Source: an uncultured Bacteroidales bacterium (GTDB taxonomy: Bacteria > Bacteroidota > Bacteroidia > Bacteroidales > Bacteroidaceae). From it: a stretch of DNA of 64,000 bases. A program made the position numbers and the translations under genes. This document shows positions 1 through 64,000 of this stretch, piece by piece (the first letter of the stretch is position 1; each line of letters begins with the position of its first letter). Location of the stretch: positions 62,001-126,000 of the forward strand of contig CADCIP010000001.1 of NCBI GenBank assembly GCA_902801485.1. The letters are read 5' to 3'. Below the pieces are notes generated by a model. That model saw only the letters and a list, made by a program, of their open reading frames with translations, ran no database searches and had not been told where the DNA came from.

Positions 1-703
1 AAAGAAAACCTTCCAGAAACTCTTCGTTTCCTTGGAGAAACCCGAAACGCTCAAAGACCGCATTTTTCCAAGCATTCTGATTCAGCAACTCCGAGACCTC
101 TTCATCCACGCCACTAAAGACTTTTTCGTCTGATTGGGAAACAGAAATTTCTACTGTCTTTCGCGTGCGCAGGCGCTGATAATCGACCGAAGGGAGATTA
201 TCTTTTCTTTTCTTTACTTTACTTTGTGTACTTTCCTCCTGCGGAAATTGGGTTTCCTCCTGCGGAAATGATTTTTGTTGTTTTTTACAGCTGTTCGGAG
301 TTTCTTCCTGCGGAAATTCTATCAATAAATAAGGGAATGAAGAAGGGGTTTTCCTCTTGTTCAAACGAAAAATTAGAAAATATTGCTTTTGGATCCCGTG
401 CGATGTAAGGATATTCTTGGTTGTATACAGGCGTTTATCAAAGAGTCCAATTTCTACCATAAAGTCGACGCATTTCTGAACAAACTCCTCGGTAAACTTG
501 AGATCATAAGAAATGTTAAAACGCCAGTTCTTGTCCCATGTTATGAAATACCATTCACTATAGATTCTTGCTAAAAGATATATATATACGGAAACGCCCT
601 TGCCTCCTTCGAAGTTCAAAAGCAATTTTTTTATTTTGACATCCTGAAGGAAGTTTGTATCCAGAGGAAAATAATCAAGTCCATTCTTTAAAGGCCTGGC
701 CAT
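1..703 (-). CDS. DUF4373 (Lin1244/Lin1753-like) domain protein, 3' end outside window
   Basis: The frame is open from an ATG at 703 to the window edge (234 codons visible). The N-terminus MARPLKNGLDYFPLD and the following 90 residues match the DUF4373 family, found on integrated elements and plasmids of Bacteroidales and related in layout to DnaD/replication-accessory proteins. The role is unproven; replication or transfer accessory is an inference. Residues 130-157 contain three copies of a short FPQEE motif, encoded by three repeats of a TTTCCGCAGGAGGAA-like word, marking a variable linker between the N-terminal domain and the acidic C-terminal region. The gene is separated from the upstream HTH gene by a candidate small RNA transcribed in the opposite direction. 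Confidence 0.8.
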   Translation of the reverse strand, partial: MARPLKNGLDYFPLDTNFLQDVKIKKLLLNFEGGKGVSVYIYLLARIYSEWYFITWDKNWRFNISYDLKFTEEFVQKCVDFMVEIGLFDKRLYTTKNILTSHGIQKQYFLIFRLNKRKTPSSFPYLLIEFPQEETPNSCKKQQKSFPQEETQFPQEESTQSKVKKRKDNLPSVDYQRLRTRKTVEISVSQSDEKVFSGVDEEVSELLNQNAWKNAVFERFGFLQGNEEFLEGFL

Positions 704-737
704 ATTTTTCTGTTTAAATGTTTTTCTTCATTTAAAT

Positions 738-768
738 TTGGTAAATTCACAGAAAAATTGTATCTTTG
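738..768 (+). promoter_or_regulatory. Bacteroidota-type promoter
   Basis: TATCTTTG (761-768) fits the -7 consensus TAnnTTTG and a TTG at 738-740 lies 20 bp upstream. It points away from the DUF4373 gene and has no ORF downstream, only the small hairpin RNA candidate. Confidence 0.65.
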
Positions 769-773
769 CACCG

Positions 774-841
774 GATGAAGGAAAGAACACGGAATCTGTG
801 AAGATTTACCCCCGGGCGATTGCCCGGGTTCTTTCTTTTTA
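774..841 (+). ncRNA. Candidate small RNA with its own promoter and terminator
   Basis: The transcript would start about 6 nt after the -7 box and end in the T-rich stretch 831-840. Seen in sequence: an outer stem GAAAGAA (781-787) with TTCTTTC (829-835), an inner hairpin CACGG/CTGTG (789-801) and a strong hairpin CCCGGGC-GATT-GCCCGGG (811-828). Together they form a three-way-junction shape of about 60 nt. It lies between two minus-strand genes of the mobile element. A regulatory role on the element is an inference; a plain terminator for the minus-strand HTH gene is the alternative. Confidence 0.4.
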
Positions 842-1234
842 TTTGGTGAGTTTTTGGATGTCCTCTCGCTTATAGTATACTTTCCTTCCTACCCTAACTG
901 GGGTTAAGTATCCCTTTTTCTCCCATTTCCAGAGGGTTGTGTGGGTAATGCCGAAGCCGTCCATCACATCCTTCTTGGTTATCATGTCATCACTTCTGTC
1001 GGGGAACATTCTTTGTAGGGGGGGCTGATTATTAGATAATGACTCTTCAAAGACAACTGAATGCATGGCTTTAGCAAGAGCCATCATTCCATTGTCGGAC
1101 ATAGTAAACGAATAATGACCAGGGCTCTTCCTTATTTCAGAAACCAAGCCGCTTGCCAGGAGTCTTTCTTCCATTCTCGTATCCAGCAATGGAACACTGG
1201 GAGACTCTGTGTGATTGTAATGACTATCTTCCAT
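839..1234 (-). CDS. Helix-turn-helix (MerR/excisionase-type) DNA-binding protein
   Basis: 131 residues. The C-terminal 45 residues (about 86-131) form an excisionase/MerR-like winged helix, with ITKKDVMDGFGITHTTLWKW as the HTH and VRVGRKVYYKREDI as the wing. The N-terminal 80 residues are not recognised. Proteins of this kind accompany tyrosine recombinases on Bacteroidales elements and either direct excision or regulate element genes. The integrase lies 840 bp away on the same strand, consistent with that context. The likely promoter is the CAAAGGTA (-7 on the minus strand) at 1351-1358. Confidence 0.7.
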   Translation of the reverse strand: MEDSHYNHTESPSVPLLDTRMEERLLASGLVSEIRKSPGHYSFTMSDNGMMALAKAMHSVVFEESLSNNQPPLQRMFPDRSDDMITKKDVMDGFGITHTTLWKWEKKGYLTPVRVGRKVYYKREDIQKLTK

Positions 1235-1263
1235 CTTTTTCTTAATTTTTGTTTATATTTATC

Positions 1264-1291
1264 TTGTTATTATCTTTTTTTTGTACCTTTG
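1264..1291 (+). promoter_or_regulatory. Promoter for the tandem-HTH gene
   Basis: TACCTTTG at 1284-1291 with a TTG at 1264-1266. It faces the minus-strand promoter at 1351-1358, so the two transcripts would overlap head-on for about 50 nt. Confidence 0.5.
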
Positions 1292-1350
1292 CACCAATAA
1301 AGGCCCAATAAATTCTGCCTCAGAGTCGGAACAAAGTAACATTTACGATG

Positions 1351-1358
1351 CAAAGGTA
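1351..1358 (-). promoter_or_regulatory. Promoter -7 box for the excisionase-like gene
   Basis: CAAAGGTA read on the minus strand is TACCTTTG. No well-spaced -33 box is evident, so this is a weaker call. Confidence 0.4.
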
Positions 1359-1420
1359 ATCATTTTAGGGCAAATGTAATAATATCGAGGCATTTTATGT
1401 TCTGTTTTTAACGTTTTTTA

Positions 1421-2014
1421 ATGATTGAAGGTGATATTTTGAAACAAGTTCATGTAGGAGAAGCCCTGCGTTTATGGTGCAAGAAGAATAATCTTACACG
1501 CCAAAAGCTTGCTGACAAGATGAAACTGCCAAAGTCCAATATTGACAGAATCTTCGCCAAATCTTCTATAGATACAAATAAATTATTGGATATTTCTCAT
1601 TGTTTGGATTATAATTTTTTTGCGGCTTTCTGGGGACAGCAATATATTATAGATGCTGAAACGGAGATGGATTATCTTATGACCACGCCATCTTTCATTC
1701 ATATTGGCCACAGAATTGAAATGCATCTAAGAGAAAAGAAGATTACGCAGAATCAACTGGCTGCTCATCTTGGCGTACAGCATCCAGTCATAAGTAAAAT
1801 GCTAAGAAAAACATCAATTGATTCTGGGAGGCTTGTGATAATATCTAATTATTTGGAACACGATTTCTTTTCAGATTTCTATATGAATATACTCTCTAAT
1901 ATGGGAGATGAAAAGCTTTTCTTGCAAAATAAGATAAATGATTTGGAGAAGACAGTCGAACTATTACAACAAGAAAATACTATGCTCAAACAAAAATTGG
2001 CTAAGTATGAGTGA
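1421..2014 (+). CDS. Tandem-HTH (XRE-like) regulator with C-terminal coiled coil
   Basis: 197 residues made of two copies of the same module. Residues about 8-75 and 90-158 each contain an XRE-like helix-turn-helix (LTRQKLADKMKLPKSNIDRI; ITQNQLAAHLGVQHPVISKM). Each module is followed by a similar tail ending in DYNFFAAFW or EHDFFSDFY. Residues 165-197 form a leucine-zipper-like coiled coil. A monomer therefore carries two DNA-reading heads, and dimerisation would give four. The gene is divergent from the excisionase-like gene and tail-to-tail with the integrase, the position of an element repressor or activator. Target and sign of regulation are unknown. Confidence 0.6.
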   Translation: MIEGDILKQVHVGEALRLWCKKNNLTRQKLADKMKLPKSNIDRIFAKSSIDTNKLLDISHCLDYNFFAAFWGQQYIIDAETEMDYLMTTPSFIHIGHRIEMHLREKKITQNQLAAHLGVQHPVISKMLRKTSIDSGRLVIISNYLEHDFFSDFYMNILSNMGDEKLFLQNKINDLEKTVELLQQENTMLKQKLAKYE

Positions 2015-2076
2015 TAATAGTTGAAGAGTTCAAGAAGGAATGGCCTTTTCTTTGTCACCCCTTCTCGCTGAGAAAA

Positions 2077-3603
2077 CTAACCAATAAGATCTATCACATT
2101 TTTCAGCGTTTCATCCTCAATCTTCCGATAACGCTTGAAAGCCTTGGAACCTTCTACGTGGCCAGACATCTTGCCAATCAGATTGGGATCGCTAACTTTG
2201 AAATATGCGTTACCGACGAAGGTTCTACGTGCCAGATGGCTTGACGCTATCTCGTTGATGGGACGTATCTCGTTCTCACCGGTAAGCGGATTACGCACCT
2301 CAACATTCCTGGTTATTTCAGCCATGGTGAAAATGGCCTTTATAGCATCATTATATTTCTGAGGTGTTAAGAAGGGAAATAAACGGCCTTTCCCATCTTG
2401 GCCTTTATATTTTTTTATGAGCTTCAGAGCTTTGGGATGGAGAGGAACGCGGGCCTGCAGCGCATCTTCACCGTCCTTTGTCTTGTGAGGTGTGTATACC
2501 AGGATGCCGTCCTCGATGTGCTGGGGTGTAAGCTTAACCAGATCGCTTACACGACAGCCAATAAAACACTGGAAGATGAAGATGTCACGACACACGACAA
2601 TGGTCTTAATAGGCATCTTGCAGTCTTTTCTAAACTGGTCGTCCATCTTTTTCCACTTCTTTTCAAGGTCGTAGTCCGCAATCTTGTTTCGTTCCTCTAT
2701 CGTAATATAAATAGGTGTACCTACCTTGGCGGTACCAATCTTTACACCATCGAAGGGACGATTGGTCGTAATACCCTCTTCGGCAAAAAACAAAAAAAGT
2801 GACTTTAGCCTGGTGCGCATCTTGATGATGGTGTTCTCGCCTCTGGCCTCAATGGTGTTGTGTCCCTTCTTTACCGATGCCGGGTAATTCTCAATGAGCT
2901 TGGCAAAAAGATTTGGGTGTTGTTCTGAGAGAGCTTTTTCATGACGCATGTAATCTGTAAACTCTTCTATGTCCTCACGGGTGACGGTATCTATTGAAAA
3001 GGTGAAGTTTTTCCTTGTTACCTCTGTGGCCCTGATGAACCCTTCATATCGGGCAATTACGCGAGAAAGCACACGGAACACCCTTGCGTGGGAATAAGCC
3101 AACTGGCGACGGCTGATGTAAAGTTCAACGAGGTCAAAGAATGATTTGTTATTCCTCCTTATGATATTATATTTCTCCGGATGATGAAACTTATCTATCA
3201 CCTCTTTCAGCCATTCGCTTGACAGTTCTGCTTTGTCTGCAGCCCCGAAACTGTCAAGGATATGCTTCTTCAGTTTCTCCAAGCATTCCGCTTGCTCGCG
3301 GTGGTATTTAACCTCTGGAGTTGCCAGACGCTGTTTAAAGACGATTGTACCACTTTTGCGCAGCGCGAAGCCGCTCTTCTCGGCTTTATCCTTCGAAGCG
3401 GTGATGATATTGCCAGGAATCTTCACGCCTGCCTTTTCTGTCTTTTCCCTGTTGATGTAGTACTCAAAATATTCAGGACTGATGAAAATCTCGCTCGGGG
3501 CGTAGAGATCAAATGATGTGCCTTGGAAAAAGCGTACCATAATCTCGCTCATCCCTGTCACTTTCTGGATCTTGCTTGATATGCGAAGCTCAATTTGTGC
3601 CAT
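2077..3603 (-). CDS. Tyrosine recombinase / site-specific integrase
   Basis: 508 residues, the usual size for Bacteroidales integrases with an arm-binding and a SAM-like core-binding domain before the catalytic domain. The catalytic set is visible: R about 350 (GCRVSDL), HLARR about 455-458 (HxxR), GH about 481 (SGHVEGS) and the nucleophile Y about 491 (KRYRKI). It catalyses integration and excision of the element through a covalent 3'-phosphotyrosine intermediate. The N-terminus lies next to 12-bp direct repeats at 3741-3862 and the neighbouring gene at 3943 is chromosomal in character, so the element end is probably in this gap. No tRNA target is seen here. Confidence 0.9.
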   Translation of the reverse strand: MAQIELRISSKIQKVTGMSEIMVRFFQGTSFDLYAPSEIFISPEYFEYYINREKTEKAGVKIPGNIITASKDKAEKSGFALRKSGTIVFKQRLATPEVKYHREQAECLEKLKKHILDSFGAADKAELSSEWLKEVIDKFHHPEKYNIIRRNNKSFFDLVELYISRRQLAYSHARVFRVLSRVIARYEGFIRATEVTRKNFTFSIDTVTREDIEEFTDYMRHEKALSEQHPNLFAKLIENYPASVKKGHNTIEARGENTIIKMRTRLKSLFLFFAEEGITTNRPFDGVKIGTAKVGTPIYITIEERNKIADYDLEKKWKKMDDQFRKDCKMPIKTIVVCRDIFIFQCFIGCRVSDLVKLTPQHIEDGILVYTPHKTKDGEDALQARVPLHPKALKLIKKYKGQDGKGRLFPFLTPQKYNDAIKAIFTMAEITRNVEVRNPLTGENEIRPINEIASSHLARRTFVGNAYFKVSDPNLIGKMSGHVEGSKAFKRYRKIEDETLKNVIDLIG

Positions 3604-3608
3604 TATTT

Positions 3609-3640
3609 TTTGTGATTCTCAATAAAATTATGTATCTTTG
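3609..3640 (+). promoter_or_regulatory. Promoter divergent from the integrase start
   Basis: TTTG (3609-3612), 20 bp spacer, TATCTTTG (3633-3640): an excellent match to the Bacteroidota consensus. The box followed by CACC is shared with the promoter at 761-768. No ORF follows. Confidence 0.65.
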
Positions 3641-3645
3641 CACCA

Positions 3646-3745
3646 AATATTAAAAGCGAACTTTAAATTATTGACACAACGAAATCCGCTGACAAAGGTA
3701 ATAAAAAAGCCACGGGAATAAGCATATTTTTCCCGTGTTTTTCCC
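3646..3745 (+). ncRNA. Candidate small RNA antisense to the integrase leader
   Basis: From the promoter above, a transcript of about 95 nt would run to a hairpin CACGGGAA (3711-3718) / TTTCCCGTG (3729-3737) followed by TTTTT. It would pair with the 5' leader of the integrase mRNA if that begins near 3686. Promoter and hairpin are seen; the RNA itself is inferred. The same repeats could instead be recombinase arm sites. Confidence 0.35.
3693..3700 (-). promoter_or_regulatory. Putative integrase promoter -7 box
   Basis: CAAAGGTA, read as TACCTTTG on the minus strand, 90 bp before the integrase ATG. It faces the plus-strand promoter at 3633-3640, the same face-to-face layout as at 1284/1351. 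Confidence 0.4.
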
Positions 3746-3862
3746 GTGATAAGGTGGATTTAACATTATTTAAGGTGACAGAAGCTGTCGCAAAATCCTT
3801 GTAAATCGCTGGAAATCAGTATATTTTCAAAAACTTGGATAAACGTCAATTTCCCGTGATAA
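3711..3862. repeat. CCCGTG repeats, candidate integrase arm or attachment sites
   Basis: TTCCCGTGATAA occurs at 3741-3752 and again at 3851-3862 (110 bp apart). Partial copies are TTTCCCGTG at 3729-3737 and the inverted CACGGGAA at 3711-3718. Clustered short repeats between an integrase start and the first chromosomal gene are typical of arm-type binding sites. The core crossover site cannot be placed from one end only. Confidence 0.5.
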
Positions 3863-3891
3863 CCCTAAAAGGAGTCCGGGTAGCCCAACCA

Positions 3892-3929
3892 CAAAAAAAA
3901 GAGCATCACACTGTGACGCTCTTTTTTTG
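3892..3929. terminator. Bidirectional intrinsic terminator
   Basis: A-tract (3892-3900), stem GAGCATCACA / TGTGACGCTC (3901-3921, one mismatch), T-tract (3922-3929). It ends the minus-strand ATP-grasp gene and insulates it from the mobile element. Confidence 0.85.
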
Positions 3930-3942
3930 TTCAATCCCAATG

Positions 3943-4911
3943 TCAGCTGAAAGCTTCTACTTCTGCCGAATAATGGCCATAGATATACTCTACTACCATG
4001 CGGCCATACTTGCCTTGGGCAGGAAGAAGGGTTGAGATATAACCCATTGTCATGCGCCAGTTAATCTCGATACAAGGGCAGATACCGTCCTGGCAGAGCA
4101 TCATATCAATGCCTACAGGACCGCAGTACTGGAATTTCTTTAGGTATGCTTCCCACCAATGTCTTATATCTACCAGCATCTGCGGGTCGGCATACTGCAT
4201 AAGCCATTGTAATTTCTCACCTTCGGGAGCCACCCAGTTACCTAAGTAGGCACCACCCTCGTTGGTATAGAAAAGACTGAGGCCACGATATTCTACCCCA
4301 CCCTTTCCGTCGCACCAGAACTCGAGAGCAAAATCAGCTACCTTCTGTAACATACGTTCTACTACCACAGAACCCTGGGCCCGAAGGGTATTCTTAATCC
4401 ACCCCTGAGCATTGGGACTGCCACACAACATCAAACCTCTGCCACTACTGCTCCAAGGGGCTTTCAGCAGGAAGGACTCGCCCTCTTTTGCCGAGGTAAT
4501 GATTTTCCCGACGTCTTCCTCTGTCTTGCAAAGCCACGATTCGCCCATCAACGCTTCACCAATCAAGCCGTCATGCTTGCAGGCTGCCAACGCCTCGACT
4601 GCTGTCTGTCGGTGCGAGAGCCAACGAAGTCGCTCCATCTCCTCATCCGACGGCAGGAACCCATCCGTCACACCTGCCTGTCGCAACTGGTGGATAAGAG
4701 CAGGACTCCAACCCCATGGGATAATCTCATCACCTGGTTTCAACTGTAGTTTATCTTCACCGTTCCACACCAAATCACTGTCCTCGGCCCACCAATTGGG
4801 AAGCCAATACAACTCGTCTCTCATCCGCCTGATGATAGCTGGCGGTGTGTAGCCTGGATTACCATCGGCAAGGGCCATATCGTTCTCGGGATTAAAAATA
4901 TACACTTTCAT
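3943..4911 (-). CDS. ATP-grasp-fold-like protein
   Basis: 322 residues, cytoplasmic. The N-terminus VYIFNPENDMALADG and the C-terminal CIEINWRMTMGY, resembling the EIN metal/ATP site of ATP-grasp ligases, support a distant ATP-grasp relative. The middle LLKAPWSSSGRGL (about 150-165) resembles the lysine/glycine nucleotide loop. Substrate is unknown. The ATG is only 5 nt from the minus-strand -7 box at 4916-4923, so the mRNA may be leaderless. It is divergent from the glycosyltransferase-DUF4922 gene and shares a 71-bp promoter region with it. Confidence 0.6.
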   Translation of the reverse strand: MKVYIFNPENDMALADGNPGYTPPAIIRRMRDELYWLPNWWAEDSDLVWNGEDKLQLKPGDEIIPWGWSPALIHQLRQAGVTDGFLPSDEEMERLRWLSHRQTAVEALAACKHDGLIGEALMGESWLCKTEEDVGKIITSAKEGESFLLKAPWSSSGRGLMLCGSPNAQGWIKNTLRAQGSVVVERMLQKVADFALEFWCDGKGGVEYRGLSLFYTNEGGAYLGNWVAPEGEKLQWLMQYADPQMLVDIRHWWEAYLKKFQYCGPVGIDMMLCQDGICPCIEINWRMTMGYISTLLPAQGKYGRMVVEYIYGHYSAEVEAFS

Positions 4912-4915
4912 AATG

Positions 4916-4923
4916 CAAAGATA
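4916..4923 (-). promoter_or_regulatory. Promoter -7 box of the ATP-grasp gene
   Basis: CAAAGATA = TATCTTTG on the minus strand. Initiation 5-6 nt downstream would fall on the ATG at 4911. Confidence 0.55.
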
Positions 4924-4944
4924 TGCTTATTATTTTTCTTTTTA

Positions 4945-4976
4945 TTTTGCAGAGCAAAAAAAAATCTCTAATTTTG
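4945..4976 (+). promoter_or_regulatory. Promoter of the GT2-DUF4922 gene
   Basis: TTTTG (4945-4949), 19 bp, TAATTTTG (4969-4976). The predicted start of transcription coincides with the ATG at 4983, suggesting a leaderless message. Confidence 0.55.
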
Positions 4977-4982
4977 CGCATT

Positions 4983-7418
4983 ATGATTGATTGTTTTATT
5001 CCTTGGCAGAGCGACGAGCAGGTTGCCGCCACCCTGCAACAGTTAAAAGCCGATGAGCAAGTAAAGGACGTTTACTTCCTGCGCGAAGAAGGTCCTGGCA
5101 ACATAGAAACCCTGCGTTGGATAGCGGAGAAGACCTCTGCGCCCTACCTGCTATTATACACAAAGTACGACAAGCTACAACTGGGCTACTTCGCCCTGAC
5201 ACGTATGCTGACCATTGCCGAGGACAGCAACGCCCTGATGCTGTATGCTGATCACCACATAACACTCCCCCAAGGGGGAAGCAGGGAGGGGGCTTTAATT
5301 GACTGTCAGTTGGGTTCGGTACGTGATGATTTTCAGTTTGGCTCCCTGCTACTGATACGCACTTCAGCCCTAAAGGAATATGTGGCACAGGCAAAGGATA
5401 TAACCTACCGTTTTGCCGCCTTGTACGACTTCCGCCTGTTTGTCAGTCGGACTATGCTGCCTGTTCACGTCGATGAGTTCCTATACACCGAGGTGGAGCA
5501 AGACACCCGACTGAGCGGACAGAAGCAGTTTGACTATGTGGATCCCCGCAACCGCGAACGTCAGATAGAGATGGAGCAGGCTTGTACCGCCCATCTGAAA
5601 GCCATTGGAGCTTATCTGGCACCCGAAGCCTTTCAGAATATTGATTTCTCGGAAGGCGAGTTTGCCGTCGAGGCTTCTGTCATCATCCCCGTGCGCAACC
5701 GCGAACGCACCATAGAAGATTCCATACGTTCAGCCCTCACGCAAGAGACATCGTTTCCTTTTAATGTCATCGTCATCGATAACCACTCCACCGATGGCAC
5801 AACCGAAAAGATAAACAAAATAGCTCAGGGTGAAACAGAAGGCCTCCCCTCGGGGAGGTTTGGTGGGAGGCTTATCCACATCATCCCTGAACGCAACGAC
5901 TTGGGTATCGGAGGTTGCTGGAACACGGCCGTTCATCATCCACAGGTAGGACGGTTTGTCGTTCAGTTGGATAGCGACGACCTCTATAGTTCGCCCCAGA
6001 CGTTGCAGCAGATGGTGGATGCCTTCCGCGAACAACAGGCAGCCATGGTTATCGGTTCCTATCGCATGTGCGACTTCCAACTGAACACCTTACCGCCCGG
6101 CCTCATCGACCATAAGGAATGGACACCCGATAACGGACGAAACAATGCCTTGCGTATCAATGGCTTAGGTGCCCCGCGTGCATTCTATACGCCTGTGCTC
6201 AGGAAATTGCAGATTCCCAACACCAGTTATGGCGAAGACTATGCCCTTGGACTGATGATAAGTAGGCGTTACCATATAGGACGCCTGTACCACGAAGTCT
6301 ACCTGTGTCGCCGCTGGGAGGGCAACAGCGATGCCGCATTGAGTCAGGACAAAATCAACAAGAACAATACCTATAAGGATCACCTGCGTACCTTGGAGAT
6401 TCTGGCACGACAGCAACTGAACAAAAGCAAGAATCAAGTTCCACAGCCGGAAGAAGTAGAAGAATTCTTCCAGAGCGAAAAAAAAAACTGGCCTGAAGCC
6501 GCCAACCGCTACGAAGCCCTAAGCGAAGTTCAGACAAAGGCATTAGCCCCCTCCATCAACCCATCCCCCGAGGAGGAGGGGAGAACATTATGCAAAGATA
6601 GCCTCCCTCCTCGGTGGGAGGGCTGGAGTGGGGCTGCCCAATGGAATCCTGCCCGTATGGTCAGCACAGGAGCCGATGTCAGCAAACAGGCGTTGCAGAA
6701 AAGACCTTGCTTTCTTTGTGATAGCAACCGACCCGCCGAGCAGCACGCTCTGCCCGTCATGCAGCGATACCAACTGCTGGTGAACCCCTTCCCCATCCTG
6801 CCCAAGCACTTCACCATTCCTGCCCGCGAGCATACACCTCAGACAATAAAGGGCCACTTCCAGGATTTGTTTAAGATAGCCCAGCAGATGCCCGACTATA
6901 TGATTTTCTACAATGGCCCCATGTGCGGAGCCTCTTGTCCCGACCACATGCATCTACAGGCAGGCAGTCGTGGTATTGCTCCCCTAGAGCGCGATTGGAC
7001 TAGTGTCTACGAGCCAAAGCTAAAACCTTATGCAGAGAGCATCTCCATACTGAAAGACTATGCTTGCCCTGTTCTGGTCATTCGCACAACAGATGCGGCA
7101 GAAGCTAAAGAACGTTTTGAGCGCATCTACGACTCCCTACCCTTGCATGAAGGCGAAAACGAACCTCGTATGAACATCGTCTGTTGGAAACAAGCCGGAA
7201 AAGTTGTAACCCTCGTCTTCCCTCGCGCCAAGCACAGACCTGCCTGCTATACCGCTCAGGGCGAAAAGCAGCTGCTCATCAGTCCGGGTGCGCTGGATAT
7301 GTGCGGGCTTCTCATTACGCCCAGGGAACAGGATTTCCGCAAGATTACCTACGAAATGGCCGCAGATATTCTGAGGGAAGTATCTTTGAGAGTTGAGAGT
7401 TTAGGGTTTAGAGTTTAG
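4983..7418 (+). CDS. Glycosyltransferase family 2 fused to a DUF4922 (HIT/GalT-like) domain
   Basis: 811 residues from ATG 4983 (MIDCFIPWQ), chosen because the upstream ATG at 4923 precedes the promoter. Residues 1-225 look like a degenerate GT-A domain. Residues about 228-430 are a classic GT2 with [13 protein letters not shown] and the metal-binding LDSDD near 327. Residues about 555-805 are DUF4922, with [10 protein letters not shown] and a HIT-like [11 protein letters not shown] near 650-660, which suggests nucleotide-sugar phosphorylase or nucleotidyl-transfer chemistry. Three in-frame palindromic elements interrupt it (5263, 5839, 6546), two in linkers. The last nine codons and the stop are formed by a 7-nt repeat. 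The SpoIID gene follows on the same strand. The fusion suggests that sugar-nucleotide turnover and glycan transfer are coupled (inference). Confidence 0.8.
5263..5297 (+). repeat. GC-rich palindromic element, copy 1 (in frame)
   Basis: CACTCCCCCAAGGGGGAAG followed by CAGGGAGGGGGCTTT. It encodes [12 protein letters not shown] inside the GT2 protein with the frame kept. Confidence 0.75.
5839..5873 (+). repeat. GC-rich palindromic element, copy 2 (in frame)
   Basis: AAGGCCTCCCCTCGGGGAGG then TTTGGTGGGAGGCTT. It encodes [12 protein letters not shown] in the loop before LIHIIPE of the GT2 domain. Confidence 0.7.
6546..6640 (+). repeat. GC-rich palindromic elements, copies 3 and 4 (in frame, opposed)
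   Basis: CCCCCTCC...CCCCGAGGAGGAGGGG and GCCTCCCTCCTCGGTGGGAG then GGCTGGAGTGGGGCT. Two copies in opposite orientation form the linker between the GT2 and DUF4922 domains. Confidence 0.7.
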
Positions 7419-7426
7419 GGTTGACA
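7385..7426 (+). repeat. Heptanucleotide array, 6 units
   Basis: TTTGAGA GTTGAGA GTTTAGG GTTTAGA GTTTAGG GTTGACA. It provides the C-terminal residues and the TAG stop of the GT2-DUF4922 gene. Confidence 0.8.
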
Positions 7427-7454
7427 AGTTGGTTGTAACTTACATTTCTCACTC

Positions 7455-8678
7455 ATGACAACAATTACCGTAGGAATTCTTTCTGCACCAGAGGTGCGGT
7501 TCTGCCTGGATACGCCTTATTATATTAATGGTACATCTGCAGAAGGCGAACAGATTGCCGTTGCCCAAGAGAATGGCATTCTGTGGCAAGGGCAACTATC
7601 CAATGAAATAACAGCACTCCCCAAAAGGGGGAGCGGGGAGGGGGCTTTCCGCCTTTACAATGTTACCATAGGCAAACAGTTTCATTGGGAACGGCAACAG
7701 GTACAGGTCTTTACCGGTTCGCTGCGTCTTATCTGGCATGAGGGACAGATTGTGGTCATCAACGAGCTGCCTCTCGAAGATTACCTAATCAGCGTTATCA
7801 GCAGCGAGATGAAAAACACCTGCTCGCTGGAGTTCCTGAAAGCTTCAGCAGTAATCAGTCGCAGTTGGCTATTGGCGCAACTCAAACAGAAGAAGGGCAA
7901 AGCACCCTCATGCCTGCAAACCGACGAGGAACTTATCCGTTGGTGGGATCGCGAGGACCACGACCTCTTTGATGTCTGTGCCGACGACCATTGCCAGCGC
8001 TATCAGGGAATCACTGTGGCCTGCAATCCCAATGTCCGACAGGCCGTTAACGAGACGTGCGGACAAGTGCTGATGGCTGACGGTGAGATTTGCGATGCCC
8101 GCTTTGGCAAGTGTTGTGGCGGTCAGACCAACGAGTTCCAGTACTGCTGGCAGAACATCCGAAAGTCCTACCTCAGCAGCGTTACCGATCCCTTCTGCAA
8201 CACCTCCGACCGCGAGGTACTCTCGCAGGTACTGAACGACTACGACCAGGAAACACAGAACTTCTACCGTTGGCAAGTACGTTTTACGCAAGACAGACTC
8301 AGAGAACTGATAGAACGCAACCTGGGGATGAAGTTCGGTGATATCCTACGCCTGGAACCTTTGGAAGCCGGTCCCGCCGGACATATTAGCCGTCTCCGCA
8401 TCGTAGGTTCCGAACGAACATATATAATAGGTAAGGAACTGCAGATCCGTAAGACGCTCAGCACCTCGCACCTGCTCAGCAGCGCCTTCACCGTCAGTTT
8501 GGAAGATATACAGAACAATGTGCCCCAAACCATCATCCTAAACGGAAAAGGTTGGGGACACGGAGTAGGTATGTGTCAAATAGGAGCTGCCGTTATGGGG
8601 CATCAGGGTTATTCGTACCAAGAAATCCTTCAGCACTATTATCCCGGAGCCTCGCTATTCCGCTACGATAGTTGTTAG
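7455..8678 (+). CDS. SpoIID/LytB domain protein
   Basis: 407 residues. The SpoIID family domain spans about 95-400, with EDYLISVISSEM, a central cysteine-containing segment (GKCCGGQTNEFQY) and the terminal GWGHGVGMCQIGA near 368. In Bacillus this domain is a lytic transglycosylase on amidase-denuded peptidoglycan (SpoIID) or an amidase enhancer (LytB). In non-sporulating Bacteroidota it is presumed to act on cell-wall glycan. No classical signal peptide is visible at the N-terminus. An in-frame palindromic element (7615-7650) adds ALPKRGSGEGAF in an early loop. The 3' end overlaps the convergent CotH gene by 24 nt. Confidence 0.85.
   Translation: MTTITVGILSAPEVRFCLDTPYYINGTSAEGEQIAVAQENGILWQGQLSNEITALPKRGSGEGAFRLYNVTIGKQFHWERQQVQVFTGSLRLIWHEGQIVVINELPLEDYLISVISSEMKNTCSLEFLKASAVISRSWLLAQLKQKKGKAPSCLQTDEELIRWWDREDHDLFDVCADDHCQRYQGITVACNPNVRQAVNETCGQVLMADGEICDARFGKCCGGQTNEFQYCWQNIRKSYLSSVTDPFCNTSDREVLSQVLNDYDQETQNFYRWQVRFTQDRLRELIERNLGMKFGDILRLEPLEAGPAGHISRLRIVGSERTYIIGKELQIRKTLSTSHLLSSAFTVSLEDIQNNVPQTIILNGKGWGHGVGMCQIGAAVMGHQGYSYQEILQHYYPGASLFRYDSC
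7615..7650 (+). repeat. GC-rich palindromic element, copy 5 (in frame)
   Basis: CACTCCCCAAAAGGGGGAG followed by CGGGGAGGGGGCTTTCC, in the 5' third of the SpoIID gene. Confidence 0.75.
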
Positions 8679-11600
8679 TTCCTGCAAGCTATCCAGCGTA
8701 TCACCAGTAAGGAGCGTGTATGTACTGCCCTTCTGAAGAAGAGGAGAAGAATAGACCATCGTCAGCGTAGGATAGGCTGGTGTCTCTATTACTGCCAACT
8801 CATTACCCTCGGCATCAGCAATCTTCACATACCTCTTCACGCCCTTGCTCTTGTTAAGACGGAACGAAGCCTGATTCGACTTGCTTTCCATCGGTCGTTC
8901 GCTCTTATAGCCTACGCCAATAACCGTTCCCCCATCGCAATAGAAGTGGTTTACATCATAAGCCGCCTCTGCTCCTTCTGGGCTGTAAGAACTAATGGTG
9001 CCGCCATAAACATGCAAGTCGCCCTTCGAGTCCAAACCATCGTTAGTAAGGCTCGTCGTAAAAGTGAAACCGCCGTTTACAGTTACCGAAGAGCCAGTCT
9101 TGATAGGGTCGTCGTAAGTTGCAATATAAATGTTTCCGTCATTGATAATTATCTTCTTTACACCAGCCAGACCAACAGCACCATGATGACCAATAGTCTT
9201 TATGAACATCTTTCCTCCATTAATCGTGATGTTCTGAGCCATTACTGCACGTGCGCCCAATTCCGGATCGGTAACGAAGCTTGCATCGGTAAGCGTTCCG
9301 CTTCCCGTCATCATGAAGTATAGGGCACCGTCCTCTATGGTCACATCTCCGGATGTACAGATACACTTCCCGTCAAACTCATCATTATAAAAATTCAGCG
9401 CGTATGGCGTATTGATGATTAAGTCGCAATTGGCCGTAATACTGCAAAGCATGGCACCTCCCTCAGTAGCAGCTATCTTACAGGGATTCTTACTGTCTAT
9501 GTTGATATGGCCTTTCTCGGAACGACCACTCACAAGAATCTCCACACCCTCCAGTTCTGTTGTAAAGCAAACAGCGGTACTGTCAACCGTTGCCGCAATA
9601 CCTTCCAAGTTTCCGTTTACATAAACTTCCTGCCCATCGAAAGTTACCTGGATGGTACGATTAACATTGAACAGTGAACGATGAACATTGAATGATGGAC
9701 ATTGAACATTCACGGGTACATAGCGGGTGTCGAAATCAAAGTAGTGCTTCAGACTGTCTGGAATAAAGGCAGGGGAAGTATAAATATCCTTATGCTTTGC
9801 CTTAACCTCTTTTATATCAGCAATGTGATGCTGTCGTTCTTCATCCTCGCGAACTATAGTCATCACGCTGTCATTATAGTTGATATTGATAATGTCGTCG
9901 GCTTTTTCCTGCAGAACATTACCAGGCAAGGTGACGGTATTATCCTCGTGAGTAGATATCACATCGTTTCCTATCACATAAAGGGCATCTGGGGTAATAT
10001 CCTTCTCATACTGAGCTTCATTATACTCGTCATGAGTCCAGGATGCCGAAGCCATTTCCTTGTTAAAGACATCATAGTTATTCTTCAGGAAGGTCATCAT
10101 GTACTCAACTTCCTCCTGAGGTGTATTAGCAATTTTCTTGCTATTCTTGTAAGTCGACAGCCAACGGGCTTTCTCACGTTCCCACGCACCTGATGTGCTA
10201 AACAGATTGGCATACTTCTCCATGATAGCCCTGATGTTATCCAACGACAGCTGGTGGGTTGAGAGGTATTGCCAACGATTGTTCATCTTCGTGGCAAAGT
10301 CATCTGGTCGCAGCGTTTTCGACTTAAACCGGTGTATCAGATTATGGTATCCCAGTTTCTCGCCCCAAGCCATCTGCTTAGGATCATCACCCGTTTCGTC
10401 ACCTCCGGCATATCGACCAATAGAACCATCCAAGTCCCAAAGGGTAAACAGGAATTTTGCCTCCTTATCCCAATTCCTCACACTCAGATAGTAGTTCTTC
10501 TTCTGGTTGTCCAGGAGCTGGAAAGCTTGAATAAAAAGAATGAAGTCAATGACATTCTGGTCATACATCTTGCTTGTGTAACTGGCACTGAATTCTTTCT
10601 GGCCTACATTCAGGAAGTCGATAATATCGCAAATAGGATCAAAGAATGCCTGTCTGATATCGTCATCAGGATACTTCTGCTCCCAGGCGAAGGCCTTCTT
10701 CGATTCTATATAAGGCCATAGGAAAGAGTCGTTGGTCGGTCGTTCTGTATATTTCGAAAGATATGTCTCGCTGCTTTCCCAGTTGGCTTTCCACAACAGT
10801 CCCCTCTTCACCTCAGGTTCTGTCTCTGTAGCTTCTTTTGTTTTTTTCAGGTTCAGCTTCTTGCGGTCTATCTTGTCCGTGAAGCACATCAGGCCATAAT
10901 ACGCTCCATTTACGAAGACCTCCACAAACTCGCCCTGCGTTCCGTTACCCTGATATTTATTATCCTTGTCGTATGGCAGGTCATCCACGCTAGTCCACAG
11001 ATCCATCATCACGCGGTTACGCATACGGCTATAATCGGTGTATTCTGCAGCTAAGATCCAATCATCATCTTTTCTGTAGCCCAATAGATGAATATCCTGA
11101 CTCTCGCCATCTTTCACCAGTTCCAGGTTAAAGCTCTTCTTGGCCTTACTACCCGATGTGGCACCTCTGAGTCGTGTTCGTATTTCCGAATTGAAACAAG
11201 CCATCCCCACCATATCCAGATCTTTCTGCTTTGTTCTGCATCGGGCATCTATGACACTCATATAACCAGCGTACTTCTTAGTGTGGTTTTCGTCACCTTT
11301 TGTTATGGAGTAGTTGGCCGACATCTCATCCAGCGGACAGTCTAACACCACAAAAGGCAAGGTACTTACTACGAGTTTCCATTGTTTGCTCTCGCCATCT
11401 GTAATGGCCAGTGTATTAGTAGCGTTAGCTGTCCAGTCAGCAAGTTCCAGATTGCCACGCTTGCCATTTTCCAATGGGGTATCGTTAAGGCTGACGCTGC
11501 TATACAGACTCTCATCCCAGCGCAATGTACCCTTTAGGGAACAATCAAAACGAGGCTCAATGGTAGCAAAAATACTATTGGCAGCTGTGTCAGCTACTAA

Positions 11601-11714
11601 GGGTACTTCATTCAACCAAAGTCCGCAACTGCGTTGTGCCTTGAGTTCATTGAACATTGAGCATTGAACATTGAACACTATCAGGACTAAGAGGAAATAT
11701 ATAAGTCTTTTCAT
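8655..11714 (-). CDS. CotH kinase family protein with carbohydrate-binding (DUF4353) C-terminus
   Basis: 1019 residues from ATG 11714; a start 5 codons earlier is possible. A signal peptide covers residues 1-27 (FLLVLIVFNVQCSMFNELKAQ region). The CotH domain spans about 150-500, with KKSFNLEL, the YYGLMCFTDKIDRKKL loop and WDLDGSIGRYAGG near 425, the acidic metal/ATP site of CotH protein kinases. The C-terminal half (about 690-960) is repetitive and Gly/Asn-rich with GALYFMMTGSGT-type turns, as in DUF4353 carbohydrate-binding domains. A heptanucleotide array inserts a VQCPSFNVHRSLFNVN stretch near 675-690, between the two parts. It is probably surface or periplasmic. It forms a minus-strand cluster with the next two genes. 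Confidence 0.85.
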   Translation of the reverse strand: MKRLIYFLLVLIVFNVQCSMFNELKAQRSCGLWLNEVPLVADTAANSIFATIEPRFDCSLKGTLRWDESLYSSVSLNDTPLENGKRGNLELADWTANATNTLAITDGESKQWKLVVSTLPFVVLDCPLDEMSANYSITKGDENHTKKYAGYMSVIDARCRTKQKDLDMVGMACFNSEIRTRLRGATSGSKAKKSFNLELVKDGESQDIHLLGYRKDDDWILAAEYTDYSRMRNRVMMDLWTSVDDLPYDKDNKYQGNGTQGEFVEVFVNGAYYGLMCFTDKIDRKKLNLKKTKEATETEPEVKRGLLWKANWESSETYLSKYTERPTNDSFLWPYIESKKAFAWEQKYPDDDIRQAFFDPICDIIDFLNVGQKEFSASYTSKMYDQNVIDFILFIQAFQLLDNQKKNYYLSVRNWDKEAKFLFTLWDLDGSIGRYAGGDETGDDPKQMAWGEKLGYHNLIHRFKSKTLRPDDFATKMNNRWQYLSTHQLSLDNIRAIMEKYANLFSTSGAWEREKARWLSTYKNSKKIANTPQEEVEYMMTFLKNNYDVFNKEMASASWTHDEYNEAQYEKDITPDALYVIGNDVISTHEDNTVTLPGNVLQEKADDIININYNDSVMTIVREDEERQHHIADIKEVKAKHKDIYTSPAFIPDSLKHYFDFDTRYVPVNVQCPSFNVHRSLFNVNRTIQVTFDGQEVYVNGNLEGIAATVDSTAVCFTTELEGVEILVSGRSEKGHINIDSKNPCKIAATEGGAMLCSITANCDLIINTPYALNFYNDEFDGKCICTSGDVTIEDGALYFMMTGSGTLTDASFVTDPELGARAVMAQNITINGGKMFIKTIGHHGAVGLAGVKKIIINDGNIYIATYDDPIKTGSSVTVNGGFTFTTSLTNDGLDSKGDLHVYGGTISSYSPEGAEAAYDVNHFYCDGGTVIGVGYKSERPMESKSNQASFRLNKSKGVKRYVKIADAEGNELAVIETPAYPTLTMVYSSPLLQKGSTYTLLTGDTLDSLQELTTIVAE
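9660..9708 (-). repeat. Heptanucleotide array, 7 units, in frame in the cotH-like gene
   Basis: ATTAACA TTGAACA GTGAACG ATGAACA TTGAATG ATGGACA TTGAACA on the plus strand. It encodes the linker between the kinase and carbohydrate-binding parts. Confidence 0.8.
11645..11679 (-). repeat. Heptanucleotide array, 5 units, in a signal peptide
   Basis: GTTCATT GAACATT GAGCATT GAACATT GAACACT (plus strand). It encodes FNVQCSMFNE in the signal peptide of the CotH protein. Confidence 0.8.
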
Positions 11715-11721
11715 ATTTTCA

Positions 11722-11756
11722 CTTTTCATTCTTCACGCTTCATTCTTCATTCTTCA
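11722..11756. repeat. Heptanucleotide array, 5 units
   Basis: CTTTTCA TTCTTCA CGCTTCA TTCTTCA TTCTTCA. It fills the gap between the two genes and touches the stop codon of the upstream gene. Confidence 0.75.
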
Positions 11757-13697
11757 CTTAAAACTCCCCAATGTAGTTGATATCCCTTCTGCCGTGAAGT
11801 CATACTCTACTACAGGAGTATCGTCGAATGATTTTTCGTAACTCAATATCTTGTAACGGTTCCCCACAGTAATGTCGCCGTTGGAGAAGAGAACACAAAT
11901 AATATTGTAAATATCCGGCGTGGGAATTGCCCTAATGATGTTGCCCTCGGCATCGGCTAAAGCCAAGCCGCTCACATGCTTCTTCACATAGCACAACACA
12001 TTGGCCAAAGCACTCGACGAAAATGGCTGACAGTTACGGGCGCCCAGCGCTACAATCTCGCCACCCATCACCTTAAATGTCTTTCCGTCAGTGTCCATTC
12101 CCATCTGAGCAACGTCCCCACCTATGGTATATAGCAAACCATCGTTCAGGAACAGAAAGCTTACGTCGAAACCATCGTTTTCTGTACTGCAAATCAGAAT
12201 ATCACCGCCGTTGATGTTACAGCCCTCTGCATTCATGCCATCATCCACGCAATAGGTACGAACCTTTCCACCATTGATGTCGATAGTCTTCTTGGATTCT
12301 ATACCCTCGGCAGCAGCTCCGCCAGAACATCTTATATATATACTGCCTGAGTTAATAGTCATTTTGCCTACAGATTTCATACCCTTAGGCGAAGCAGCAG
12401 CCTCTGCTTTTTCTCCATGAGCATCCTCATGCTTTACCTCCGGAACACGTTTTCCACCAGTGCGTACATAAATGTCTGCATTGGCAACGGTAAGTGTGCC
12501 GTTAAATTTATTCTTGTTATTGACTATCTCCAGATTGCCTGCACTGATGCCTTTACCACCGTCGCCGGTTGAGAGGCAGCAGATTTCTCCTCCTGAGATA
12601 TTCATATCCCAGTTACTCTTCACGGCGCAACAGGAGCTATAGTCCTGCTCACCGTCATCCCAGATGGCATTGCCCGTAGTAATAGCCTTAATCACACCGC
12701 CTGTTACGGTTAGCAACGAGTCGGAAGAAAGCCCCTTCCCTGCATCGCCATCTACAAATGTTCGCAGTACGCCACCACCTATAATAATATTGTCCTTTCC
12801 ATAAACCGCCTTTCCCTTTTGGGCGTGTGCATTAACATGAACAAAACCACCCAACTGATGTATATAGTCATCCGAGGCAATACCACATTTCTTATTGCCG
12901 TTTACGAATAATTGTCCCTCACCCGAGATACATATCTTACCCTCGGCAAAGATACAGCCTCGCTGGTCCTCGCCGCTTACCTTGGTGTACGAAGTGCCAT
13001 CGGTAAGAATATTCACGGTGTTGGGAGCAAGGTCGATAAACAGACGCTTCTTCAACTGACTGTTGATGACAGACCCTTGCGGGTTAGTCAGTTCCACCCC
13101 ATTAAGCACTACGCAAGCCTTCCTCTCGCTGTACAATTTGAAACATGCATCGTTACTGCCACCAGAGATAACATATTTCACTTCTGCGGCAGAGGTTTCT
13201 ATTGTCAGATGCGCTCCTTCTTTCTTTATGCCGATGGAGTCCGTATCGCCCGTTACGTTTACATCCGTACCTTCATAAATAATATACACCGTTTTACTCC
13301 AAGTGCTGTGTTCCAGAAAATCATCATAGAACTTACTCTTCACATCTGTAATCTCTGACTCGGCTGTAACACGTTCCTTATCTGCTTCCTCAAAAGCTAT
13401 ATCGTAGTCAAAGTCGGCCAGATATCTTTCCGGCATCACTTTGGCACGCCAAAAGTCTTTCTCTTTGAAACTCATCAGGCCTGTACTTTGCACATTGAAC
13501 GTTGCACATTGAACGTTATTCCCGCTCCAGACCATCATAGAGTCTGTTCCGTATTCTATCTTGTCAACGTTATTGATAATGCGTGTCCTGCCTGACTCAT
13601 TGATATAGACGTTCGGCTGCGCCTTGATTTCATTGAACATTGAACAATGAACAATGAACATTATCAAGGCTAGGAAGGTATATAAGTGCCTTTTCAT
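11754..13697 (-). CDS. Secreted carbohydrate-binding (DUF4353-like) repeat protein
   Basis: 647 residues from ATG 13697 (MKRHLYTF), with a signal peptide to about residue 28 (IVHCSMFNEIKAQ). After a unique region (30-140), residues about 140-600 are rungs of Gly-Asn turns (GGVLRTFVDGDAGKGLSSDS, GGEICCLSTGDGGKGISAGN, SGGAAAEGIESKKTIDINGG). This is a right-handed solenoid pattern as in DUF4353/DUF4886-like carbohydrate-binding proteins, the same type as the C-terminus of the neighbouring CotH protein. Similar signal peptides, both built on GAACATT heptamers, suggest a shared origin of the two genes' 5' ends. Probably surface-exposed and functioning with the CotH kinase (inference). Confidence 0.75.
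   Translation of the reverse strand: MKRHLYTFLALIMFIVHCSMFNEIKAQPNVYINESGRTRIINNVDKIEYGTDSMMVWSGNNVQCATFNVQSTGLMSFKEKDFWRAKVMPERYLADFDYDIAFEEADKERVTAESEITDVKSKFYDDFLEHSTWSKTVYIIYEGTDVNVTGDTDSIGIKKEGAHLTIETSAAEVKYVISGGSNDACFKLYSERKACVVLNGVELTNPQGSVINSQLKKRLFIDLAPNTVNILTDGTSYTKVSGEDQRGCIFAEGKICISGEGQLFVNGNKKCGIASDDYIHQLGGFVHVNAHAQKGKAVYGKDNIIIGGGVLRTFVDGDAGKGLSSDSLLTVTGGVIKAITTGNAIWDDGEQDYSSCCAVKSNWDMNISGGEICCLSTGDGGKGISAGNLEIVNNKNKFNGTLTVANADIYVRTGGKRVPEVKHEDAHGEKAEAAASPKGMKSVGKMTINSGSIYIRCSGGAAAEGIESKKTIDINGGKVRTYCVDDGMNAEGCNINGGDILICSTENDGFDVSFLFLNDGLLYTIGGDVAQMGMDTDGKTFKVMGGEIVALGARNCQPFSSSALANVLCYVKKHVSGLALADAEGNIIRAIPTPDIYNIICVLFSNGDITVGNRYKILSYEKSFDDTPVVEYDFTAEGISTTLGSFK
13483..13517 (-). 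repeat. Heptanucleotide array, 5 units, in frame
   Basis: GTACTTT GCACATT GAACGTT GCACATT GAACGTT; encodes NNVQCATFNVQST in the repeat protein. Confidence 0.8.
13628..13662 (-). repeat. Heptanucleotide array, 5 units, in a signal peptide
   Basis: TTTCATT GAACATT GAACAAT GAACAAT GAACATT; encodes the h/c-region of the signal peptide of the solenoid protein. Confidence 0.8.
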
Positions 13698-13712
13698 TTC
13701 TACCGCCAAAAG

Positions 13713-14222
13713 CTATCGTCCTACACTAAACTTAACACAACTATCACCTACCTTTAGCAGATAAGTTCCCTTGGCTAGCTTGTTAACGCTGAACATTGCC
13801 ACTTCGCTCGCGCTTTCAGCTTGCGACCCCTTCGGCGTTGAACATTGAACATTGAACATCAGGCGGCCATTCGTGTCATAAACAGCTGCATCCTTGACAT
13901 TTTTTCCTACAACGGTAATCCGCCCTTCCTCAATCATAATCCGAGGCTTCTCTGACTTTACCTTGTCTATATCATCTATTTCGTCCTGATCCGGTTGGTC
14001 TGAGAATTTCCACGACTCAACACTGGAAAAACTCCACTGCCCTACTTCGCCTGCAAGGGAAGTCAGCGTAATGGTCTTCTCGCCAAACAGCATCTGCGGT
14101 TCCTTGGCAAGGCTACAAACTATTTCTGTGCCGTCTGTCAGATTTACAACTAACGAACGGCCAAAACTTGGCAAAACTCCCAGCATTGCAATCATCAGGG
14201 CTGACAATACCTTCTTTCTCAT
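13713..14222 (-). CDS. Small secreted protein with T9SS-type C-terminal sorting-like domain
   Basis: 169 residues from ATG 14222 (MRKKVLSALMIAMLGVLPSF signal peptide); an upstream ATG at 14276 is less likely. The N-terminal domain (VVNLTDGTEIVCSL..) is a short beta-rich domain common in Bacteroidales secreted proteins. The C-terminus (AAVYDTNGRLMFNV ... KLAKGTYLLKVGDSCVKFSV) resembles the type A sorting domain of the type IX secretion system, or a related Fn3-like cap. An insertion of heptamers (13837-13857) plus SKGSQAESA lies inside the sorting-like domain. It sits 15 nt upstream of the solenoid gene, so the three genes 14222 to 8655 are probably one transcript. Confidence 0.65.
   Translation of the reverse strand: MRKKVLSALMIAMLGVLPSFGRSLVVNLTDGTEIVCSLAKEPQMLFGEKTITLTSLAGEVGQWSFSSVESWKFSDQPDQDEIDDIDKVKSEKPRIMIEEGRITVVGKNVKDAAVYDTNGRLMFNVQCSTPKGSQAESASEVAMFSVNKLAKGTYLLKVGDSCVKFSVGR
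13837..13857 (-). repeat. Heptanucleotide array, 3 units
   Basis: GTTGAAC ATTGAAC ATTGAAC, in frame; encodes MFNVQCS. Confidence 0.65.
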
Positions 14223-14332
14223 AGCAAATACTCCCAAAACTTTATACCTTATCATATTATGGCCGCAAAGATACAACTTTTTCTTCTTTAAACGACATAG
14301 TATAGGCGTAAAAACATCCTTTTCAGGCGATT

Positions 14333-16063
14333 TTAGCGAATCAAGTCATCCCTCAACGTCCATCGTATTGAGTTCTCAAGCATGGTAATGAAATCCGGAC
14401 TTTGGAAGAGCAACTTGCTGTGTCCAAACTGGAAATACACATTGCGAGTCGGCTTCGCAGGATTAACCCACACCACAGGATGGTCACCCATTTTGATGTC
14501 GGTCTTGGTGGTATAACTGGCCTCATCCACATGGGCCAGTACATGCACATTGGGGCGAGGATTCTGCTCGTAGGTGTACCACTCGTCATCCTGAATAACG
14601 AAGGTGCCCTTTACGCCCTTCATAACGGGATGCTGGCAGTCCTCGACCTGCACAGTGCCGTCGCACTTCTCAGCAATATAATTCTTGTAGCGAATCTTAC
14701 CCAGGAAATCCGAGAACCACGCCCACATGGGGTAACCGTCGAACTCACCCAAAAGGCTGGCATGATGGAAACCAATGTAGCCGCCCTGACTTCGGTCTAT
14801 ATACTGCTGCATATCGTCTTGGGCCTCGCTGCTCCATGCGTATGGCGGATAGTTAAGTTGCAAAATAAGGTGATAGGTCTGAATCTCATCTTTCTTAATT
14901 TCCTTGGCTGAATTCAACACCGTCAGTTCCATATTGAAACGTTCCCTGTTGTCTTCCAGCCACTTCAGACCAGTTGAGGTAAAGCCTTCATGCAGTCCGC
15001 CCCGTTCAGCCAAAACCAACACACGACGAGGTGCTTCCGTTCCTTTCTTGTTTTTTAGAAGACTCAGGTAGAGCGTACGCCTTTCGTCGCCCTGCGGCGT
15101 ATCACTGGCATAGTCCCAATACATACCGCCACGCAGATGGTTGTCAAGGATGAACTGACACTTCTCGCTGAGAGAACGGGCATTCTCGTAGCCCCAGACA
15201 AATTTACCCTCTTTATCTGATATGTATGGGAAGCGACCTTCTTCGTCCCATAGGTGCTGATAGCCCTCGGGCAAACGACCTGTACGGCGGAACATCCTCA
15301 CACCTTCATCATCATTTCTTCCCTTGCCGTAGAAAGGCACACCCATGACAAGTTTCTCGCGTGGCACACCAGCCTTCAAGTGAGCCTCTACAGCCTTAGA
15401 AGAAGTGCAATATCCTGCATGTACTGAGGGGAAGAGTGAGGCATGATGTCCTCTCTGGCCTCCCATATCGTAAGCCATTACATTTACGAAGTCCATATAG
15501 GACACACAAGAACGAAAATCGATGTAGTCTGCTGTACTCACCGTGGCAGCAGTAAGCAGTTTCTGTTTGCCCAAGACCTTCCTCAGGTCACGCATAAGTA
15601 ATGTGAAATTCTCTGTATCTTGGGGCGATGAAGAGATTTTGGCCTGACTCTGCGTAGGATATTCCCAGTCGATGTCTATGCCATCCAGCCCGAACTCTTC
15701 CACCACTCTCTTGCAGTCTTTGGCAAAAGCCATCCGGTTTTCTGTGGTAGCAGCCATCTCGCTGAACCTACCGCTACCCCATCCGCCCACACTGAGCATT
15801 ACCTTCAGGGCTGGATTCTTGGCCTTCAGACCCACTATCATACGCAGGCGGTCGGGGTTATCGATGCGCACACCGTTGAAGGTATCGTTCACATGCCCGA
15901 AAGCATAATTTATATGAGTCATCGTTAAGGGGTCAGGGACCTCGTTAGTCCACGAAGTCACGTATGCCACTATTACCGTCTCGTCTGCCTTCTTTTTACC
16001 GAATGCTGTGGCAGTCAGCATCAGAATGGCCAAAACAGCCAGAATTCTCATGTTTTGCTTCAT
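14333..16063 (-). CDS. GH18 chitinase-like glycosidase fused to a ThuA domain
   Basis: 576 residues from ATG 16063 (MKQNMRILAVLAILMLTATAFG signal peptide); the frame opens at 16078. Residues about 28-340 are a GH18 TIM barrel: VMLSVGGWGSG and the catalytic DGIDIDWEYP near 125-134 (DxxDxDxE, E is the acid). This places it with chitinases or endo-beta-N-acetylglucosaminidases acting by substrate-assisted catalysis. Residues about 350-570 are a ThuA/trehalose-utilisation-type domain (RVLVLAERGGLHEGF, GYIGFHHA, HPVMKGV), often paired with carbohydrate-active enzymes. The fusion is secreted or periplasmic. The substrate could be chitin or N-glycans; the sequence does not decide. Confidence 0.85.
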   Translation of the reverse strand: MKQNMRILAVLAILMLTATAFGKKKADETVIVAYVTSWTNEVPDPLTMTHINYAFGHVNDTFNGVRIDNPDRLRMIVGLKAKNPALKVMLSVGGWGSGRFSEMAATTENRMAFAKDCKRVVEEFGLDGIDIDWEYPTQSQAKISSSPQDTENFTLLMRDLRKVLGKQKLLTAATVSTADYIDFRSCVSYMDFVNVMAYDMGGQRGHHASLFPSVHAGYCTSSKAVEAHLKAGVPREKLVMGVPFYGKGRNDDEGVRMFRRTGRLPEGYQHLWDEEGRFPYISDKEGKFVWGYENARSLSEKCQFILDNHLRGGMYWDYASDTPQGDERRTLYLSLLKNKKGTEAPRRVLVLAERGGLHEGFTSTGLKWLEDNRERFNMELTVLNSAKEIKKDEIQTYHLILQLNYPPYAWSSEAQDDMQQYIDRSQGGYIGFHHASLLGEFDGYPMWAWFSDFLGKIRYKNYIAEKCDGTVQVEDCQHPVMKGVKGTFVIQDDEWYTYEQNPRPNVHVLAHVDEASYTTKTDIKMGDHPVVWVNPAKPTRNVYFQFGHSKLLFQSPDFITMLENSIRWTLRDDLIR

Positions 16064-16199
16064 TTTTATAAATTTCAATAGGTTATATGCTGCGAATGTG
16101 GGTAATCTCAGTCTGTCTTTTTGTCAATATCAACTGCAAAATTACATTATTTTGATGATACAGACAAGAAAATGAAGCCAAATTCTTCCCTTCTGTCCC

Positions 16200-16634
16200 T
16201 TACCTTCCGGATGCCAACAGTTCGTATGGTATTTCGTCGCAGAGCATCGAACAGGCTTTCTGCTCTGCCGGAGTATCGTCGTCAGCTTTTGCCAGCATAG
16301 GCTTCTCGTACTTGGTGACGGTACGTGTCTGATATACGGTATCGCGCACAATCTGAACCTGCATGATGGTGTCATGCCGTATCTCAATGCTATTGGCTAT
16401 TGGCTGTAGGCTATTGGCTGTTGGCTGTGGTCCGTTGTCTATTGCCATATTAGCATGAAGCGAGAAACCTGCAAGGAAACCTATCAGACTGGCAGCAACA
16501 GCAATGGATTTACCATTTAACCATTTACTATTTACCATTTGCCGTCCTTGCCAAGGCTCAACATGCATTTGGCCATCTACCTTCTGGCGTCCCCGACGGG
16601 CCGACTGGATAATATCTTCGTTACTTATTTTCAT
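16200..16634 (-). CDS. Small single-pass membrane protein, putative anti-sigma partner
   Basis: 144 residues, overlapping the end of the ECF sigma gene by 14 nt, so translationally coupled. One hydrophobic segment lies at about 43-62 (SIAVAASLIGFLAGFSL). The N-terminal 40 residues are basic and cytoplasmic; the C-terminal part (TIMQVQIVRDTVYQTRTVTKYEKP) is outside. Position after a sigma factor and topology suggest an anti-sigma or membrane anchor, but no zinc anti-sigma motif is seen. Two heptanucleotide arrays lie in frame: 16507-16541 before the TM segment (NSKWLNGKS) and 16389-16430 after it (PQPTANSLQPIANS). Confidence 0.6.
   Translation of the reverse strand: MKISNEDIIQSARRGRQKVDGQMHVEPWQGRQMVNSKWLNGKSIAVAASLIGFLAGFSLHANMAIDNGPQPTANSLQPIANSIEIRHDTIMQVQIVRDTVYQTRTVTKYEKPMLAKADDDTPAEQKACSMLCDEIPYELLASGR
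16389..16430 (-). repeat. Heptanucleotide array, 6 units, in frame
   Basis: GCTATTG GCTATTG GCTGTAG GCTATTG GCTGTTG GCTGTGG. Confidence 0.8.
16507..16541 (-). repeat. Heptanucleotide array with one 8-nt unit, in frame
   Basis: GATTTAC CATTTAAC CATTTAC TATTTAC CATTTGC; five related words with one extra base. Confidence 0.6.
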
Positions 16635-17196
16635 ATTGCTTTAGTTTTTTACGGATGATGTTCATTGTTTTGTGCAGACGGGACTTAACCGTTCCGGCTG
16701 GAATACCTACTATTTCAGCAACTTGCGGAATGGTCAGTTCCTCCTGATAATGCAGGGAAAAGATCTGGTGCAGCGGCGCAGGCAGTTCCGAGAGCACTTG
16801 CTCAAGCACCTTATCCAGCGTAGCAGCATCCATTTCCACTTCAATCTGCCCCTCAGATATGGGTTCGGCATCCAGATTGGCCAGCAGTTGGGCTTCGTAG
16901 GCATTGTCCCTGTAATGGTTTCGGCAGATGTTGTAGGCAATGGTAAAAATCCACGTACTGACGTTGCTGCCCTCCTGATAACGGCTACGGGCCTCATAGG
17001 CACGCAGGAAGACATCGTGCGTAGAATCGGCTGCCAGTTCCTCATCGCCACCTAATTGCATAAAGAAGAAGCCCTTCAACCTACGGGCGTAGCGGCGATA
17101 CAACTCCTCGAAAGCTGTATCGCTGCCTGCCGCAGCCCTCGCCATCAGCTGCTCATCAGTCTGGTGGCGCAGGGGTTTAAGATAAAAGATGCTCAT
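16621..17196 (-). CDS. ECF sigma factor (sigma-70 family)
   Basis: 191 residues with sigma region 2 (about 20-90: FEELYRRYARRLKGFFF, DVFLRAYEARSRY, STWIFTIAYNICRNHYR) and region 4 (about 130-185: LSLHYQEELTIPQVAEIVGIPAGTVKSRLH), the two DNA- and core-binding domains of ECF factors. It overlaps the stop of the upstream secreted-protein gene by 4 nt and the start of the downstream membrane protein, so all three genes form one operon. It directs RNA polymerase to an unknown regulon, presumably responding to an envelope signal. Confidence 0.92.
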   Translation of the reverse strand: MSIFYLKPLRHQTDEQLMARAAAGSDTAFEELYRRYARRLKGFFFMQLGGDEELAADSTHDVFLRAYEARSRYQEGSNVSTWIFTIAYNICRNHYRDNAYEAQLLANLDAEPISEGQIEVEMDAATLDKVLEQVLSELPAPLHQIFSLHYQEELTIPQVAEIVGIPAGTVKSRLHKTMNIIRKKLKQYENK

Positions 17197-18602
17197 TCTT
17201 CTATTGGGTCACCTATAATTAGTACTCGTTTGTTTTTCTCAAAGAACTCCTTGCGCTTCCGCTTAGTAGTCTCCTTATCATCATTCGGGTCTGGTTTGTA
17301 AGAAACTCTTTCTACGAACTCGTAGTGAGGAGTGCCATCTTTTATATACTCGACGGAGTAGTATTTATCACTATTGGGGATGGCCCAAGCCCCAGCATCC
17401 TTATCCATGATGTCACTAAAGATGCGATTCAGTCGCGCATATTCTACAGCATTATGCTTCTTATAATACGGCAACAGGTCATTCAGTAAAACCAGATAGT
17501 TGAGAGCCAGCGATCTTACATTTCTCGCGGATGGGGCTGTCACGTTATTTACTTCTGGGTGAAACTGCATTATTAGATTATCCATCAGGTAACGTTGCTC
17601 CACATTGCGACGCTTCACAGCCAGATTATTGTATGGCTTTGCCGAGTAGCGCATGGTCAGCCCCTCGTTGTAGAGGCAAGCTTTCAGGTCATCGGGAATA
17701 CCTTTTCGAAACATCGAGCTCAGATTACGGGCCGACAGATAGACGGGGCGCTTGCTGTGTTCAAAGATATAGCGCATGATGGCTATCAGTTGCTCATCTT
17801 GTGGCTGGGACTTAAACCGACTGAATATCTCATCGCTAAAGGGAATATCGATGCACTCAAACATCCATTTCACGCGTTCCTTAACGTTAGCCTGTGAAAA
17901 AAGAATCTTATCTTTATGTTTACCTAAGACAAGCTGTACCATCAGTTTGCCAATGACATCATCCTGAGTATCACCCAGATATACGCCGCCCTTCTCCATG
18001 CCTTGCAACTCGTTATAGTGGTATTGCAGGGCAGAAGCGGGGTATTGTCCGCTCTCGTAATAGTGGGTTAGCAACTTGGTAAGTTGCAGTGTATCATTTT
18101 TACCTCTTACATACGTCGCCAACCGGTCGAAATCCTCGGCTGGAACATTATTATTCAGCACGGCAATGGCAGAATCGGCATATTCCCTTGCACGGGTTTC
18201 GCTACAAACGTAAACACTATAGTAATAGGTATAGGTGCCGGGGATAGCCTGCTGCATACGCGGCATTACGTTCAACTCCTTGCGTAGTTGCCTTGCCACG
18301 TTCCAGTCTCTTGTCCCACGCCAATATGCGTTATACACTTTCTGTTCTGCTGCATCGCAAAGTTTATGCCAGGCTTTCTCATCCTTGGGGTGTTCGGTAA
18401 CGAAGTTATTCCAATACCTATACACGCTGTCTAACGTCACGGAGTCCATCATACGCACATCTTGATCCGCCCCCCGAAGTTTAAACTTTCCATTACTCTT
18501 TGTGCCGGAAGCCGAAGTCTGCACTAATTTCGCCTTTCCCTGTGCGCTGGCTCCCATCAGTATCACGAAGAATGCCAGCATAGTCAAAACTGTTCTTTTC
18601 AT
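17193..18602 (-). CDS. Secreted protein of unknown function, first gene of ECF operon
   Basis: 469 residues with a signal peptide (MKRTVLTMLAFFVILMGASAQG). The body is helical and TPR-like in feel (DEKAWHKLCDAAEQKVYNAYWR; EYADSAIAVLNNN), with a charged C-terminus (DDKETTKRKRKEFFEKNKRVLIIGDPIEE). I do not recognise a named family. Its last codons overlap the ECF sigma start by 4 nt. An envelope protein translationally coupled to a sigma factor and a membrane partner suggests a sensor or target of that sigma system. Confidence 0.7.
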   Translation of the reverse strand: MKRTVLTMLAFFVILMGASAQGKAKLVQTSASGTKSNGKFKLRGADQDVRMMDSVTLDSVYRYWNNFVTEHPKDEKAWHKLCDAAEQKVYNAYWRGTRDWNVARQLRKELNVMPRMQQAIPGTYTYYYSVYVCSETRAREYADSAIAVLNNNVPAEDFDRLATYVRGKNDTLQLTKLLTHYYESGQYPASALQYHYNELQGMEKGGVYLGDTQDDVIGKLMVQLVLGKHKDKILFSQANVKERVKWMFECIDIPFSDEIFSRFKSQPQDEQLIAIMRYIFEHSKRPVYLSARNLSSMFRKGIPDDLKACLYNEGLTMRYSAKPYNNLAVKRRNVEQRYLMDNLIMQFHPEVNNVTAPSARNVRSLALNYLVLLNDLLPYYKKHNAVEYARLNRIFSDIMDKDAGAWAIPNSDKYYSVEYIKDGTPHYEFVERVSYKPDPNDDKETTKRKRKEFFEKNKRVLIIGDPIEE

Positions 18603-18629
18603 ATTGTTCTCGTTTTTTTGTTTCTTTGC

Positions 18630-18692
18630 CTCTCGTCCCCAAGTTCCCCTCGCCTCGGAGAGGGGTTAGGGGTTAGGGGTGAGGCTGCTTTT
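18630..18692. repeat. GC-rich palindromic element, intergenic copy
   Basis: GTCCCCAAGTTCCCCTCGCC TCGGAGAGGGG then TTAGGGGTTAGGGGTGAGGCT; variant of the family with a duplicated TTAGGGG. The rest of the 195-bp gap 18603-18797 shows no gene. Confidence 0.6.
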
Positions 18693-18797
18693 TGTTTTGA
18701 CTGCATACACACAAGTCGGCAAATCGTTCAAGAAAAAGGCTATTTTTCACTATTTTTCTTTCCCAGCAGGTAAAGTTTGCCACTCTTCTATTAACAT

Positions 18798-19622
18798 TCA
18801 CTTAAACACAATCATGTCTGCTAATTGCAGAAAGTAGTCATTAGACCATATATCCAGTTCGTGAGGGTTAATCATAAACCTGCGGACATCCCGTTTTACA
18901 TCTTCTATATTTGTTGTGGACAGCCGTTCCTTCAGAATAGCCATAAAGTCCTCACGGGTCATTTCTATCCCATTAAATTCACGGGTACGTTCTTGTAAAT
19001 GTTCAAAATCAAGGGGCACACGCCAACGTACATACCACTCAAAATCATACCAGTCACGCCCCTTTACCCTGGTTTTCCAATTACGGAAAGCCAGCGCATG
19101 CATTTTTCCGGCAAACAAGTCAGATAGTTGGAAGCACCGTACCATAAAGGTATAAGGCAGCGTCAGGGCTTTCTGTTCTGTCCGGAACTTTAATGGAGGC
19201 TGCGTATCAACCTCAATCTTTACCTTAACTGTTTTTTCGGTCTGAAACGCCACATTATAAACATCCGTATTATCCTTCAGGAAAGCAGAATCAACTCGCC
19301 CAAATGTCTTCTTGTCCTTCTTCTTGATTTCAACCTTGCGGCCTAAACTGTCAAACTCGTCAATAATAGGCTGAAAATAGTTCTCGAACAGGAAATGTTC
19401 ATCAGGAGCCAATAAAGAAAAATCCATATCCTCTGAGAAGCGAGGCAACTGATGAAAAAGCCTCAAACAAGTGCCGCCATAGAAAGCTGCACGGTCAAAA
19501 AAGCCTCCCCGGTGCAATCCGGCAAGTACTACCTGCTGCATTATCTCATAAATGGCATTCTGCTTATCCTTGACATCCTTAATATTATAGCGCATGAGCG
19601 CCCTTTCAAAAAACTCGTTCAT
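18798..19622 (-). CDS. abiEii: AbiEii/AbiGii-family nucleotidyltransferase toxin (type IV TA)
   Basis: 274 residues. The nucleotidyltransferase signature is present: FYGGTCLRLFHQLPRFSEDMDFSLL (GGT...DxD, about 48-73), followed by KVEIKKK and MHALAFRNWKTRVKGRDWYDF typical of AbiEii/AbiGii. Known members transfer nucleotides to tRNA acceptor stems and arrest growth, and give abortive phage infection. The start codon overlaps the antitoxin stop by 4 nt, giving coupled translation. All catalytic elements appear intact. Confidence 0.9.
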   Translation of the reverse strand: MNEFFERALMRYNIKDVKDKQNAIYEIMQQVVLAGLHRGGFFDRAAFYGGTCLRLFHQLPRFSEDMDFSLLAPDEHFLFENYFQPIIDEFDSLGRKVEIKKKDKKTFGRVDSAFLKDNTDVYNVAFQTEKTVKVKIEVDTQPPLKFRTEQKALTLPYTFMVRCFQLSDLFAGKMHALAFRNWKTRVKGRDWYDFEWYVRWRVPLDFEHLQERTREFNGIEMTREDFMAILKERLSTTNIEDVKRDVRRFMINPHELDIWSNDYFLQLADMIVFK

Positions 19623-20242
19623 CTTTCCAATATTTTTATTAGGTTGTTAATGGCCTGCTGCTTCTTGCTTACAGCAGCACATTGTCTGAAGATATCAACA
19701 TTCATCTTCATAAACGCATCCATATCCAAGCGCAAGTCTTCCTCCAGGAATATGTAGGTGTCTTTGATAAAACGAAGAGGAAGCCTTGGGGTACAGACAA
19801 TATAGTCACACAAAGCTTTCTCCGGAGTTGCAATCAAATAGGTGACTTCCTCTTCTTCCCTCTGGGTAATACCGATGGAGTAATAGTCCCTAGCACAATG
19901 ATGATACTCAAATGTACCTACAGGATTCTCAAACGAAACGGTCAGGTGAGTTGTCATTGACTCTATCACCTCCACCCGCTCAGGAATCAGCCCGTATTCT
20001 CTGAGAGCAGTCAGCATGGATACGTACGACGGGCCATATAACAGATTACCTATCAGTCCCAAAGATAAAAGCTTACCGCTCTCATTGGGATTCACAACAT
20101 ACATTCCTCGCTTCAGCCGGATAATTCTGCCTTCCTTTTCCAGATTTGCAACCTTCCTGTTTGCGGAAGTTATATTTGGGTAAAGCGAGGCAATGGCAGA
20201 GGTCTGCACAGGTATATTCTTAAACACGCCCAATTCATTCAT
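19619..20242 (-). CDS. abiEi: AbiEi-family antitoxin / transcriptional autoregulator (type IV TA)
   Basis: 207 residues: an N-terminal winged helix (about 10-55, SAIASLYPNITSANRKVANLEKEGRIIRLKRGMYVV) and the AbiEi C-terminal region (VEVIESMTTHLTVSFENPVGTFEYHH, PEKALCDYI). Antitoxins of this family counteract AbiEii without a stable protein complex and repress their own promoter at inverted repeats. A 20-bp inverted repeat overlapping the -7 box directly upstream (20269-20336) fits that. It is first in the operon, with the toxin overlapping by 4 nt. Confidence 0.88.
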   Translation of the reverse strand: MNELGVFKNIPVQTSAIASLYPNITSANRKVANLEKEGRIIRLKRGMYVVNPNESGKLLSLGLIGNLLYGPSYVSMLTALREYGLIPERVEVIESMTTHLTVSFENPVGTFEYHHCARDYYSIGITQREEEEVTYLIATPEKALCDYIVCTPRLPLRFIKDTYIFLEEDLRLDMDAFMKMNVDIFRQCAAVSKKQQAINNLIKILER

Positions 20243-20268
20243 GGCTTATACGCAATTAGTTTCGGGCA

Positions 20269-20336
20269 CAAAAATAGTTATTTTTTCAAGACAAAACAAC
20301 ACTTCCTGTAATTATCTCTTGAAAAAACAACTATTT
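20269..20336 (-). promoter_or_regulatory. abiE promoter with AbiEi operator inverted repeat
   Basis: Left arm AAATAGTTATTTTTTCAAGA (20272-20291) and right arm TCTTGAAAAAACAACTATTT (20317-20336) are reverse complements at 19 of 20 positions. The -7 box TATTTTTG (minus strand, plus 20269-20276) overlaps the proximal arm, with a TTG about 20 bp upstream, so repressor binding would occlude the promoter. Confidence 0.7.
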
Positions 20337-20343
20337 CCCTATC

Positions 20344-20976
20344 TTACGCCTTCTTTCCCAGCAGGTAAAGTTTGCCACTCTTACGGCCCTGGCTGATAAT
20401 GCCTGATTCAGGGTCGGAGGCAATCTTACGCAGCTCGCGGGAAGCTGTTGAATAGGACAAGCCCGTTAGCGAGGCATACTCATCCACACGCATGTAACCG
20501 TTTTCCCCGATAAACTTACGGGCCCGATCAATACGCGCTTTCTCAGACAGCTTGGGTTTTCGCAAGCGTTCCTCACCTCCACGTTCCAGATCGCAGTTCT
20601 GGTCAATCTCACGAACCAGATTCTTGTCAGCTCTGTACGTAACACCTGTCACCTTTATGCTCGCGGCATTTAGCCTGGCAGCACCTTCCTCAAAGCTGTC
20701 CATCTCCTTGTCCTCGCGAACGCCCAACTTGGCCGTAAAGGTTCCCAAACCGTCAATCTTCACGCTGTAGCCGTTGGCAATCTCATAGGCCAGATGTTCG
20801 CAAACAGCGGACACAACACCCTTGATAACACTCTCGCCGTATGCTCTGTTGATGGAACTGCAGCGTTTAATAAACTCGTCAGCGTCCAGCTTGCGCCAGG
20901 TCTTCAGCTTGTAATACGCTTTCTTCTCGCCCGTACCGTTCAGGTCTGGCATCTCTTTTTTAATGTACTGTGCCAT
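20344..20976 (-). CDS. HU/IHF-family DNA-binding protein with C-terminal HTH
   Basis: 210 residues from ATG 20976 (MAQYIKKEMPDLNGTG). Residues about 1-125 are the divergent long HU-like domain typical of Bacteroidales (AYGESVIKGVVSAVCEHLAYEIANG, VKIDGLGTFTAKLG). Residues 150-205 add a winged-helix-like segment (YMRVDEYASLTGLSYSTASRELRKI ... GRKSGKLYLLGKKA). It probably shapes nucleoid or regulatory DNA. The frame extends upstream to 21120 through four 21-bp repeats, giving MKIYNQG-type heptapeptides; that extension is judged to be leader DNA, not protein. A copy of its C-terminal wording (CAGCAGGTAAAGTTTGCCAC) also occurs at 18764-18783, a short relic of the same gene family. Confidence 0.8.
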   Translation of the reverse strand: MAQYIKKEMPDLNGTGEKKAYYKLKTWRKLDADEFIKRCSSINRAYGESVIKGVVSAVCEHLAYEIANGYSVKIDGLGTFTAKLGVREDKEMDSFEEGAARLNAASIKVTGVTYRADKNLVREIDQNCDLERGGEERLRKPKLSEKARIDRARKFIGENGYMRVDEYASLTGLSYSTASRELRKIASDPESGIISQGRKSGKLYLLGKKA

Positions 20977-21049
20977 AAAATTATCTTTTATTCGAGGTAA
21001 AACTTTCTGAATGCAGGTACAAAAATACAAAATATAAGGGAACAAAACA

Positions 21050-21133
21050 ATTTTCAAGGCTTGAAAATATATTTTCAAAGCTTGGTTATTTATTTTCATG
21101 CCTTGGTTATAAATTTTCAAGGCTTGAAAATAA
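21050..21133. repeat. Four 21-bp tandem palindromic repeats upstream of the HU-like gene
   Basis: Units at 21050, 21071, 21092 and 21113. The outer two read ATTTTCAAGGCTTGAAAATA plus one base, a near-perfect palindrome (TTTTCAAG-G-CTTGAAAA). The inner two are degenerate (ATTTTCAAAGCTTGGTTATT, ATTTTCATGCCTTGGTTATA). The phase is exactly 21 bp, two helical turns, as expected for a cooperative operator. Confidence 0.8.
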
Positions 21134-21206
21134 TTTTAAACAACGTATTAGGATATTTTTTCTGTGGGCTCCGGATGTTTTTTCTGCCCTACCGTCGCCT
21201 TTTATA

Positions 21207-21246
21207 TGCAAAAGCCCCTACGTTTCCTGACGCAGGGGCTTTATAC
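21207..21246 (-). terminator. Intrinsic terminator after the 21271 gene
   Basis: Stem AAAGCCCCT..CGT / ACG..AGGGGCTTT (21211-21242) with flanking A/T tracts. Confidence 0.8.
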
Positions 21247-21270
21247 ACTTAAATATTAACCTAAAACCCT

Positions 21271-22479
21271 TTATTTCTTTTCCGTCTTGGGCTCCATACC
21301 TTTGAAGTAGGTCTTTTCACCATTAATGAAAGACTTGAGGGAAGAGAATTCCTTGGGGAACCACAGGCTGCCCTTGGTGTCAAGAAGAAGGAAGTAATAC
21401 CCCTTTGCATCCGCTCCTATGTAAACGAAGTTCTGAATCCCATCCTTGTTCAATGTAGTGGTCCTGAGCATTTCCTGACCCCAACGAGGCATATAGTTTA
21501 TGGAGTTGAAAAAAGTGTTATACTTATATTCATACGTCTGCTCGGGATGAAGGAGAATATATTTCAGGGTAGTAGCGTCAATATCCTTAAGTACTTGTTC
21601 TGCAAAACCCTTTTGGTCAGAAGGAATAATGTAAAGAGTACCATTAGTCTCGCCTACTCCAGAGGATGAGCCATCACTCATTCTACTCCAGTAACAAAAG
21701 GAAAAATCTACATTTGGATCTTTTAGCTTCTTTACAAAGTCCTCATCCTGTGACCATTTAAACTTTCGCTGACTGATTCCCTTCTGACTAAGAATGGGCA
21801 TGATGCTTTGCAGGTATAACTCCCAGTCGAAACACACGAACTCATACTTCTCCGCAGTTGCTGGCACCAGAGATGCGGGCAGAGGCTCTACCTTTGAATA
21901 TTCAATATGGGCTTCTCCGAAAAAGTGCTTACCACAAGGCTTTCGCCAAGTTCCATAATTGAATGTAATGGTCTCTGGGCCGAGTTCACGGCTATAAACT
22001 TGGCAAGCCTTAAGGCTGTCATACGTAATACGATGTTCTGGTCCACGATTCAGGCAGATGGAATAGCGGACAGTATCTATGCCCAGCTGATGCTTCTCGA
22101 AATGATAACTCTCTACTGTACTGGGCATGGTTGAGATGGAATCGAGAGCGTGATGGACACAATACAGCAGCCGTTCTTTATTCTCATAACTCAACATTCC
22201 ACCCACCGCCTCTGGAACGGCAGAGTATTCGTTCCATAAAGCATCAGCATAATCGTCATCATGGTCGCAAACCCTTTTGGAACAGAACTCGTTAGTTTCC
22301 GCGTTTGCGTATATCATGATTTCTGTTTGATGCTTACCACGATTCGCCCGAACCTTTGTGATTTGATTAGGCATGACGGCTTCCAGATTTCTGAACATGT
22401 CATCAAGTATTCCTGTATTCTGGGCAGATACATTCATCAAATTGACGGTCAGTAACGATATAATGATAAAACGTTTCAT
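21271..22479 (-). CDS. Secreted protein of unknown function, paralogue of 25470-26645
   Basis: 402 residues, signal peptide MKRFIIISLLTVNLMNVSAQ. The C-terminal 60 residues (YIGADAKGYYFLLLDTKGSLWFPKEF..LKSFINGEKTYFKGMEP) closely match the paralogue encoded at 25470. The N-terminal half also shares the pattern of a DHxxD-type repeat and HPEQTYEYKY. No named family is recognised. It is last in an ECF sigma / membrane protein / secreted protein operon (23736 to 21271, 12-nt gap), so it is probably the exported output or sensor of that system. Confidence 0.7.
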   Translation of the reverse strand: MKRFIIISLLTVNLMNVSAQNTGILDDMFRNLEAVMPNQITKVRANRGKHQTEIMIYANAETNEFCSKRVCDHDDDYADALWNEYSAVPEAVGGMLSYENKERLLYCVHHALDSISTMPSTVESYHFEKHQLGIDTVRYSICLNRGPEHRITYDSLKACQVYSRELGPETITFNYGTWRKPCGKHFFGEAHIEYSKVEPLPASLVPATAEKYEFVCFDWELYLQSIMPILSQKGISQRKFKWSQDEDFVKKLKDPNVDFSFCYWSRMSDGSSSGVGETNGTLYIIPSDQKGFAEQVLKDIDATTLKYILLHPEQTYEYKYNTFFNSINYMPRWGQEMLRTTTLNKDGIQNFVYIGADAKGYYFLLLDTKGSLWFPKEFSSLKSFINGEKTYFKGMEPKTEKK

Positions 22480-22491
22480 GTTTTCTTTTGT

Positions 22492-23193
22492 TTAGTATTC
22501 TACATATTGTTGTTCTGCTCTAATTTGCTGATTAAGCATTGCCACATATTGTGTCACCTGCTCACCTCGCTGACGAATTTCCTGTGCTTGGGTAGCATAA
22601 GAAGAAGGAGAAGGTTTCCTCATTTTATCAAGAAACTCTTGACAAGCTGCTTCTGTAGGAAACTCTTCAACGGTTTCTGCTTCTGCCAGCAAAGGCTCTT
22701 CCTGAGGTTCTTGGGGAACGACTCGCTTTCGCTTAGGAGTCCTTTTAGGCTTTACAATAGCAGGCTGTTGAGAGGCCCCCTCCATCCTTGCCCTCCGTCG
22801 CGAATGGGGATTCGCTCCCCTTTGTGGGGCCGTAGCCACATTCAGTGGCAACTCTAAAGACCCCAGTCGCCCCTTTAGGGGAGTGCTGAATTGAGAGTCT
22901 GCTATTGGCTCTTGACTCTCAACTCTTGGCTTTTCTAAAGCGAGGGGCGGTTGCTTCTCTGCCGATTTTGGCGGTGCCAAGAAAATGACAACGAAGCCTG
23001 CGACACAAGCGGCAGCTAAAAAGACCCACCTCCATCCCCTCCCTCTATGGAGGGGAGTTTTCTTCTTAAGACAATCGTACTCTTCGAGGCTTCCCATTAC
23101 CTTTTCATTCAACCCTTCAGGCATGGGTGGCAGTTGTTGCTCACGCCTGCTGACAGCTTCCTTAAGGTTGATGTCGTTCTTAATATCGTTCAT
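22492..23193 (-). CDS. Putative anti-sigma / membrane partner of ECF sigma, repeat-expanded
   Basis: 233 residues. The N-terminus (about 1-45) is cytoplasmic, followed by one TM (WVFLAAACVAGFVVIFLAPP, about 51-70) and a periplasmic tail rich in E/Q. Just before the TM an in-frame palindromic element gives KKTPLHRGRGWRW. After the TM a heptanucleotide array (22891-22932) and two more palindromic copies (22772-22882) build about 60 residues of low-complexity linker. The TM plus PPLALEKPRVESQEPI is nearly identical to the partner at 26647, proving common descent. It lies 3 nt after the sigma gene. Anti-sigma function is inferred from position and topology. Confidence 0.65.
   Translation of the reverse strand: MNDIKNDINLKEAVSRREQQLPPMPEGLNEKVMGSLEEYDCLKKKTPLHRGRGWRWVFLAAACVAGFVVIFLAPPKSAEKQPPLALEKPRVESQEPIADSQFSTPLKGRLGSLELPLNVATAPQRGANPHSRRRARMEGASQQPAIVKPKRTPKRKRVVPQEPQEEPLLAEAETVEEFPTEAACQEFLDKMRKPSPSSYATQAQEIRQRGEQVTQYVAMLNQQIRAEQQYVEY
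22772..22882 (-). repeat. GC-rich palindromic elements (two copies, in frame)
   Basis: GGCCCCCTCCATCC ... GGGGATTCGCTCCCCTTTGT ... and CCCCAGTCGCCCCTTTAGGG GAGTG; both keep the frame of the membrane protein. Confidence 0.65.
22891..22932 (-). repeat. Heptanucleotide array, 6 units, in frame
   Basis: TTGAGAG TCTGCTA TTGGCTC TTGACTC TCAACTC TTGGCTT; encodes PRVESQEPIADSQF. Confidence 0.8.
23024..23066 (-). repeat. GC-rich palindromic element, in frame before a TM segment
   Basis: Minus-strand reading ACTCCCCTCCATAGAGGGAG GGGATGGAGGTGGGTCTTT matches the family's CTCCCC..GGGGAG..GGGGGCTTT layout. Confidence 0.7.
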
Positions 23194-23196
23194 AGC

Positions 23197-23736
23197 TCAG
23201 AGAGTTTTAATGATTCTGTATAGTTTCTTGCGTATGCGACTCAACTGGGAGCCGACGGTAGAGGGAATGGAGCCTGTGATATAGGCAATATCGGCAAGGC
23301 TCTTTTCTTCGTAGTAGAACATGCTTATAATGGCCTGTTCATGAGGCGGCAGTAAGGATAAGGCCTGCTCCAGAAGTGCTATGGTGTGCTCGTCTTGTGG
23401 TGCATCATCAGGAACTTCAAAGGAATCGGAGCCCAGCTCGCGGTCGTCTATATATATAATGTTAGGCTTTCGGCTGCGCAGGAAGTTGAGCGACTCGTTA
23501 TAAGCAATCCTGCTGAGCCAAGTACCGAGCGACGCTTGCTTGGGGTTATAGTTCTGGATGCCCCGTAGTGCCTTAACAAACACATCCTGATAAACCTCCT
23601 CGGCATCCTCACGCTGGGTGATGATGCGCTGCACCATTCGGAAGACAGCCGGACCGTACTCCGTAAGTAGCTTCTGGCAGGCAGCAGGCTTCTGGTGCTG
23701 CAAGTCTTGAATCAACGTGTTTGTTTCCTTCTCCAT
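23197..23736 (-). CDS. ECF sigma factor (sigma-70 family)
   Basis: 179 residues with region 2 (about 12-85: KLLTEYGPAVFRMVQRIITQ, EEVYQDVFVKALRG, GTWLSRIAYNESLNFLR) and region 4 (about 118-170: LPPHEQAIISMFYYEEKSLADIAYITGSIPSTVGSQLSRIRKKL). It leads the operon 23736-21271. Upstream DNA (23745-23780) has a TTGCAATAATTTT...CGTGTATATA pattern that could be an ECF-type promoter and suggests autoregulation, but I cannot test it. The intergenic stretch 23737-23968 otherwise holds only the promoter of the divergent ATPase. Confidence 0.92.
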   Translation of the reverse strand: MEKETNTLIQDLQHQKPAACQKLLTEYGPAVFRMVQRIITQREDAEEVYQDVFVKALRGIQNYNPKQASLGTWLSRIAYNESLNFLRSRKPNIIYIDDRELGSDSFEVPDDAPQDEHTIALLEQALSLLPPHEQAIISMFYYEEKSLADIAYITGSIPSTVGSQLSRIRKKLYRIIKTL

Positions 23737-23899
23737 TTTTTACTGTTCTCTACCTATATATACACGGAAAACGGAAAATTATTGCAACGGAGCCCAACTT
23801 TTTTGCATTTTTCTGTCTTTTATCCCTCGCAGAATCAATTTTTTTCTCTAAAGTGACTAAATTCTATGCCCTATTGGTGTATAATTCAGCTTTTTTATA

Positions 23900-23907
23900 T
23901 AAGTTTG
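23900..23907 (+). promoter_or_regulatory. Promoter -7 box of the DUF4143 ATPase gene
   Basis: TAAGTTTG, 61 bp before the ATG at 23969. Confidence 0.45.
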
Positions 23908-23968
23908 CATCAGAAAGTTAGAAAAAGTGTAGAGTATATACACAAAAACGAACTTTACGGCGTAAAAT

Positions 23969-25291
23969 ATGAGGATAGAAAGAGATATTATCAATCAGTT
24001 TAAAGCATGGAAAGAGGCTCCTGACAGAAAGCCAATCCTGCTTAAAGGTGCCCGCCAAACAGGAAAGACTTGGGCGATGGAAACATTTGGCAAAGAATGT
24101 TTCAAATATTGTGTTAAGTTTGATTTCGACCGCCAACCGGAACTGAAGTCTGTATTTAAGATTTCGAAAGACCCTCAGCGACTTATCAAGGAATTGACCC
24201 TCTATTGCGACCAACCCATTCTGGCTGGCGAAACGCTGATGATATTCGATGAGATACAAGAGTGCGAAGAAGCGCTTAATAGCCTCAAATACTTTCGCGA
24301 CGAGGCTCCCCAATACCATATCATCGCTGCAGGATCTCTGTTGGGCGTTGCGGTGAAGAAGCGCAGAATGACGGTACCCGTGGGAAAGTTGAAGATTATC
24401 AATATGTTCCCTATAACCTTCAAAGAATTTCTGCGTGCAAGTGACGAGCGTACCTTTGAACACATAGATACATTAGAAGATATTCATCATCTGCCTGAAA
24501 TCATCATGAACAAGTTGCGCACAGAATATAGGCGCTATCAAGTATCTGGTGGTATGCCAGAAGCAGTAGTGGCTTTGCTTGAGGACAAAGGTGTGGGAGA
24601 AGTTGAGTCCACTTTGCAAGGTATTCTTGACCTTTATGAATTGGATTTTGCCAAATATGCCGAACCACGTGAGATTCCGCGTATTCATGCTATCTGGCAC
24701 TCTCTTCCTGCCCAGTTGTCTAAGGAGAACAGGAAATTTGTATGGAAGGTCATCAAGAGCGGTGCCCGTTCCAAGGACTACGAAGATGCCCTTATGTGGT
24801 TAGAGGATGCCGGAATGATTTATCGCATTTTCAGTATTAGTAAACCTAATATGCCACTGTCGGCATACGAAGAGACAGATGCCTTTAAGGTCTATGCTTG
24901 TGATTGTGGTTTACTACGCAGGTTGGCCCATCTGCCTGCAACAGTAGTGACAGACCCCATCGCCAACTATACGGAATTCAAGGGAGCAATGGCAGAGAAT
25001 GCTGTCCTGCAATCTATCATGCCCCTGATGGATGAGCAAATACCCTATTATTGGACATCACCAGGAACAGCTGAGGTGGAATTTGTCATCCAGTGGGACG
25101 ACGAGATTATTCCCATTGAGGTTAAGGCCGAAGACAACATCAGTGGCAGTAGCCTTTCTGTTTATACCAAGAAATATCTTCCTCATTACCGAATGCGCTT
25201 CTCCATGTTGAATCTTCAGTATAATGGCGGTCTACTGAGCAGTCCGGCTCCTTTGGCAGGATGGCTCAACAAATGGATGTCGCTGCTGTAG
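23969..25291 (+). CDS. AAA ATPase with DUF4143 domain
   Basis: 440 residues. Residues 1-190 are an AAA_14 P-loop domain: Walker A LLKGARQTGKTW (about 24-35), Walker B LMIFDEIQE (about 90) and an AAGSLLG sensor. Residues about 215-400 are DUF4143, a restriction-endonuclease-like fold ending EVEFVIQWDDEIIPIEVKAE (about 370), with the D/E..E.K nuclease-like pattern. Such proteins are common, highly paralogous and mobile in Bacteroidales; no function is firmly known. It stands alone, divergent from the ECF operon and with its own terminator. Confidence 0.9.
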   Translation: MRIERDIINQFKAWKEAPDRKPILLKGARQTGKTWAMETFGKECFKYCVKFDFDRQPELKSVFKISKDPQRLIKELTLYCDQPILAGETLMIFDEIQECEEALNSLKYFRDEAPQYHIIAAGSLLGVAVKKRRMTVPVGKLKIINMFPITFKEFLRASDERTFEHIDTLEDIHHLPEIIMNKLRTEYRRYQVSGGMPEAVVALLEDKGVGEVESTLQGILDLYELDFAKYAEPREIPRIHAIWHSLPAQLSKENRKFVWKVIKSGARSKDYEDALMWLEDAGMIYRIFSISKPNMPLSAYEETDAFKVYACDCGLLRRLAHLPATVVTDPIANYTEFKGAMAENAVLQSIMPLMDEQIPYYWTSPGTAEVEFVIQWDDEIIPIEVKAEDNISGSSLSVYTKKYLPHYRMRFSMLNLQYNGGLLSSPAPLAGWLNKWMSLL

Positions 25292-25317
25292 CAAAACAAT
25301 GCTATGTGCTGTGAGAA

Positions 25318-25353
25318 CAAAAGCTCCCACGTTTCGCAACGCAGGAGCTTATT
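25318..25353. terminator. Intrinsic terminator after the ATPase
   Basis: AAAAGCTCC..CGT / ACG..GGAGCTTATT, similar in design to the terminator at 21211. Confidence 0.75.
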
Positions 25354-25381
25354 AGGCGCCAATATTTTTAACTTTATTATT

Positions 25382-25440
25382 ACTTTTGACCTGCGGTCGA
25401 GCCTGCTCACGCTCGGGATAGCCTAAGCAAGCTTAGCTCT
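25382..25440. other. Palindrome-dense intergenic segment
   Basis: GACC-TGC-GGTC (25388-25398) and CTAAGC-AA-GCTTAG (25423-25436) flank GAGCCTGCTCACGCTCGGGA. No ORF. It may be a degenerate repeat element or part of the 3' region of the minus-strand gene ending at 25470. Confidence 0.35.
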
Positions 25441-25469
25441 CCTCTCACTCAATCGCAGCCTTCATTCTT

Positions 25470-26645
25470 TCATTCATTCATTTTTTCATTTTTATCCTCC
25501 TTCGGCTCCCTCCCTTTCAGGTAAACCTTTTCGCCGTTAATCCAACTCTTTAGCCTTAGCCAGTCGTTTGGAATCCAAATCGCACCCCTGCTTATAAGGG
25601 ATAGGATATAGAAGCCACTGGCATCAGTTCCACACATTAGGTAATATTCATTACCTCCTTTATAGGATCCTCCTTTAACTATATCAAATGAAAACGTACC
25701 ATGGTTACCTTCTTCGGGCTGACAAAATGGTCTGTCGTAATACGTGTATACGTAGGGTTGCTCGGGATGACTGTTCACATAATGGTATGCCAACGAATCC
25801 AACTCACGACATAGCAAATCGACCTCAGCCGCATGCTCCGCAGGAATATAGTACATCGTGCCCGTAATCAGGCCAGCTGGTACTACAAAAGACTGACGCC
25901 AAATGTCATCAGCCTTACATCCCTCATCGTGCCGCCAATATACGGAACTGGACTTCGCGCCCTTCAGTTTCAACACTTTCTTCAGAACGGGCTTAATAAG
26001 CGCCTTGAAGGCTGTAGTGTCAAAAGGCTGCATATCATCCCAACCGAAGTTGCTGGGGATTGAGTAGTAATGCTGGTATAAACCGCCTGCATCGAGTACG
26101 TGGTCAGTTTCGGTCTTGCCGGTCTCCTTGTTAACGAGTACATTTTCAGATGTTTTGCTTGTGTAATCAAAGTTAGCAGTTTCCCGTGCATTAAAGAAAT
26201 ACTTAGTTCCATCGTGCGAATAATAAGAAAGCGTATCCACATCATTACAAATTGCCATAGCATATTTGATAGTATCTGTTCCGCTCTTGTGATATTCATA
26301 GCAGTAGCTTTCAGAGGCCTCCTTGCTCAATGTGGAAAAAGCAAACCTGGCAGTATCAAGCATCTCTATCATCTTTTCCTGTTTTACACGATGAGCGCCA
26401 AGAATTATGACACGCTCCCCCTCGTCACCAACTGAATACTTTTCGGGAAGGGTAAGATAGCCAAAGCTTTGCCACGAAGTCCAAACATGCGCGATTTTCC
26501 CTCCTGCGTTACTCTGACTGTGTTTTACCTCGTACCCCTGCTCGTTCAGGTATTTCTCCAATTGGCGAAGTTGTTTATTGGGTTCCTGGCAGAACGCTAC
26601 AACGGCAAATGCTGCCAAGAAAATGATTGCTAATATTCGTTTCAT
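25470..26645 (-). CDS. Secreted protein of unknown function, paralogue of 21271-22479
   Basis: 391 residues, signal peptide MKRILAIIFLAAFAVVAFCQ. The C-terminus (CGTDASGFYILSLISRGAIWIPNDWLRLKSWINGEKVYLKGREPK) matches the paralogue at 21271. The middle shares LxSxPEQPYVYTYY with HPEQTYEYKYN. No known family is recognised. It follows the membrane partner by one base in the third ECF operon, so the sigma / membrane / secreted triad is repeated as a unit. The stop is reached in a TTCATTCATT-rich tract at 25460-25490. Confidence 0.7.
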   Translation of the reverse strand: MKRILAIIFLAAFAVVAFCQEPNKQLRQLEKYLNEQGYEVKHSQSNAGGKIAHVWTSWQSFGYLTLPEKYSVGDEGERVIILGAHRVKQEKMIEMLDTARFAFSTLSKEASESYCYEYHKSGTDTIKYAMAICNDVDTLSYYSHDGTKYFFNARETANFDYTSKTSENVLVNKETGKTETDHVLDAGGLYQHYYSIPSNFGWDDMQPFDTTAFKALIKPVLKKVLKLKGAKSSSVYWRHDEGCKADDIWRQSFVVPAGLITGTMYYIPAEHAAEVDLLCRELDSLAYHYVNSHPEQPYVYTYYDRPFCQPEEGNHGTFSFDIVKGGSYKGGNEYYLMCGTDASGFYILSLISRGAIWIPNDWLRLKSWINGEKVYLKGREPKEDKNEKMNE

Positions 26646-26646
26646 G

Positions 26647-27219
26647 TTATTGATATTTTATTTGATTATCCGTTAATTGTGCTATCTCTCGTCCTATCTC
26701 TCGTCCTAAACGTTCCCCTCGCGAACGAATGTCTTGAATCTGAGCCGCCACAGCAAGGAGTGGGTCCTCCATTTCAGGATGAGCCCCTCTCTCAATCTCC
26801 GCCTCTGTTAACATAGGCTCCGCTATTGGCTGTTGGCTCTTGGCTTTTGGCCGTTGGCTTTTAGCTTTTGGCCTTCGAGAGGTGACAGTTATCTTTTGGC
26901 TCTCGACTCTTGGCTGTTGACTCTCGGTTATTGGCTCTTGACTCTCGACTCTTGGCTCTTGACTCTCGGTTATTGGCTCTTGACTCTCGACTCTTGGCTC
27001 TTCCATAGCGAGGGGCGGTTGTTCCTCTGACGTTCTGGGTGGAGCAAGGAAAATGGCGATGATGCCTGCCACACAAGCGGCTGCGGCAAGTGGCCAGAGG
27101 CGAAGGCGGCGACGGGGCTTCTTTCTTGCTTCCATCAGACGGTCGTACTCCTCTGTCAGGTCGGCCTGAAAGATATCAATATCCTCTGCGGCTTGGTGTA
27201 TCAGTTCTTTGTCAATCAT
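26647..27219 (-). CDS. Putative anti-sigma / membrane partner with heptapeptide repeat linker
   Basis: 190 residues: cytoplasmic N-terminus (about 1-40, DIFQADLTEEYDRLMEARKKPRRR), one TM (LAAAACVAGIIAIFLAPP, about 43-60), then a periplasmic tail. Residues about 73-133 are an uninterrupted heptapeptide repeat (SQEPRVE / SQEPITE / SQQPRVE / SRRPKAK / SQRPKAK), encoded exactly by the 26-unit heptanucleotide array. It overlaps the sigma start-side neighbour by 8 nt (27212-27219). It is homologous to the partner at 22492, whose corresponding linker holds six heptamers and palindromic elements instead. Confidence 0.65.
   Translation of the reverse strand: MIDKELIHQAAEDIDIFQADLTEEYDRLMEARKKPRRRLRLWPLAAAACVAGIIAIFLAPPRTSEEQPPLAMEEPRVESQEPITESQEPRVESQEPITESQQPRVESQKITVTSRRPKAKSQRPKAKSQQPIAEPMLTEAEIERGAHPEMEDPLLAVAAQIQDIRSRGERLGREIGREIAQLTDNQIKYQ
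26822..27003 (-). repeat. Heptanucleotide array, 26 contiguous units, in frame
   Basis: Words such as GCTATTG, GCTGTTG, GCTCTTG, GCTTTTG, ACTCTCG, ACTCTTG, GTTATTG follow one another without phase break for 182 bp. A 42-bp block (ACTCTCG GTTATTG GCTCTTG ACTCTCG ACTCTTG GCTCTTG) is itself repeated, so higher-order duplication has occurred. Confidence 0.92.
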
Positions 27220-27706
27220 TTGCTTTCGTCTTTAAGATGTTTAATAATCGCCTTTTTGCTGTGCTGAGCATAGCGCTGGCGGTACGTTTGGGAATGCCTG
27301 TCTGTTGTGAAATCTCCTCTATGCTCAGTTCGTCGCTTTTCAGTCGGATGAGCCTTTGCTCTGAGGGAGGTAATTGCCGGATAGCACTTTCAAGTTTTTT
27401 GCTCGTTTCACGCTCTATGAGAGAGGCATCGGCAGAATGCCGTTCTTCTGGTTCAGGCACACAAGCCAATGGTTCTGTGGCTCGGAGCTTCTGGCGTCGC
27501 CACAAACTCACACACAGATTCTTTGTGGCTCGGATAAGGAGAGCTTCCAGATCGTCGCCCTCTTGCCAGCCCCGGCGGAGCATACGCTCGTATACCTCCT
27601 GCACTATATCCTCGGCATCCTCATCGTTACGGAAGAAGTCTTTGGCAACACACAGCATCTTTGTGCGCGTCTTAAGCAGCGTATGTTCAAATTCTATCTG
27701 TGTCAT
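27212..27706 (-). CDS. ECF sigma factor (sigma-70 family)
   Basis: 164 residues with region 2 (about 5-75: EHTLLKTRTKMLCVAKDFFRN, DAEDIVQEVYERMLRR) and region 4 (about 105-155: LPPSEQRLIRLKSDELSIEEISQQTGIPKRTASAMLSTAKRRLL). It is first in the operon 27706-25470. The 62-bp gap 27707-27768 to aroB has no recognisable terminator. Confidence 0.9.
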   Translation of the reverse strand: MTQIEFEHTLLKTRTKMLCVAKDFFRNDEDAEDIVQEVYERMLRRGWQEGDDLEALLIRATKNLCVSLWRRQKLRATEPLACVPEPEERHSADASLIERETSKKLESAIRQLPPSEQRLIRLKSDELSIEEISQQTGIPKRTASAMLSTAKRRLLNILKTKAND

Positions 27707-27768
27707 CTGCTCTTACAACGCACAAAGAAATGGTATGTTATGTTTAAGGTGCGGATTTTTATGATTTG

Positions 27769-28827
27769 TTAACAACCCATACTTTCGCGATAGAAATCCA
27801 ACATATCCTGAATTTCTTCCTGCGTAGCGGTTTGGTTGATGCGGATGTCGCCAATATCGGCCATAAGAGTGAAGTTGATGATGCCTGACTGGTTCTTCTT
27901 GTCGTGTTGCATAAACTGATACAGGCGGTCGTACTGCTTGCAGTTGAAGGTAAACACCCCGTAAGTTTCCTTAATGAACTGAAGGGTCTGGCTGAGTTTG
28001 TCCTTTGGGAAATTGAGACGCTTGGCACTCAGGTACAACTCGCAAACCAAGCCCCAGGCAACCGCATAACCGTGCAGGACCGTACGGTTCTCGGCCAAGG
28101 CTAAGCTCTCTAAGGCGTGACCAGCTGTATGGCCTAAGTTCAAGGCTTTACGGATGCCCTTCTCCGTAGGGTCTTCCTCCACAATGCGTTCCTTGATGGC
28201 AACACTCTTGGCAACCAGCTGCTGAAGGTGGGCATAGTCGATGTTATCCAAGTCGAAGGTGATAAGCTCTGCCCAATTCTCCGTATTGCTGATGATTCCG
28301 TGCTTGAGCATCTCGGCATAGCCGGAACGGATGTTGTAATCGTCCAAAGTGCGAAGGAACTCGGCACACAAGATAACGGTACTGGCGCAGTTGAAGACAC
28401 CAATCTCGTTCTTCAAGCCGCCAAAGTTAATGCCCGTCTTTCCTCCCACACTTGCATCTACCATACTTAATAAGGTTGTGGGGATATTAATATACTGAAT
28501 GCCTCGTTTAAAGGTACTGGCAGCAAAGCCTCCAAGGTCTGTTACCATTCCGCCTCCCAGACAGATGAGCAGGCTGTGGCGTGTGGCGCCTCCCCGCTGC
28601 AGGGCTTCCCAAACGGAAGCGAGTGTCTGCAGGTTCTTGTTCTCATCGGTAGCACCAATGGTTATCATCTGGGCTCCTTGCAAATAAGGATAATCCTTTA
28701 TCACGGGCCAACAAAGTCGTAAAGTGGTGTTGTCGGTAAGGACAAAAAGTTTATCGTGGGAGCAACGATTAATGGCTTGCAGCAAATCTTCTTGCAGGTT
28801 TTGGCTGATAACAACGTCTTGTTTCAT
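27769..28827 (-). CDS. aroB: 3-dehydroquinate synthase
   Basis: 352 residues from ATG 28827 (MKQDVVISQNLQEDLL). The frame is open to 29007, but the extension is not conserved in character and crosses a repeat array. The NAD-binding GGGMVTDLGGFAASTFKRG (about 92-110), PTTLLSMVDASVGGKTGIN, and metal ligands in AEMLKHGII and NLGHTAGHALE define AroB. It converts DAHP to 3-dehydroquinate in the shikimate pathway using NAD and a divalent metal. Complete; no other aro gene is near. Confidence 0.95.
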   Translation of the reverse strand: MKQDVVISQNLQEDLLQAINRCSHDKLFVLTDNTTLRLCWPVIKDYPYLQGAQMITIGATDENKNLQTLASVWEALQRGGATRHSLLICLGGGMVTDLGGFAASTFKRGIQYINIPTTLLSMVDASVGGKTGINFGGLKNEIGVFNCASTVILCAEFLRTLDDYNIRSGYAEMLKHGIISNTENWAELITFDLDNIDYAHLQQLVAKSVAIKERIVEEDPTEKGIRKALNLGHTAGHALESLALAENRTVLHGYAVAWGLVCELYLSAKRLNFPKDKLSQTLQFIKETYGVFTFNCKQYDRLYQFMQHDKKNQSGIINFTLMADIGDIRINQTATQEEIQDMLDFYRESMGC

Positions 28828-28864
28828 CGATACATGGTGGAATTTTGAGACAAAATTAATACAT

Positions 28865-28899
28865 ATAATTGAGAATTGAGAACTGAGAATTGAGAATTG
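28865..28899 (+). repeat. Heptanucleotide array, 5 units, at a promoter
   Basis: ATAATTG AGAATTG AGAACTG AGAATTG AGAATTG, between aroB and the divergent outer-membrane gene; the last TTG may serve as its -33 box. Confidence 0.85.
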
Positions 28900-28931
28900 T
28901 TTCAAAAAAGTAAAAAAAAGTGTTAACTTTG
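28897..28931 (+). promoter_or_regulatory. Promoter of the 29050 outer-membrane gene
   Basis: TAACTTTG at 28924-28931 with the array's final TTG at 28897-28899 (spacing 24, long). The leader to ATG 29050 is about 113 nt and has no ORF. Confidence 0.55.
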
Positions 28932-29049
28932 CGGCCACATTGATTAAACCATAGGCACATAAGGTTGTCTTAAAATTGTTTTGGTCGCAAATGTGTCGAA
29001 ATAACAAATGTAGCCATATTTTGAATTTATAAATTTTGATTTTTCATTA

Positions 29050-32000
29050 ATGAAACGCACCTTATTATATTTAATGGTATCGTTTTTCTGCCCATTGATG
29101 ATGGTGGCGCAGAAGGTAACAGTGAGTGGATTGATTATGGACGGCTCGACCAACGAGACAATGCCGGGTGCTACCATAGTACTGCTGCAGCCTAAAGACA
29201 GCACACAGGCTTCAGGAGCACTATCTGGTGAAGACGGAAAGTTTAAACTTCCGTCGGTAAAAGCAGGAAACTACATCATGCGCATCTCATACGTGGGCTA
29301 TCTGACTCAATATAAGAATCTGACTCTTACCAAAGCCAACAAAGACATAAATGTGGGTACCTTCACCCTACAGGAGAACAGTAAGATGCTAAATGAGGCC
29401 GAGGTAGTGGCCAGGCTGGCACAGGTGGAGATGAAGGAAGACACCTTTGTCTATAATGCCGATGCTTACCGACTGCCCGAAGGCTCTGCCTTAGAGGAAC
29501 TGGTGAAGAAACTGCCTGGTGCCGAGGTGGACGATGAAGGAAACATAAAGATAAACGGCAAGAGCATCAGCAAAATTATGGTGGAGGGTAAGGAGTTCTT
29601 CCAGAATGATACCAAGATGGCTATGAAGAACCTTCCCAGCAAGATGATTAAGAAGCTGAAAGCCTACGAGCGCAAGAGTGACTACAGCCGCATAACGGGT
29701 ATCGACGATGGCGAAGAAGAAACGGTTTTGGACCTTACCGTTCAGAAGGGAATGAAAGAAGGATGGGTTACCAATGTGGACCTTTCCTACGGAACACCAA
29801 CGGGCAAGAAAGAAGAAGATAATCCCCTTACCAGTTCTATTCCTTCAGACCTCTACTCGATAAGGCTGAACGTGAACCGATTCCTGGACCATTCGCAGTT
29901 TTCTGTCATTTTCAGCCGTAACAACATTAACGATGCCGGTTTTCCTGGCGGCGGACGCGGCTGGGGCGGCTGGGGCGGAGGCGGAGGCATCACCACCAGC
30001 ACAATGGCAGGTATAAACTTTGCATGGGAAAACGGAAAGCCTGATTATTCGGCAGGTCTTATCAAACTGGGTGGTAATGTACGCTACACACAACGTAACA
30101 GTCTGTCCGATTCACAATCCAACAGCGAGACATTCCTCTCAGAGACAAAGAGTACCTTCAGTAATAGCAAGAACCACAGCGAGAACAACAACTATAATGT
30201 GAATGCCAACTTCCGCTTCGAGTGGATGCCAGACTCGCTGACCAACATTCTGTTCCGTCCAAATTTCTCTTACTCCAAGAGCGACAATTTCGGGAATAGC
30301 CTTAGTGCGACATTTAACAGCAGTCCCTACAAGGCCGGACTGGTTGATCCCTTGGAAGAATTCGAGAAACTGGTTGATAAAGAAACGGGCACATCAGACA
30401 TTTTGGTAAACCACAACGAACGTTATAATTTCGGGAACTCAAAGAACACCAATGTGGAAGGTGAGTTGCAATTGAACCGCCAGTTGTTTAAGCCCGGACG
30501 TAACATTACACTGAACTTGGGTGGAGAATATCAGACCAGCGAGAGCAATTCATACAGCCGGTCTATGGTCAGGTATTTCCAAAAGACAGCTACACAGCCC
30601 CTGACGGCGACCTACCAGAATACCTTTGCCCCCTCTACCACTTACAGGTATCAGGGAAGACTGAGCTATAGCGAACCCTTGCTGACCGGCGGTAACCTGC
30701 AGATAAGCTACCAGTTGCAGCGCCGGTTCCAAGACCGCGACCGTACCATGATGACGCAAAGCACCTTGGCCGAGGATATTCAGAAAGCTCTCTCAAACTA
30801 TGGAGAACTGACCACCATAACAGCCTACAACCTATATACCGGCCAGGTGGAATTAAAGGATGGAACCATTCACGACCTTAGTGAATATGGTATAGACCTT
30901 ACAAACCTTACTCTCGACAAGGTTAACAGCCAGTATGCAACATATAAAGAGTGGAACCACAATGCCAACCTGATGTACCGCTATACGGCTAAGTTCGAAA
31001 ACGACCAGGAGCTGCGTTTCAATGCCGGTGTAAGCTATCAGCCCCAGAACACCCACATGGACTACCAGAAAGGTTATATCGATACCACTATTGTCAGAAC
31101 CACCCAGAACTGGGCTCCACGTATTGATATACGTTGGAAAATCAGCAACACCAGCCAACTTCGTTTACGTTACAATGGCCGTATGACCCAACCGTCCATG
31201 ACCGACCTGATAGAAACCGTGGACAGCAGCGACCCGCTGAATATCAGCACGGGTAATGCAGGACTGAAAAGTTCGTGGACAGATAACTTCAACCTTTTTT
31301 ATAACGGTTACAACACAGACGCACAGCGTGGATGGTCAGCCAACCTGAATGGTAACATCAGCAGAAGAACCATAGAATCCAGCACCATTTATGATGAGCA
31401 GACTGGTGCCCGCTACACCCGACCCATGAACATTGACGGTGACTGGAACATTGGCACTTGGCTGATGTTCAATACTGCCATAGATAAACAGAAGATGTGG
31501 AACTTCTCTACCAATACCAACATAGACTACAACCATAATGTAGGATATATCAGCAGTAACATAGACGACACGGCCCGCAAGTTCCTGACAAGCGCTCCCG
31601 ACGGTGGCGTTGATATGAATGCCCTGTTCGGCTATGCCTATGATAATAATCTGCTGCAACAATCCACCACCAAGACCTTAAATGTGCGCGAGGCACTTAG
31701 GTTTAATGTCCGCGGCGAGATAGGCAGCACAGGAAGCTATGAAGTTGGTGTTAACGGTAGCGGTGCTTACAGGCACGACAGGAACTCAATCCAGCGAAAT
31801 GCCAATCTGGACACATGGACTTTCAACTATGGTGGAAACATTATCCTGAATTTCCCCTGGGGAATGGCCCTCAGTACGGATATCAGCGAACAGTGTCGTC
31901 GCGGCTATGAGGATGCCAACATGAATACCAACGAACTGATTTGGAATGCTCAGCTTAGCCAGAGTTTCCTAAAGGGAAGAGCAGCAACAGTCAGCGTACA

Positions 32001-32247
32001 GTGGTATGATATTCTCCGTGAGCGCAGCAACGTCAGTCGAAACGTCTCTGCAACTATGCGTACCAATACATGGACAAATGCCATTAACAGCTATGTAATG
32101 GTACACTTTATCTACCGTCTGAACCTGTTGGGAAACAAGCAGGCACGTGCCAATGGAGGATTCGGCGGTGACAGAGGCGGCTGGGGAGGCGGCGGTCGTG
32201 GAGGCTTCGGCGGCGGAGGCGGCTGGGGCGGCGGCGGAAGATTCTAA
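29050..32247 (+). CDS. Outer-membrane beta-barrel protein, TonB-receptor-like with CarboxypepD_reg domain
   Basis: 1065 residues, signal peptide MKRTLLYLMVSFFCPLMMVAQ. Residues about 24-110 are a carboxypeptidase-regulatory-like Ig domain (VSGLIMDGSTNETMPGATI), 115-230 a plug-like domain (ALEELVKKLPGAEVDDEGNIKINGK), and the rest an OMP_b-brl_3-type barrel. Two glycine/tryptophan-rich tracts stand out: GFPGGGRGWGGWGGGGG near 296-312, and a 33-residue tail of GGWGGGG units at the very C-terminus, replacing the usual aromatic-ended last strand. It is presumably an exporter or importer of a large ligand. It is convergent with rsmD (11 bp apart). Confidence 0.85.
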   Translation: MKRTLLYLMVSFFCPLMMVAQKVTVSGLIMDGSTNETMPGATIVLLQPKDSTQASGALSGEDGKFKLPSVKAGNYIMRISYVGYLTQYKNLTLTKANKDINVGTFTLQENSKMLNEAEVVARLAQVEMKEDTFVYNADAYRLPEGSALEELVKKLPGAEVDDEGNIKINGKSISKIMVEGKEFFQNDTKMAMKNLPSKMIKKLKAYERKSDYSRITGIDDGEEETVLDLTVQKGMKEGWVTNVDLSYGTPTGKKEEDNPLTSSIPSDLYSIRLNVNRFLDHSQFSVIFSRNNINDAGFPGGGRGWGGWGGGGGITTSTMAGINFAWENGKPDYSAGLIKLGGNVRYTQRNSLSDSQSNSETFLSETKSTFSNSKNHSENNNYNVNANFRFEWMPDSLTNILFRPNFSYSKSDNFGNSLSATFNSSPYKAGLVDPLEEFEKLVDKETGTSDILVNHNERYNFGNSKNTNVEGELQLNRQLFKPGRNITLNLGGEYQTSESNSYSRSMVRYFQKTATQPLTATYQNTFAPSTTYRYQGRLSYSEPLLTGGNLQISYQLQRRFQDRDRTMMTQSTLAEDIQKALSNYGELTTITAYNLYTGQVELKDGTIHDLSEYGIDLTNLTLDKVNSQYATYKEWNHNANLMYRYTAKFENDQELRFNAGVSYQPQNTHMDYQKGYIDTTIVRTTQNWAPRIDIRWKISNTSQLRLRYNGRMTQPSMTDLIETVDSSDPLNISTGNAGLKSSWTDNFNLFYNGYNTDAQRGWSANLNGNISRRTIESSTIYDEQTGARYTRPMNIDGDWNIGTWLMFNTAIDKQKMWNFSTNTNIDYNHNVGYISSNIDDTARKFLTSAPDGGVDMNALFGYAYDNNLLQQSTTKTLNVREALRFNVRGEIGSTGSYEVGVNGSGAYRHDRNSIQRNANLDTWTFNYGGNIILNFPWGMALSTDISEQCRRGYEDANMNTNELIWNAQLSQSFLKGRAATVSVQWYDILRERSNVSRNVSATMRTNTWTNAINSYVMVHFIYRLNLLGNKQARANGGFGGDRGGWGGGGRGGFGGGGGWGGGGRF

Positions 32248-32258
32248 CCGCTGCTACC

Positions 32259-32792
32259 CTACTTAAAGAAAGAGAAGTTCACGCTTCCGTAGGCACGATG
32301 GTCTACGATGCGTGGATGCTGCGAGAAATCCTGTGTTTTTCCGTGTTCAAGGACAAAGAGTCCGCCCTCGCGCAACAATTGGCGTGAGAGCACGATGTCT
32401 GGCAATTGCTCTAACTGAGGAAGTGCATAGGGAGGGTCGGCAAAGATGAAGTCGAACTGCTCGTGACACTTGCTCAGGAAGCGGAACACATCGGCACGAA
32501 TGGGATAGGCATTCAGATCCTGTAATTTCTCCACGAAACCGCAAATGAAGCTATAGTGCAAAGCATCTGCCTCGACAGAAACCACACGGCTGCAACCGCG
32601 ACTGAGCAACTCCAGCGTAATACTTCCTGTGCCGGAGAAGAGGTCAAGGGCTGTTGGCTCTTCATAAAAATCAATATACCCTTGTAGGACATTAAACAGA
32701 TTCTCCTTGGCGAAATCTGTGGTGGGACGCGCCTTGAAGGTACGAGGCACATCAAAGTGACGCCCCTTGTATTTGCCTGTTATAACTCGCAT
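32259..32792 (-). CDS. rsmD: 16S rRNA (guanine(966)-N(2))-methyltransferase
   Basis: 177 residues. MRVITGKYKGRHFDVP, the SAM-binding DLFSGTGSITLELLSRG (about 49-65) and the catalytic DPPY (about 119-122) are those of RsmD. It methylates G966 of 16S rRNA on the 30S subunit. The start overlaps the DUF3822 gene by 13 nt, a pairing typical of Bacteroidota. Confidence 0.95.
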   Translation of the reverse strand: MRVITGKYKGRHFDVPRTFKARPTTDFAKENLFNVLQGYIDFYEEPTALDLFSGTGSITLELLSRGCSRVVSVEADALHYSFICGFVEKLQDLNAYPIRADVFRFLSKCHEQFDFIFADPPYALPQLEQLPDIVLSRQLLREGGLFVLEHGKTQDFSQHPRIVDHRAYGSVNFSFFK

Positions 32793-33517
32793 ACGGTAGT
32801 TTTGGGAATAAAGCGTTGTAGCTGCTGATGCAATTCGGCACTGGCATTGTTAAGGTACACGGGCTGGGATTTCTCGTCCATTTGCAAACTCTTCCATGCA
32901 CCCATAATATAATAGAGGCGGTCGGCATCATTATCAACACTATAAGTAGAAGCAAAATGCAACCGCTGGTCCTTAAAACAGCATACAAGCATATTCTTGG
33001 AAGCAATCATAGCATAAAAATGTATGCTGTGGTCCTGATTCTTTCGGTCGGCATTGGCGATAGTCTCTATGGCCCGTCCTTCCAGACTGAGGACTTCCAC
33101 ATCGGGATAGATAGATTGAACGGCCAGAATCACCTGCTGGTTTGCAGAGAAAAGTTCCACGACCTCCAAGGAGGGAAGAATCTGATAATACACCTCGTTC
33201 TTTCCCACCTTTAACGAGGGAAAAGTAAGGTTGTAGAGTGGAAAGACCTCCTCGCGTCGGAAATACTCCAAGGGAACACATGTGCTGGGCGAAAGAACAA
33301 GAAGTTCAACACTTTGGAAGGTGTATTCTGAAAAATGGGGACGTCTGAGTGCCTTCTCGAGCAACTGGCACAATGGGGTACGGCCATCAGCCGTTACATC
33401 CTCCTTTTGTACCAGCGAATTATCGGCAGCGTAAAGGATAGACAAAGAAAATCCATCCGAGAACAGTCGGATGGATAATCTATATGTGTTATGCAGATTA
33501 CTCCCAGTTACCTGCAT
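32780..33517 (-). CDS. DUF3822 family protein
   Basis: 245 residues from ATG 33517 (MQVTGSNLHNTYRLSIRLFSDG); a start at 33544 is possible but overlaps the upstream gene further. The family is conserved in Bacteroidota directly before rsmD and has an actin-like ATPase-related fold according to its family description; the role is unknown. Features: LSIRLFSDGFSLSILY, LEVVELFSANQQVILAVQSIYP, IHFYAMIASKNMLVCCFKDQ. Confidence 0.8.
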   Translation of the reverse strand: MQVTGSNLHNTYRLSIRLFSDGFSLSILYAADNSLVQKEDVTADGRTPLCQLLEKALRRPHFSEYTFQSVELLVLSPSTCVPLEYFRREEVFPLYNLTFPSLKVGKNEVYYQILPSLEVVELFSANQQVILAVQSIYPDVEVLSLEGRAIETIANADRKNQDHSIHFYAMIASKNMLVCCFKDQRLHFASTYSVDNDADRLYYIMGAWKSLQMDEKSQPVYLNNASAELHQQLQRFIPKTTVCEL

Positions 33518-34187
33518 TGTTATTCCAGTTGTTACCGGCATCACCGATCTTCAGACCGGGATAAGCACCCTTAGCATCAGCCTCTTCCGCACGGTTATAG
33601 ATAAGGCGGTCGCCCTGCTTACCCATACCCTTCAGGAAACAACTGTCGGGAGCATTGCACTCCATAACCTGAATAATGCTACCTGAGCGTGTAGTGTTAG
33701 GACATGCAAAAATCTCGAAGGTGTCACCCTCTGCAAAAGGAATGAAACGCAGAGAGTCGGCCACAAAACCTTCATAGTTATACAGAGAGTCAATAAGAGA
33801 AACCCATACGGTGTCACGACGGAAATCCTGCAAACCATTGGCAATGATTGCTGCCTGGTCTCCACTGTTTACAATTTCCGCAGCCTTAGACTCTGTAAGT
33901 CCAGAATCCATCTGCTTGTCGCTAAGCACACCCTGTTTCATCACAACAGGAAGACGTCCGGTCTTGACAAAATTGATGAGTACTGACCAGTCAGCACAAT
34001 ACTCGCCAAATTGAGCCTTGTAAGCTTCCTCGGCACTACGGATTTCCATCAAACGTGACTTAACGACGTTCTCGCGAGCGGTTACTTCGGCACCAAAATC
34101 TTCTGTGTCTCGAATGCTTCTCCAAGTGATGAAGAGCAATCCAACTACACAAAGACCCAAAAAAACATTAATAAGCTTCTTGTTCAT
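33498..34187 (-). CDS. Membrane-anchored protein of unknown function
   Basis: 229 residues with one N-terminal TM (LINVFLGLCVVGLLFITW, about 4-21) and a periplasmic or external domain (ENVVKSRLMEIRSAEEAYKAQFGEYCADWSVLINFVKTGRLPVV) resembling the pseudopilin-like start found in many Bacteroidota. It ends in an asparagine/glycine-rich tail (GNNWNNNAGNWE). It overlaps the DUF3822 start by 20 nt and is probably in one operon with DUF3822 and rsmD. No family with known function is recognised. Confidence 0.7.
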   Translation of the reverse strand: MNKKLINVFLGLCVVGLLFITWRSIRDTEDFGAEVTARENVVKSRLMEIRSAEEAYKAQFGEYCADWSVLINFVKTGRLPVVMKQGVLSDKQMDSGLTESKAAEIVNSGDQAAIIANGLQDFRRDTVWVSLIDSLYNYEGFVADSLRFIPFAEGDTFEIFACPNTTRSGSIIQVMECNAPDSCFLKGMGKQGDRLIYNRAEEADAKGAYPGLKIGDAGNNWNNNAGNWE

Positions 34188-34280
34188 GTTGTTATTTGTA
34201 TTTTATTTTGTATATTCGCATCGCAAAAATAAAAATTTTAATTTACATAAACGAGATTTCGTGCTTTTTTTTCAAAAAGA

Positions 34281-35771
34281 ATGATGATAAGTGATGAATT
34301 AGGGGCTCTATTAAGAGGGAATTTCGCTCATGAACCCACAAAAGAGCAGAATTTGGTGGTATGCGAGTGGGAGAATTTCCTACTCAGCAGAAATGCCAAT
34401 ACACTTTTTCTGCTGAAGGGGTATGCCGGAACGGGAAAGACCTCGCTTGTGGCAGCCTTGGTAAAGACTCTGTTACAGCTGAAACAGCCGGTAATGCTGC
34501 TGGCTCCTACCGGCAGGGCGGCCAAGGTACTCTCCTCTTATGCAAATGCTCCCGCTTACACCATTCACAAAAGAATATATCGTCAGAAATCCATCACAGA
34601 GATGGACAGCTTCCGGACAAGCGTCAATCTGCACAAGCACACGCTCTTTATTGTGGACGAGGCCTCGATGATTGCTAACGAAGGGCTTTCCGGCTCTATG
34701 TTCGGAACAGGACGGCTGTTGGACGACCTGATGCAGTTTGTATATTCGTGCGAAGGTTGCCGACTGATACTGGTAGGTGATACGGCTCAGCTTCCTCCCG
34801 TGGGAGAAGAGGAGAGCCCTGCCCTGAGTAGAATTGTTCTGGAAGGCTATAATCTGGATGTCATGGAGGTGCATCTCACTGAGGTAGTAAGGCAAGAGCA
34901 GGAATCGGGCATCCTTTGGAACGCCACTCATCTGAGGCAACTGATGCAGGAGGAGATGTATTACGAGTTCCCCCGTCTGCGAACCAACTTCCCAGATGTA
35001 TGCGTCATGCCGGGCGATGAACTGATAGAGGCTTTAGAGGACAGCTACCACCAATGTGGAACCGACCAAACCATTGTGGTGACCCGTAGCAACAAACGAG
35101 CTAATATATTTAATAATGGTATAAGGGCAAGAATCCTGGATTATGAGGAGGAACTCTCCAGTAACGACTTAGTGATGGTAGCAAAGAACAACTATTACTG
35201 GACAAGCCTCACCCCCCGCCCTCTCTCAGGAGAGGGGAAATCAAGAAAGCCTTCCTCCTCGGGGGAAGGTTTGGAAGGGGGCTTTTTCATCGCCAACGGC
35301 GATGTGGCTGTAGTACGGCGTTTCCGGAACGAGCGTGAGCTTTACGGTTTCCGTTTTGCTGATGCCACCTTGCGGTTCCCCGACTATGATAATCTGGAGA
35401 TGGATGTAACGGTCTTGTTAGATACGCTACAAAGCGAGGCCCCTGCCCTCACCCGTCAGCAACAGGAACAACTCTTCAATGCCGTGTGGGAGGATTATCC
35501 CGAGATTCGTGACAAACGCGAACGTATGAAACGCCTACGCCAAGACCCCTATTACAACGCCCTTCAGATTAAATATGCCTACGCTGTAACTTGCCACAAG
35601 GCGCAGGGTGGACAATGGCAGCACGTGTATATCGACCAAGGTTACATTACCGAAGATATGCTCTCCCCAGATTACTTCCGCTGGCTCTACACAGCTCTAA
35701 CAAGAGCCACAGAAAAAGTCTTTCTAGTAAACTGGCCAAAGGAACAGATAGAGACGTTAGACTTTAGTTAA
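34281..35771 (+). CDS. RecD-like ATP-dependent DNA helicase (superfamily 1)
   Basis: 496 residues. Walker A GYAGTGKTS (about 47-55), Walker B FIVDEASMI (about 128), the motif GDTAQLPPVGEE (about 168), and the UvrD-like C-terminal YAYAVTCHKAQGGQW (about 433) with YTALTRATEKVFLV make it an SF1B 5'-3' helicase related to RecD and PIF1/Dda. It is compact and lacks partner RecBC genes. Around residues 309-336 two in-frame palindromic elements insert SLTPRPLSGEGKSRK and SSGEGLEGGFF. The stop codon lies in a hexanucleotide array, followed by a terminator. Confidence 0.88.
   Translation: MMISDELGALLRGNFAHEPTKEQNLVVCEWENFLLSRNANTLFLLKGYAGTGKTSLVAALVKTLLQLKQPVMLLAPTGRAAKVLSSYANAPAYTIHKRIYRQKSITEMDSFRTSVNLHKHTLFIVDEASMIANEGLSGSMFGTGRLLDDLMQFVYSCEGCRLILVGDTAQLPPVGEEESPALSRIVLEGYNLDVMEVHLTEVVRQEQESGILWNATHLRQLMQEEMYYEFPRLRTNFPDVCVMPGDELIEALEDSYHQCGTDQTIVVTRSNKRANIFNNGIRARILDYEEELSSNDLVMVAKNNYYWTSLTPRPLSGEGKSRKPSSSGEGLEGGFFIANGDVAVVRRFRNERELYGFRFADATLRFPDYDNLEMDVTVLLDTLQSEAPALTRQQQEQLFNAVWEDYPEIRDKRERMKRLRQDPYYNALQIKYAYAVTCHKAQGGQWQHVYIDQGYITEDMLSPDYFRWLYTALTRATEKVFLVNWPKEQIETLDFS
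35207..35286 (+). repeat. GC-rich palindromic elements, two copies in frame in the helicase
   Basis: CTCACCCCCCGCCCTCTCTC AGGAGAGGGG, then CCTTCCTCCTCGGGGGAAGG TTTGGAAGGGGGCTTTTT. Confidence 0.75.
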
Positions 35772-35799
35772 CGATAACGATAAAGACAACGATAACGGG
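35770..35799 (+). repeat. Hexanucleotide array, 5 units
   Basis: AACGAT AACGAT AAAGAC AACGAT AACGGG, across the helicase stop codon. The same AACGAT word recurs at 61322. Confidence 0.7.
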
Positions 35800-35835
35800 C
35801 GGACAGCACATTTCACAGCACTATCCGCTTTTCTT
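35799..35835 (+). terminator. Terminator hairpin with conserved downstream tail
   Basis: GCGGACAG (35799-35806) / CTATCCGC (35821-35828), then TTTTCTT. The following ACTAACAA-CAACGG-TGGAAC (35837-35860) recurs with the same spacing after the hairpin at 41654. Confidence 0.7.
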
Positions 35836-35885
35836 CACTAACAATACAACGGAGTGGAACATGAGCAAACAAGTCTCCGTAATGT

Positions 35886-35907
35886 TTTAACATCTTTTAT
35901 GGGTAAA
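35886..35907 (+). promoter_or_regulatory. 22-bp motif upstream of the ECF-TonB fusion gene
   Basis: TTTAACATCTTTTATG followed by GGTAAA, 51 bp before the ATG at 35959. The same motif with one change lies 54 bp before the 37034 gene. Candidate target of the adjacent sigma factor. Confidence 0.55.
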
Positions 35908-35958
35908 CTTTCGGAGTATTTTGCGTTAAACGAGTAGAAACTCTAAACAACGGACACA

Positions 35959-36903
35959 ATGGGAACTGACTTTATAACAGAACAAGCGTTCAAGGAAATG
36001 GTTGAACGGATGCGCCCCCGACTGATGCAGATGGGACGCGAGTTCTTCGGTTCCGACACCGAGGCCGAGGAAGTAGTACAGGAAACATGGCTCAGGGCAT
36101 GGAACGTGCGCGACAAAGTGATGCTCACCGATGCCTACGTCATGCGCATTGCCCGCAACTGCTGCGTCTCGATGTGGCGCGGACAGCGGGCTCAAATAGA
36201 ATTGGCAGCCGATGACGGCACAGCCGTAACAGAGATTACACCAGAGGAAGAGGTAGAGGAGAAGGAGAACTCTGAATGGCTATTGTCGCGCCTGCAACGT
36301 ATGCCCAAGAACGAACGTGAAGTATGGCAACTGTTCTATGATGATGGCTTGACAGTAGAAGAAATTGCCGAAGTACGCAGTATCAGCGTTGCTACCGTCC
36401 GTAAGACTATCTCAAATGTCCGAAGCCGTTTGCGCAAAGACATACGCCGTCATTTCTTCGGATTACGCCATCTGCTTATCTTAATCTTCGTCGCCCTGAT
36501 TACAGGCATCGCTGTGGCAGCCTTCGTCAATCCGCAGGGCCGCGTGCGCGGTATTATGGAAAAACTGTTATTCATACCGGAAGATACAACAATATATGAT
36601 AGTCCAGAAGTATTACCAAGCAGCAATATGGATTTAGAAAAGTTCTACAGATTTATCATTTCAGAACTGCATTATCCGGAATCAGCTGCTGATGAGGGCG
36701 TAGAAGGGCATGTTATTGTCAGCTTTGTAGTCGAGAAGGATGGTAGCCTTACTCATTTTGAGACTTTGAATTCGCCTGATGAGCGTCTCAGCGCAGAGGC
36801 CATCCGTGTTATTAGTCTGACTGCACCTTGGCATCCTGCACAGAATAAAAAGAAATCTGTCCGTAGCCGGTTCAGTTTGCCAATCAATTTCAGATTAAAG
36901 TAA
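35959..36903 (+). CDS. ECF sigma factor fused to a TM segment and a TonB C-terminal domain
   Basis: 314 residues in one uninterrupted frame. Residues about 1-165 are an ECF sigma: region 2 (LMQMGREFFGSDTEAEEVVQ, VMRIARNCCVSMWRGQR) and region 4 (NEREVWQLFYDDGLTVEEIAEVRSISVATVRKTISNVRSRL). Residues about 176-194 are a TM (LLILIFVALITGIAVAAFV). Residues about 222-314 are a TonB C-terminal domain (YPESAADEGVEGHVIVSFVV ... RVISLTAPWHPAQNKKK). The topology puts sigma in the cytoplasm and TonB-C in the periplasm. No separate anti-sigma is present. The next gene is a TonB-receptor-like barrel with the same upstream motif, suggesting one signalling unit. Release by proteolysis or tethered activity are both possible. 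Confidence 0.82.
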   Translation: MGTDFITEQAFKEMVERMRPRLMQMGREFFGSDTEAEEVVQETWLRAWNVRDKVMLTDAYVMRIARNCCVSMWRGQRAQIELAADDGTAVTEITPEEEVEEKENSEWLLSRLQRMPKNEREVWQLFYDDGLTVEEIAEVRSISVATVRKTISNVRSRLRKDIRRHFFGLRHLLILIFVALITGIAVAAFVNPQGRVRGIMEKLLFIPEDTTIYDSPEVLPSSNMDLEKFYRFIISELHYPESAADEGVEGHVIVSFVVEKDGSLTHFETLNSPDERLSAEAIRVISLTAPWHPAQNKKKSVRSRFSLPINFRLK

Positions 36904-36926
36904 AGAGAAAATAGTCCTAAAGTCAC

Positions 36927-36954
36927 AAGCCTCACTGAGAAGTGGGGCTTTTTT
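36927..36954 (+). terminator. Intrinsic terminator after the ECF-TonB gene
   Basis: AAGCCTCACT-GAGA-AGTGGGGCTT then TTTT (36927-36954). Confidence 0.8.
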
Positions 36955-36957
36955 CGG

Positions 36958-36979
36958 TTTAACATCTTTTATGAGTAAA
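36958..36979 (+). promoter_or_regulatory. 22-bp motif upstream of the 37034 receptor gene
   Basis: TTTAACATCTTTTATG followed by AGTAAA; 21 of 22 positions match the copy at 35886, at almost the same distance from the start codon. Confidence 0.55.
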
Positions 36980-37033
36980 GATTTGGGCAGAAATACATTT
37001 AAAGGATAGAAACAGGAACAAAACGAATACACT

Positions 37034-39763
37034 ATGTCAAACAATAGTTTCTTTCACCGCTTTATGCTCATCATTACCATTCTCGGCACAGTTGGTAAGG
37101 CACAGAGTCAAACCATTATCGAGGGGACAGTAACGGACTCTCTCGGACGAGCTGTGGATGCTTTCATTACTATATCGCCCAAAGGCACAGGCAATATCAT
37201 CGGTTTTGCTGATACTGAAGAAAAAGGCTACTATAAGCTTCAGTTCAAAAGTGAAACGGACTCCGTAGTGGTAACGGCTGCGGGAATGGGTATTGGCAAT
37301 GTGTCGCGTATCGTAGGTAATAAATCCCAACGATTGGATATTATGGTTCACCATAAAGAGATTGAACTCAGGGAAGTGTCAGTCAAGGCTGATAAGATAC
37401 GGCAGAACGGCGACACCATCAATTACTTCGTCGGTACCTACCAGCAGCAGGGCGATCGCGTCATAGGTGACGTACTGAAACGTATGCCTGGCATCGAGGT
37501 GTCTGAGAACGGGGGCATCAAGTACAACGGCAAGGCCATCAAAAAGTTCTACGTGGAGGAAATGGACCTGCTACAGGGTCGTTATGGCATAGCAACCAAC
37601 AACATCAATGCACAGGACGTTGCCACCGTGCAGGTGCTTGAGAACCACCAGCCCGTAAAGATGTTACAAGGCAAGACCCTTACAGATGATGTTGCCATCA
37701 ACCTGAAGCTGAAGAACTCAGCCAAAGGAACGATAGCCATCAACACTATGCTGGGAGGCGGTGCACAACAGGCGCAGACCTTAGGCAGCAATCCCTTATG
37801 GACAGCCGAGGCGGTAGGCATGTACTTTGCCAAACGCCGTCAAAACATGACATTATATAAAGGTAATAATACAGGCGAAGATATATCAAAAGAACTTACA
37901 CAGCACTATTCCAGTATCAATAGTGTAGGCCTTTACCCCTTCTGCCCAACGAATGTTATACAGCCCAGCGGCTCTGGTCTTCCGCAGAAGCGTACTTTTA
38001 ACAACCACAGCCACATCGTTACGCTCAACCATTTGGAGAAACTGAACAAAGATACGGAGACAGGCATTAACATTGCCTATCATAACGACTGCATACGCAG
38101 GGAAGGAAATAGTCTGAGCGACATCTTTATAAATGATGACAGCAGATTGCTAACCCGAGAGATTCTGACCAGTGAAACGAAGATAAACAACCTGAATGTG
38201 CAGGCGCGTTACAACTGGAATGCAGAAAACGGTTTCATGGCTAATGTGCTGAAGTTTGATACCAATTGGAACAGCGACCATGTGGATGGTCTGATGGCGT
38301 CAGAACAGATGGGATTCGTACCTGTGAACTATGGCAACGAGCGTGTCCGCCAGCACTTCCGCCGTCCGGAACTCTCCATCTCGAACACCTTTAATACCAT
38401 ACGTAACATAGGCAAGAACACCTTTGACCTTCATTTCTCAGCCGGCTATGCACACCGTCCCAATACCCTCAACGTAGCAATTGACTCATTGGATTCACAA
38501 TCCATAATCCACAACTCGCAATCATATCAGCAGGACATTAACTCCCACCATATTGCCGCTTGCTTCAACACCAGCTACGAGTTCCGCTTGGGCGATCATT
38601 TCCGCTTCAACTACGGCATCAACGCATCGGCCAATCTGCATGGCATCGTTACCGACCTTGATGGCGCAACCAACTTTCAACTCTCAACTTTCAACTCTCA
38701 ACTAACCAATGACCTCTGGTACAACACCTACAACATAGCCCTTTGGCAAAGCTACAAATACAATACTCACGACTTAGACATCACCCTGGCTTTGCCGTTA
38801 GAGCTCTATACACAAACGCTGGACGACCGCATCCGCAAGGACAAGAACAGCTACACCCATCTGCTCTTTTTCCCTTCGCTCTCGCTCAATTGGGTCATCA
38901 CCCGTAACCTCTGGTTCTCTGCAGGTGGCAACTACAGCAAGACCGTGGGTGATCCGGGCGGCATCTATAGCGGCTACATTATGTCTAACTACCGCGCTTT
39001 CCAACGCAGCTACGTAGACCAACTCTCCGAGACCAAGAACTACAGTGCCAACGCAGGCCTGCGATACCGTAGTGCCATTCGCGCCATCTTTGCCAATGTA
39101 GGCTTTAATTACCGCCGTACTCATGACAATCAGATTTATGGTTACAGCTACGAAGGTGCCACCAGCGTGGTGCAAGCTATCAACCAACCCACCGTTGCCC
39201 AGACATACAGCATTAGCGGCGATGTCAGCAAAGGCTTTGATTTCTTGCACTCTAACATTCGCATCTTTGGCGGGTACCGCCTCTCTGAGAGTGAGCGTCT
39301 TATCTCCCAAAACCTATACCAATATCATGCTCAGGACATCAGCTTCGGCGGCAGTCTCTCGTTCTGTCCCGTAGAATGGATGGGCATCGTCTGCAGTAGC
39401 GGTTTCAACCTCAGTAGAAGTAAGACCAAGAGCACATCACTTACACCAGGTTGGAATGGGGCTACCGTACGCAGCAGCACACAGCGCTTGTCCATGAGCC
39501 TATATCCTACCAAAACACTTACGTTGACACTGGCTGCCGAAGACAACTACAATAATCTGACGGAAGAGAACCGCCATGCCTGGTTCGGTGATGTCTCGGC
39601 CAAGCTCAAGCTGAAGCGCTTTGACTTAGAGCTCCAACTCAACAATATCTTTGACCAGCGCCAATATACCCGCGTAACGTACAGCAGTCTGGACATCTAC
39701 ACACAGACCTCGCAACTGCGTCCCCGTAATGCAATCCTTACCGTAAGATTCAAACTTTTTTAA
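37034..39763 (+). CDS. TonB-receptor-like outer-membrane protein
   Basis: 909 residues: signal peptide (HRFMLIITILGTVGKAQSQ), CarboxypepD_reg-like domain (about 29-110), plug-like domain (about 120-240: GDVLKRMPGIEVSENGGIKYNGKAIKKFYVEEMDL), then a beta-barrel ending in ILTVRFKLF, the classical aromatic terminal strand. It is a distant relative of the 29050 protein. Heptanucleotide arrays lie in frame at 38496-38523 (SQSIIHNSQS) and 38667-38701 (FQLSTFNSQL), in predicted extracellular loops. It follows the ECF-TonB gene and precedes a GLPGLI gene by 11 bp, so it is probably co-regulated and co-transcribed with the latter. Confidence 0.85.
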   Translation: MSNNSFFHRFMLIITILGTVGKAQSQTIIEGTVTDSLGRAVDAFITISPKGTGNIIGFADTEEKGYYKLQFKSETDSVVVTAAGMGIGNVSRIVGNKSQRLDIMVHHKEIELREVSVKADKIRQNGDTINYFVGTYQQQGDRVIGDVLKRMPGIEVSENGGIKYNGKAIKKFYVEEMDLLQGRYGIATNNINAQDVATVQVLENHQPVKMLQGKTLTDDVAINLKLKNSAKGTIAINTMLGGGAQQAQTLGSNPLWTAEAVGMYFAKRRQNMTLYKGNNTGEDISKELTQHYSSINSVGLYPFCPTNVIQPSGSGLPQKRTFNNHSHIVTLNHLEKLNKDTETGINIAYHNDCIRREGNSLSDIFINDDSRLLTREILTSETKINNLNVQARYNWNAENGFMANVLKFDTNWNSDHVDGLMASEQMGFVPVNYGNERVRQHFRRPELSISNTFNTIRNIGKNTFDLHFSAGYAHRPNTLNVAIDSLDSQSIIHNSQSYQQDINSHHIAACFNTSYEFRLGDHFRFNYGINASANLHGIVTDLDGATNFQLSTFNSQLTNDLWYNTYNIALWQSYKYNTHDLDITLALPLELYTQTLDDRIRKDKNSYTHLLFFPSLSLNWVITRNLWFSAGGNYSKTVGDPGGIYSGYIMSNYRAFQRSYVDQLSETKNYSANAGLRYRSAIRAIFANVGFNYRRTHDNQIYGYSYEGATSVVQAINQPTVAQTYSISGDVSKGFDFLHSNIRIFGGYRLSESERLISQNLYQYHAQDISFGGSLSFCPVEWMGIVCSSGFNLSRSKTKSTSLTPGWNGATVRSSTQRLSMSLYPTKTLTLTLAAEDNYNNLTEENRHAWFGDVSAKLKLKRFDLELQLNNIFDQRQYTRVTYSSLDIYTQTSQLRPRNAILTVRFKLF
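38496..38523 (+). repeat. Heptanucleotide array, 4 units, in frame
   Basis: CACAATC CATAATC CACAACT CGCAATC. Confidence 0.65.
38667..38701 (+). repeat. Heptanucleotide array, 5 units, in frame
   Basis: CAACCAA CTTTCAA CTCTCAA CTTTCAA CTCTCAA; encodes NFQLSTFNSQL in the barrel. Confidence 0.8.
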
Positions 39764-39774
39764 ACCAATAAATT

Positions 39775-40638
39775 ATGAACAGAAGATTTTATATTATCAT
39801 TTTGGCCTTTGCTGCCATATGCAATGGGGCAAGTGCACAACAGAAACAGGGGAGGGTACATAGACCATTGCCTGCTGACTATGGGATGAAGAAGCCAACC
39901 ATGATTGGCCGAAGTAAAATAAGGATTAAGTATGCTTTCCAGCCAAAGGACATACACGACCCGGAAACGTGGATTGATTGTGGACAGTTGCTTGTCGGCG
40001 ACGGGCTGACGCTCTATACGAGTTATTTTGTGGCGCAAAATGATTCGGCTCTGCGCGCATGGCTGAAAGCCAATCCCAAGAAGAGTTACTATCCCAATAG
40101 ATTGTGCCTTCATGGGCGAGACTATGCTTTCTGGACGGAGTATCAGTATGGCTATTTCTATGTTCGTGAAAATGAACTGACCGAGTGGGCTATTATGCCC
40201 TTTCCTGAAATTACACACTATCGCTATAGTGAACCATGGCCCTCTATGAAATGGGAACTGAGTGATGAACAGCAGACCATCTGTGGCTATCAATGTCAGA
40301 AAGCCACATGCCATTGGCGTGGCCGAGACTTTGCGGCATGGTTCACGCCAAAGATACCTATAAAGTCGGGGCCTTGGAAATTTGGGGGATTACCAGGCCT
40401 TATTATGAAGGTATATGATAGCAGACGCCTTTATCTATGGGAGGCTGTGGCCGTAGAGAAGGGCTCCTTTCCCATCTACCAACCTGATGAACATATGTAT
40501 AAGAAGAGTACTCGCCAGAAAGTATGGAAAATGCAGAGCGAGTGGAACAAACGCCACAATGAGCTCGCCGGAGTGCTTGACTTCAACTTCCACCCCAAGA
40601 CAAAACGCTACCCATACGATCCACTGGAACTTGAATAA
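39775..40638 (+). CDS. GLPGLI family protein
   Basis: 287 residues, signal peptide MNRRFYIIILAFAAICNGASAQ. The family motif appears as KFGGLPGLIMKV (about 202-213), preceded by the typical CGYQCQKATCHWRGRDFAAWFTPKIPI. GLPGLI proteins are periplasmic or secreted proteins of Bacteroidota, often encoded after TonB-receptor-like proteins with a CarboxypepD_reg domain, as here. The function is unknown; the neighbourhood suggests cooperation with the 37034 receptor. Confidence 0.9.
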   Translation: MNRRFYIIILAFAAICNGASAQQKQGRVHRPLPADYGMKKPTMIGRSKIRIKYAFQPKDIHDPETWIDCGQLLVGDGLTLYTSYFVAQNDSALRAWLKANPKKSYYPNRLCLHGRDYAFWTEYQYGYFYVRENELTEWAIMPFPEITHYRYSEPWPSMKWELSDEQQTICGYQCQKATCHWRGRDFAAWFTPKIPIKSGPWKFGGLPGLIMKVYDSRRLYLWEAVAVEKGSFPIYQPDEHMYKKSTRQKVWKMQSEWNKRHNELAGVLDFNFHPKTKRYPYDPLELE

Positions 40639-40670
40639 CCCATTTTTACTAACAACTGGCAGTAACCCTT

Positions 40671-40778
40671 ATGCCCCGTTTCTCCAGCGATTGGGGTGGT
40701 GATATGAACACAGAGGAATACGCTGACATGCTTCGCAACGAGAACGTTGAAAATACAAGAACTGTTGAAACTTGGTAA
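40671..40778 (+). pseudogene. Small antitoxin-like ORF (35 aa), probably a remnant
   Basis: Encodes MPRFSSDWGGDMNTEEYADM then LRNENVENTRTVETW. The FSSxWGG...LR....RTVE-W pattern resembles short antitoxins that precede PIN-domain toxins in Bacteroidales. It ends 6 nt before the VapC-like remnant. Whether it is complete cannot be decided. Confidence 0.4.
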
Positions 40779-40784
40779 ATTTCT

Positions 40785-40934
40785 ATGGAACAATATTTGC
40801 TTGACACCTGCATTTGCATCTCTATGTTCCGAAACGAAGGGCGTAACAGAACAATTAGATGGAACAGCGATTCGGGAGAAATAGGATTGACCTTCAGGTG
40901 CTGCGGGAGTTCTGATTTGAGATGGGCGGGTTAA
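40785..40934 (+). pseudogene. VapC-like PIN-domain toxin remnant
   Basis: Begins MEQYLLDTCICISMFRNEG, the start of a PIN-domain RNase toxin (first acidic residue in LLDT). The expected continuation VTEQL appears only in another frame just after a GGG run, and both frames soon stop. So there has been a frameshift and loss of the remaining about 110 residues. Confidence 0.6.
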
Positions 40935-40949
40935 ACTGTTGCTTTCGAA

Positions 40950-41007
40950 ATGTACATAAAAATGTACGTGTTTTCTTTGGGAGATTTAATATAATGTCGT
41001 ATCTTTG
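40950..41007 (+). promoter_or_regulatory. Promoter and putative operator of the YoeB-like TA module
   Basis: TTTG (40976-40979), 20 bp, TATCTTTG (41000-41007). Upstream, ATGTACAT (40950-40957) and ATGTACGT (40962-40969), one helical turn apart, could bind the antitoxin-toxin complex. Confidence 0.65.
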
Positions 41008-41034
41008 CAGCAGAACAACAAATATTATTGAAGT

Positions 41035-41289
41035 ATGACAGCACTTACTTTCACAGATTTCAGAAAGAACATGGCCAGTTCGTTCGACCTCGTGGACGCT
41101 GGTGAGCATGTGTTCATTAACAGAGGGAGCAAGAAAATGTATGCCATCATCCCTGTTGATGATGACGACCTGACAATAACCCCCGCTATGGCAGCTAAGA
41201 TAGAGAAAGCCAGAAAGGAATATCGGGAGGGGAAAGGTGTGTCCCTGAAGACCCACGAAGATATTGACAAGTATTTCGAATCGCTGTGA
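41035..41289 (+). CDS. Phd/YefM-like antitoxin
   Basis: 84 residues: an N-terminal DNA-binding half (TFTDFRKNMASSFDLVDAGEHVFINRGSKKMYAIIPV) in the pattern of YefM/Phd antitoxins, and a charged, probably disordered toxin-wrapping half (EKARKEYREGKGVSLKTHEDIDKYFESL). The toxin ATG follows 1 nt after the stop. The protein should repress its own promoter with the toxin as co-repressor, as known for this family. Confidence 0.8.
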   Translation: MTALTFTDFRKNMASSFDLVDAGEHVFINRGSKKMYAIIPVDDDDLTITPAMAAKIEKARKEYREGKGVSLKTHEDIDKYFESL

Positions 41290-41290
41290 T

Positions 41291-41563
41291 ATGTACGAGG
41301 TTAAGGTTTTACCAGAAGCAGAGAAAGTAATCAAGAAGTGGAAGAAATCAAACCCACAGCTCTTTAAGAAGTACCAAAAGATTTTTCACGAGTTAGCAGA
41401 TCATCCACGTACAGGTATTGGGCATCCAGAAGCACTCAAGGGCGGAAATGACGTAACTTATTCCCGTCATATCACGGCTCATGACCATATTATCTACGAT
41501 ATTTACGACAATACGCTGGTAGTGTTAGTAATCGATACCGAGGGCCATTATAGCGATAAGTAA
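41291..41563 (+). CDS. YoeB/RelE-type mRNA interferase toxin
   Basis: 90 residues from ATG 41291. MYEVKVLPEAEKVIKKWKKS, the central IFHELADHPRTGIGHPEAL and the C-terminal RHITAHDHIIYDIYDNTLVVLVIDTEGHYSDK follow the Txe/YoeB RelE-fold ribosome-dependent endonucleases. The basic and aromatic catalytic residues near the C-terminus (H, Y) are present, so it is likely active. The whole module is intact while neighbouring modules are decayed. Confidence 0.85.
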   Translation: MYEVKVLPEAEKVIKKWKKSNPQLFKKYQKIFHELADHPRTGIGHPEALKGGNDVTYSRHITAHDHIIYDIYDNTLVVLVIDTEGHYSDK

Positions 41564-41653
41564 TTCCCTTATTATATTTAATTAAGGCCCAAGTGATTTG
41601 TTCTTGAGGTACACCCAAAACACGAACATAATAATAAAAAGTAAAAGCATATA

Positions 41654-41680
41654 GCGGATAGGTAACACTATCCGTTTTTT
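41654..41680 (+). terminator. Terminator with the same tail as 35799
   Basis: GCGGATAG-GTAACA-CTATCCG then six T. ACTAACAA, CAACGG and TGGAAC follow at 41683-41706. Confidence 0.7.
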
Positions 41681-41781
41681 GTACTAACAAAGCAACGGTA
41701 TGGAACAAAGGTTTGGGAAATAATAAGCTTTTCTTTTCACTTTTTCTGCCGAAAGCAGAAGGGATTATCCGGAAATGTTAG

Positions 41782-41789
41782 TAAATTTG
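41782..41789 (+). promoter_or_regulatory. Promoter -7 box of the DUF3791 gene
   Basis: TAAATTTG; it shows that translation starts at ATG 41817, not at the ATG of 41775. Confidence 0.5.
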
Positions 41790-41816
41790 CAAACGGAAAC
41801 AAGAACAATAATAAAT

Positions 41817-42032
41817 ATGAGTAAGTACGAGATACCATTCCTTACGGCATGTATACAGTCCTTTGGGCGACGTTTCTCTATGACGCGCCAGGCAGCCTTC
41901 CGCTACCTACACGAGCACAAGGGGCTGGCTTTCCTGATCGAATTCTATGATGTGGAACACCTGCAGTCGATGGACGAAACAATTGACGACCTGCTCATCA
42001 TTTGCCAAAAGAACGGAGGTAGGCTGGCATGA
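41817..42032 (+). CDS. DUF3791 family protein
   Basis: 71 residues from ATG 41817: MSKYEIPFLTACIQSFGRRF then SMTRQAAFRYLHEHKGLAFLIEFYDVEHLQSMDETIDDLLIICQ. The family is usually encoded next to DUF3990, a putative ADP-ribosyltransferase-like partner, in a toxin-antitoxin-like arrangement. Here the partner's start overlaps in ATGA fashion but is truncated after nine codons. Confidence 0.8.
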   Translation: MSKYEIPFLTACIQSFGRRFSMTRQAAFRYLHEHKGLAFLIEFYDVEHLQSMDETIDDLLIICQKNGGRLA

Positions 42033-42058
42033 TACTCTATCACGTAGAAACCGTATGA
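42029..42058 (+). pseudogene. DUF3990 start remnant
   Basis: ATG overlapping the DUF3791 stop, encoding MILYHVETV then TGA. MxLYHGS-type starts are those of DUF3990, so this appears to be the amputated 5' end of the partner gene. Confidence 0.5.
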
Positions 42059-42080
42059 GCCAGCCTAATCACCAAACCTT

Positions 42081-42218
42081 CTAAGTCCGTTGGAACTTAG
42101 CGGGTGTCATACCTGTGTATTCGCGGAAGGAACGATGAGGAACGCACAACATTAGCATTACCGACAGCATCAACTTTGTCAGTTCACTGCTTATTTGCAT
42201 CTCTCCAAAGGAAATCAT
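42081..42218 (-). pseudogene. AraC-family regulator C-terminal remnant
   Basis: A 45-codon frame ending SFREYTGMTPAKFQRT. F+EYTGMTPxx(F/Y)R is the hallmark second-HTH end of AraC/XylS regulators. The preceding helix (ELTKLMLSVMLMLCVPHR) does not match, so only the 3' end of a former gene survives. Confidence 0.65.
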
Positions 42219-42386
42219 GCCGCTAAGATACAAAATATCCGCATTTCTCCGCTCCCGTAGGAAGTAAAATGTAAAAAAAACACGGTTTTTTCACACCTAA
42301 TACTTGTTTTTATACACCTTCTTTCGTGATAATTTCCGTATTTTGTAACCAAAAAACAAAAAATCATAAGCAATAACATACCGATT

Positions 42387-43544
42387 ATGAAAAATTATTT
42401 TACAACAATGGCAGTTGCCCTATGCTGCGCTTCTCCAATGACTGCGACGGCACAGGAGAACTTGCAACGCCAGGCACAAGCCTCGCAGGAACAGAAGACA
42501 TTCACCACCGTGAAGGAACTGCCCATCACCAGCATCAAGAACCAGTGGCGCAGCGGTACATGCTGGGCTTACGGAACGCTGGGATACATCGAGAGCGAGA
42601 TACTCAGGCAGAGGGGTCGCACGTACGACCTCTGCGAGATGTTCGTGGTAAATAAGGACTACATGGAGAACGCCACGCATTTCGTCCGTATGCACGGCTT
42701 CAGCCAAATCTCCCAGGGCGGCTCGTGCGATGACGTGGTGGACGTCATCCGCCGCTACGGCATCTGCCCCGAAGAAGCCATGCCGGCCCCCGGCTCCTTA
42801 GTGGGCGACTCACTGGCCAACTTCACCAAGTTCTTCCCTGAGTTCGAGGCCACCGTCCGCCGCACTATCGTCCCCGACGACTCTGTGGCCGCCGACCTCG
42901 CCAAAGCCCAGGCAGCCGCTACTACCCACGGTGCCACACCCCGAGCCTTCTGGCAGGAAAGTGTGCAGGAAGTCCTCGACCGCAACCTGGGCCGCTGCCC
43001 CCAGTCCTTCACCTACGAGGGCAAGACTTACACCCCGCAGACATTTGCCCAAAGCTTAGGACTGAACCCCGCCGACTATATAAGCCTCACCAGCTATACG
43101 CACCACCCCTTCCGTAAGTGGTTCGTCATTGAGGCTCCCTACAAGTGGCGCCTCAAGCCCAGTTATAACATCCCCATCGAGGAACTGATGCAGGTCATCG
43201 ACGCAGCCATCGATGCGGGCTACACCGTGGCATGGGGCGGCGACGTATCAGGTGACTTCACCCGCACAGGCTTGGCAGAGTTGCCCAACGGCGTGCAGCC
43301 CACGCAGCAGCTCCGTCAGGAACAATGGGATGACTGGCGTTTCACCTACGACCATGTGATGCTCATCTACGGCAAGGCTACCGACCAGGCGGGGCGTCCC
43401 TTCTACATGGTCAAAAACACTTGGGGACTGATGGGAAACTATGCCGGCATCTGGTACATGTCGCGCGACTACATGGCGCTGAACACTACCTACATCTTCC
43501 TCAACCGCAACGCCCTTCCGAAGAAGCTGAGGAAGGAACTATAA
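42387..43544 (+). CDS. C1-family (papain-like) cysteine peptidase
   Basis: 385 residues with a signal peptide (TTMAVALCCASPMTATAQ). The papain triad is visible: oxyanion Q and catalytic C in IKNQWRSGTCWAYG (C about 57), H in YDHVMLIYG (about 321) and N in VKNTWG (about 343). The layout, with a long insertion between C and H, is like PepC/bleomycin hydrolase. It is exported, so probably digests dietary or host protein or peptides. Codon use is notably GC-rich against the neighbours, hinting at recent acquisition. The leader (42219-42386) has no obvious -7 box beyond AT-rich DNA. Confidence 0.88.
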   Translation: MKNYFTTMAVALCCASPMTATAQENLQRQAQASQEQKTFTTVKELPITSIKNQWRSGTCWAYGTLGYIESEILRQRGRTYDLCEMFVVNKDYMENATHFVRMHGFSQISQGGSCDDVVDVIRRYGICPEEAMPAPGSLVGDSLANFTKFFPEFEATVRRTIVPDDSVAADLAKAQAAATTHGATPRAFWQESVQEVLDRNLGRCPQSFTYEGKTYTPQTFAQSLGLNPADYISLTSYTHHPFRKWFVIEAPYKWRLKPSYNIPIEELMQVIDAAIDAGYTVAWGGDVSGDFTRTGLAELPNGVQPTQQLRQEQWDDWRFTYDHVMLIYGKATDQAGRPFYMVKNTWGLMGNYAGIWYMSRDYMALNTTYIFLNRNALPKKLRKEL

Positions 43545-43571
43545 AGAGTTTAATTCTTATTTCAAGAAAAC

Positions 43572-43845
43572 ATGAAACATAGACTACTTCTCCTCATCGC
43601 CCTCCTCTGCACATTTGCAGGGAGTGCACAGGCTGACACCCACTTCAATGACCCAAACATGACATGGATCAGCCATAATCCTTCAGTCAAAGAGCCGGGG
43701 GGAGCATCTTACCTTCAAGGTGTTTGTAAATGGAGAGATTATAGAGGCCGACCGTGGTATAACCTACACATTCCTCAATTCTCAATTAAAACGGAAGGGA
43801 ATATATATTGTTAACGGTAAAAAGATGTTTGCTGATGGTTTTTAA
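43572..43845 (+). pseudogene. Small secreted protein, frameshifted at a G6 run
   Basis: The ATG frame (MKHRLLLLIALLCTFAGSAQ signal peptide, then FNDPNMTWISHNPSVKEPG) stops at 43814 after nonsense. One base off, at the GGGGGG run 43697-43702, the frame continues EHLTFKVFVNGEIIEADRGI ... GIYIVNGKKMFADGF to TAA 43843-43845, a sensible secretory-protein end (GIYIVNGKK is common in sorting-type C-termini). With five G the gene would be one ORF of 90 residues. It follows the C1 peptidase by 27 nt; an inhibitor or chaperone role is possible but unproven. Could be a sequencing error or phase variation. Confidence 0.6.
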
Positions 43846-43853
43846 AACCGAAG

Positions 43854-43884
43854 AGAGGCAGGACTAAACATCCTGCCTCTTTTT
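43854..43884 (+). terminator. Intrinsic terminator
   Basis: AGAGGCAGGA-CTAAACA-TCCTGCCTCT then TTTT (43854-43884). Confidence 0.85.
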
Positions 43885-43885
43885 C

Positions 43886-43917
43886 ATTCCCCCTAAAGGG
43901 GGTTAGGGGGTCTTTTC
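43886..43917. repeat. GC-rich palindromic element, intergenic
   Basis: ATTCCCCCTAAAGGGGGTTA GGGGGTCTTTT, ending at the fumarase stop codon; may double as its terminator. Confidence 0.7.
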
Positions 43918-45556
43918 ACTTACAACTGGGGCACCAGGGTTTGAGCTGCTGGAAGAAGTCGTTGCCCTTGTCATCTACCAAGATGAAGGCGGGGAAGTCT
44001 TCCACATCAATCTTCCAGATGGCCTCCATACCCAATTCGGGATACTCTACGCACTCTATGCTCTTGATACTGCTCTGGCTCAGTACGGCAGCTACGCCGC
44101 CGATGGTACCCAGATAGAAACCGCCATGCTTCTTGCAGGCATCAGTTACCTGCTGGGTGCGGTTACCCTTGGCAATCATTACCAGAGATGCACCGTTGGC
44201 CTGGAACTCATCTACGTAGGGATCCATACGATTGGCTGTTGTGGGGCCCATAGAGCCGCAGGGATAACCTTCGGGGGTCTTGGCAGGACCGGCATACAGC
44301 ACAGGATAATCCTTGAAGTACTGAGGCATACCCTCGCCGGCATCCAGACGGGCCTTCAGCTTGGCATGGGCAATATCACGGGCTACGATGATGGTACCCT
44401 TCAGGTTGACACGGGTGCTGACGGGATACTTGGTCAGCTCGGCACGAACGGCATCGATTCCCTTGTTCAGGTCTATCTCGATACCTTTGGGACCTTCACC
44501 CGGGTTACGCAGTTCTTCGGGAATCAGCTCTGTGGGGTTGCTATCCATCTTTTCGATCCAGATACCGTCCTCATTGATCTTAGCCTTGATGTTACGGTCA
44601 GCAGAACAGCTTACACCCATACCTACGGGCAGGGAAGCGCCGTGACGTGGCAGACGAATCACACGGATGTCATGAGCCAGGTACTTACCTCCGAACTGAG
44701 CACCCAGACCAATCTTCTGTGCCTCCTTCAGCAGTTTCTCTTCCAGGTCGATATCGCGAAAGGCACGACCCGTCTCATCGCCTGTAGTAGGCAGACTGTC
44801 GTAGTACTTGATAGAGCCTAACTTAACAGTCAGCAGGTTCTTCTCGGCACTGGTACCGCCGATTACGAAGCAGATGTGATAAGGAGGGCAGGCAGCTGTG
44901 CCCAGATGCTTCATCTCCTCTACCAACCAGGGCAGCAAGGTCTTCTCGTTCTGGATGAGCGCCTTGGTCATGGGGTAGAAATAAGTTTTGTTGGCAGAGC
45001 CGCCACCCTTGGCAACGCAGACGAAACGGTACTCAGCACCTTCTACAGCCTCGATGTCAATCTGGGCAGGAAGGTTGCACTTGGTGTTCACCTCGTCGTA
45101 CATATTCAGGGGCGCATTCTGGGAATAACGCAGGTTGTCCTGTGTGAAAGTGTTGAAGACACCGCGCGAGAGAGCTTCCTCGTCCTCGAATCCTGTCCAC
45201 ACCTGCTGTCCCTTCTCGCCATGAATGATGGCGGTTCCTGTATCCTGGCAGAAGGGCAGCACACCCTTGGCTGCCACATCAGCATTACGCAGGAACTGCA
45301 GAGCCACATACTTGTCGTTCTCGCTTGCCTCAGGGTCGGAAAGCACCTTGGCGACCTGCAGGTTGTGCTCGCGGCGCAACATGAACTCCACATCGTGGAA
45401 GCACTGCTGTGCCAACAGGGTCAAGGCTTCCTTGCTAACCTTCAAGATCTTGTGACCCTCGAATTCACCTACGCTTACTCCCTCCTTTGTCAGGAGGCGG
45501 TATTCTGTTTTGTCCTCGCCCATCTGGAACATTGGGGCATACTTGAAATCAGCCAT
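43916..45556 (-). CDS. fumA: Class I fumarate hydratase (4Fe-4S)
   Basis: 546 residues, the length of FumA/FumB. N-terminal alpha domain with [13 protein letters not shown] (cluster cysteine), [41 protein letters not shown] and GVSCSADRN. The C-terminal beta domain (about 375-546) contains [20 protein letters not shown] and [21 protein letters not shown]. It interconverts fumarate and malate in the reductive branch used for succinate formation. It is flanked on both sides by palindromic elements. Oxygen-sensitive, as expected for an anaerobe. Confidence 0.95.
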
Positions 45557-45622
45557 ATAGGAGACCCTCTCCCTAACCCTCTCCCTTAAAGGCGAGGGAA
45601 CTGCTTCGCAGGGTCTTGGGCA
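45556..45622. repeat. GC-rich palindromic element, intergenic
   Basis: GGAGACCCTCTCCCTAACCC TCTCCCTTAAAGGCGAGGGA then ACTGCTTCGCAGGGTCTT, a longer variant directly upstream of the fumarase start, containing the inner stem GACCCT..AGGGTC. Confidence 0.6.
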
Positions 45623-45651
45623 GTTTATATTATTGTATATTTTGAATCTTA

Positions 45652-47019
45652 TTATTTTGAGTTTTGAATTTCCTCCTCCTCGGGGGAGGTGGGTAGGGGG
45701 CTGTCGTAATGCTGGAAGAGAAAATCGTTATACGGGTATTTCTGCACGTGCAGTTCCCTTACCTTATTATATAATACCTGCTTCATGGTGTCCAGGTTGG
45801 TTTTCTCCTGGGCAGAGATGAAGAGACAGTCACCGTTCAAGCGCGACATCCAGGTATGTGTCAGTTCATCTAACGAGACGTTCTTGGCGGTAGCTGGAGT
45901 CAAATCGTCGGCATCCTTCTCCTCCCATGTATAGGCATCTATCTTGTTGAAGATAACCATCGAGGGCTTGTCGGCACAACCCAGATCCGAGAGTGTCTTT
46001 TCTACTACTTTTATCTGGTCTTCGAAGTCGGGATGACTGATGTCCACCACATGCAGTAGGAAGTCCGCCTCGCGTACCTCGTCCAGTGTGCTCTTGAAGG
46101 AATCAACCAGGTCGGTAGGCAGTTTGCGAATAAAACCGACGGTATCAGATAGCAGGAAAGGCAGGTTATCGACAATCACCTTGCGTACCGTAGTATCAAG
46201 GGTGGCAAAAAGCTTGTTCTCGGCAAACACCTCGCTCTTGGAGAGCAGGTTCATCAAGGTACTCTTTCCCACGTTGGTATAACCCACTAAAGCCACGCGT
46301 ATCATACGTCCTCTGTTACCACGCTGGGTAGTCTTTTGACGGTCGATGTCGGCCAAACGCTGCTTGAGCAAGCTCATGCGGTTCAGGATGATACGGCGGT
46401 CCATCTCCAACTGCGTTTCACCCGGTCCGCGCAGACCTACCGAACCTTTTCCGCCTCCGCTTCCTGAACCACCGCCCTGACGTTCAAGGTGCGTCCACAA
46501 GCGTTGCAGACGGGGCAGCATATAGCGATACTGAGCCAATTCCACCTGCGTCTTGGCATTGGCGGTTTGGGCACGCATGGCAAAGATGTCTAGAATCAGA
46601 CTCGTACGGTCCAGCACCTTTACTTTCAGTTCATTTTCGATGTTGCGCAACTGCTTAGCAGAGAGTTCATCATCAAAGATGACCAGATCCACCTCACGCT
46701 CCGCGTCCTCCTCAGCCTCGATATAGGCCCTTATCTCTTGCAGTTTACCTATACCTAAGTAGGTTACGCTACTGGGGCCGTTCATGCGCTGTGTAAAACG
46801 CTTTACGGTTTCGGCTCCAGCCGTTTCTGCCAGAAACTCCAGTTCGTCCAGATACTCCTTTGTCTTCCGCTCGTTCTGGTCGGGCGTAATCAGGCCCACC
46901 AGAATGGCTTTCTCGGGACGTGTTTCCACCACATTGTGGAACTTCACGTCTGACATACCGTCTTCAAAGGGCAAAGACGACCTGCTGGAATTATAATGTT
47001 TACTTCTACTTGTCTTCAA
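45652..47019 (-). CDS. hflX: Ribosome-associated GTPase HflX
   Basis: 455 residues. The HflX N-terminal domain (about 25-210, [12 protein letters not shown], [16 protein letters not shown]) precedes the G domain: G1 [10 protein letters not shown]3 DTVGFI, G4 NKID. HflX splits stalled ribosomes. The extreme C-terminus ([17 protein letters not shown]) is encoded by a palindromic element that supplies the stop region. A start at [10 protein letters not shown] (residue 22) is possible. Confidence 0.94.
45669..45702 (-). repeat. GC-rich palindromic element forming the hflX C-terminus
   Basis: TTCCTCCTCCTCGGGGGAGG then TGGGTAGGGGGCTG. Confidence 0.75.
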
Positions 47020-47028
47020 TATTAAGCC

Positions 47029-47098
47029 AGTTTACTGTTTACCGTTTACGGTTTACTGTTTTGGTCGTTCCGCTAACCGCTAACCGCTCCACGCTAAC
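47029..47098. repeat. Two abutting heptanucleotide arrays, 10 units
   Basis: AGTTTAC TGTTTAC CGTTTAC GGTTTAC TGTTTTG, then GTCGTTC CGCTAAC CGCTAAC CGCTCCA CGCTAAC. Two different vocabularies share one 7-nt phase across 70 bp and fill the gap between hflX and the lipoprotein gene. Confidence 0.9.
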
Positions 47099-47104
47099 CA
47101 TTCT

Positions 47105-47959
47105 TTACTTCACCTGCACCACCAGATACTTTCCTGTGCTCCAGAACTTAACAGGGTCGGAGATATGCAACTCATACAGTCCCTTGCTATCCTTTACCAT
47201 CTGGTAACTGCCAGAGGGATGATTGGTAAGCATGGTGGCACTCTTACTGTAGAACTTAATAACCTTATCGTAACGGATATCAATTTGGGTAAAGTAATCC
47301 TTGTTGAAGTTCCCGTCACGCAGCACATCGCCATTCTGCAGTATCTTCTCCTCCTTCAGCTCTGCTTTAGTACCGAAGACAAACCATGCTGCATTCAGTT
47401 GCTTCTCCTGTGTGGCAACAGTAGCCGCCTTCTGTTTGTTTTCCTCAGTCAGCGTGTTCACACTCTCGTTCAGGGTATTAATCTGTTCACCCTGTTCGGC
47501 CAGTTGAACATCCTTCTCGGCAAGTTTTGCCTCCAACTCCTGAATACGGGCTGTTTGTGTATCTATCTGAGCCTGCAGGTTCTCAACTGTCTTCTTCAGC
47601 TTTTCTGCATTGAAGGAACTTTTGCGCAGTTTTTCTTTCAGCTGGGCAATCATATCGCGGTTCTGCTGCATAGCATCACGAATAAACTGCATATTCTCCA
47701 GGATTACCTCCTTGTTGCTGGCACTTTCGGGATTGCCGTCGGCAACGGTTACCCGTCCCTCGGCTTCATTTATACGTCTGATTCCTTCCTGTACTTCATC
47801 GAAAGTACTCATGATATCATTCAACTCTATATCCTTTTCGTTTATAATCCGCTGTAGCGAATCACGTTCCTGCTCAATGGCAGCCTCACTAACTTGCTGA
47901 CTCTGGCCGCAAGAAACCAACAGCAAAGTTACTACTGAAATAAATCCGAACTTTTTCAT
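47105..47959 (-). CDS. Coiled-coil lipoprotein of unknown function
   Basis: 284 residues from ATG 47959 (MKKFGFISVVTLLLVSCGQS), with a lipobox LVSC placing it on a membrane after lipidation. Residues about 22-195 are almost continuous coiled coil (IEQERDSLQRIINEKDIELN; LKKTVENLQAQIDTQTARIQELEAKLAEKD). The C-terminal 85 residues (AAWFVFGTKAELKEEKILQNGDVL ... HPSGSYQMVKDSKGLYELHISDP) form a compact domain shared by many Bacteroidota envelope proteins. No assigned function; a structural or envelope-spacing role is a guess. Confidence 0.8.
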   Translation of the reverse strand: MKKFGFISVVTLLLVSCGQSQQVSEAAIEQERDSLQRIINEKDIELNDIMSTFDEVQEGIRRINEAEGRVTVADGNPESASNKEVILENMQFIRDAMQQNRDMIAQLKEKLRKSSFNAEKLKKTVENLQAQIDTQTARIQELEAKLAEKDVQLAEQGEQINTLNESVNTLTEENKQKAATVATQEKQLNAAWFVFGTKAELKEEKILQNGDVLRDGNFNKDYFTQIDIRYDKVIKFYSKSATMLTNHPSGSYQMVKDSKGLYELHISDPVKFWSTGKYLVVQVK

Positions 47960-47993
47960 ATCAATATTATTTTGAATTCTCAATATCCTCTCT

Positions 47994-48021
47994 AAACTCT
48001 CAACTCTAAACTCTAAACTCT
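47994..48021. repeat. Heptanucleotide array, 4 units
   Basis: AAACTCT CAACTCT AAACTCT AAACTCT, abutting the rsmI stop codon. Confidence 0.8.
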
Positions 48022-48022
48022 C

Positions 48023-48694
48023 TTATAAGGCTCCGCCCAAAACGATTACGAATTCACCTCTGGGTTCATTCTTTTTAAAGTGTTCCAAGACCTCTTCCAC
48101 GGTGCCGCGAACGCTCTCCTCATGGATTTTACTAATCTCACGGCATACGCTAACGGGTCTGTCGAATCCGAAGACTTCCTTGAACTGCTCCAAAGTCTTT
48201 ACAATGCGATGAGGAGATTCATAGAAAATCATCGTTCGGGATTCCTCGGCAAGCGCGTTGAGTCGGGTCTGGCGTCCCTTCTTTTGGGGCAGAAAACCCT
48301 CGAAGCAGAACTTGTCGCAAGGCAGTCCGCTGCTTACCAAGGCAGGCACAAAAGCTGTTGCGCCTGGCAGAGTAATTACCTCTACGCCTGCTTTTATGGC
48401 TTCGCGGGCCACCAGAAAGCCAGGGTCGCTGATACCTGGTGTGCCGGCATCGCTTACCACAGCCACAGTCTCGCCGCCCTTCAGTCGTTCCACCACACGG
48501 TCAACGGTCTGGTGCTCATTGAACTTATGGTACGAAAGCATAGCATTCTTAATCTCGAAGTGCTTCAGCAGTATGCCGCTGGTCCGAGTGTCCTCGGCCA
48601 GAATCAGGTCAGCCTCCTTCAGCACCTTCAAGGCTCTGAATGTGATATCTTCCAAATTTCCTACCGGTGTAGGTACCAAGTACAATGTCCCCAT
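48023..48694 (-). CDS. rsmI: 16S rRNA (cytidine(1402)-2'-O)-methyltransferase
   Basis: 223 residues from ATG 48694 (MGTLYLVPTPVGNLEDIT); the frame opens at 48754. The tetrapyrrole-methylase fold motifs PTPVGNLEDIT, LAEDTRTSGILLKHF, VSDAGTPGISDPG and GLPCDKFCFEGFLP identify RsmI, which 2'-O-methylates C1402 of 16S rRNA. Complete and monocistronic. Confidence 0.95.
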   Translation of the reverse strand: MGTLYLVPTPVGNLEDITFRALKVLKEADLILAEDTRTSGILLKHFEIKNAMLSYHKFNEHQTVDRVVERLKGGETVAVVSDAGTPGISDPGFLVAREAIKAGVEVITLPGATAFVPALVSSGLPCDKFCFEGFLPQKKGRQTRLNALAEESRTMIFYESPHRIVKTLEQFKEVFGFDRPVSVCREISKIHEESVRGTVEEVLEHFKKNEPRGEFVIVLGGAL

Positions 48695-48819
48695 TTCCGA
48701 AATGCCAATTTGGGGACAAAAATAAACATAAAAAACGATTTTGCGGATAAACAAGTCAAAATATTTAGATTATTTCAAATTTTTTAAACCCCCCATGGGG
48801 CTAATTCAAATAGAATGTA

Positions 48820-48827
48820 TATTTTTG
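48820..48827 (+). promoter_or_regulatory. Promoter -7 box of the AI-2E transporter gene
   Basis: TATTTTTG; leader of about 60 nt to ATG 48893. Confidence 0.45.
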
Positions 48828-48892
48828 CGTCCATGAAATCGATTAGCGATTAAAGAGCCTAACTCTACACGTCAACTTGTCAACTCAAAAAT

Positions 48893-50029
48893 ATGTTTGA
48901 ACAAAAGATAACTTTCGACAGTTTTATCCGCAGTATTACAGTCCTCTGTCTTTCTGTAGGAGCCGTATGGTTGCTCAACACCCTTTCCAGCGTATTGTTA
49001 CCTTTCTTTATAGCATGGCTTCTTGCCTATCTGCTATATCCTCTTGTGCGATTTATCCAGCACAGGTTACGTTTGCGCAACCGTATTCTCAGCATCGTAG
49101 TAGCCCTGTTGTTTGTGTTTGCTTTGTTGGCAGGCTTTATTGCCCTGATTGTTCCCCCGATTATAAAAGAGACCATACACATTGCCGAATTGACTACGCT
49201 GTATTTCCATGATGTGATGACTCAGACCAACATGTCGAAATACATACAGAATGTTGTTGATTATCTCAGCAATAAGAACACCCTTGTCAATCTGGTTCAG
49301 CAAAGTTCGTTTATCGATGCCATGCAGACCGTTATGCTTCAAACCTGGAATGTGGTTTCCAGCACGGTAAATGTGGCCTTGAGTGTGCTTGGCGTGTTTG
49401 TCGTGCTACTCTATATGTTCTTTATATTGGTAGATTACGAAAAGATATGTCAGGGTTGGGTGAATCTTATTCCTGCCGGCAAGAGAAACTTTGCCTCTAT
49501 GGTGGTACAGGATGTCAAGAACGGCATGAATGCTTATTTCCGCGGCCAATCCCTGATAGCCCTTATCGTAGGCATCCTGTTCAGTATCGGTTTCCTTATT
49601 ATAGATTTCCCTTTGGCAATTGGATTGGGTTTGTTTATAGGGTTCCTTAATTTAGTGCCTTATATGCAGCTATTTGGCTTTATTCCCACCATACTGCTGG
49701 CTATTCTTAAGGCAACCGAGACAGGCGAGAGTTTCTGGTTCATAATGCTTTGTGCTTTGGCCGTCTTTGCTGTGGTGCAACTCATACAGGATATGTACCT
49801 TACGCCTCGGATCATGGGGCATGTTATGGGACTGAACCCCGCCATTATTCTGCTCAGCCTTTCCATTTGGGGTAGCTTGATGGGTATTATCGGCTTAATT
49901 ATAGCCCTTCCGCTCACCACGCTGTTGCTGTCCTATTACCGCAGATTTATACTCAAAGAAGTCGCCGCAGAAGCTGAAACAGAGCAAAAAACAGAGGAGG
50001 ACGCACAAAAAAGTGAGGAAAATGAATAA
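48893..50029 (+). CDS. AI-2E family transporter (YdjX/PerM-like permease)
   Basis: 378 residues, seven to eight TM helices (for example SITVLCLSVGAVWLLNTLSS, IVVALLFVFALLAGFIALI, LIALIVGILFSIGFLIIDFP, ALAVFAVVQLIQDMYLTPRI). The family hallmark region GLNPAIILLSLSIWGSLMGIIGLIIALPLTT lies near the end. Family members are reported as AI-2 exporters or ion/H+ antiporters; the substrate here is unknown. The hydrophilic C-terminus (AEAETEQKTEEDAQKSEENE) is cytoplasmic. Confidence 0.88.
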   Translation: MFEQKITFDSFIRSITVLCLSVGAVWLLNTLSSVLLPFFIAWLLAYLLYPLVRFIQHRLRLRNRILSIVVALLFVFALLAGFIALIVPPIIKETIHIAELTTLYFHDVMTQTNMSKYIQNVVDYLSNKNTLVNLVQQSSFIDAMQTVMLQTWNVVSSTVNVALSVLGVFVVLLYMFFILVDYEKICQGWVNLIPAGKRNFASMVVQDVKNGMNAYFRGQSLIALIVGILFSIGFLIIDFPLAIGLGLFIGFLNLVPYMQLFGFIPTILLAILKATETGESFWFIMLCALAVFAVVQLIQDMYLTPRIMGHVMGLNPAIILLSLSIWGSLMGIIGLIIALPLTTLLLSYYRRFILKEVAAEAETEQKTEEDAQKSEENE

Positions 50030-50057
50030 TTTTGAATTATGAATTTTGAATTATGAA
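50030..50057 (+). repeat. Heptanucleotide array, 4 units, before the tRNA promoter
   Basis: TTTTGAA TTATGAA TTTTGAA TTATGAA, starting right after the transporter stop; its TTG at 50046-50048 acts as the -33 box of the tRNA promoter. Confidence 0.8.
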
Positions 50058-50075
50058 TTAAAATATATACCTTTG
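50046..50075 (+). promoter_or_regulatory. tRNA-Lys promoter
   Basis: TTG (50046-50048), 19 bp, TACCTTTG (50068-50075); tRNA at 50112. Confidence 0.65.
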
Positions 50076-50111
50076 CACCCGCAATTGCAGAAATGCATTG
50101 GTAATTAGGTT

Positions 50112-50184
50112 GGTCCGCTAGCTCAGTTGGTAGAGCACAACACTTTTAATGTTGGGGTCTTGGGTTCGAACCCCAAGCGGGCTA
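50112..50184 (+). tRNA. tRNA-Lys (TTT)
   Basis: 73 nt. Acceptor GGTCCGC / GCGGGCT, D-arm GCTCAGTTGGTAGAGC, anticodon stem CAACA / TGTTG with loop CTTTTAA (anticodon TTT), T-arm TTGGG-TTCGAAC-CCCAA, discriminator A, CCA not encoded. It decodes AAA/AAG. A 3'-half derivative lies 65 bp downstream, so this locus has probably been an integration target. Confidence 0.95.
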
Positions 50185-50193
50185 CAGCAAAAA

Positions 50194-50249
50194 GAGAGAG
50201 ACCAACAGCAGAAAGTTTTACTTTCGGAAGTTGAGGCTCTCTTTTTTTG
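50194..50249 (+). terminator. tRNA terminator
   Basis: GAGAGACCAAC ... GTTGAGGCTCTC with inner hairpin GAAAGTTTTACTTTC, then seven T. Confidence 0.7.
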
Positions 50250-50303
50250 ATGTTAAGCTTCCCGTGGAAGGGCCGGGGTCGATGAATTCAACCCCAAGCG
50301 GGC
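50250..50303 (+). repeat. tRNA-Lys 3'-half derivative, copy 1
   Basis: TGTTAAGCTTCCCGTGGAAG then GGCCGGGGTCGATGAATTCA then ACCCCAAGCGGGC. It has the tRNA's TGTT and ACCCCAAGCGGGC but a replaced variable arm (CTTCC-CGT-GGAAG) and an enlarged T-loop. The same form recurs at 55625-55679. Confidence 0.7.
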
Positions 50304-50309
50304 AGATCC

Positions 50310-53180
50310 CTATTGCCCCTCCTCATTGCTTTCCGTCGTCAGGTATCCTATATGTAAATTACCATTCTCAAGCATACGCTTTAGGTGTGCCTTCAAAGAT
50401 TTCGGCGTAACCTTGCGCAGGTACGACAAGTCGTTGTTATCAATAGCAATGCCATAAAGTTCACGTTGTACGAGGAGGCCTAACTTGTCAAAGTCGTCTA
50501 ATGGTTTTACACCTTTCTCACGCTGCTTAATGTAACCATCTATCAGCTCCTTCGTGATAAGGTCACCTTCAGCCATTTCGTGCATCAGTTGATCTACATC
50601 CTTGGCAATACGTTCACGTTCTTTGGGGTTGCAGGAATAGTTAATGCTGCATAACATCTGGTAAAACGGATGTATGAAGTACCGAACTCCACAGGATGGG
50701 GTATAAACATCACTGTGTTTGACTCTGAGATTCTCAAACAGCAAAGAATTTAGCACACTCCATAGCGCGTTGTTATGGGCATGTGTCTTGGCTGAGTATT
50801 TATAGCCTTTGTCCCATGTATACACTAGAACTGTTTGACAAATAGGGGTATTATTCTGTATCTTTTCTACGATGGTGGTGTCGGTTGTACGGAAGTGGGC
50901 TGAGGGCCACTCTTTGCACCTTACCGGTTCAGGCTTTGAGGGCAGCGATGCCACATACTTAAGCACATGGGGCATGATGCTGTCTATTTCGAAATCTCCC
51001 TGAATGCCTAATACGGCTCCATTGCAGTTAGAATAGAATTCCTTTATTACCTCCTTAAAGCGCGACACGTTATATGTTGCGGCCAATTCCGGTGTAATGG
51101 GTAACATACGCTCAGGGTGAGCGCTGTATATGGAGTTTACTCTTGCTGCTGCCTGACTTACCGGGTTTGTACTATTCTGGGCAATCATTTGCAGGTTCTT
51201 TAGCCGTTCCTTAAACTTTGTGGTGTTTATATCTCCTGTTGGGGTCAGTTCGGCATATAATTGCTTGAAGAAATTATTGGTATTACCGCTGCTATCTATC
51301 CAACAATTTAAGTAATCCTCATAGTCCTGAATCATTCCGCCCACAGAGTAACCGTCTTTATTTTTATATTCTCTTTTACAGAAATCAATCAGATTTCCAT
51401 AAAAACGGTCCTCATTGTCAAGGAGGGAGTAGCCTCCAGGACGCAACCACTTCATGTTGATTTTCTTGTCTGATGTCTTATGTTTCCAGAATACCACCTT
51501 TACACCGTTTGAGAGAACTGCCTCGCGGATACCGTGTCTGCGTGCTTTCAGTTCCTTTACCGTTCCTGGGGTGGGGTCTATGTTTACGGAATCTATGTCG
51601 AGTTTTTCAAATTTCTCTTCTTCTTTTTCTTTCTGTGCCAGTTCCTCGTCTGGCATATTTTTTACCTTATTATATATCTCCTGCAATTCTTCCACCGAGA
51701 GGCCTTCCGTTTTGCTGGGGAAGACACCAGATATAATCATGTTCTGCCCGTCAGTCAGTCGGCAAAATGCTTTCTGGAGTTCTTCTCTTGGGATGGAAAA
51801 CTTGACATGATCGTACACCAATGCTTCTGAGTTCTCTGAAATAGCATCCTTGTTTTCCATGAAACGGGATGTCAACCTGTCAATCCTTTTTGAACTATTA
51901 AAAGGCGGAACGAAGGAACTTGTACTCATTTTACATGAAAAATCAATAGCTGTAGTGTCCGCGTTATAGATATCTTTCACACGGTCTAAGTTTTCGAACT
52001 CGTCCTTTGTGAATCCATTCCTGCGAACAGACTCTATCTCTTTAAAAAGCATTTCAAGGGCAGCCTTACCGCTTCCTGGATTGACAGAGAGCGCCATTTC
52101 AAGCGTACTGACGGCAGAAGTGAATGTCTGGTGTGAAAGCAGAACGGTTGTTCCGCCTACCAAATCAGAGTTCTCCACAAGTTTCTTAACTCTGTTCTTT
52201 AGGATATCGGTCAGCTTTTCTTTTATCCATTCAGCCTTAACGTCACCTACCGTCATCTTATCTTGATAAACCTGTTGGGGTATTCTGATATCCACAAATA
52301 TGGCATCAAGTGATAAATTATCCTCTTTATAGGAACGGAACAGAGGCCCTTCTGTGTTTTGGAAGGTGGGTAAGGGAGGAACCACAGACTCTCCTTTTTT
52401 TATATTACCGAACATACGGTTTATTTTCTCCTCCATCTGATCGGCATCAAAGTCACCCACCGCCACTACAGCCATGTTCTGAGGTTGGTACCAGCGCTTG
52501 TAGAAGTTGCGAACCAGTTCTGGTGTACAGTTCTGTATGATATCCATCTCGCCAAGGGGCATCCGGTTATTGTATTGGGGATGGTTAAAGATGTCTTTTC
52601 TTAAGCTGATTTGGAAAGCTTTGGGATTTCTCATTCGCCATTCCTCGGCAATTACATTGTGTTCGCCTTTTACGGCCTCGTCGCTGATAGCGGCATCTTG
52701 GTTGGCTATATCCTGAAAGAAGAGCAGACAGGAATCCAGCAACTCCGCTTTGTCCGTAGGCACAGCATCAAACACATAACATACAATGTCATGAAATGTA
52801 AATGCGTTGCTATCGTGTCCCACTGGCATACCGTTCCTTCGCAGGAAACCATATACACCATCAATGCCTGGGAAATGCTTGGTACCCTTGAACATCATGT
52901 GTTCCACATAGTGGGCAATACCGCGTTCGTTTTCCTCTTCTACCAGCGAACCGCCTTTTACCAACAGACGGAAGTAAGCACGCTTCTCTGGGTTTTTGCT
53001 CTCAGCCACGTAATACGTCAGTCCGTTGTCCAGCACTCCAGTCCTGAAGGCGGTATCTGTGGGTATTTCCTGTTTGTCGATAAGGTCGGCACGACCATGA
53101 AAGCGAATAGTGTCTTCTGCAAACACTGTGACACTACTCAGCAGTGCAAGAAGGATGCAAGGAAAAATCTTCATTTTCAT
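50310..53180 (-). CDS. M16 family zinc metallopeptidase (pitrilysin-like)
   Basis: 956 residues with a signal peptide (IFPCILLALLSSVTVFAED). Inverted zinc motif HYVEH near 87-91 (HxxEH) and the downstream acidic ligand region EHNVIAEEWR about 75 residues later mark an active N-terminal M16 domain. Three further M16-type domains (about 230-430, 530-700, 720-930) lack the motif, as in pitrilysin. It is probably periplasmic, degrading peptides. It is the only gene between the two tRNA-derived scars on the minus strand. Confidence 0.9.
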   Translation of the reverse strand: MKMKIFPCILLALLSSVTVFAEDTIRFHGRADLIDKQEIPTDTAFRTGVLDNGLTYYVAESKNPEKRAYFRLLVKGGSLVEEENERGIAHYVEHMMFKGTKHFPGIDGVYGFLRRNGMPVGHDSNAFTFHDIVCYVFDAVPTDKAELLDSCLLFFQDIANQDAAISDEAVKGEHNVIAEEWRMRNPKAFQISLRKDIFNHPQYNNRMPLGEMDIIQNCTPELVRNFYKRWYQPQNMAVVAVGDFDADQMEEKINRMFGNIKKGESVVPPLPTFQNTEGPLFRSYKEDNLSLDAIFVDIRIPQQVYQDKMTVGDVKAEWIKEKLTDILKNRVKKLVENSDLVGGTTVLLSHQTFTSAVSTLEMALSVNPGSGKAALEMLFKEIESVRRNGFTKDEFENLDRVKDIYNADTTAIDFSCKMSTSSFVPPFNSSKRIDRLTSRFMENKDAISENSEALVYDHVKFSIPREELQKAFCRLTDGQNMIISGVFPSKTEGLSVEELQEIYNKVKNMPDEELAQKEKEEEKFEKLDIDSVNIDPTPGTVKELKARRHGIREAVLSNGVKVVFWKHKTSDKKINMKWLRPGGYSLLDNEDRFYGNLIDFCKREYKNKDGYSVGGMIQDYEDYLNCWIDSSGNTNNFFKQLYAELTPTGDINTTKFKERLKNLQMIAQNSTNPVSQAAARVNSIYSAHPERMLPITPELAATYNVSRFKEVIKEFYSNCNGAVLGIQGDFEIDSIMPHVLKYVASLPSKPEPVRCKEWPSAHFRTTDTTIVEKIQNNTPICQTVLVYTWDKGYKYSAKTHAHNNALWSVLNSLLFENLRVKHSDVYTPSCGVRYFIHPFYQMLCSINYSCNPKERERIAKDVDQLMHEMAEGDLITKELIDGYIKQREKGVKPLDDFDKLGLLVQRELYGIAIDNNDLSYLRKVTPKSLKAHLKRMLENGNLHIGYLTTESNEEGQ

Positions 53181-53212
53181 ATTTTTTATACCTGTTTGTG
53201 TATTTCCGAGTA

Positions 53213-53220
53213 CAAATCTA
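53213..53220 (-). promoter_or_regulatory. Promoter -7 box of the M16 gene
   Basis: CAAATCTA = TAGATTTG on the minus strand, 33 bp before the ATG. Confidence 0.4.
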
Positions 53221-53273
53221 CAACAAATTCTTTAAATAATAACAATGACAGGCTTTAATATTCGGAAATTTTG

Positions 53274-53281
53274 TAAATTTG
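53274..53281 (+). promoter_or_regulatory. Promoter -7 box of the MORN/DUF4919 gene
   Basis: TAAATTTG, 30 bp before ATG 53311; divergent from the M16 promoter. Confidence 0.45.
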
Positions 53282-53310
53282 CCAAGTAATTTTTAAGCAG
53301 AGAAGTAATT

Positions 53311-54936
53311 ATGCGCCGTTTTATTCATTTCCTTCAGATTGCGTTGCTGCTGATGCTCCCCGTTACGGTAATAGCCAAAGAAACATATACTACACGGTAT
53401 TTCTACCATTGGGAGAAGAAAGAAGGTACGCCCCACCCAGAGGACGTTATTTTGGCTTTGGAATACAAGCAGGATAACAGCCTGTACAAGGTACGCATTT
53501 ATTGCACTACCGACGAGGACAATAAAACACGTGTAAGATTCCTGCCCGGTTTTTATGTGCTGGAGCACCCCATCCTCCCCCAAGACAAGGTGAGCGAGAA
53601 CGAGTACAACTTAGAGTTCTTCCCTCAGGCTAAAATGGTGTATGCCCAGCCTGTAGAGATTAAATACAAGGAGCCAGAAGCACCATGGAAGAGCGGTAAA
53701 TATCAGACGTGGCGCTACACAAAGACTTTTCACCCCAACAGCTTTAAATACAAGATGCGGTTGGAATCCGATGGCACATTAACCCTGAAAGGCCACTATT
53801 ACAAAGACCGCAAGTTCTTCCCTATGAGCGAGGCACAGGTCAGCTCCCTGAACCGTAACACCTACGACGAAAAACTGCTGGCTGCCAACAGAACCGTTAA
53901 TCCCATAGACGACGAGAGAGCCAGGGCTGCATCATCCATAGCCAAGAAAAACGTTCAAAGGACCTTACGTAAGGACGGAAAGGTGTATTACGAGGGAGAA
54001 GTATCACTCTACAAGAACGGACAAACGCTTATCGAGGGGAAAGGAAAATATTACTTTTCCGACGGAACCGTCTATGAGGGAGACTTTGTAAACGGCAAGC
54101 GCCAGGGCTATGGCACAATCGTATGGGGCGACTCCACCCAATGGGCTGGCGAACGCTACGAAGGCGAATGGAACGACGGTTGGCGAACAGGTCAGGGAAC
54201 CTATACCGATGCCCACGGAAATATTTCTAAGGGCCGTTGGGAAAAGAACATCCTGGTGGAACCCGAAAGTCAGACCCCAGAGGTGGCCACAGAAATAAAG
54301 AACCCTCCATCCGGAATGGCTATGCTCGAATTCTTTGCATCGAACGGCAAACTGCAGATAGACTTTCAGGAAGTTGAGACTTTCGTAAAACAGAATGCCC
54401 AAGGATATAAAGAGCTGATGGAAAAGTTCCACGAAGACCCTTTGTCTCTTTCGAACGAAGAAGCAGCCATGCTTTATTATGGTTTTGCCTTTACCAAGGA
54501 TTACGACCCCGACCATGTAGATCTGATAGTTGCACCGACACAACTCATTAAGGAAGGCAAACTGCAGGAAGCCTTTGATGTATGCCAGAAAGAATTGCAG
54601 AAGGCCCCTGTATCGCTATCTCTTCTCTTGAGGGCTGCTCTGGCGGCTGGTATGCTGAAACATCCCGATGCTCAGAAATACAGTCAGAAGGTAGCTAAGA
54701 TTATGACTGCTATTATGTCAAGCGGAACGGGTTACAGTCAGGATAAGGCCATAAAGGTTATATTCATCTCCGACGAATATGCCATCTTCCGTGACGGTAT
54801 GCGTTTTGTCCTTTCACAGCAGGATTTTATCGATTCGCGTTACGACCGTATGACATTGGAGACGGGCAACAAGGGAGAATCCATCATCCTCTGGTTCGAT
54901 ACTTATCTGGTTCAGCAAAGACGCAAGGGGGATTGA
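53311..54936 (+). CDS. MORN-repeat protein with C-terminal DUF4919 domain
   Basis: 541 residues, signal peptide MRRFIHFLQIALLLMLPVTVIAK. Residues about 228-315 contain MORN repeats (YYEGEVSLYKNGQTLIEGKGKY, YEGDFVNGKRQGYGTIVWGD, YEGEWNDGWRTGQGTYTDAHG). Residues about 335-541 are DUF4919 (FVKQNAQGYKELMEKFHEDPLSL ... YGFAFTKDYDPD ... YDRMTLETGNKGESIILWFDTYL). MORN motifs in exported proteins suggest surface or envelope association. The C-terminal domain is paralogous to the protein at 56514. Confidence 0.85.
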   Translation: MRRFIHFLQIALLLMLPVTVIAKETYTTRYFYHWEKKEGTPHPEDVILALEYKQDNSLYKVRIYCTTDEDNKTRVRFLPGFYVLEHPILPQDKVSENEYNLEFFPQAKMVYAQPVEIKYKEPEAPWKSGKYQTWRYTKTFHPNSFKYKMRLESDGTLTLKGHYYKDRKFFPMSEAQVSSLNRNTYDEKLLAANRTVNPIDDERARAASSIAKKNVQRTLRKDGKVYYEGEVSLYKNGQTLIEGKGKYYFSDGTVYEGDFVNGKRQGYGTIVWGDSTQWAGERYEGEWNDGWRTGQGTYTDAHGNISKGRWEKNILVEPESQTPEVATEIKNPPSGMAMLEFFASNGKLQIDFQEVETFVKQNAQGYKELMEKFHEDPLSLSNEEAAMLYYGFAFTKDYDPDHVDLIVAPTQLIKEGKLQEAFDVCQKELQKAPVSLSLLLRAALAAGMLKHPDAQKYSQKVAKIMTAIMSSGTGYSQDKAIKVIFISDEYAIFRDGMRFVLSQQDFIDSRYDRMTLETGNKGESIILWFDTYLVQQRRKGD

Positions 54937-55202
54937 GAATTGAGAGTTGATGTGGCTAACAACAGTCTCAAAATGCTGTAAATTTATCCTCTCAAAGGCA
55001 TCAGAAGAGATGCGCGAACCCCTTGTTCCGATGATTTTCCTGCATTTTCAACTCACCTGAGTGATGCGGAATTTTTATATTCTGACAACAAATACTATGA
55101 ATTATGTGGCAAAATGGGATGTTTGATCGGTTTTTTATGATATTGGCAAGTCTCAGTTGGCGCATCTTGTGAAGGCAATGTGCAGGGGTTTGTCAGGCAA
55201 GC

Positions 55203-55271
55203 GAGCCTATGTTTGCAACCTCCCCGAGCCTACACTTGCAGACTCCCGGGCATCGCACGTGCAGATTCCCG
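55203..55271. repeat. Three 23-bp tandem repeats
   Basis: Units start at 55203, 55226 and 55249 with pattern GAGCCTAYRYTTGCARMYTC plus CCS; the third is more diverged (GGCATCGCACGTGCAGATTC plus CCG). Confidence 0.75.
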
Positions 55272-55356
55272 AGGCGATTTGTTACCGTCGAAGTTACTGG
55301 CACTCGGAAAAGGAAAGAAAAATAAACTTTTCTTTCGCTCTTCTCTCGTTTTTTCG

Positions 55357-55447
55357 TAACTTTGACATCTATAATATCGAAGTTACTCCGTCTCGGCATA
55401 AAAAAGATTAAAATCTTTTGTTCTGCTCTCGACCTTTCGTAACTTTG
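55357..55447 (+). promoter_or_regulatory. Two similar promoters in tandem
   Basis: TAACTTTG at 55357-55364 and 55440-55447, each in the context TTTCGTAACTTTG-n-CATC. The second has TTTTG at 55416-55420 (19-bp spacer) and leads into the truncated GH20 copy. Confidence 0.6.
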
Positions 55448-55483
55448 CCATCACAAAACAGACATTTAAAACCTATTTAATCT

Positions 55484-55624
55484 ATGAGAAGAATTAAATT
55501 GCTATTCATTGCATGCATTGCTGCCGTCTCTGCTTATGCGCAGCGTGCCAGTTACAACATCATCCCTCTGCCCAAGGAGGTGAAGGTGGATACAACTTCA
55601 GTTGGTAGAGCACAACACTTTTAA
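55484..55624 (+). pseudogene. Truncated duplicate of the GH20 gene 5' end
   Basis: Encodes MRRIKLLFIACIAAVSAYAQ then RASYNIIPLPKEVKVDTT, almost identical to the start of the GH20 protein at 57369, followed by SVGRAQHF and a stop inside tRNA-derived sequence. About 75 bp (55510-55590) match 57400-57478 nearly base for base. The junction lies at a shared CAGTT. Confidence 0.85.
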
Positions 55625-55680
55625 TGTTAAGCTTCCCGTGGAAGGGAAAAGGGTCGAAGAATTCATCCCCAAGCGGGCTT
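55593..55680 (+). pseudogene. tRNA-Lys derivative, copy 2
   Basis: TCAGTTGGTAGAGCACAACA then CTTTTAATGTT is identical to the tRNA-Lys D-loop through anticodon arm. It is followed by the same altered 3' half as at 50250 (TTAAGCTTCCCGTGGAAGGG ... CCCCAAGCGGGC). The acceptor 5' strand is missing. Not a functional tRNA. Confidence 0.8.
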
Positions 55681-55682
55681 CT

Positions 55683-56165
55683 TTATTTCTTCTTCTCAAT
55701 ATTTTTTCTTAGGTACTTACCTATTGTTTCTCCTGCATCTTTCATTGGATCGCGCAGGGTAATTATGTCGTTGTTATCCCCGTCAGATCCCTTTAGGAAG
55801 AACAATGCCTCGGTTGTATTGGCTTTTGTATCAATCAGTTTTATTTCGGCAGTTATTCTGCCTGATTTCTGTACGTCCTTTACAACAATGACTAGTTTAA
55901 ACTGATCGCTGTTGTTCACGGGTACGGCTGTTATCTTCTTCGTCTCGTCGTTGAACCACTCAAAAAAGTAATCCAGAGATCTTTCTTCCCAGTCCTTGGC
56001 CCTGCGGGCAAGGTTCAGAAAATCAGAGAAGCTATTATCACCTAGATAGGTTGCTTTGGAGCAGTCCAGTTCAATCATAACTTTGTCGGCATTCTTCAGA
56101 CAGTCTACACCACCTTTTACTGGCATTAAATTACCTGCATTACCTGTTAGACAGAATGCTAGCAT
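55683..56165 (-). CDS. Secreted protein of unknown function, signal peptide split by a frameshift
   Basis: 160 residues in the open frame (MLAFCLTGNAGNLMPVKGGV...). Just upstream, ATG 56191 in another frame encodes MKQLSVFVLC then TAG. Joining the two frames by one added base at TGC-TAGCA would give MKQLSVFVLC-LAFCLTGNAG, an ideal signal peptide. So the intact gene is probably 55683-56191 with one base missing (mutation or sequencing error). The body (KNADKVMIELDCSKATYLGD, GRITAEIKLIDTKANTTEALFF) has no recognised family. It begins two bases from the tRNA remnant. Confidence 0.6.
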   Translation of the reverse strand: MLAFCLTGNAGNLMPVKGGVDCLKNADKVMIELDCSKATYLGDNSFSDFLNLARRAKDWEERSLDYFFEWFNDETKKITAVPVNNSDQFKLVIVVKDVQKSGRITAEIKLIDTKANTTEALFFLKGSDGDNNDIITLRDPMKDAGETIGKYLRKNIEKKK

Positions 56166-56247
56166 AACACGAATACAGAAAGTTGTTTCATAGCTTTTCC
56201 TAAAATAAAATGGTTCGTAATGATATTAGTTTTTTTATTTCACTTTG

Positions 56248-56255
56248 CAAATATA
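56248..56255 (-). promoter_or_regulatory. Promoter -7 box of the frameshifted gene
   Basis: CAAATATA = TATATTTG on the minus strand. The rest of 56192-56456 is AT-rich and without genes. Confidence 0.4.
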
Positions 56256-56456
56256 TATGTATTATGTGATATGACAATTCTTTTTGTGGAATTATAGCTT
56301 TTTTTTTGCATCAAATCGGGATAAACGTGCGTTCTGCCTTCCGTAAATGAGATAGTTCAGTACCTTGTGCCTGTTGTGCTCTTTTGTTAGCTTATTTGCT
56401 GACAACAGTCTACTTGTTTTTGGACAAAAATTAAGTTAAATATTTTATTATGTTAG

Positions 56457-56485
56457 TTGATTATCTTTATTTTTCACTATCTTTG
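56457..56485 (+). promoter_or_regulatory. Promoter of the second DUF4919 gene
   Basis: TTG (56457-56459), 18 bp, TATCTTTG (56478-56485); sets the start at ATG 56514 rather than the upstream ATG 56457. Confidence 0.6.
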
Positions 56486-56513
56486 CGCAGCAAATTATGT
56501 ATTTAAAAGAATT

Positions 56514-57314
56514 ATGCGTTGTTTTTCTTTAACTTTGTACACTATTCTGTTTCTGATGCTGCCCCTTATGGTAAACGCGCAGAAAACGGAGGAACCTGAC
56601 GTTATAATGACAGACTCCTCTATCCAAATACTTGATCCCGTTTCACAAGTGCCAGACTCTTTGAAGAGAGAAAAAGCAAAGGATACCAACATTATATTAG
56701 AGAGCTTCAGCAACATGGAGAAGATTGATGTTGACTATAAGAAAATAGAGGAATTTGTGAAGAAGAACCCAAAGGGGTACAAGGATCTTATGAAGAGATT
56801 TTTGGACAATCCTCTTTCTCTTTCGGTAGAAGAAGTTGTTAAACTCTATTACGGATATCCTTTCACCAATGGCTATAATCCTAATCGTGTGGATGCATTA
56901 ACAAAGCCGACTAGGCTGATGTTGTCTGGCGAATTGCAGGGAGCACTTGATGTTTGTGAAAAAGAATTGAGGAAGGCGCCTGTGTCTTTAGCTCTTCTTG
57001 AAAAGGCAAGCTTCTTAGTCCATGAGCTAAAAGCTCCTAGCCGTCAGAAGTATGTTCAAAGAACCATGAAACTTTTATCTGCTCTTATGGCTAGCGGAAC
57101 GGGTTATAGTAAAGAGGATGCGGTGAAGGTGATATACATCTCGGATGAGTATGCTGTCTTCCGTGAGATGATGGGTCTCGTTCTTTCAAAGCAGGAATTT
57201 GTTGAACGTCGCTATGACCGCATGACGCTGAATACGGGTAACGGTGGGGAGTCTATTATCCTATGGTATGATACGTATTTGATGCAGGAATGGCGTAAGA
57301 AGCATGTTCGATAA
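56514..57314 (+). CDS. DUF4919 family secreted protein
   Basis: 266 residues from ATG 56514, signal peptide MRCFSLTLYTILFLMLPLMV. Residues about 60-266 are DUF4919 (KIEEFVKKNPKGYKDLMKRF, YYGYPFTNGYNPNRVDAL, GTGYSKEDAVKVIYISDEYA, MTLNTGNGGESIILWYDTYL), closely similar to the C-terminus of the MORN protein at 53311 but without MORN repeats. It is the last gene of the second tRNA-scarred unit and lies 54 bp before the GH20 operon. Confidence 0.85.
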   Translation: MRCFSLTLYTILFLMLPLMVNAQKTEEPDVIMTDSSIQILDPVSQVPDSLKREKAKDTNIILESFSNMEKIDVDYKKIEEFVKKNPKGYKDLMKRFLDNPLSLSVEEVVKLYYGYPFTNGYNPNRVDALTKPTRLMLSGELQGALDVCEKELRKAPVSLALLEKASFLVHELKAPSRQKYVQRTMKLLSALMASGTGYSKEDAVKVIYISDEYAVFREMMGLVLSKQEFVERRYDRMTLNTGNGGESIILWYDTYLMQEWRKKHVR

Positions 57315-57368
57315 TCAGAAGAAAAAGAAAAACAAGAAATAATAACAACAAAAAACCTTTATAACCTT

Positions 57369-59066
57369 ATGAAACAAATTGGATTATTTATTTTAGCATG
57401 CATCGCTGCCGTCTCTGCTTATGCGCAGCGTGCCAGTTACAACATCATCCCTCTGCCCAAGGAGGTAAAAGCGGATACTACCCAGTTCTTTACCCTGAAG
57501 GGCGGCATGGGAATTGCCTACGATGAGGGCAACGCAGAAAACACACGTGTTGCCCAGTTTCTGCAGGAATGGGTGAAGGAGGCTACAGGCATCGACTTAC
57601 AGATGACACCTGCCGACAAGAACGCACCCATCCGCTTGTCTCTCATTGCTCCTGCCAAGAAGAGCAAGAAAAGTAAACAGCCCGTAGAACTTACAGAACA
57701 ACAGAAGGAAAGCTATACACTGGCTGTGGGCAAGGAGGGCATCCTCATCAGTGCCTACGAACCTGCAGGTCTTTTCCGTGCTGCCCAGACGCTTCGCAAG
57801 AGCTTGCCAATAGCCAAGGGCCAAAGCGTAGAACTCCCCTACGTGCAGATTACCGACCAGCCCCGCTTCTCTTATCGTGGTGTGCTGTTGGATTGCGGTC
57901 GTCATTTCTTCAGCGTTGAATTTATCAAGCAGTTCCTGGATGCTATGGCCCTGCACGGATGCAACCAGTTCCACTGGCATCTGACAGAGGATCAGGGATG
58001 GCGCTTCGAGGTGAAGGCTCTGCCCGACCTGGCCAAGAAGGGTAGTGTGCGCGAGAAGAGCATCATTGCCCCAAGTAAAGTGCGCCTCTACGACAATATT
58101 CCTTATGGTGGCTACTATACGCAGGAAGAGTGTCGCGAAATCGTTCGCTACGCTGCTGAGCGTTACATCAATGTGGTACCCGAGATAGATATGCCCGGAC
58201 ACATGCAGAGTGCCCTGCACGTATTCCCCAACTTGGGTTGCACGGGCGGCCCGTACCCCGTTGCTCCGCATTGGGGTGTGATGCGCGAAGTGCTTTGTGG
58301 CGGTAACCCTCAGACACTGGACTTCCTGAAGACGGTCTTTGGCGAGCTTTGCGACGTGTTCCCTTCTCCCTACATCCACATCGGTGGTGACGAGTGCCCG
58401 AAGGAGCGTTGGCAGAAGTGCCCGAAGTGTCAGGCAAAGATTAAGGAACTGGGCTTGACCACCGAAAATGTTAAGGTTGAGGGTGACGGTGGCAGAGGAA
58501 GTCAGGACGGACGCAGCGCTGAGAACAAACTTCAGTCCTATATCAACCATGAGATTGAGCAGTTCCTGGCATCAAAGGGTCGCAGCCTGATTGGTTGGGA
58601 CGAGATTCTGGCCGGAGGACTGACGGAGGATGCCATCGTGATGTCCTGGCGTGGCACCAAGGGTGGTGTTGCAGCTGCCAAGCAGAAGCATCGTGTCATC
58701 ATGAGCCCCAACGTCTTTTCTTACATCGACCATCCTCAGTTGAAGGACCTCAGCAAGTCACCTCGCACAACAGACAGTTACGTTGTTTCCTGCTCTAAGA
58801 TGTACTCCTTCGAACCCCTTGTTCCAGAAGAGCTGACCAAGGAGGAGGGCGAGTGCATCCTTGGCGTTCAAGCCAACTTGTGGACGGAGCATGTGGCTTA
58901 TCCTGAGCACGCCCTTTATCAGTTGCTGCCCCGACTGGCCAGCATGAGCGAGGTGCAGTGGTGCAATCCCGAGCAGAAGGATTTCGAGGATTGGAAGAAA
59001 CGTCTGCCGCAGCTGAAAAAGCTCTACGACAAAATAGGCCTTGTTTATTGCAACGAAGTGGAGTAA
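57369..59066 (+). CDS. GH20 beta-N-acetylhexosaminidase
   Basis: 565 residues, signal peptide MKQIGLFILACIAAVSAYAQ. GH20b-type N-terminal domain (about 25-165, VAQFLQEWVKEATGIDLQM) and catalytic barrel with RYRGVLLDCGRHFF-like entry, WHLTEDQGWRFE, and the catalytic pair in HIGGDECPKERW (D-E about 340-341). It removes terminal GlcNAc/GalNAc by substrate assistance in the periplasm or at the surface. It has no recognisable promoter of its own; the original promoter seems to have stayed with the truncated copy at 55484. First of three glycosidase genes with 5-nt gaps. Confidence 0.93.
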   Translation: MKQIGLFILACIAAVSAYAQRASYNIIPLPKEVKADTTQFFTLKGGMGIAYDEGNAENTRVAQFLQEWVKEATGIDLQMTPADKNAPIRLSLIAPAKKSKKSKQPVELTEQQKESYTLAVGKEGILISAYEPAGLFRAAQTLRKSLPIAKGQSVELPYVQITDQPRFSYRGVLLDCGRHFFSVEFIKQFLDAMALHGCNQFHWHLTEDQGWRFEVKALPDLAKKGSVREKSIIAPSKVRLYDNIPYGGYYTQEECREIVRYAAERYINVVPEIDMPGHMQSALHVFPNLGCTGGPYPVAPHWGVMREVLCGGNPQTLDFLKTVFGELCDVFPSPYIHIGGDECPKERWQKCPKCQAKIKELGLTTENVKVEGDGGRGSQDGRSAENKLQSYINHEIEQFLASKGRSLIGWDEILAGGLTEDAIVMSWRGTKGGVAAAKQKHRVIMSPNVFSYIDHPQLKDLSKSPRTTDSYVVSCSKMYSFEPLVPEELTKEEGECILGVQANLWTEHVAYPEHALYQLLPRLASMSEVQWCNPEQKDFEDWKKRLPQLKKLYDKIGLVYCNEVE

Positions 59067-59071
59067 ACAAA

Positions 59072-61615
59072 ATGGGAAGGTTTCAGAAACGGCTGATAAC
59101 AGTAGCGGCATTATGCCTGGTTGTAACAGGAAAGGTATGTGCCCAGACGCTGCATTACGACAAACCTGCAGTATTCTTCGAGGAGGCTTTGGTAATCGGT
59201 AACGGCACTATGGGTGGTATCATCTATGGCGGAACGGAGCAGGATAAAATCTCCTTGAATGATATTACGCTTTGGACGGGCGAACCCTGCAACATGAAGA
59301 TTTATTCGCCAGATGCGCACAAAAGCATTCCTGCCATCCGTGAAGCCTTACGTCAGGGTGATTATCAGAAAGCCGACTCGTTGCAGCACGATGTTCAGGG
59401 ACATTTCTCGCAGAACTATCAGCCGTTGGGACAGCTTACCATAGATTATCTGGATACGGAAACACCTGCCTCAGGCTATCGCCGTTGGTTGGATATAGGC
59501 AACGCTACAGCTCATACAGCCTATCAAAGGGGTGCCTACCGATATACTACAGAATATTTTGCCACACATCCTGATTCGGGAATCGTTATCCGCATTAATA
59601 CTGATAATCCCAAGGGAATCTGTGCCCGCATAGGACTGAGCTGTCAACTCAAGAGCCAGCTTCGTACAGAGGAAGGAAAGGTGCTGGTGAACGACGGCTA
59701 TGCTGCCTATACCTCTTTACCCAGCTATTACAATGCTCAGGAGCGCTTCTCTTATGACCCCTCTCGCGGCATTCATTTCTGCACCAAGGTCCAGGTGGAG
59801 GGAGAGAATGTAAAGGCCGAGGGCGATGCGGTTGTCGTAAACGGGTCCAGCGAGGTTGTCATCTATCTGGTAAATGCCACCTCTTTCAACGGCTACGATA
59901 AAGACCCAGTTAAGGAGGGCCGCCCCTATCGGCAATTGGCCGATGCCAGGATGAAACACCTGACGGCTTTGTCCTACGAAGCGCTGAAGGACCGCCACGT
60001 AACCGACTATAAGAATATCTTCGACCGAGTGAAGCTCTCTCTGGGGGAAAGCAAGTCAGATACTCGCTCTACCGAGGAAGTCCTGAAGGAGTATGTTGAC
60101 GAGAGTATCTTCAATCCCGACCTGGAAGCCCTTTACTTCCAGTATGGCCGCTACCTGCTTATCTCCTGCTCCCGAACACCTAATGTGCCAGCCAACCTGC
60201 AAGGCCTGTGGAACGAGAGCATCCTGCCTCCCTGGTCGTGCAATTACACCACCAACATCAACCTGCAGGAGAACTACTGGCCCGCCGAGACAGCTGCATT
60301 GCCTGAAATGCACCTTTCTCTGCTTACCTACATGAAAGAATTGCAAGGGTCAGGTGAACTTACCGCCAAGGCCTACTATGGCGTGGATAAGGGTTGGTGC
60401 CTGGCTCATAATACCGACATCTGGGCTATGACCTGCCCAGTCGGTCTTCATACGGGTGACCCCCAATGGGCCAACTGGAACATGGGTGGTACCTGGGTAA
60501 GCACGCACATATGGGAACATTACACCTTCTCACTGGATAAGGAATTCCTGCAGGAGTACTATCCCGTACTGAAAGGTGCTGCTGAATTCTGCTTAGGTTG
60601 GCTGGTTCCCCTCTCAACCTTCAACCCTCAGCCCTCAACTCTAAACTCCCAACCTTCTACTCTCAACTCTCAACTCTCAACTCTAAACTATCTAGTCACC
60701 GGTCCGTGTACCTCGCCCGAGAATGCATATGTTACACCTCAAGGTTATCACGGACGTACCTGCTATGGCGGTTCGGCCGACTTGTCTATGATTCGCGAGT
60801 GTCTGACAGATGCCCGTAATGCAGCATGTGTGTTGGGCTTGGACAAGGATTTCGTTGCTCAGGCCGATGAGGCGCTTGCTCGCCTTCAACCATATAAGAT
60901 AGGTAAGAAAGGTAATCTCCAGGAGTGGTTCTACGACTGGGATGATGAAGACCCGCACCACCGTCATCAGAGTCACCTCTTTGGCATCTATCCTGGACAT
61001 AACCTACCCGATGGCGTCAACAGTCAGGAGGATATCAACCGCGCTGCCCTCAAGTCACTGGAAATCCGCGGCGATCGTACTACTGGTTGGAGTACGGGTT
61101 GGCGTGTAAACCTCTATGCTCGTCTGCACGATGCCAAGAACGCTTATCACATCTACCGCAAGTTGCTCTCTTATGTAAGTCCTGATGGCTATCGTGGCCC
61201 TGATGCACGCAGGGGTGGTGGAACCTATCCCAACCTGCTGGATGCTCATTCACCCTTCCAGATAGACGGCAACTTTGGCGGTTGTGCCGGCGTGATAGAG
61301 ATGCTTATGCAAAGCCATTATAACGTTAACGTTAACGATAACGATAACCAAGCGAAAAAAGATAATTATCAACTCTCAACTGTCAACTGTCAACTAAGCA
61401 TAGAATTACTTCCTGCTTTGCCCGAGAACTGGAAGGATGGGGCAGTTAGCGGCATTCGTGCCCGTGGTGGAATTTCCGTCGATATGACTTGGAAGGACAG
61501 CAAGGTTACTGCCCTCACCCTTACCGCTCAGCATCCCTGCAAGGTGGCACTCAAGGTAAACGGACAGGTAAAAACAGTGAAACTGAAGAAAGGTAATAAT
61601 AAGGTAAAATGCTAA
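59072..61615 (+). CDS. GH95 family alpha-fucosidase-type glycosidase
   Basis: 847 residues from ATG 59072 (MGRFQKRLITVAALCLVVTG signal peptide); the frame opens at 58958 inside the GH20 gene. GH95 hallmarks: ALVIGNGTMGGIIYGG near the N-terminus, NLQGLWNESILPPW with NINLQENYWPAE, GPCTSPENAY (catalytic E), HRHQSHLFGIYPG, and HSPFQIDGNFG (catalytic D). Members hydrolyse alpha-1,2-L-fucose or alpha-L-galactose by inversion. Heptanucleotide arrays insert about 28 residues of S/T/L/N/Q repeat at about 512-541, immediately before the catalytic glutamate region, and more near the C-terminus. Confidence 0.92.
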   Translation: MGRFQKRLITVAALCLVVTGKVCAQTLHYDKPAVFFEEALVIGNGTMGGIIYGGTEQDKISLNDITLWTGEPCNMKIYSPDAHKSIPAIREALRQGDYQKADSLQHDVQGHFSQNYQPLGQLTIDYLDTETPASGYRRWLDIGNATAHTAYQRGAYRYTTEYFATHPDSGIVIRINTDNPKGICARIGLSCQLKSQLRTEEGKVLVNDGYAAYTSLPSYYNAQERFSYDPSRGIHFCTKVQVEGENVKAEGDAVVVNGSSEVVIYLVNATSFNGYDKDPVKEGRPYRQLADARMKHLTALSYEALKDRHVTDYKNIFDRVKLSLGESKSDTRSTEEVLKEYVDESIFNPDLEALYFQYGRYLLISCSRTPNVPANLQGLWNESILPPWSCNYTTNINLQENYWPAETAALPEMHLSLLTYMKELQGSGELTAKAYYGVDKGWCLAHNTDIWAMTCPVGLHTGDPQWANWNMGGTWVSTHIWEHYTFSLDKEFLQEYYPVLKGAAEFCLGWLVPLSTFNPQPSTLNSQPSTLNSQLSTLNYLVTGPCTSPENAYVTPQGYHGRTCYGGSADLSMIRECLTDARNAACVLGLDKDFVAQADEALARLQPYKIGKKGNLQEWFYDWDDEDPHHRHQSHLFGIYPGHNLPDGVNSQEDINRAALKSLEIRGDRTTGWSTGWRVNLYARLHDAKNAYHIYRKLLSYVSPDGYRGPDARRGGGTYPNLLDAHSPFQIDGNFGGCAGVIEMLMQSHYNVNVNDNDNQAKKDNYQLSTVNCQLSIELLPALPENWKDGAVSGIRARGGISVDMTWKDSKVTALTLTAQHPCKVALKVNGQVKTVKLKKGNNKVKC
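60611..60694 (+). repeat. Heptanucleotide array, 12 units, in frame in GH95
   Basis: CTCTCAA CCTTCAA CCCTCAG CCCTCAA CTCTAAA CTCCCAA CCTTCTA CTCTCAA x3 CTCTAAA CTATCTA; encodes three PSTLNSQ-type heptapeptides. Confidence 0.92.
61322..61394 (+). repeat. Hexamer and heptamer arrays in frame in GH95
   Basis: AACGTT AACGTT AACGAT AACGAT (61322-61345), then TATCAAC TCTCAAC TGTCAAC TGTCAAC (61367-61394). They encode NVNVNDNDN and YQLSTVNCQLS in the C-terminal region. Confidence 0.8.
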
Positions 61616-61620
61616 TATAC

Positions 61621-64000
61621 ATGAAAAGAACGCTCTCCTTACTTGCATGTCTGCTGCCTTTGCAGTTGCTTGCCATTGGGCTGTACGACTTAAGGTGTGA
61701 ACTCCTGCATCAGCCTTGGGGTGTAGATAACACCACTCCTGCGCTGAGTTGGAAGATAACGCCTGGAGAGAATGGTCTTTGCCAGACGGCTTATCAGATT
61801 CTGGCTGCCTCCAGTCCTGAATTACTTACGGAAGAGAAAGCCGACCTGTGGAATACGGGCAAGGTAAAGAGTACAGAAAGTCTGTGGATACCGTATGCAG
61901 GAAAGGCGCTGACCTCGCGTAGCGTGGTCTATTGGCAGGTTCGTGCTTGGGACCAGAATGATAAGGTTGGCGGTTGGGCCAAGGGTGCTCACTTTAGCGT
62001 AGGTATTCTGGATAATAGTCTATGGAAGGGTCAGTACATTGGCATGAAGCGTGAGAATCCCAAGGTGCAGCCCATGTTCTGGAAGACATTCAGTTTTAGC
62101 GGCAAGGGGAAGCCTGCTTTTCTACACATCAATACGCTTGGCTATCACGAGGTCTATCTGAACGGCCAGAAGGTGTCCGACGATGTGCTGGTGCCTGCTA
62201 TGGTGGAATTCCCCAAGCGCAGTTTGGCTATGACGTACAATGTGACCAATCTGTTACAGGAAGGTCAGAACGACTTGGTTATCTGGTTAGGAACGGGTTG
62301 GTACGATGCTGGTCTGCCTGGTGTGAAGGAAGGCGGTCCGTATGTGATGGCGCAGATAGACCTGCTGGAGAACAACAATTGGAATAGCATCGTTAAGACC
62401 GATGAAACGTGGAAGGCTCGCTCAAGCGGCTATTATTTCGATGGCTCCATGAAGCCCTACGGCTTTGGCGGCGACTTGGTAAAAGCCGAAGAACTCCTCT
62501 CCGACCTCACCCATTCCACCCTTGAAGCCGCCGAATGGCAATTGGCCGTTGTTAATTCACAATTTTCAGATGAGCCCTCACCCAAAGGGGGAGCAGGGAG
62601 GGGGCCTTCCCCAATGATGTGCGAACCCAACAAGGTTCAGCAGGCTGTTCAGGCACAGAAGATTACCCGCTTCCAAGACGACAAATGGATGGTGGATATG
62701 GGTCGGAGCATCGTCGGTTGGGCACGCTTCAACTTTGGCAAACTGAATAAGGGACAGCAGATAATTATCAGCTACGGAGATATGTTGGGATTGGATGGCG
62801 ACTTCGAGCACGGCGTGTATACCGACCGCTACATTGCCAGCGGCGAGGGCGAGGAGTCGTTCTGCAACAAATTCAGCTATCACGCTTACCGTTACATCAA
62901 GATTCAAGGCTTGGGACACCAGCCTGCACTCTCGGACATTGAGGGCCTGAGCATTTATACGGGCTATGAGAAAGAGTCGGCCTTCGTCTGCAACGACGAC
63001 GACATCAAAGCTATTCACAACATGGTGCATTATACCTTTAAGTGTCTTACCCAGAGCGGATATATGGTGGATTGCCCCCATCATGAGCGCCAAGGTTACG
63101 GAGGTGACGGTAATGCTTCTATCCTAGCTGCACAGACCATGTATGATATGTATCCACTCTACAAGAACTGGCTGCAGGCTTACGGCGATGCGCAGGGCGA
63201 GGACGGTGAAGTGCCTCATGTGGCTCCAGCCATCTGGACTTGTGGTGGAGGCCCCTTCTGGTGTGCCTTCATAGCCAATGCTCCTTGGCAGACCTATCTG
63301 CAGTATGGCGACAAGCGGATGCTGGAGCGTTACTATCCCAATATGCAGCGCTACTTGCAGTACACCGAGAAGTATATGCCCGATGGGTTGCTGAGTCTGG
63401 AGCATCGTTGGCCCACCTCATTCCGCAAGCATTGGTTCCTTGGCGACTGGGCGCTGCCCAACGAGGAGCATCAGCATCATACAGAAAGTATCGACGATGT
63501 GAACAGTTGTTCCATGAGCTGGGTGTATGGCATTATGGCGCGAGTTGCTGCTGTTTTGGGTAAGACCGATGATGCTGCCCTTTACCAGCAGAAGCAGCAG
63601 GACATCAACAGCAAGATTCATCAGAAATTCTATAATAAGAAGGATGCAACCTATGCCAGCGGCTTGCAGTTAGATGCCGCCTTTCCCCTCTTTGTGGGCG
63701 CAACGCCAGAGAACCTTACAAATAAGGTAAATGGCCAACTCAAAAAAGACATCTATGGTCGTTGGGAAGGTCATCTGTTCACAGGCCTTGTGGGTGTGCC
63801 TATTGTTACCCAATGGCTCACCAAGGCGGGCGAGGCGCAGGTGATGTACGATATGCTCAAGCAGCGCAGCTTCCCAGGCTACCTGTATATGATAGAGAAC
63901 GGCGCCACCACCACGTGGGAGCATTGGAATGCCCGAAGGAGCCGAATCCACAACTGCTACAACGGCATAGGCTCTTGGTTTTATCAGGCACTGGCCGGCA
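61621..64000 (+). CDS. GH78 alpha-L-rhamnosidase, 3' end outside window
   Basis: 793 codons visible from ATG 61621 (MKRTLSLLACLLPLQLLAIG signal peptide). Bacteroidota GH78 layout: an N-terminal Fn3-like domain (LRCELLHQPWGVDNTTPALSW), beta-sandwich domains (INTLGYHEVYLNGQKVSDDV, MVDMGRSIVGWARFNFG), then the (alpha/alpha)6 barrel with DCPHHERQGYGGDGNASI, the conserved acidic site, and WEGHLFTGL / TTTWEHWNA. It removes terminal alpha-L-rhamnose from plant or bacterial glycans. One palindromic element (62575-62612) is in frame, encoding EPSPKGGAGRGPSP. Confidence 0.92.
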   Translation, partial: MKRTLSLLACLLPLQLLAIGLYDLRCELLHQPWGVDNTTPALSWKITPGENGLCQTAYQILAASSPELLTEEKADLWNTGKVKSTESLWIPYAGKALTSRSVVYWQVRAWDQNDKVGGWAKGAHFSVGILDNSLWKGQYIGMKRENPKVQPMFWKTFSFSGKGKPAFLHINTLGYHEVYLNGQKVSDDVLVPAMVEFPKRSLAMTYNVTNLLQEGQNDLVIWLGTGWYDAGLPGVKEGGPYVMAQIDLLENNNWNSIVKTDETWKARSSGYYFDGSMKPYGFGGDLVKAEELLSDLTHSTLEAAEWQLAVVNSQFSDEPSPKGGAGRGPSPMMCEPNKVQQAVQAQKITRFQDDKWMVDMGRSIVGWARFNFGKLNKGQQIIISYGDMLGLDGDFEHGVYTDRYIASGEGEESFCNKFSYHAYRYIKIQGLGHQPALSDIEGLSIYTGYEKESAFVCNDDDIKAIHNMVHYTFKCLTQSGYMVDCPHHERQGYGGDGNASILAAQTMYDMYPLYKNWLQAYGDAQGEDGEVPHVAPAIWTCGGGPFWCAFIANAPWQTYLQYGDKRMLERYYPNMQRYLQYTEKYMPDGLLSLEHRWPTSFRKHWFLGDWALPNEEHQHHTESIDDVNSCSMSWVYGIMARVAAVLGKTDDAALYQQKQQDINSKIHQKFYNKKDATYASGLQLDAAFPLFVGATPENLTNKVNGQLKKDIYGRWEGHLFTGLVGVPIVTQWLTKAGEAQVMYDMLKQRSFPGYLYMIENGATTTWEHWNARRSRIHNCYNGIGSWFYQALAG
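62575..62612 (+). repeat. GC-rich palindromic element in frame in GH78
   Basis: CCCTCACCCAAAGGGGGAG then CAGGGAGGGGGCCTTCCCC, almost identical to the copies at 5263 and 7615. Confidence 0.8.

Follow-up and report, generated by a model that had tools for sequence, protein, structure and literature searches.

A single gene in the stretch of DNA analysed here (the window, 64,000 nucleotides from an uncultured Bacteroidales bacterium) encodes an N-terminal ECF sigma factor, one transmembrane helix and a C-terminal TonB_C domain in one chain, with a topology that is predicted to place the C-terminal domain in the periplasm. Comparison with related genomes supports a one-molecule trans-envelope sigma factor that is linked to genes for an outer membrane barrel protein (OMP) and a GLPGLI protein and that has a promoter-like element in common with them. 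What can be read directly from the DNA is the set of domains and its conservation in one chain, the neighbouring genes, the shared element and the co-occurrence of that element with the fusion. In the reading favoured here, to which a probability of about one half is given, the fusion would be a one-piece trans-envelope switch for its own locus, combining a tethered sigma factor, a TonB_C domain that reads the OMP, proteolytic release and a loop through two copies of the element, P1 and P2.

The fusion gene (35959..36903, plus strand) is an intact open reading frame of 314 amino acids. Its ECF sigma part spans residues 1-165 and contains only sigma regions 2 and 4, as in ECF (group 4) factors, matched by Sigma70_r2 at residues 14-77 (35998..36189, plus strand; Pfam PF04542, 8.8e-11) and Sigma70_r4_2 at residues 106-158 (36274..36432, plus strand; Pfam PF08281, 1e-9). 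A membrane helix at about residues 170-191 (36466..36531, plus strand) is indicated both by hydropathy, with a peak at residues 172-190 and a Kyte-Doolittle mean of 3.0, and by the AlphaFold2 model, which has a helix at 170-190. The best-scoring Pfam domain of the protein is TonB_C at residues 236-313 (36664..36897, plus strand; PF03544, 3.8e-17), with the periplasmic domain as a whole starting at residue 225-236 or so and ending at about 313-314. In the profile search all three Pfam domains scored over their gathering cut-offs, and TIGR02937 (6.4e-22, sigma part) and TIGR01352 (5.6e-11, TonB_C) scored over those of NCBIfam. Using the AlphaFold2 model, Foldseek matched the sigma part to the ECF sigma factor SigW (5wur, 4.8e-6), which was also the best solved structure by profile search, and the C-terminal part to TonB C-terminal domains (6sly, 1.5e-4; 6i97_D, 2.1e-4), the latter being part of the FoxA-TonB complex. 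The TonB_C block of the model has the TonB C-terminal fold with a pLDDT of 81-93, and the mean pLDDT for the whole protein was 77.6 with a pTM of 0.43, so that the model gives no prediction of how the parts sit relative to one another. The initial annotation had described one polypeptide that joins sigma regions 2 and 4 to a single membrane helix and a TonB_C domain at residues 222-314, and Pfam, hydropathy, AlphaFold2 and Foldseek agree on this arrangement, with the last domain starting slightly later than residue 222. Only about 10 residues lie between the end of region 4 and the membrane helix, leaving no space for a cytosolic anti-sigma domain, and neither FecR nor STN was among the 16 Pfam families matched in the fusion protein at E up to 1.

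Sixteen full-length relatives were found in 14 other genomes and a sheep-rumen Bacteroidaceae MAG, giving with the window's own fusion 17 sequences that align end to end at 52-87% identity to the window's (six alignment rows begin a few residues late, having been trimmed at the match). The fusion of the sheep-rumen MAG is 87% identical, and a scan of contigs gave one true relative (L015), with five matches to ordinary sigma factors from other phyla left out. At the genus level seven full-length fusions occur in 6 of 61 genomes, own genome included, while at the family level 14 of 301 genomes have a match, 11 of these being full-length and distributed over six genera and the rest comprising two partial matches near contig ends (G306 and G259) and one sigma-only match (G186, 38%). 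No full-length match besides that of the own genome was found among 393 genomes of the order (E limit 1e-30) or 395 genomes of the phylum (E limit 1e-22), with up to five candidates per genome scored and misses therefore possible, such that a wide spread of the fusion in the phylum was not borne out. Likewise, no place on plasmids or phages covered 80% of the query. The alignments confirm the fusion as a real and conserved protein.

The gene order in the window is a RecD2-like helicase gene, the fusion gene, a terminator-like hairpin, the OMP_b-brl_3 gene and the GLPGLI gene. The hairpin (36927-36950, within a feature set at 36927..36957, plus strand), located 3' of the fusion gene, resembles an intrinsic terminator with a 10-pair stem and a T run and has a fold z of -1.78; since a scan of 35700-40900 gave five sites against 4.7 expected, the terminator-like call rests on its position. 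The presumed receptor is an OMP_b-brl_3 outer membrane barrel (37034..39763, plus strand; Pfam), and the presumed target, a GLPGLI / Porph_ging protein that is presumed to be secreted (39775..40638, plus strand; TIGR01200 3.6e-42, PF09697 7e-12), is the GLPGLI neighbour that had been named at the outset. The earlier description of the barrel as TonB-receptor-like stands in part: the OMP_b-brl_3 assignment is clear, but the plug is weak and AlphaFold2 modelled the barrel poorly (pLDDT 42.8). The window's OMP has a CarboxypepD_reg-like N-terminal domain below the Pfam cut-off, and among 12 OMPs CarboxypepD_reg was found in 11, Plug in two (weakly, best E 0.039) and STN in none. By hhalign, the N-terminal 200 residues of the window's OMP match those of a second OMP_b-brl_3 protein encoded in the window (probability 96.1). 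TonB-dependent receptors have a plug domain, a 22-strand barrel and a TonB box; in the OMP a conserved segment, ELREVSVKA, looks TonB-box-like by eye only, and a PDB sequence search with the OMP profile gave no matches.

This neighbourhood recurs with the fusion. Of 17 loci laid out (that of L038 having its fusion gene masked in the layout by an opposite-strand ORF), two (L036 and L043) are on contigs that end too early, and in 13 of the 15 with enough downstream sequence GLPGLI and/or OMP genes lie directly 3' of the fusion. The OMP is present in 12 of these 13 loci, the contig of L042 stopping after the GLPGLI gene. In the two other loci an M23/S41-like protein (L033) or an opposite-strand gene that looks sensor-regulator-like by eye (L034) takes the place of OMP/GLPGLI. 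Several fusion operons hold further GLPGLI copies, and four encode stand-alone TonB_C proteins that are 134-156 residues long and begin with what resembles a signal peptide (L035, 11370-11792; L037, 2371-2841; L039, 7415-7819; L041, 11668-12072), the domain being confirmed by Pfam for that of L035. It is possible that these proteins, and the one found behind the promoter-like element in L072 (see below), are soluble competitors.

Other features of the region were recorded alongside these. The RecD2-like helicase gene upstream of the fusion (34281-35771) scores below the NCBIfam cut-off and carries an in-frame GC-rich palindromic insert at 35205-35282 (SLTPRPLSGEGKSRKPSSSGEGLEGG), and the OMP of L038 has in-frame inserts resembling it. 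Three further ECF sigma genes lie within 20 kb (16621-17196, 23197-23736 and 27239-27706 (-)), and just downstream of two of them are genes (22492-23193 and 26647-27219) whose products have a hydrophobic stretch and are without a Pfam match.

When 12 loci were aligned the DNA 5' of the fusion was unalike except for one block, which in most of them ends about 20 bases before the ATG. In the window this block, P1 (35886..35938, plus strand; TTTAACATCTTTTATGGGTAAA-N16-CGTTA), lies 5' of the fusion gene and contains a putative ECF-like -35 GGTAAAC (35902-35908) and -10 GCGTTA (35923-35928), both on the plus strand. A second copy, P2 (36958..37010, plus strand), sits between the hairpin and the OMP gene, 76 nt before the OMP start, and has a degenerate -10 part (ACATTTA). 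The consensus (TTTAACATCTTTTATrGGTAAA, 15 bases, GCGTTATA, gggcagAA) was drawn from 33 distinct sites at up to five mismatches, one of which (L053) is chance-like, and in the remaining 32 the spacing of the first three blocks is fixed. GGTAAA(C) and CGTTA at a fixed ECF-like distance would fit an ECF promoter grammar of the SigW-like kind. Upstream of the putative -35, a 15-base block TTTAACATCTTTTAT (35886-35900 and 36958-36972) varies no more than the -35 and -10 do and may be the site of a second protein or an unusual promoter extension. Upstream starts in several relatives would extend the fusion by a conserved TSFIGKL peptide, but this longer N-terminus was rejected because the DNA in question is the P1 element, copies of which also stand before other genes.

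No copy of the element was expected in the shuffled window, and the own genome has only two sites, P1 and P2. Sixteen of 17 full-length loci have a copy 5' of the fusion gene, L047 having a degenerate copy only. Where GLPGLI/OMP follows, 10 of 13 loci have a second copy before the next gene, no P2 being found in L044, L045 and L047. At up to two mismatches 13 of the 17 genomes that carry a fusion, whether full or truncated, have the element (the exceptions being G131, G145, G259 and G306), against none of 13 without (12 of the same genus lacking a match, and G186; Fisher p 2e-5). For P1 this co-occurrence is partly built in, as the pattern was drawn from fusion loci and the loci are related, a reservation that does not apply to P2 and the extra sites. 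The reversed pattern was found in none of 30 genomes. With up to five mismatches allowed, the element occurred at 16 of 17 fusion loci but at only one of 20 loci that have an OMP relative and no sigma match, the one control match (L151) having five mismatches and lying about 10 kb from the OMP; the strict pattern was found at none of the 20, of which 14 have an OMP relative at 51% identity or more, one (L140) is without DNA upstream of the OMP and one belongs to a genome (G131) with the fusion elsewhere. The element therefore tracks the sigma factor, and the idea that it belongs to the OMP was discarded. Extra sites in four relatives head genes for M23/S41-like proteins of at least 481 residues (L062, L065 and L082) or a TonB_C + GLPGLI pair (L072), indicating a small regulon. 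The co-occurrence suggests that the element is recognised by the sigma domain of the fusion, which probably drives its own gene and the adjacent OMP/GLPGLI operon as a small local regulon.

The initial annotation knew of no characterised protein of this kind, a statement overturned by IutY of Pseudomonas putida (PMC5411451, PMC8999054). IutY (ECF243) has a cytosolic sigma domain, one helix and a periplasmic domain in one polypeptide and is freed by sequential Prc and RseP cleavage (PMC5411451, PMC8999054), a 168-residue truncate holding only the N-terminal ECF sigma domain (PMC5411451). A review describes it as the only fused ECF factor with its proteolytic activation characterised (PMC8999054). 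Through IutY the general kind, a hybrid of sigma factor, membrane helix and periplasmic domain encoded beside an outer membrane receptor, is known. In IutY, as in the fusion, the three parts form one chain and the gene adjoins an outer membrane receptor gene, which IutY regulates, yet IutY has a FecR-type anti-sigma domain where the fusion has TonB_C, and its partner IutA, a TonB-dependent receptor, carries a signalling domain whereas the OMP_b-brl_3 barrel is without an STN match. The two also belong to different phyla, and proteolysis is shown for IutY while the fusion is known from sequence. An independent origin of the two is likely.

Other systems share parts of this architecture. In FecI-FecR-FecA and PupR-PupB a sigma factor, an inner membrane helix, a periplasmic domain and an outer membrane partner likewise control the partner's own genes, but as separate proteins rather than one chain, and the periplasmic part of PupR is described as CJM + STN (PMC7186176) where the fusion has TonB_C. 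The fusion locus lacks two features that define FecR-type systems, the FecR/STN periplasmic domain and STN on the receptor. Further sigma-TM fusions, ECF48, ECF52 and ECF53 of the Actinobacteria, join the sigma factor via one or two helices to an extracytoplasmic part, and differ in their zinc-finger segment, their other extracytoplasmic domains and their phylum (PMC8999054).

The own genome also holds a split counterpart (L049 5991-7272, on C27), in which an ECF sigma gene is followed by a TM-TonB_C gene and which is flanked by M23/S41 proteins like those under the fusion's element. It differs in being two genes and in that the TM protein keeps a cytosolic N-terminal domain before the helix and TonB_C. 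This N-terminal domain recurs in other genomes (L158-L162), beside a sigma gene in all five cases, and is therefore probably an anti-sigma domain. TonB_C also forms the end of a membrane regulator-like protein of the M56 (BlaR1) type, Peptidase_M56 and TonB_C being joined in L052, although the output domain there is a metalloprotease, not a sigma factor. A search of the 1.5 kb flanks of 19 TonB_C matches (L085-L103) with a profile made from this sigma factor, which could miss distant ones, found a sigma gene beside none of them.

In the favoured reading the adjoining helix would hold the ECF sigma domain at the inner membrane, tethering being the inactive rest state, and the periplasmic TonB_C would sense the condition of the barrel made by the adjacent OMP gene, the simplest way being to bind its TonB-box or plug segment in the manner of TonB. 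This contact would change with ligand and expose the fusion to regulated intramembrane proteolysis, after which the freed sigma domain would join RNA polymerase and start transcription at P1 (for its own gene) and P2 (for the OMP/GLPGLI operon), giving a positive loop. We infer the topology, the contact between TonB_C and the OMP, the ligand and the tethered off-state, and for release of the sigma domain by proteolysis we infer from the analogy with IutY. That the periplasmic domain signals by cleavage or release, as had been suggested at the outset, is possible. The own genome has one RseP-family match and three Prc-family matches over the cut-off, but control genomes encode these families too (M50 in all 14, Prc in 11 of the 14), and the protease genes thus indicate no more than that release is possible. 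The spacer between membrane helix and TonB_C, about 45 residues without Pro-rich repeats, is far shorter than in TonB, so that for TonB_C to reach an outer membrane plug the N-terminal part of the receptor would have to come inward. Receptor signalling domains are reported to keep hold of the anti-sigma factor and shield it as long as no signal has come (PMC11637429), a precedent by which the contact between TonB_C and OMP could be the off-state.

It is conceivable, though unlikely, that the sigma factor is active while anchored, as in ToxR or CadC, with a periplasmic signal altering folding or pairing and polymerase being recruited at the membrane with no cleavage. Sigma factors normally travel with the core polymerase to their promoters, which counts against this. 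In its favour, other one-piece membrane proteins occupy the same slot in five of 20 OMP clusters without the fusion: one is an M56 protein (L136), and four (L134, 5870-6892; L141, 6798-7823; L142, 5977-7005; L143, 5535-6716, called longer) are regulator-slot TM proteins of about 341 residues with a signal-like start, a TM near residue 180 and a C-terminal end that looks HTH-like by eye, those of L134, L141 and L142 having no Pfam match and that of L143 being alike by sequence. Transmembrane transcription regulators are also described as abundant in Bacteroidota (PMC10269533). Against it, cleavage does take place in IutY, the only hybrid characterised, and the nine truncations of it that were tested all proved highly active without signal (PMC5411451).

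Whether the OMP is what the fusion reads can be addressed from the way the two diverge. In the sigma half of the gene L044 and L045 share 58-87% identity per 100 bases, and then from the helix through TonB_C, the intergenic DNA and the OMP identity is mostly 90-100% with a few bins at 75-89%. This reflects an exchange between two genera (G131 and G252) with a breakpoint near the membrane helix within the fusion gene, and indicates that TonB_C can travel with the OMP. Between the window and L015 dS is 2.26 in sigma and 0.37 in TonB_C, and identity between their OMPs rises from 80-92% in the first part to 96-100% in the remainder, pointing to an exchange centred on the barrel. In Mantel correlations on 12 related loci (eight tests), divergence of the plug followed that of TonB_C with sigma controlled for (partial r 0.47, p 0.0015) and did not follow that of sigma with TonB_C controlled for (0.03, p 0.43), with corresponding values of 0.45 (p 0.02) and 0.36 (p 0.06) for the presumed box segment and 0.35 (p 0.01) and 0.13 (p 0.16) for the barrel; for the N-terminal domain of the OMP TonB_C was not favoured (0.35, p 0.04, versus 0.48, p 0.0075, for sigma). 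Barrel and sensor are not strictly linked, as L046 and L047 have barrels 96% identical with TonB_C at just 55%. This last pair would fit a rather improbable alternative in which TonB_C reads GLPGLI or secreted TonB_C proteins or envelope stress, not the OMP, and the locus is a stress response. The short linker of the fusion's TonB_C, the stand-alone TonB_C proteins and many GLPGLI copies of the same operons and the sharing of the element with M23/S41-like proteins would fit it too, whereas the correlation of TonB_C with plug divergence given sigma, and the movement of TonB_C together with the OMP in one clear mosaic and partly in a second, speak against it.

The resemblance of the sensor to TonB raises two further readings. 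TonB energy transducers have an N-terminal helix that contacts ExbB/D and a long Pro-rich spacer. The fusion shares their C-terminal domain by both Pfam and Foldseek but has a sigma domain before the helix and a spacer that is short and lacks Pro-rich repeats. A tentative and less likely one, that of a 'transcribing TonB', would have TonB_C compete with the cell's TonB for the TonB-box or plug of its own receptor, so that loaded receptors, on which this segment is exposed, would pull on the tethered sigma factor or capture it; secreted TonB_C proteins from the same operons would then be soluble competitors damping the loop. That the fusion is instead a TonB energy transducer with a sigma factor attached, its main job being to energise the OMP, is very improbable: TonB_C is the top Pfam match of the protein, but the sigma domain occupies the place of the TonB N-terminus, there is only a short spacer, and transcription is the role to which the conserved promoter-like element points.

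An artefact, in which two genes were fused by a sequencing or assembly error, can be dismissed, as 16 relatives of other genomes (matches chosen for full length) have the same in-frame join and read through both domains without a stop, and dN/dS is low across the junction (median 0.286, against 0.155 in sigma, 0.358 in the helix, 0.258 in the linker and 0.129 in TonB_C). For these medians 15 of the 17 sequences were used, limited to pairs whose dS was less than 2, namely 83 of 105 pairs for the junction and 72, 70, 48 and 28 of 105 for sigma, helix, linker and TonB_C, respectively.

What is new in the fusion is its TonB_C sensor, its other receptor family and its other phylum. Among the papers listed in literature searches none was recognised as describing a sigma-TonB_C fusion, and an earlier mention is possible, for example in ECF classification work. 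The fusion looks like an independent case beside IutY, in a different phylum and with a different sensor. The locus offers convenient material: a terminator is predicted behind the gene, the two copies of the element are sharply defined and no further site exists in the own genome, which also holds the split counterpart, and at least one natural chimera has sensor and OMP moving together. It makes testable the idea that a TonB-type contact can carry a transcription signal without an anti-sigma factor and, should the 'transcribing TonB' reading be true, receptor occupancy would be read by the same handshake that powers transport. The fusion may also offer a lead on the unexplained GLPGLI/OMP_b-brl_3 operons.
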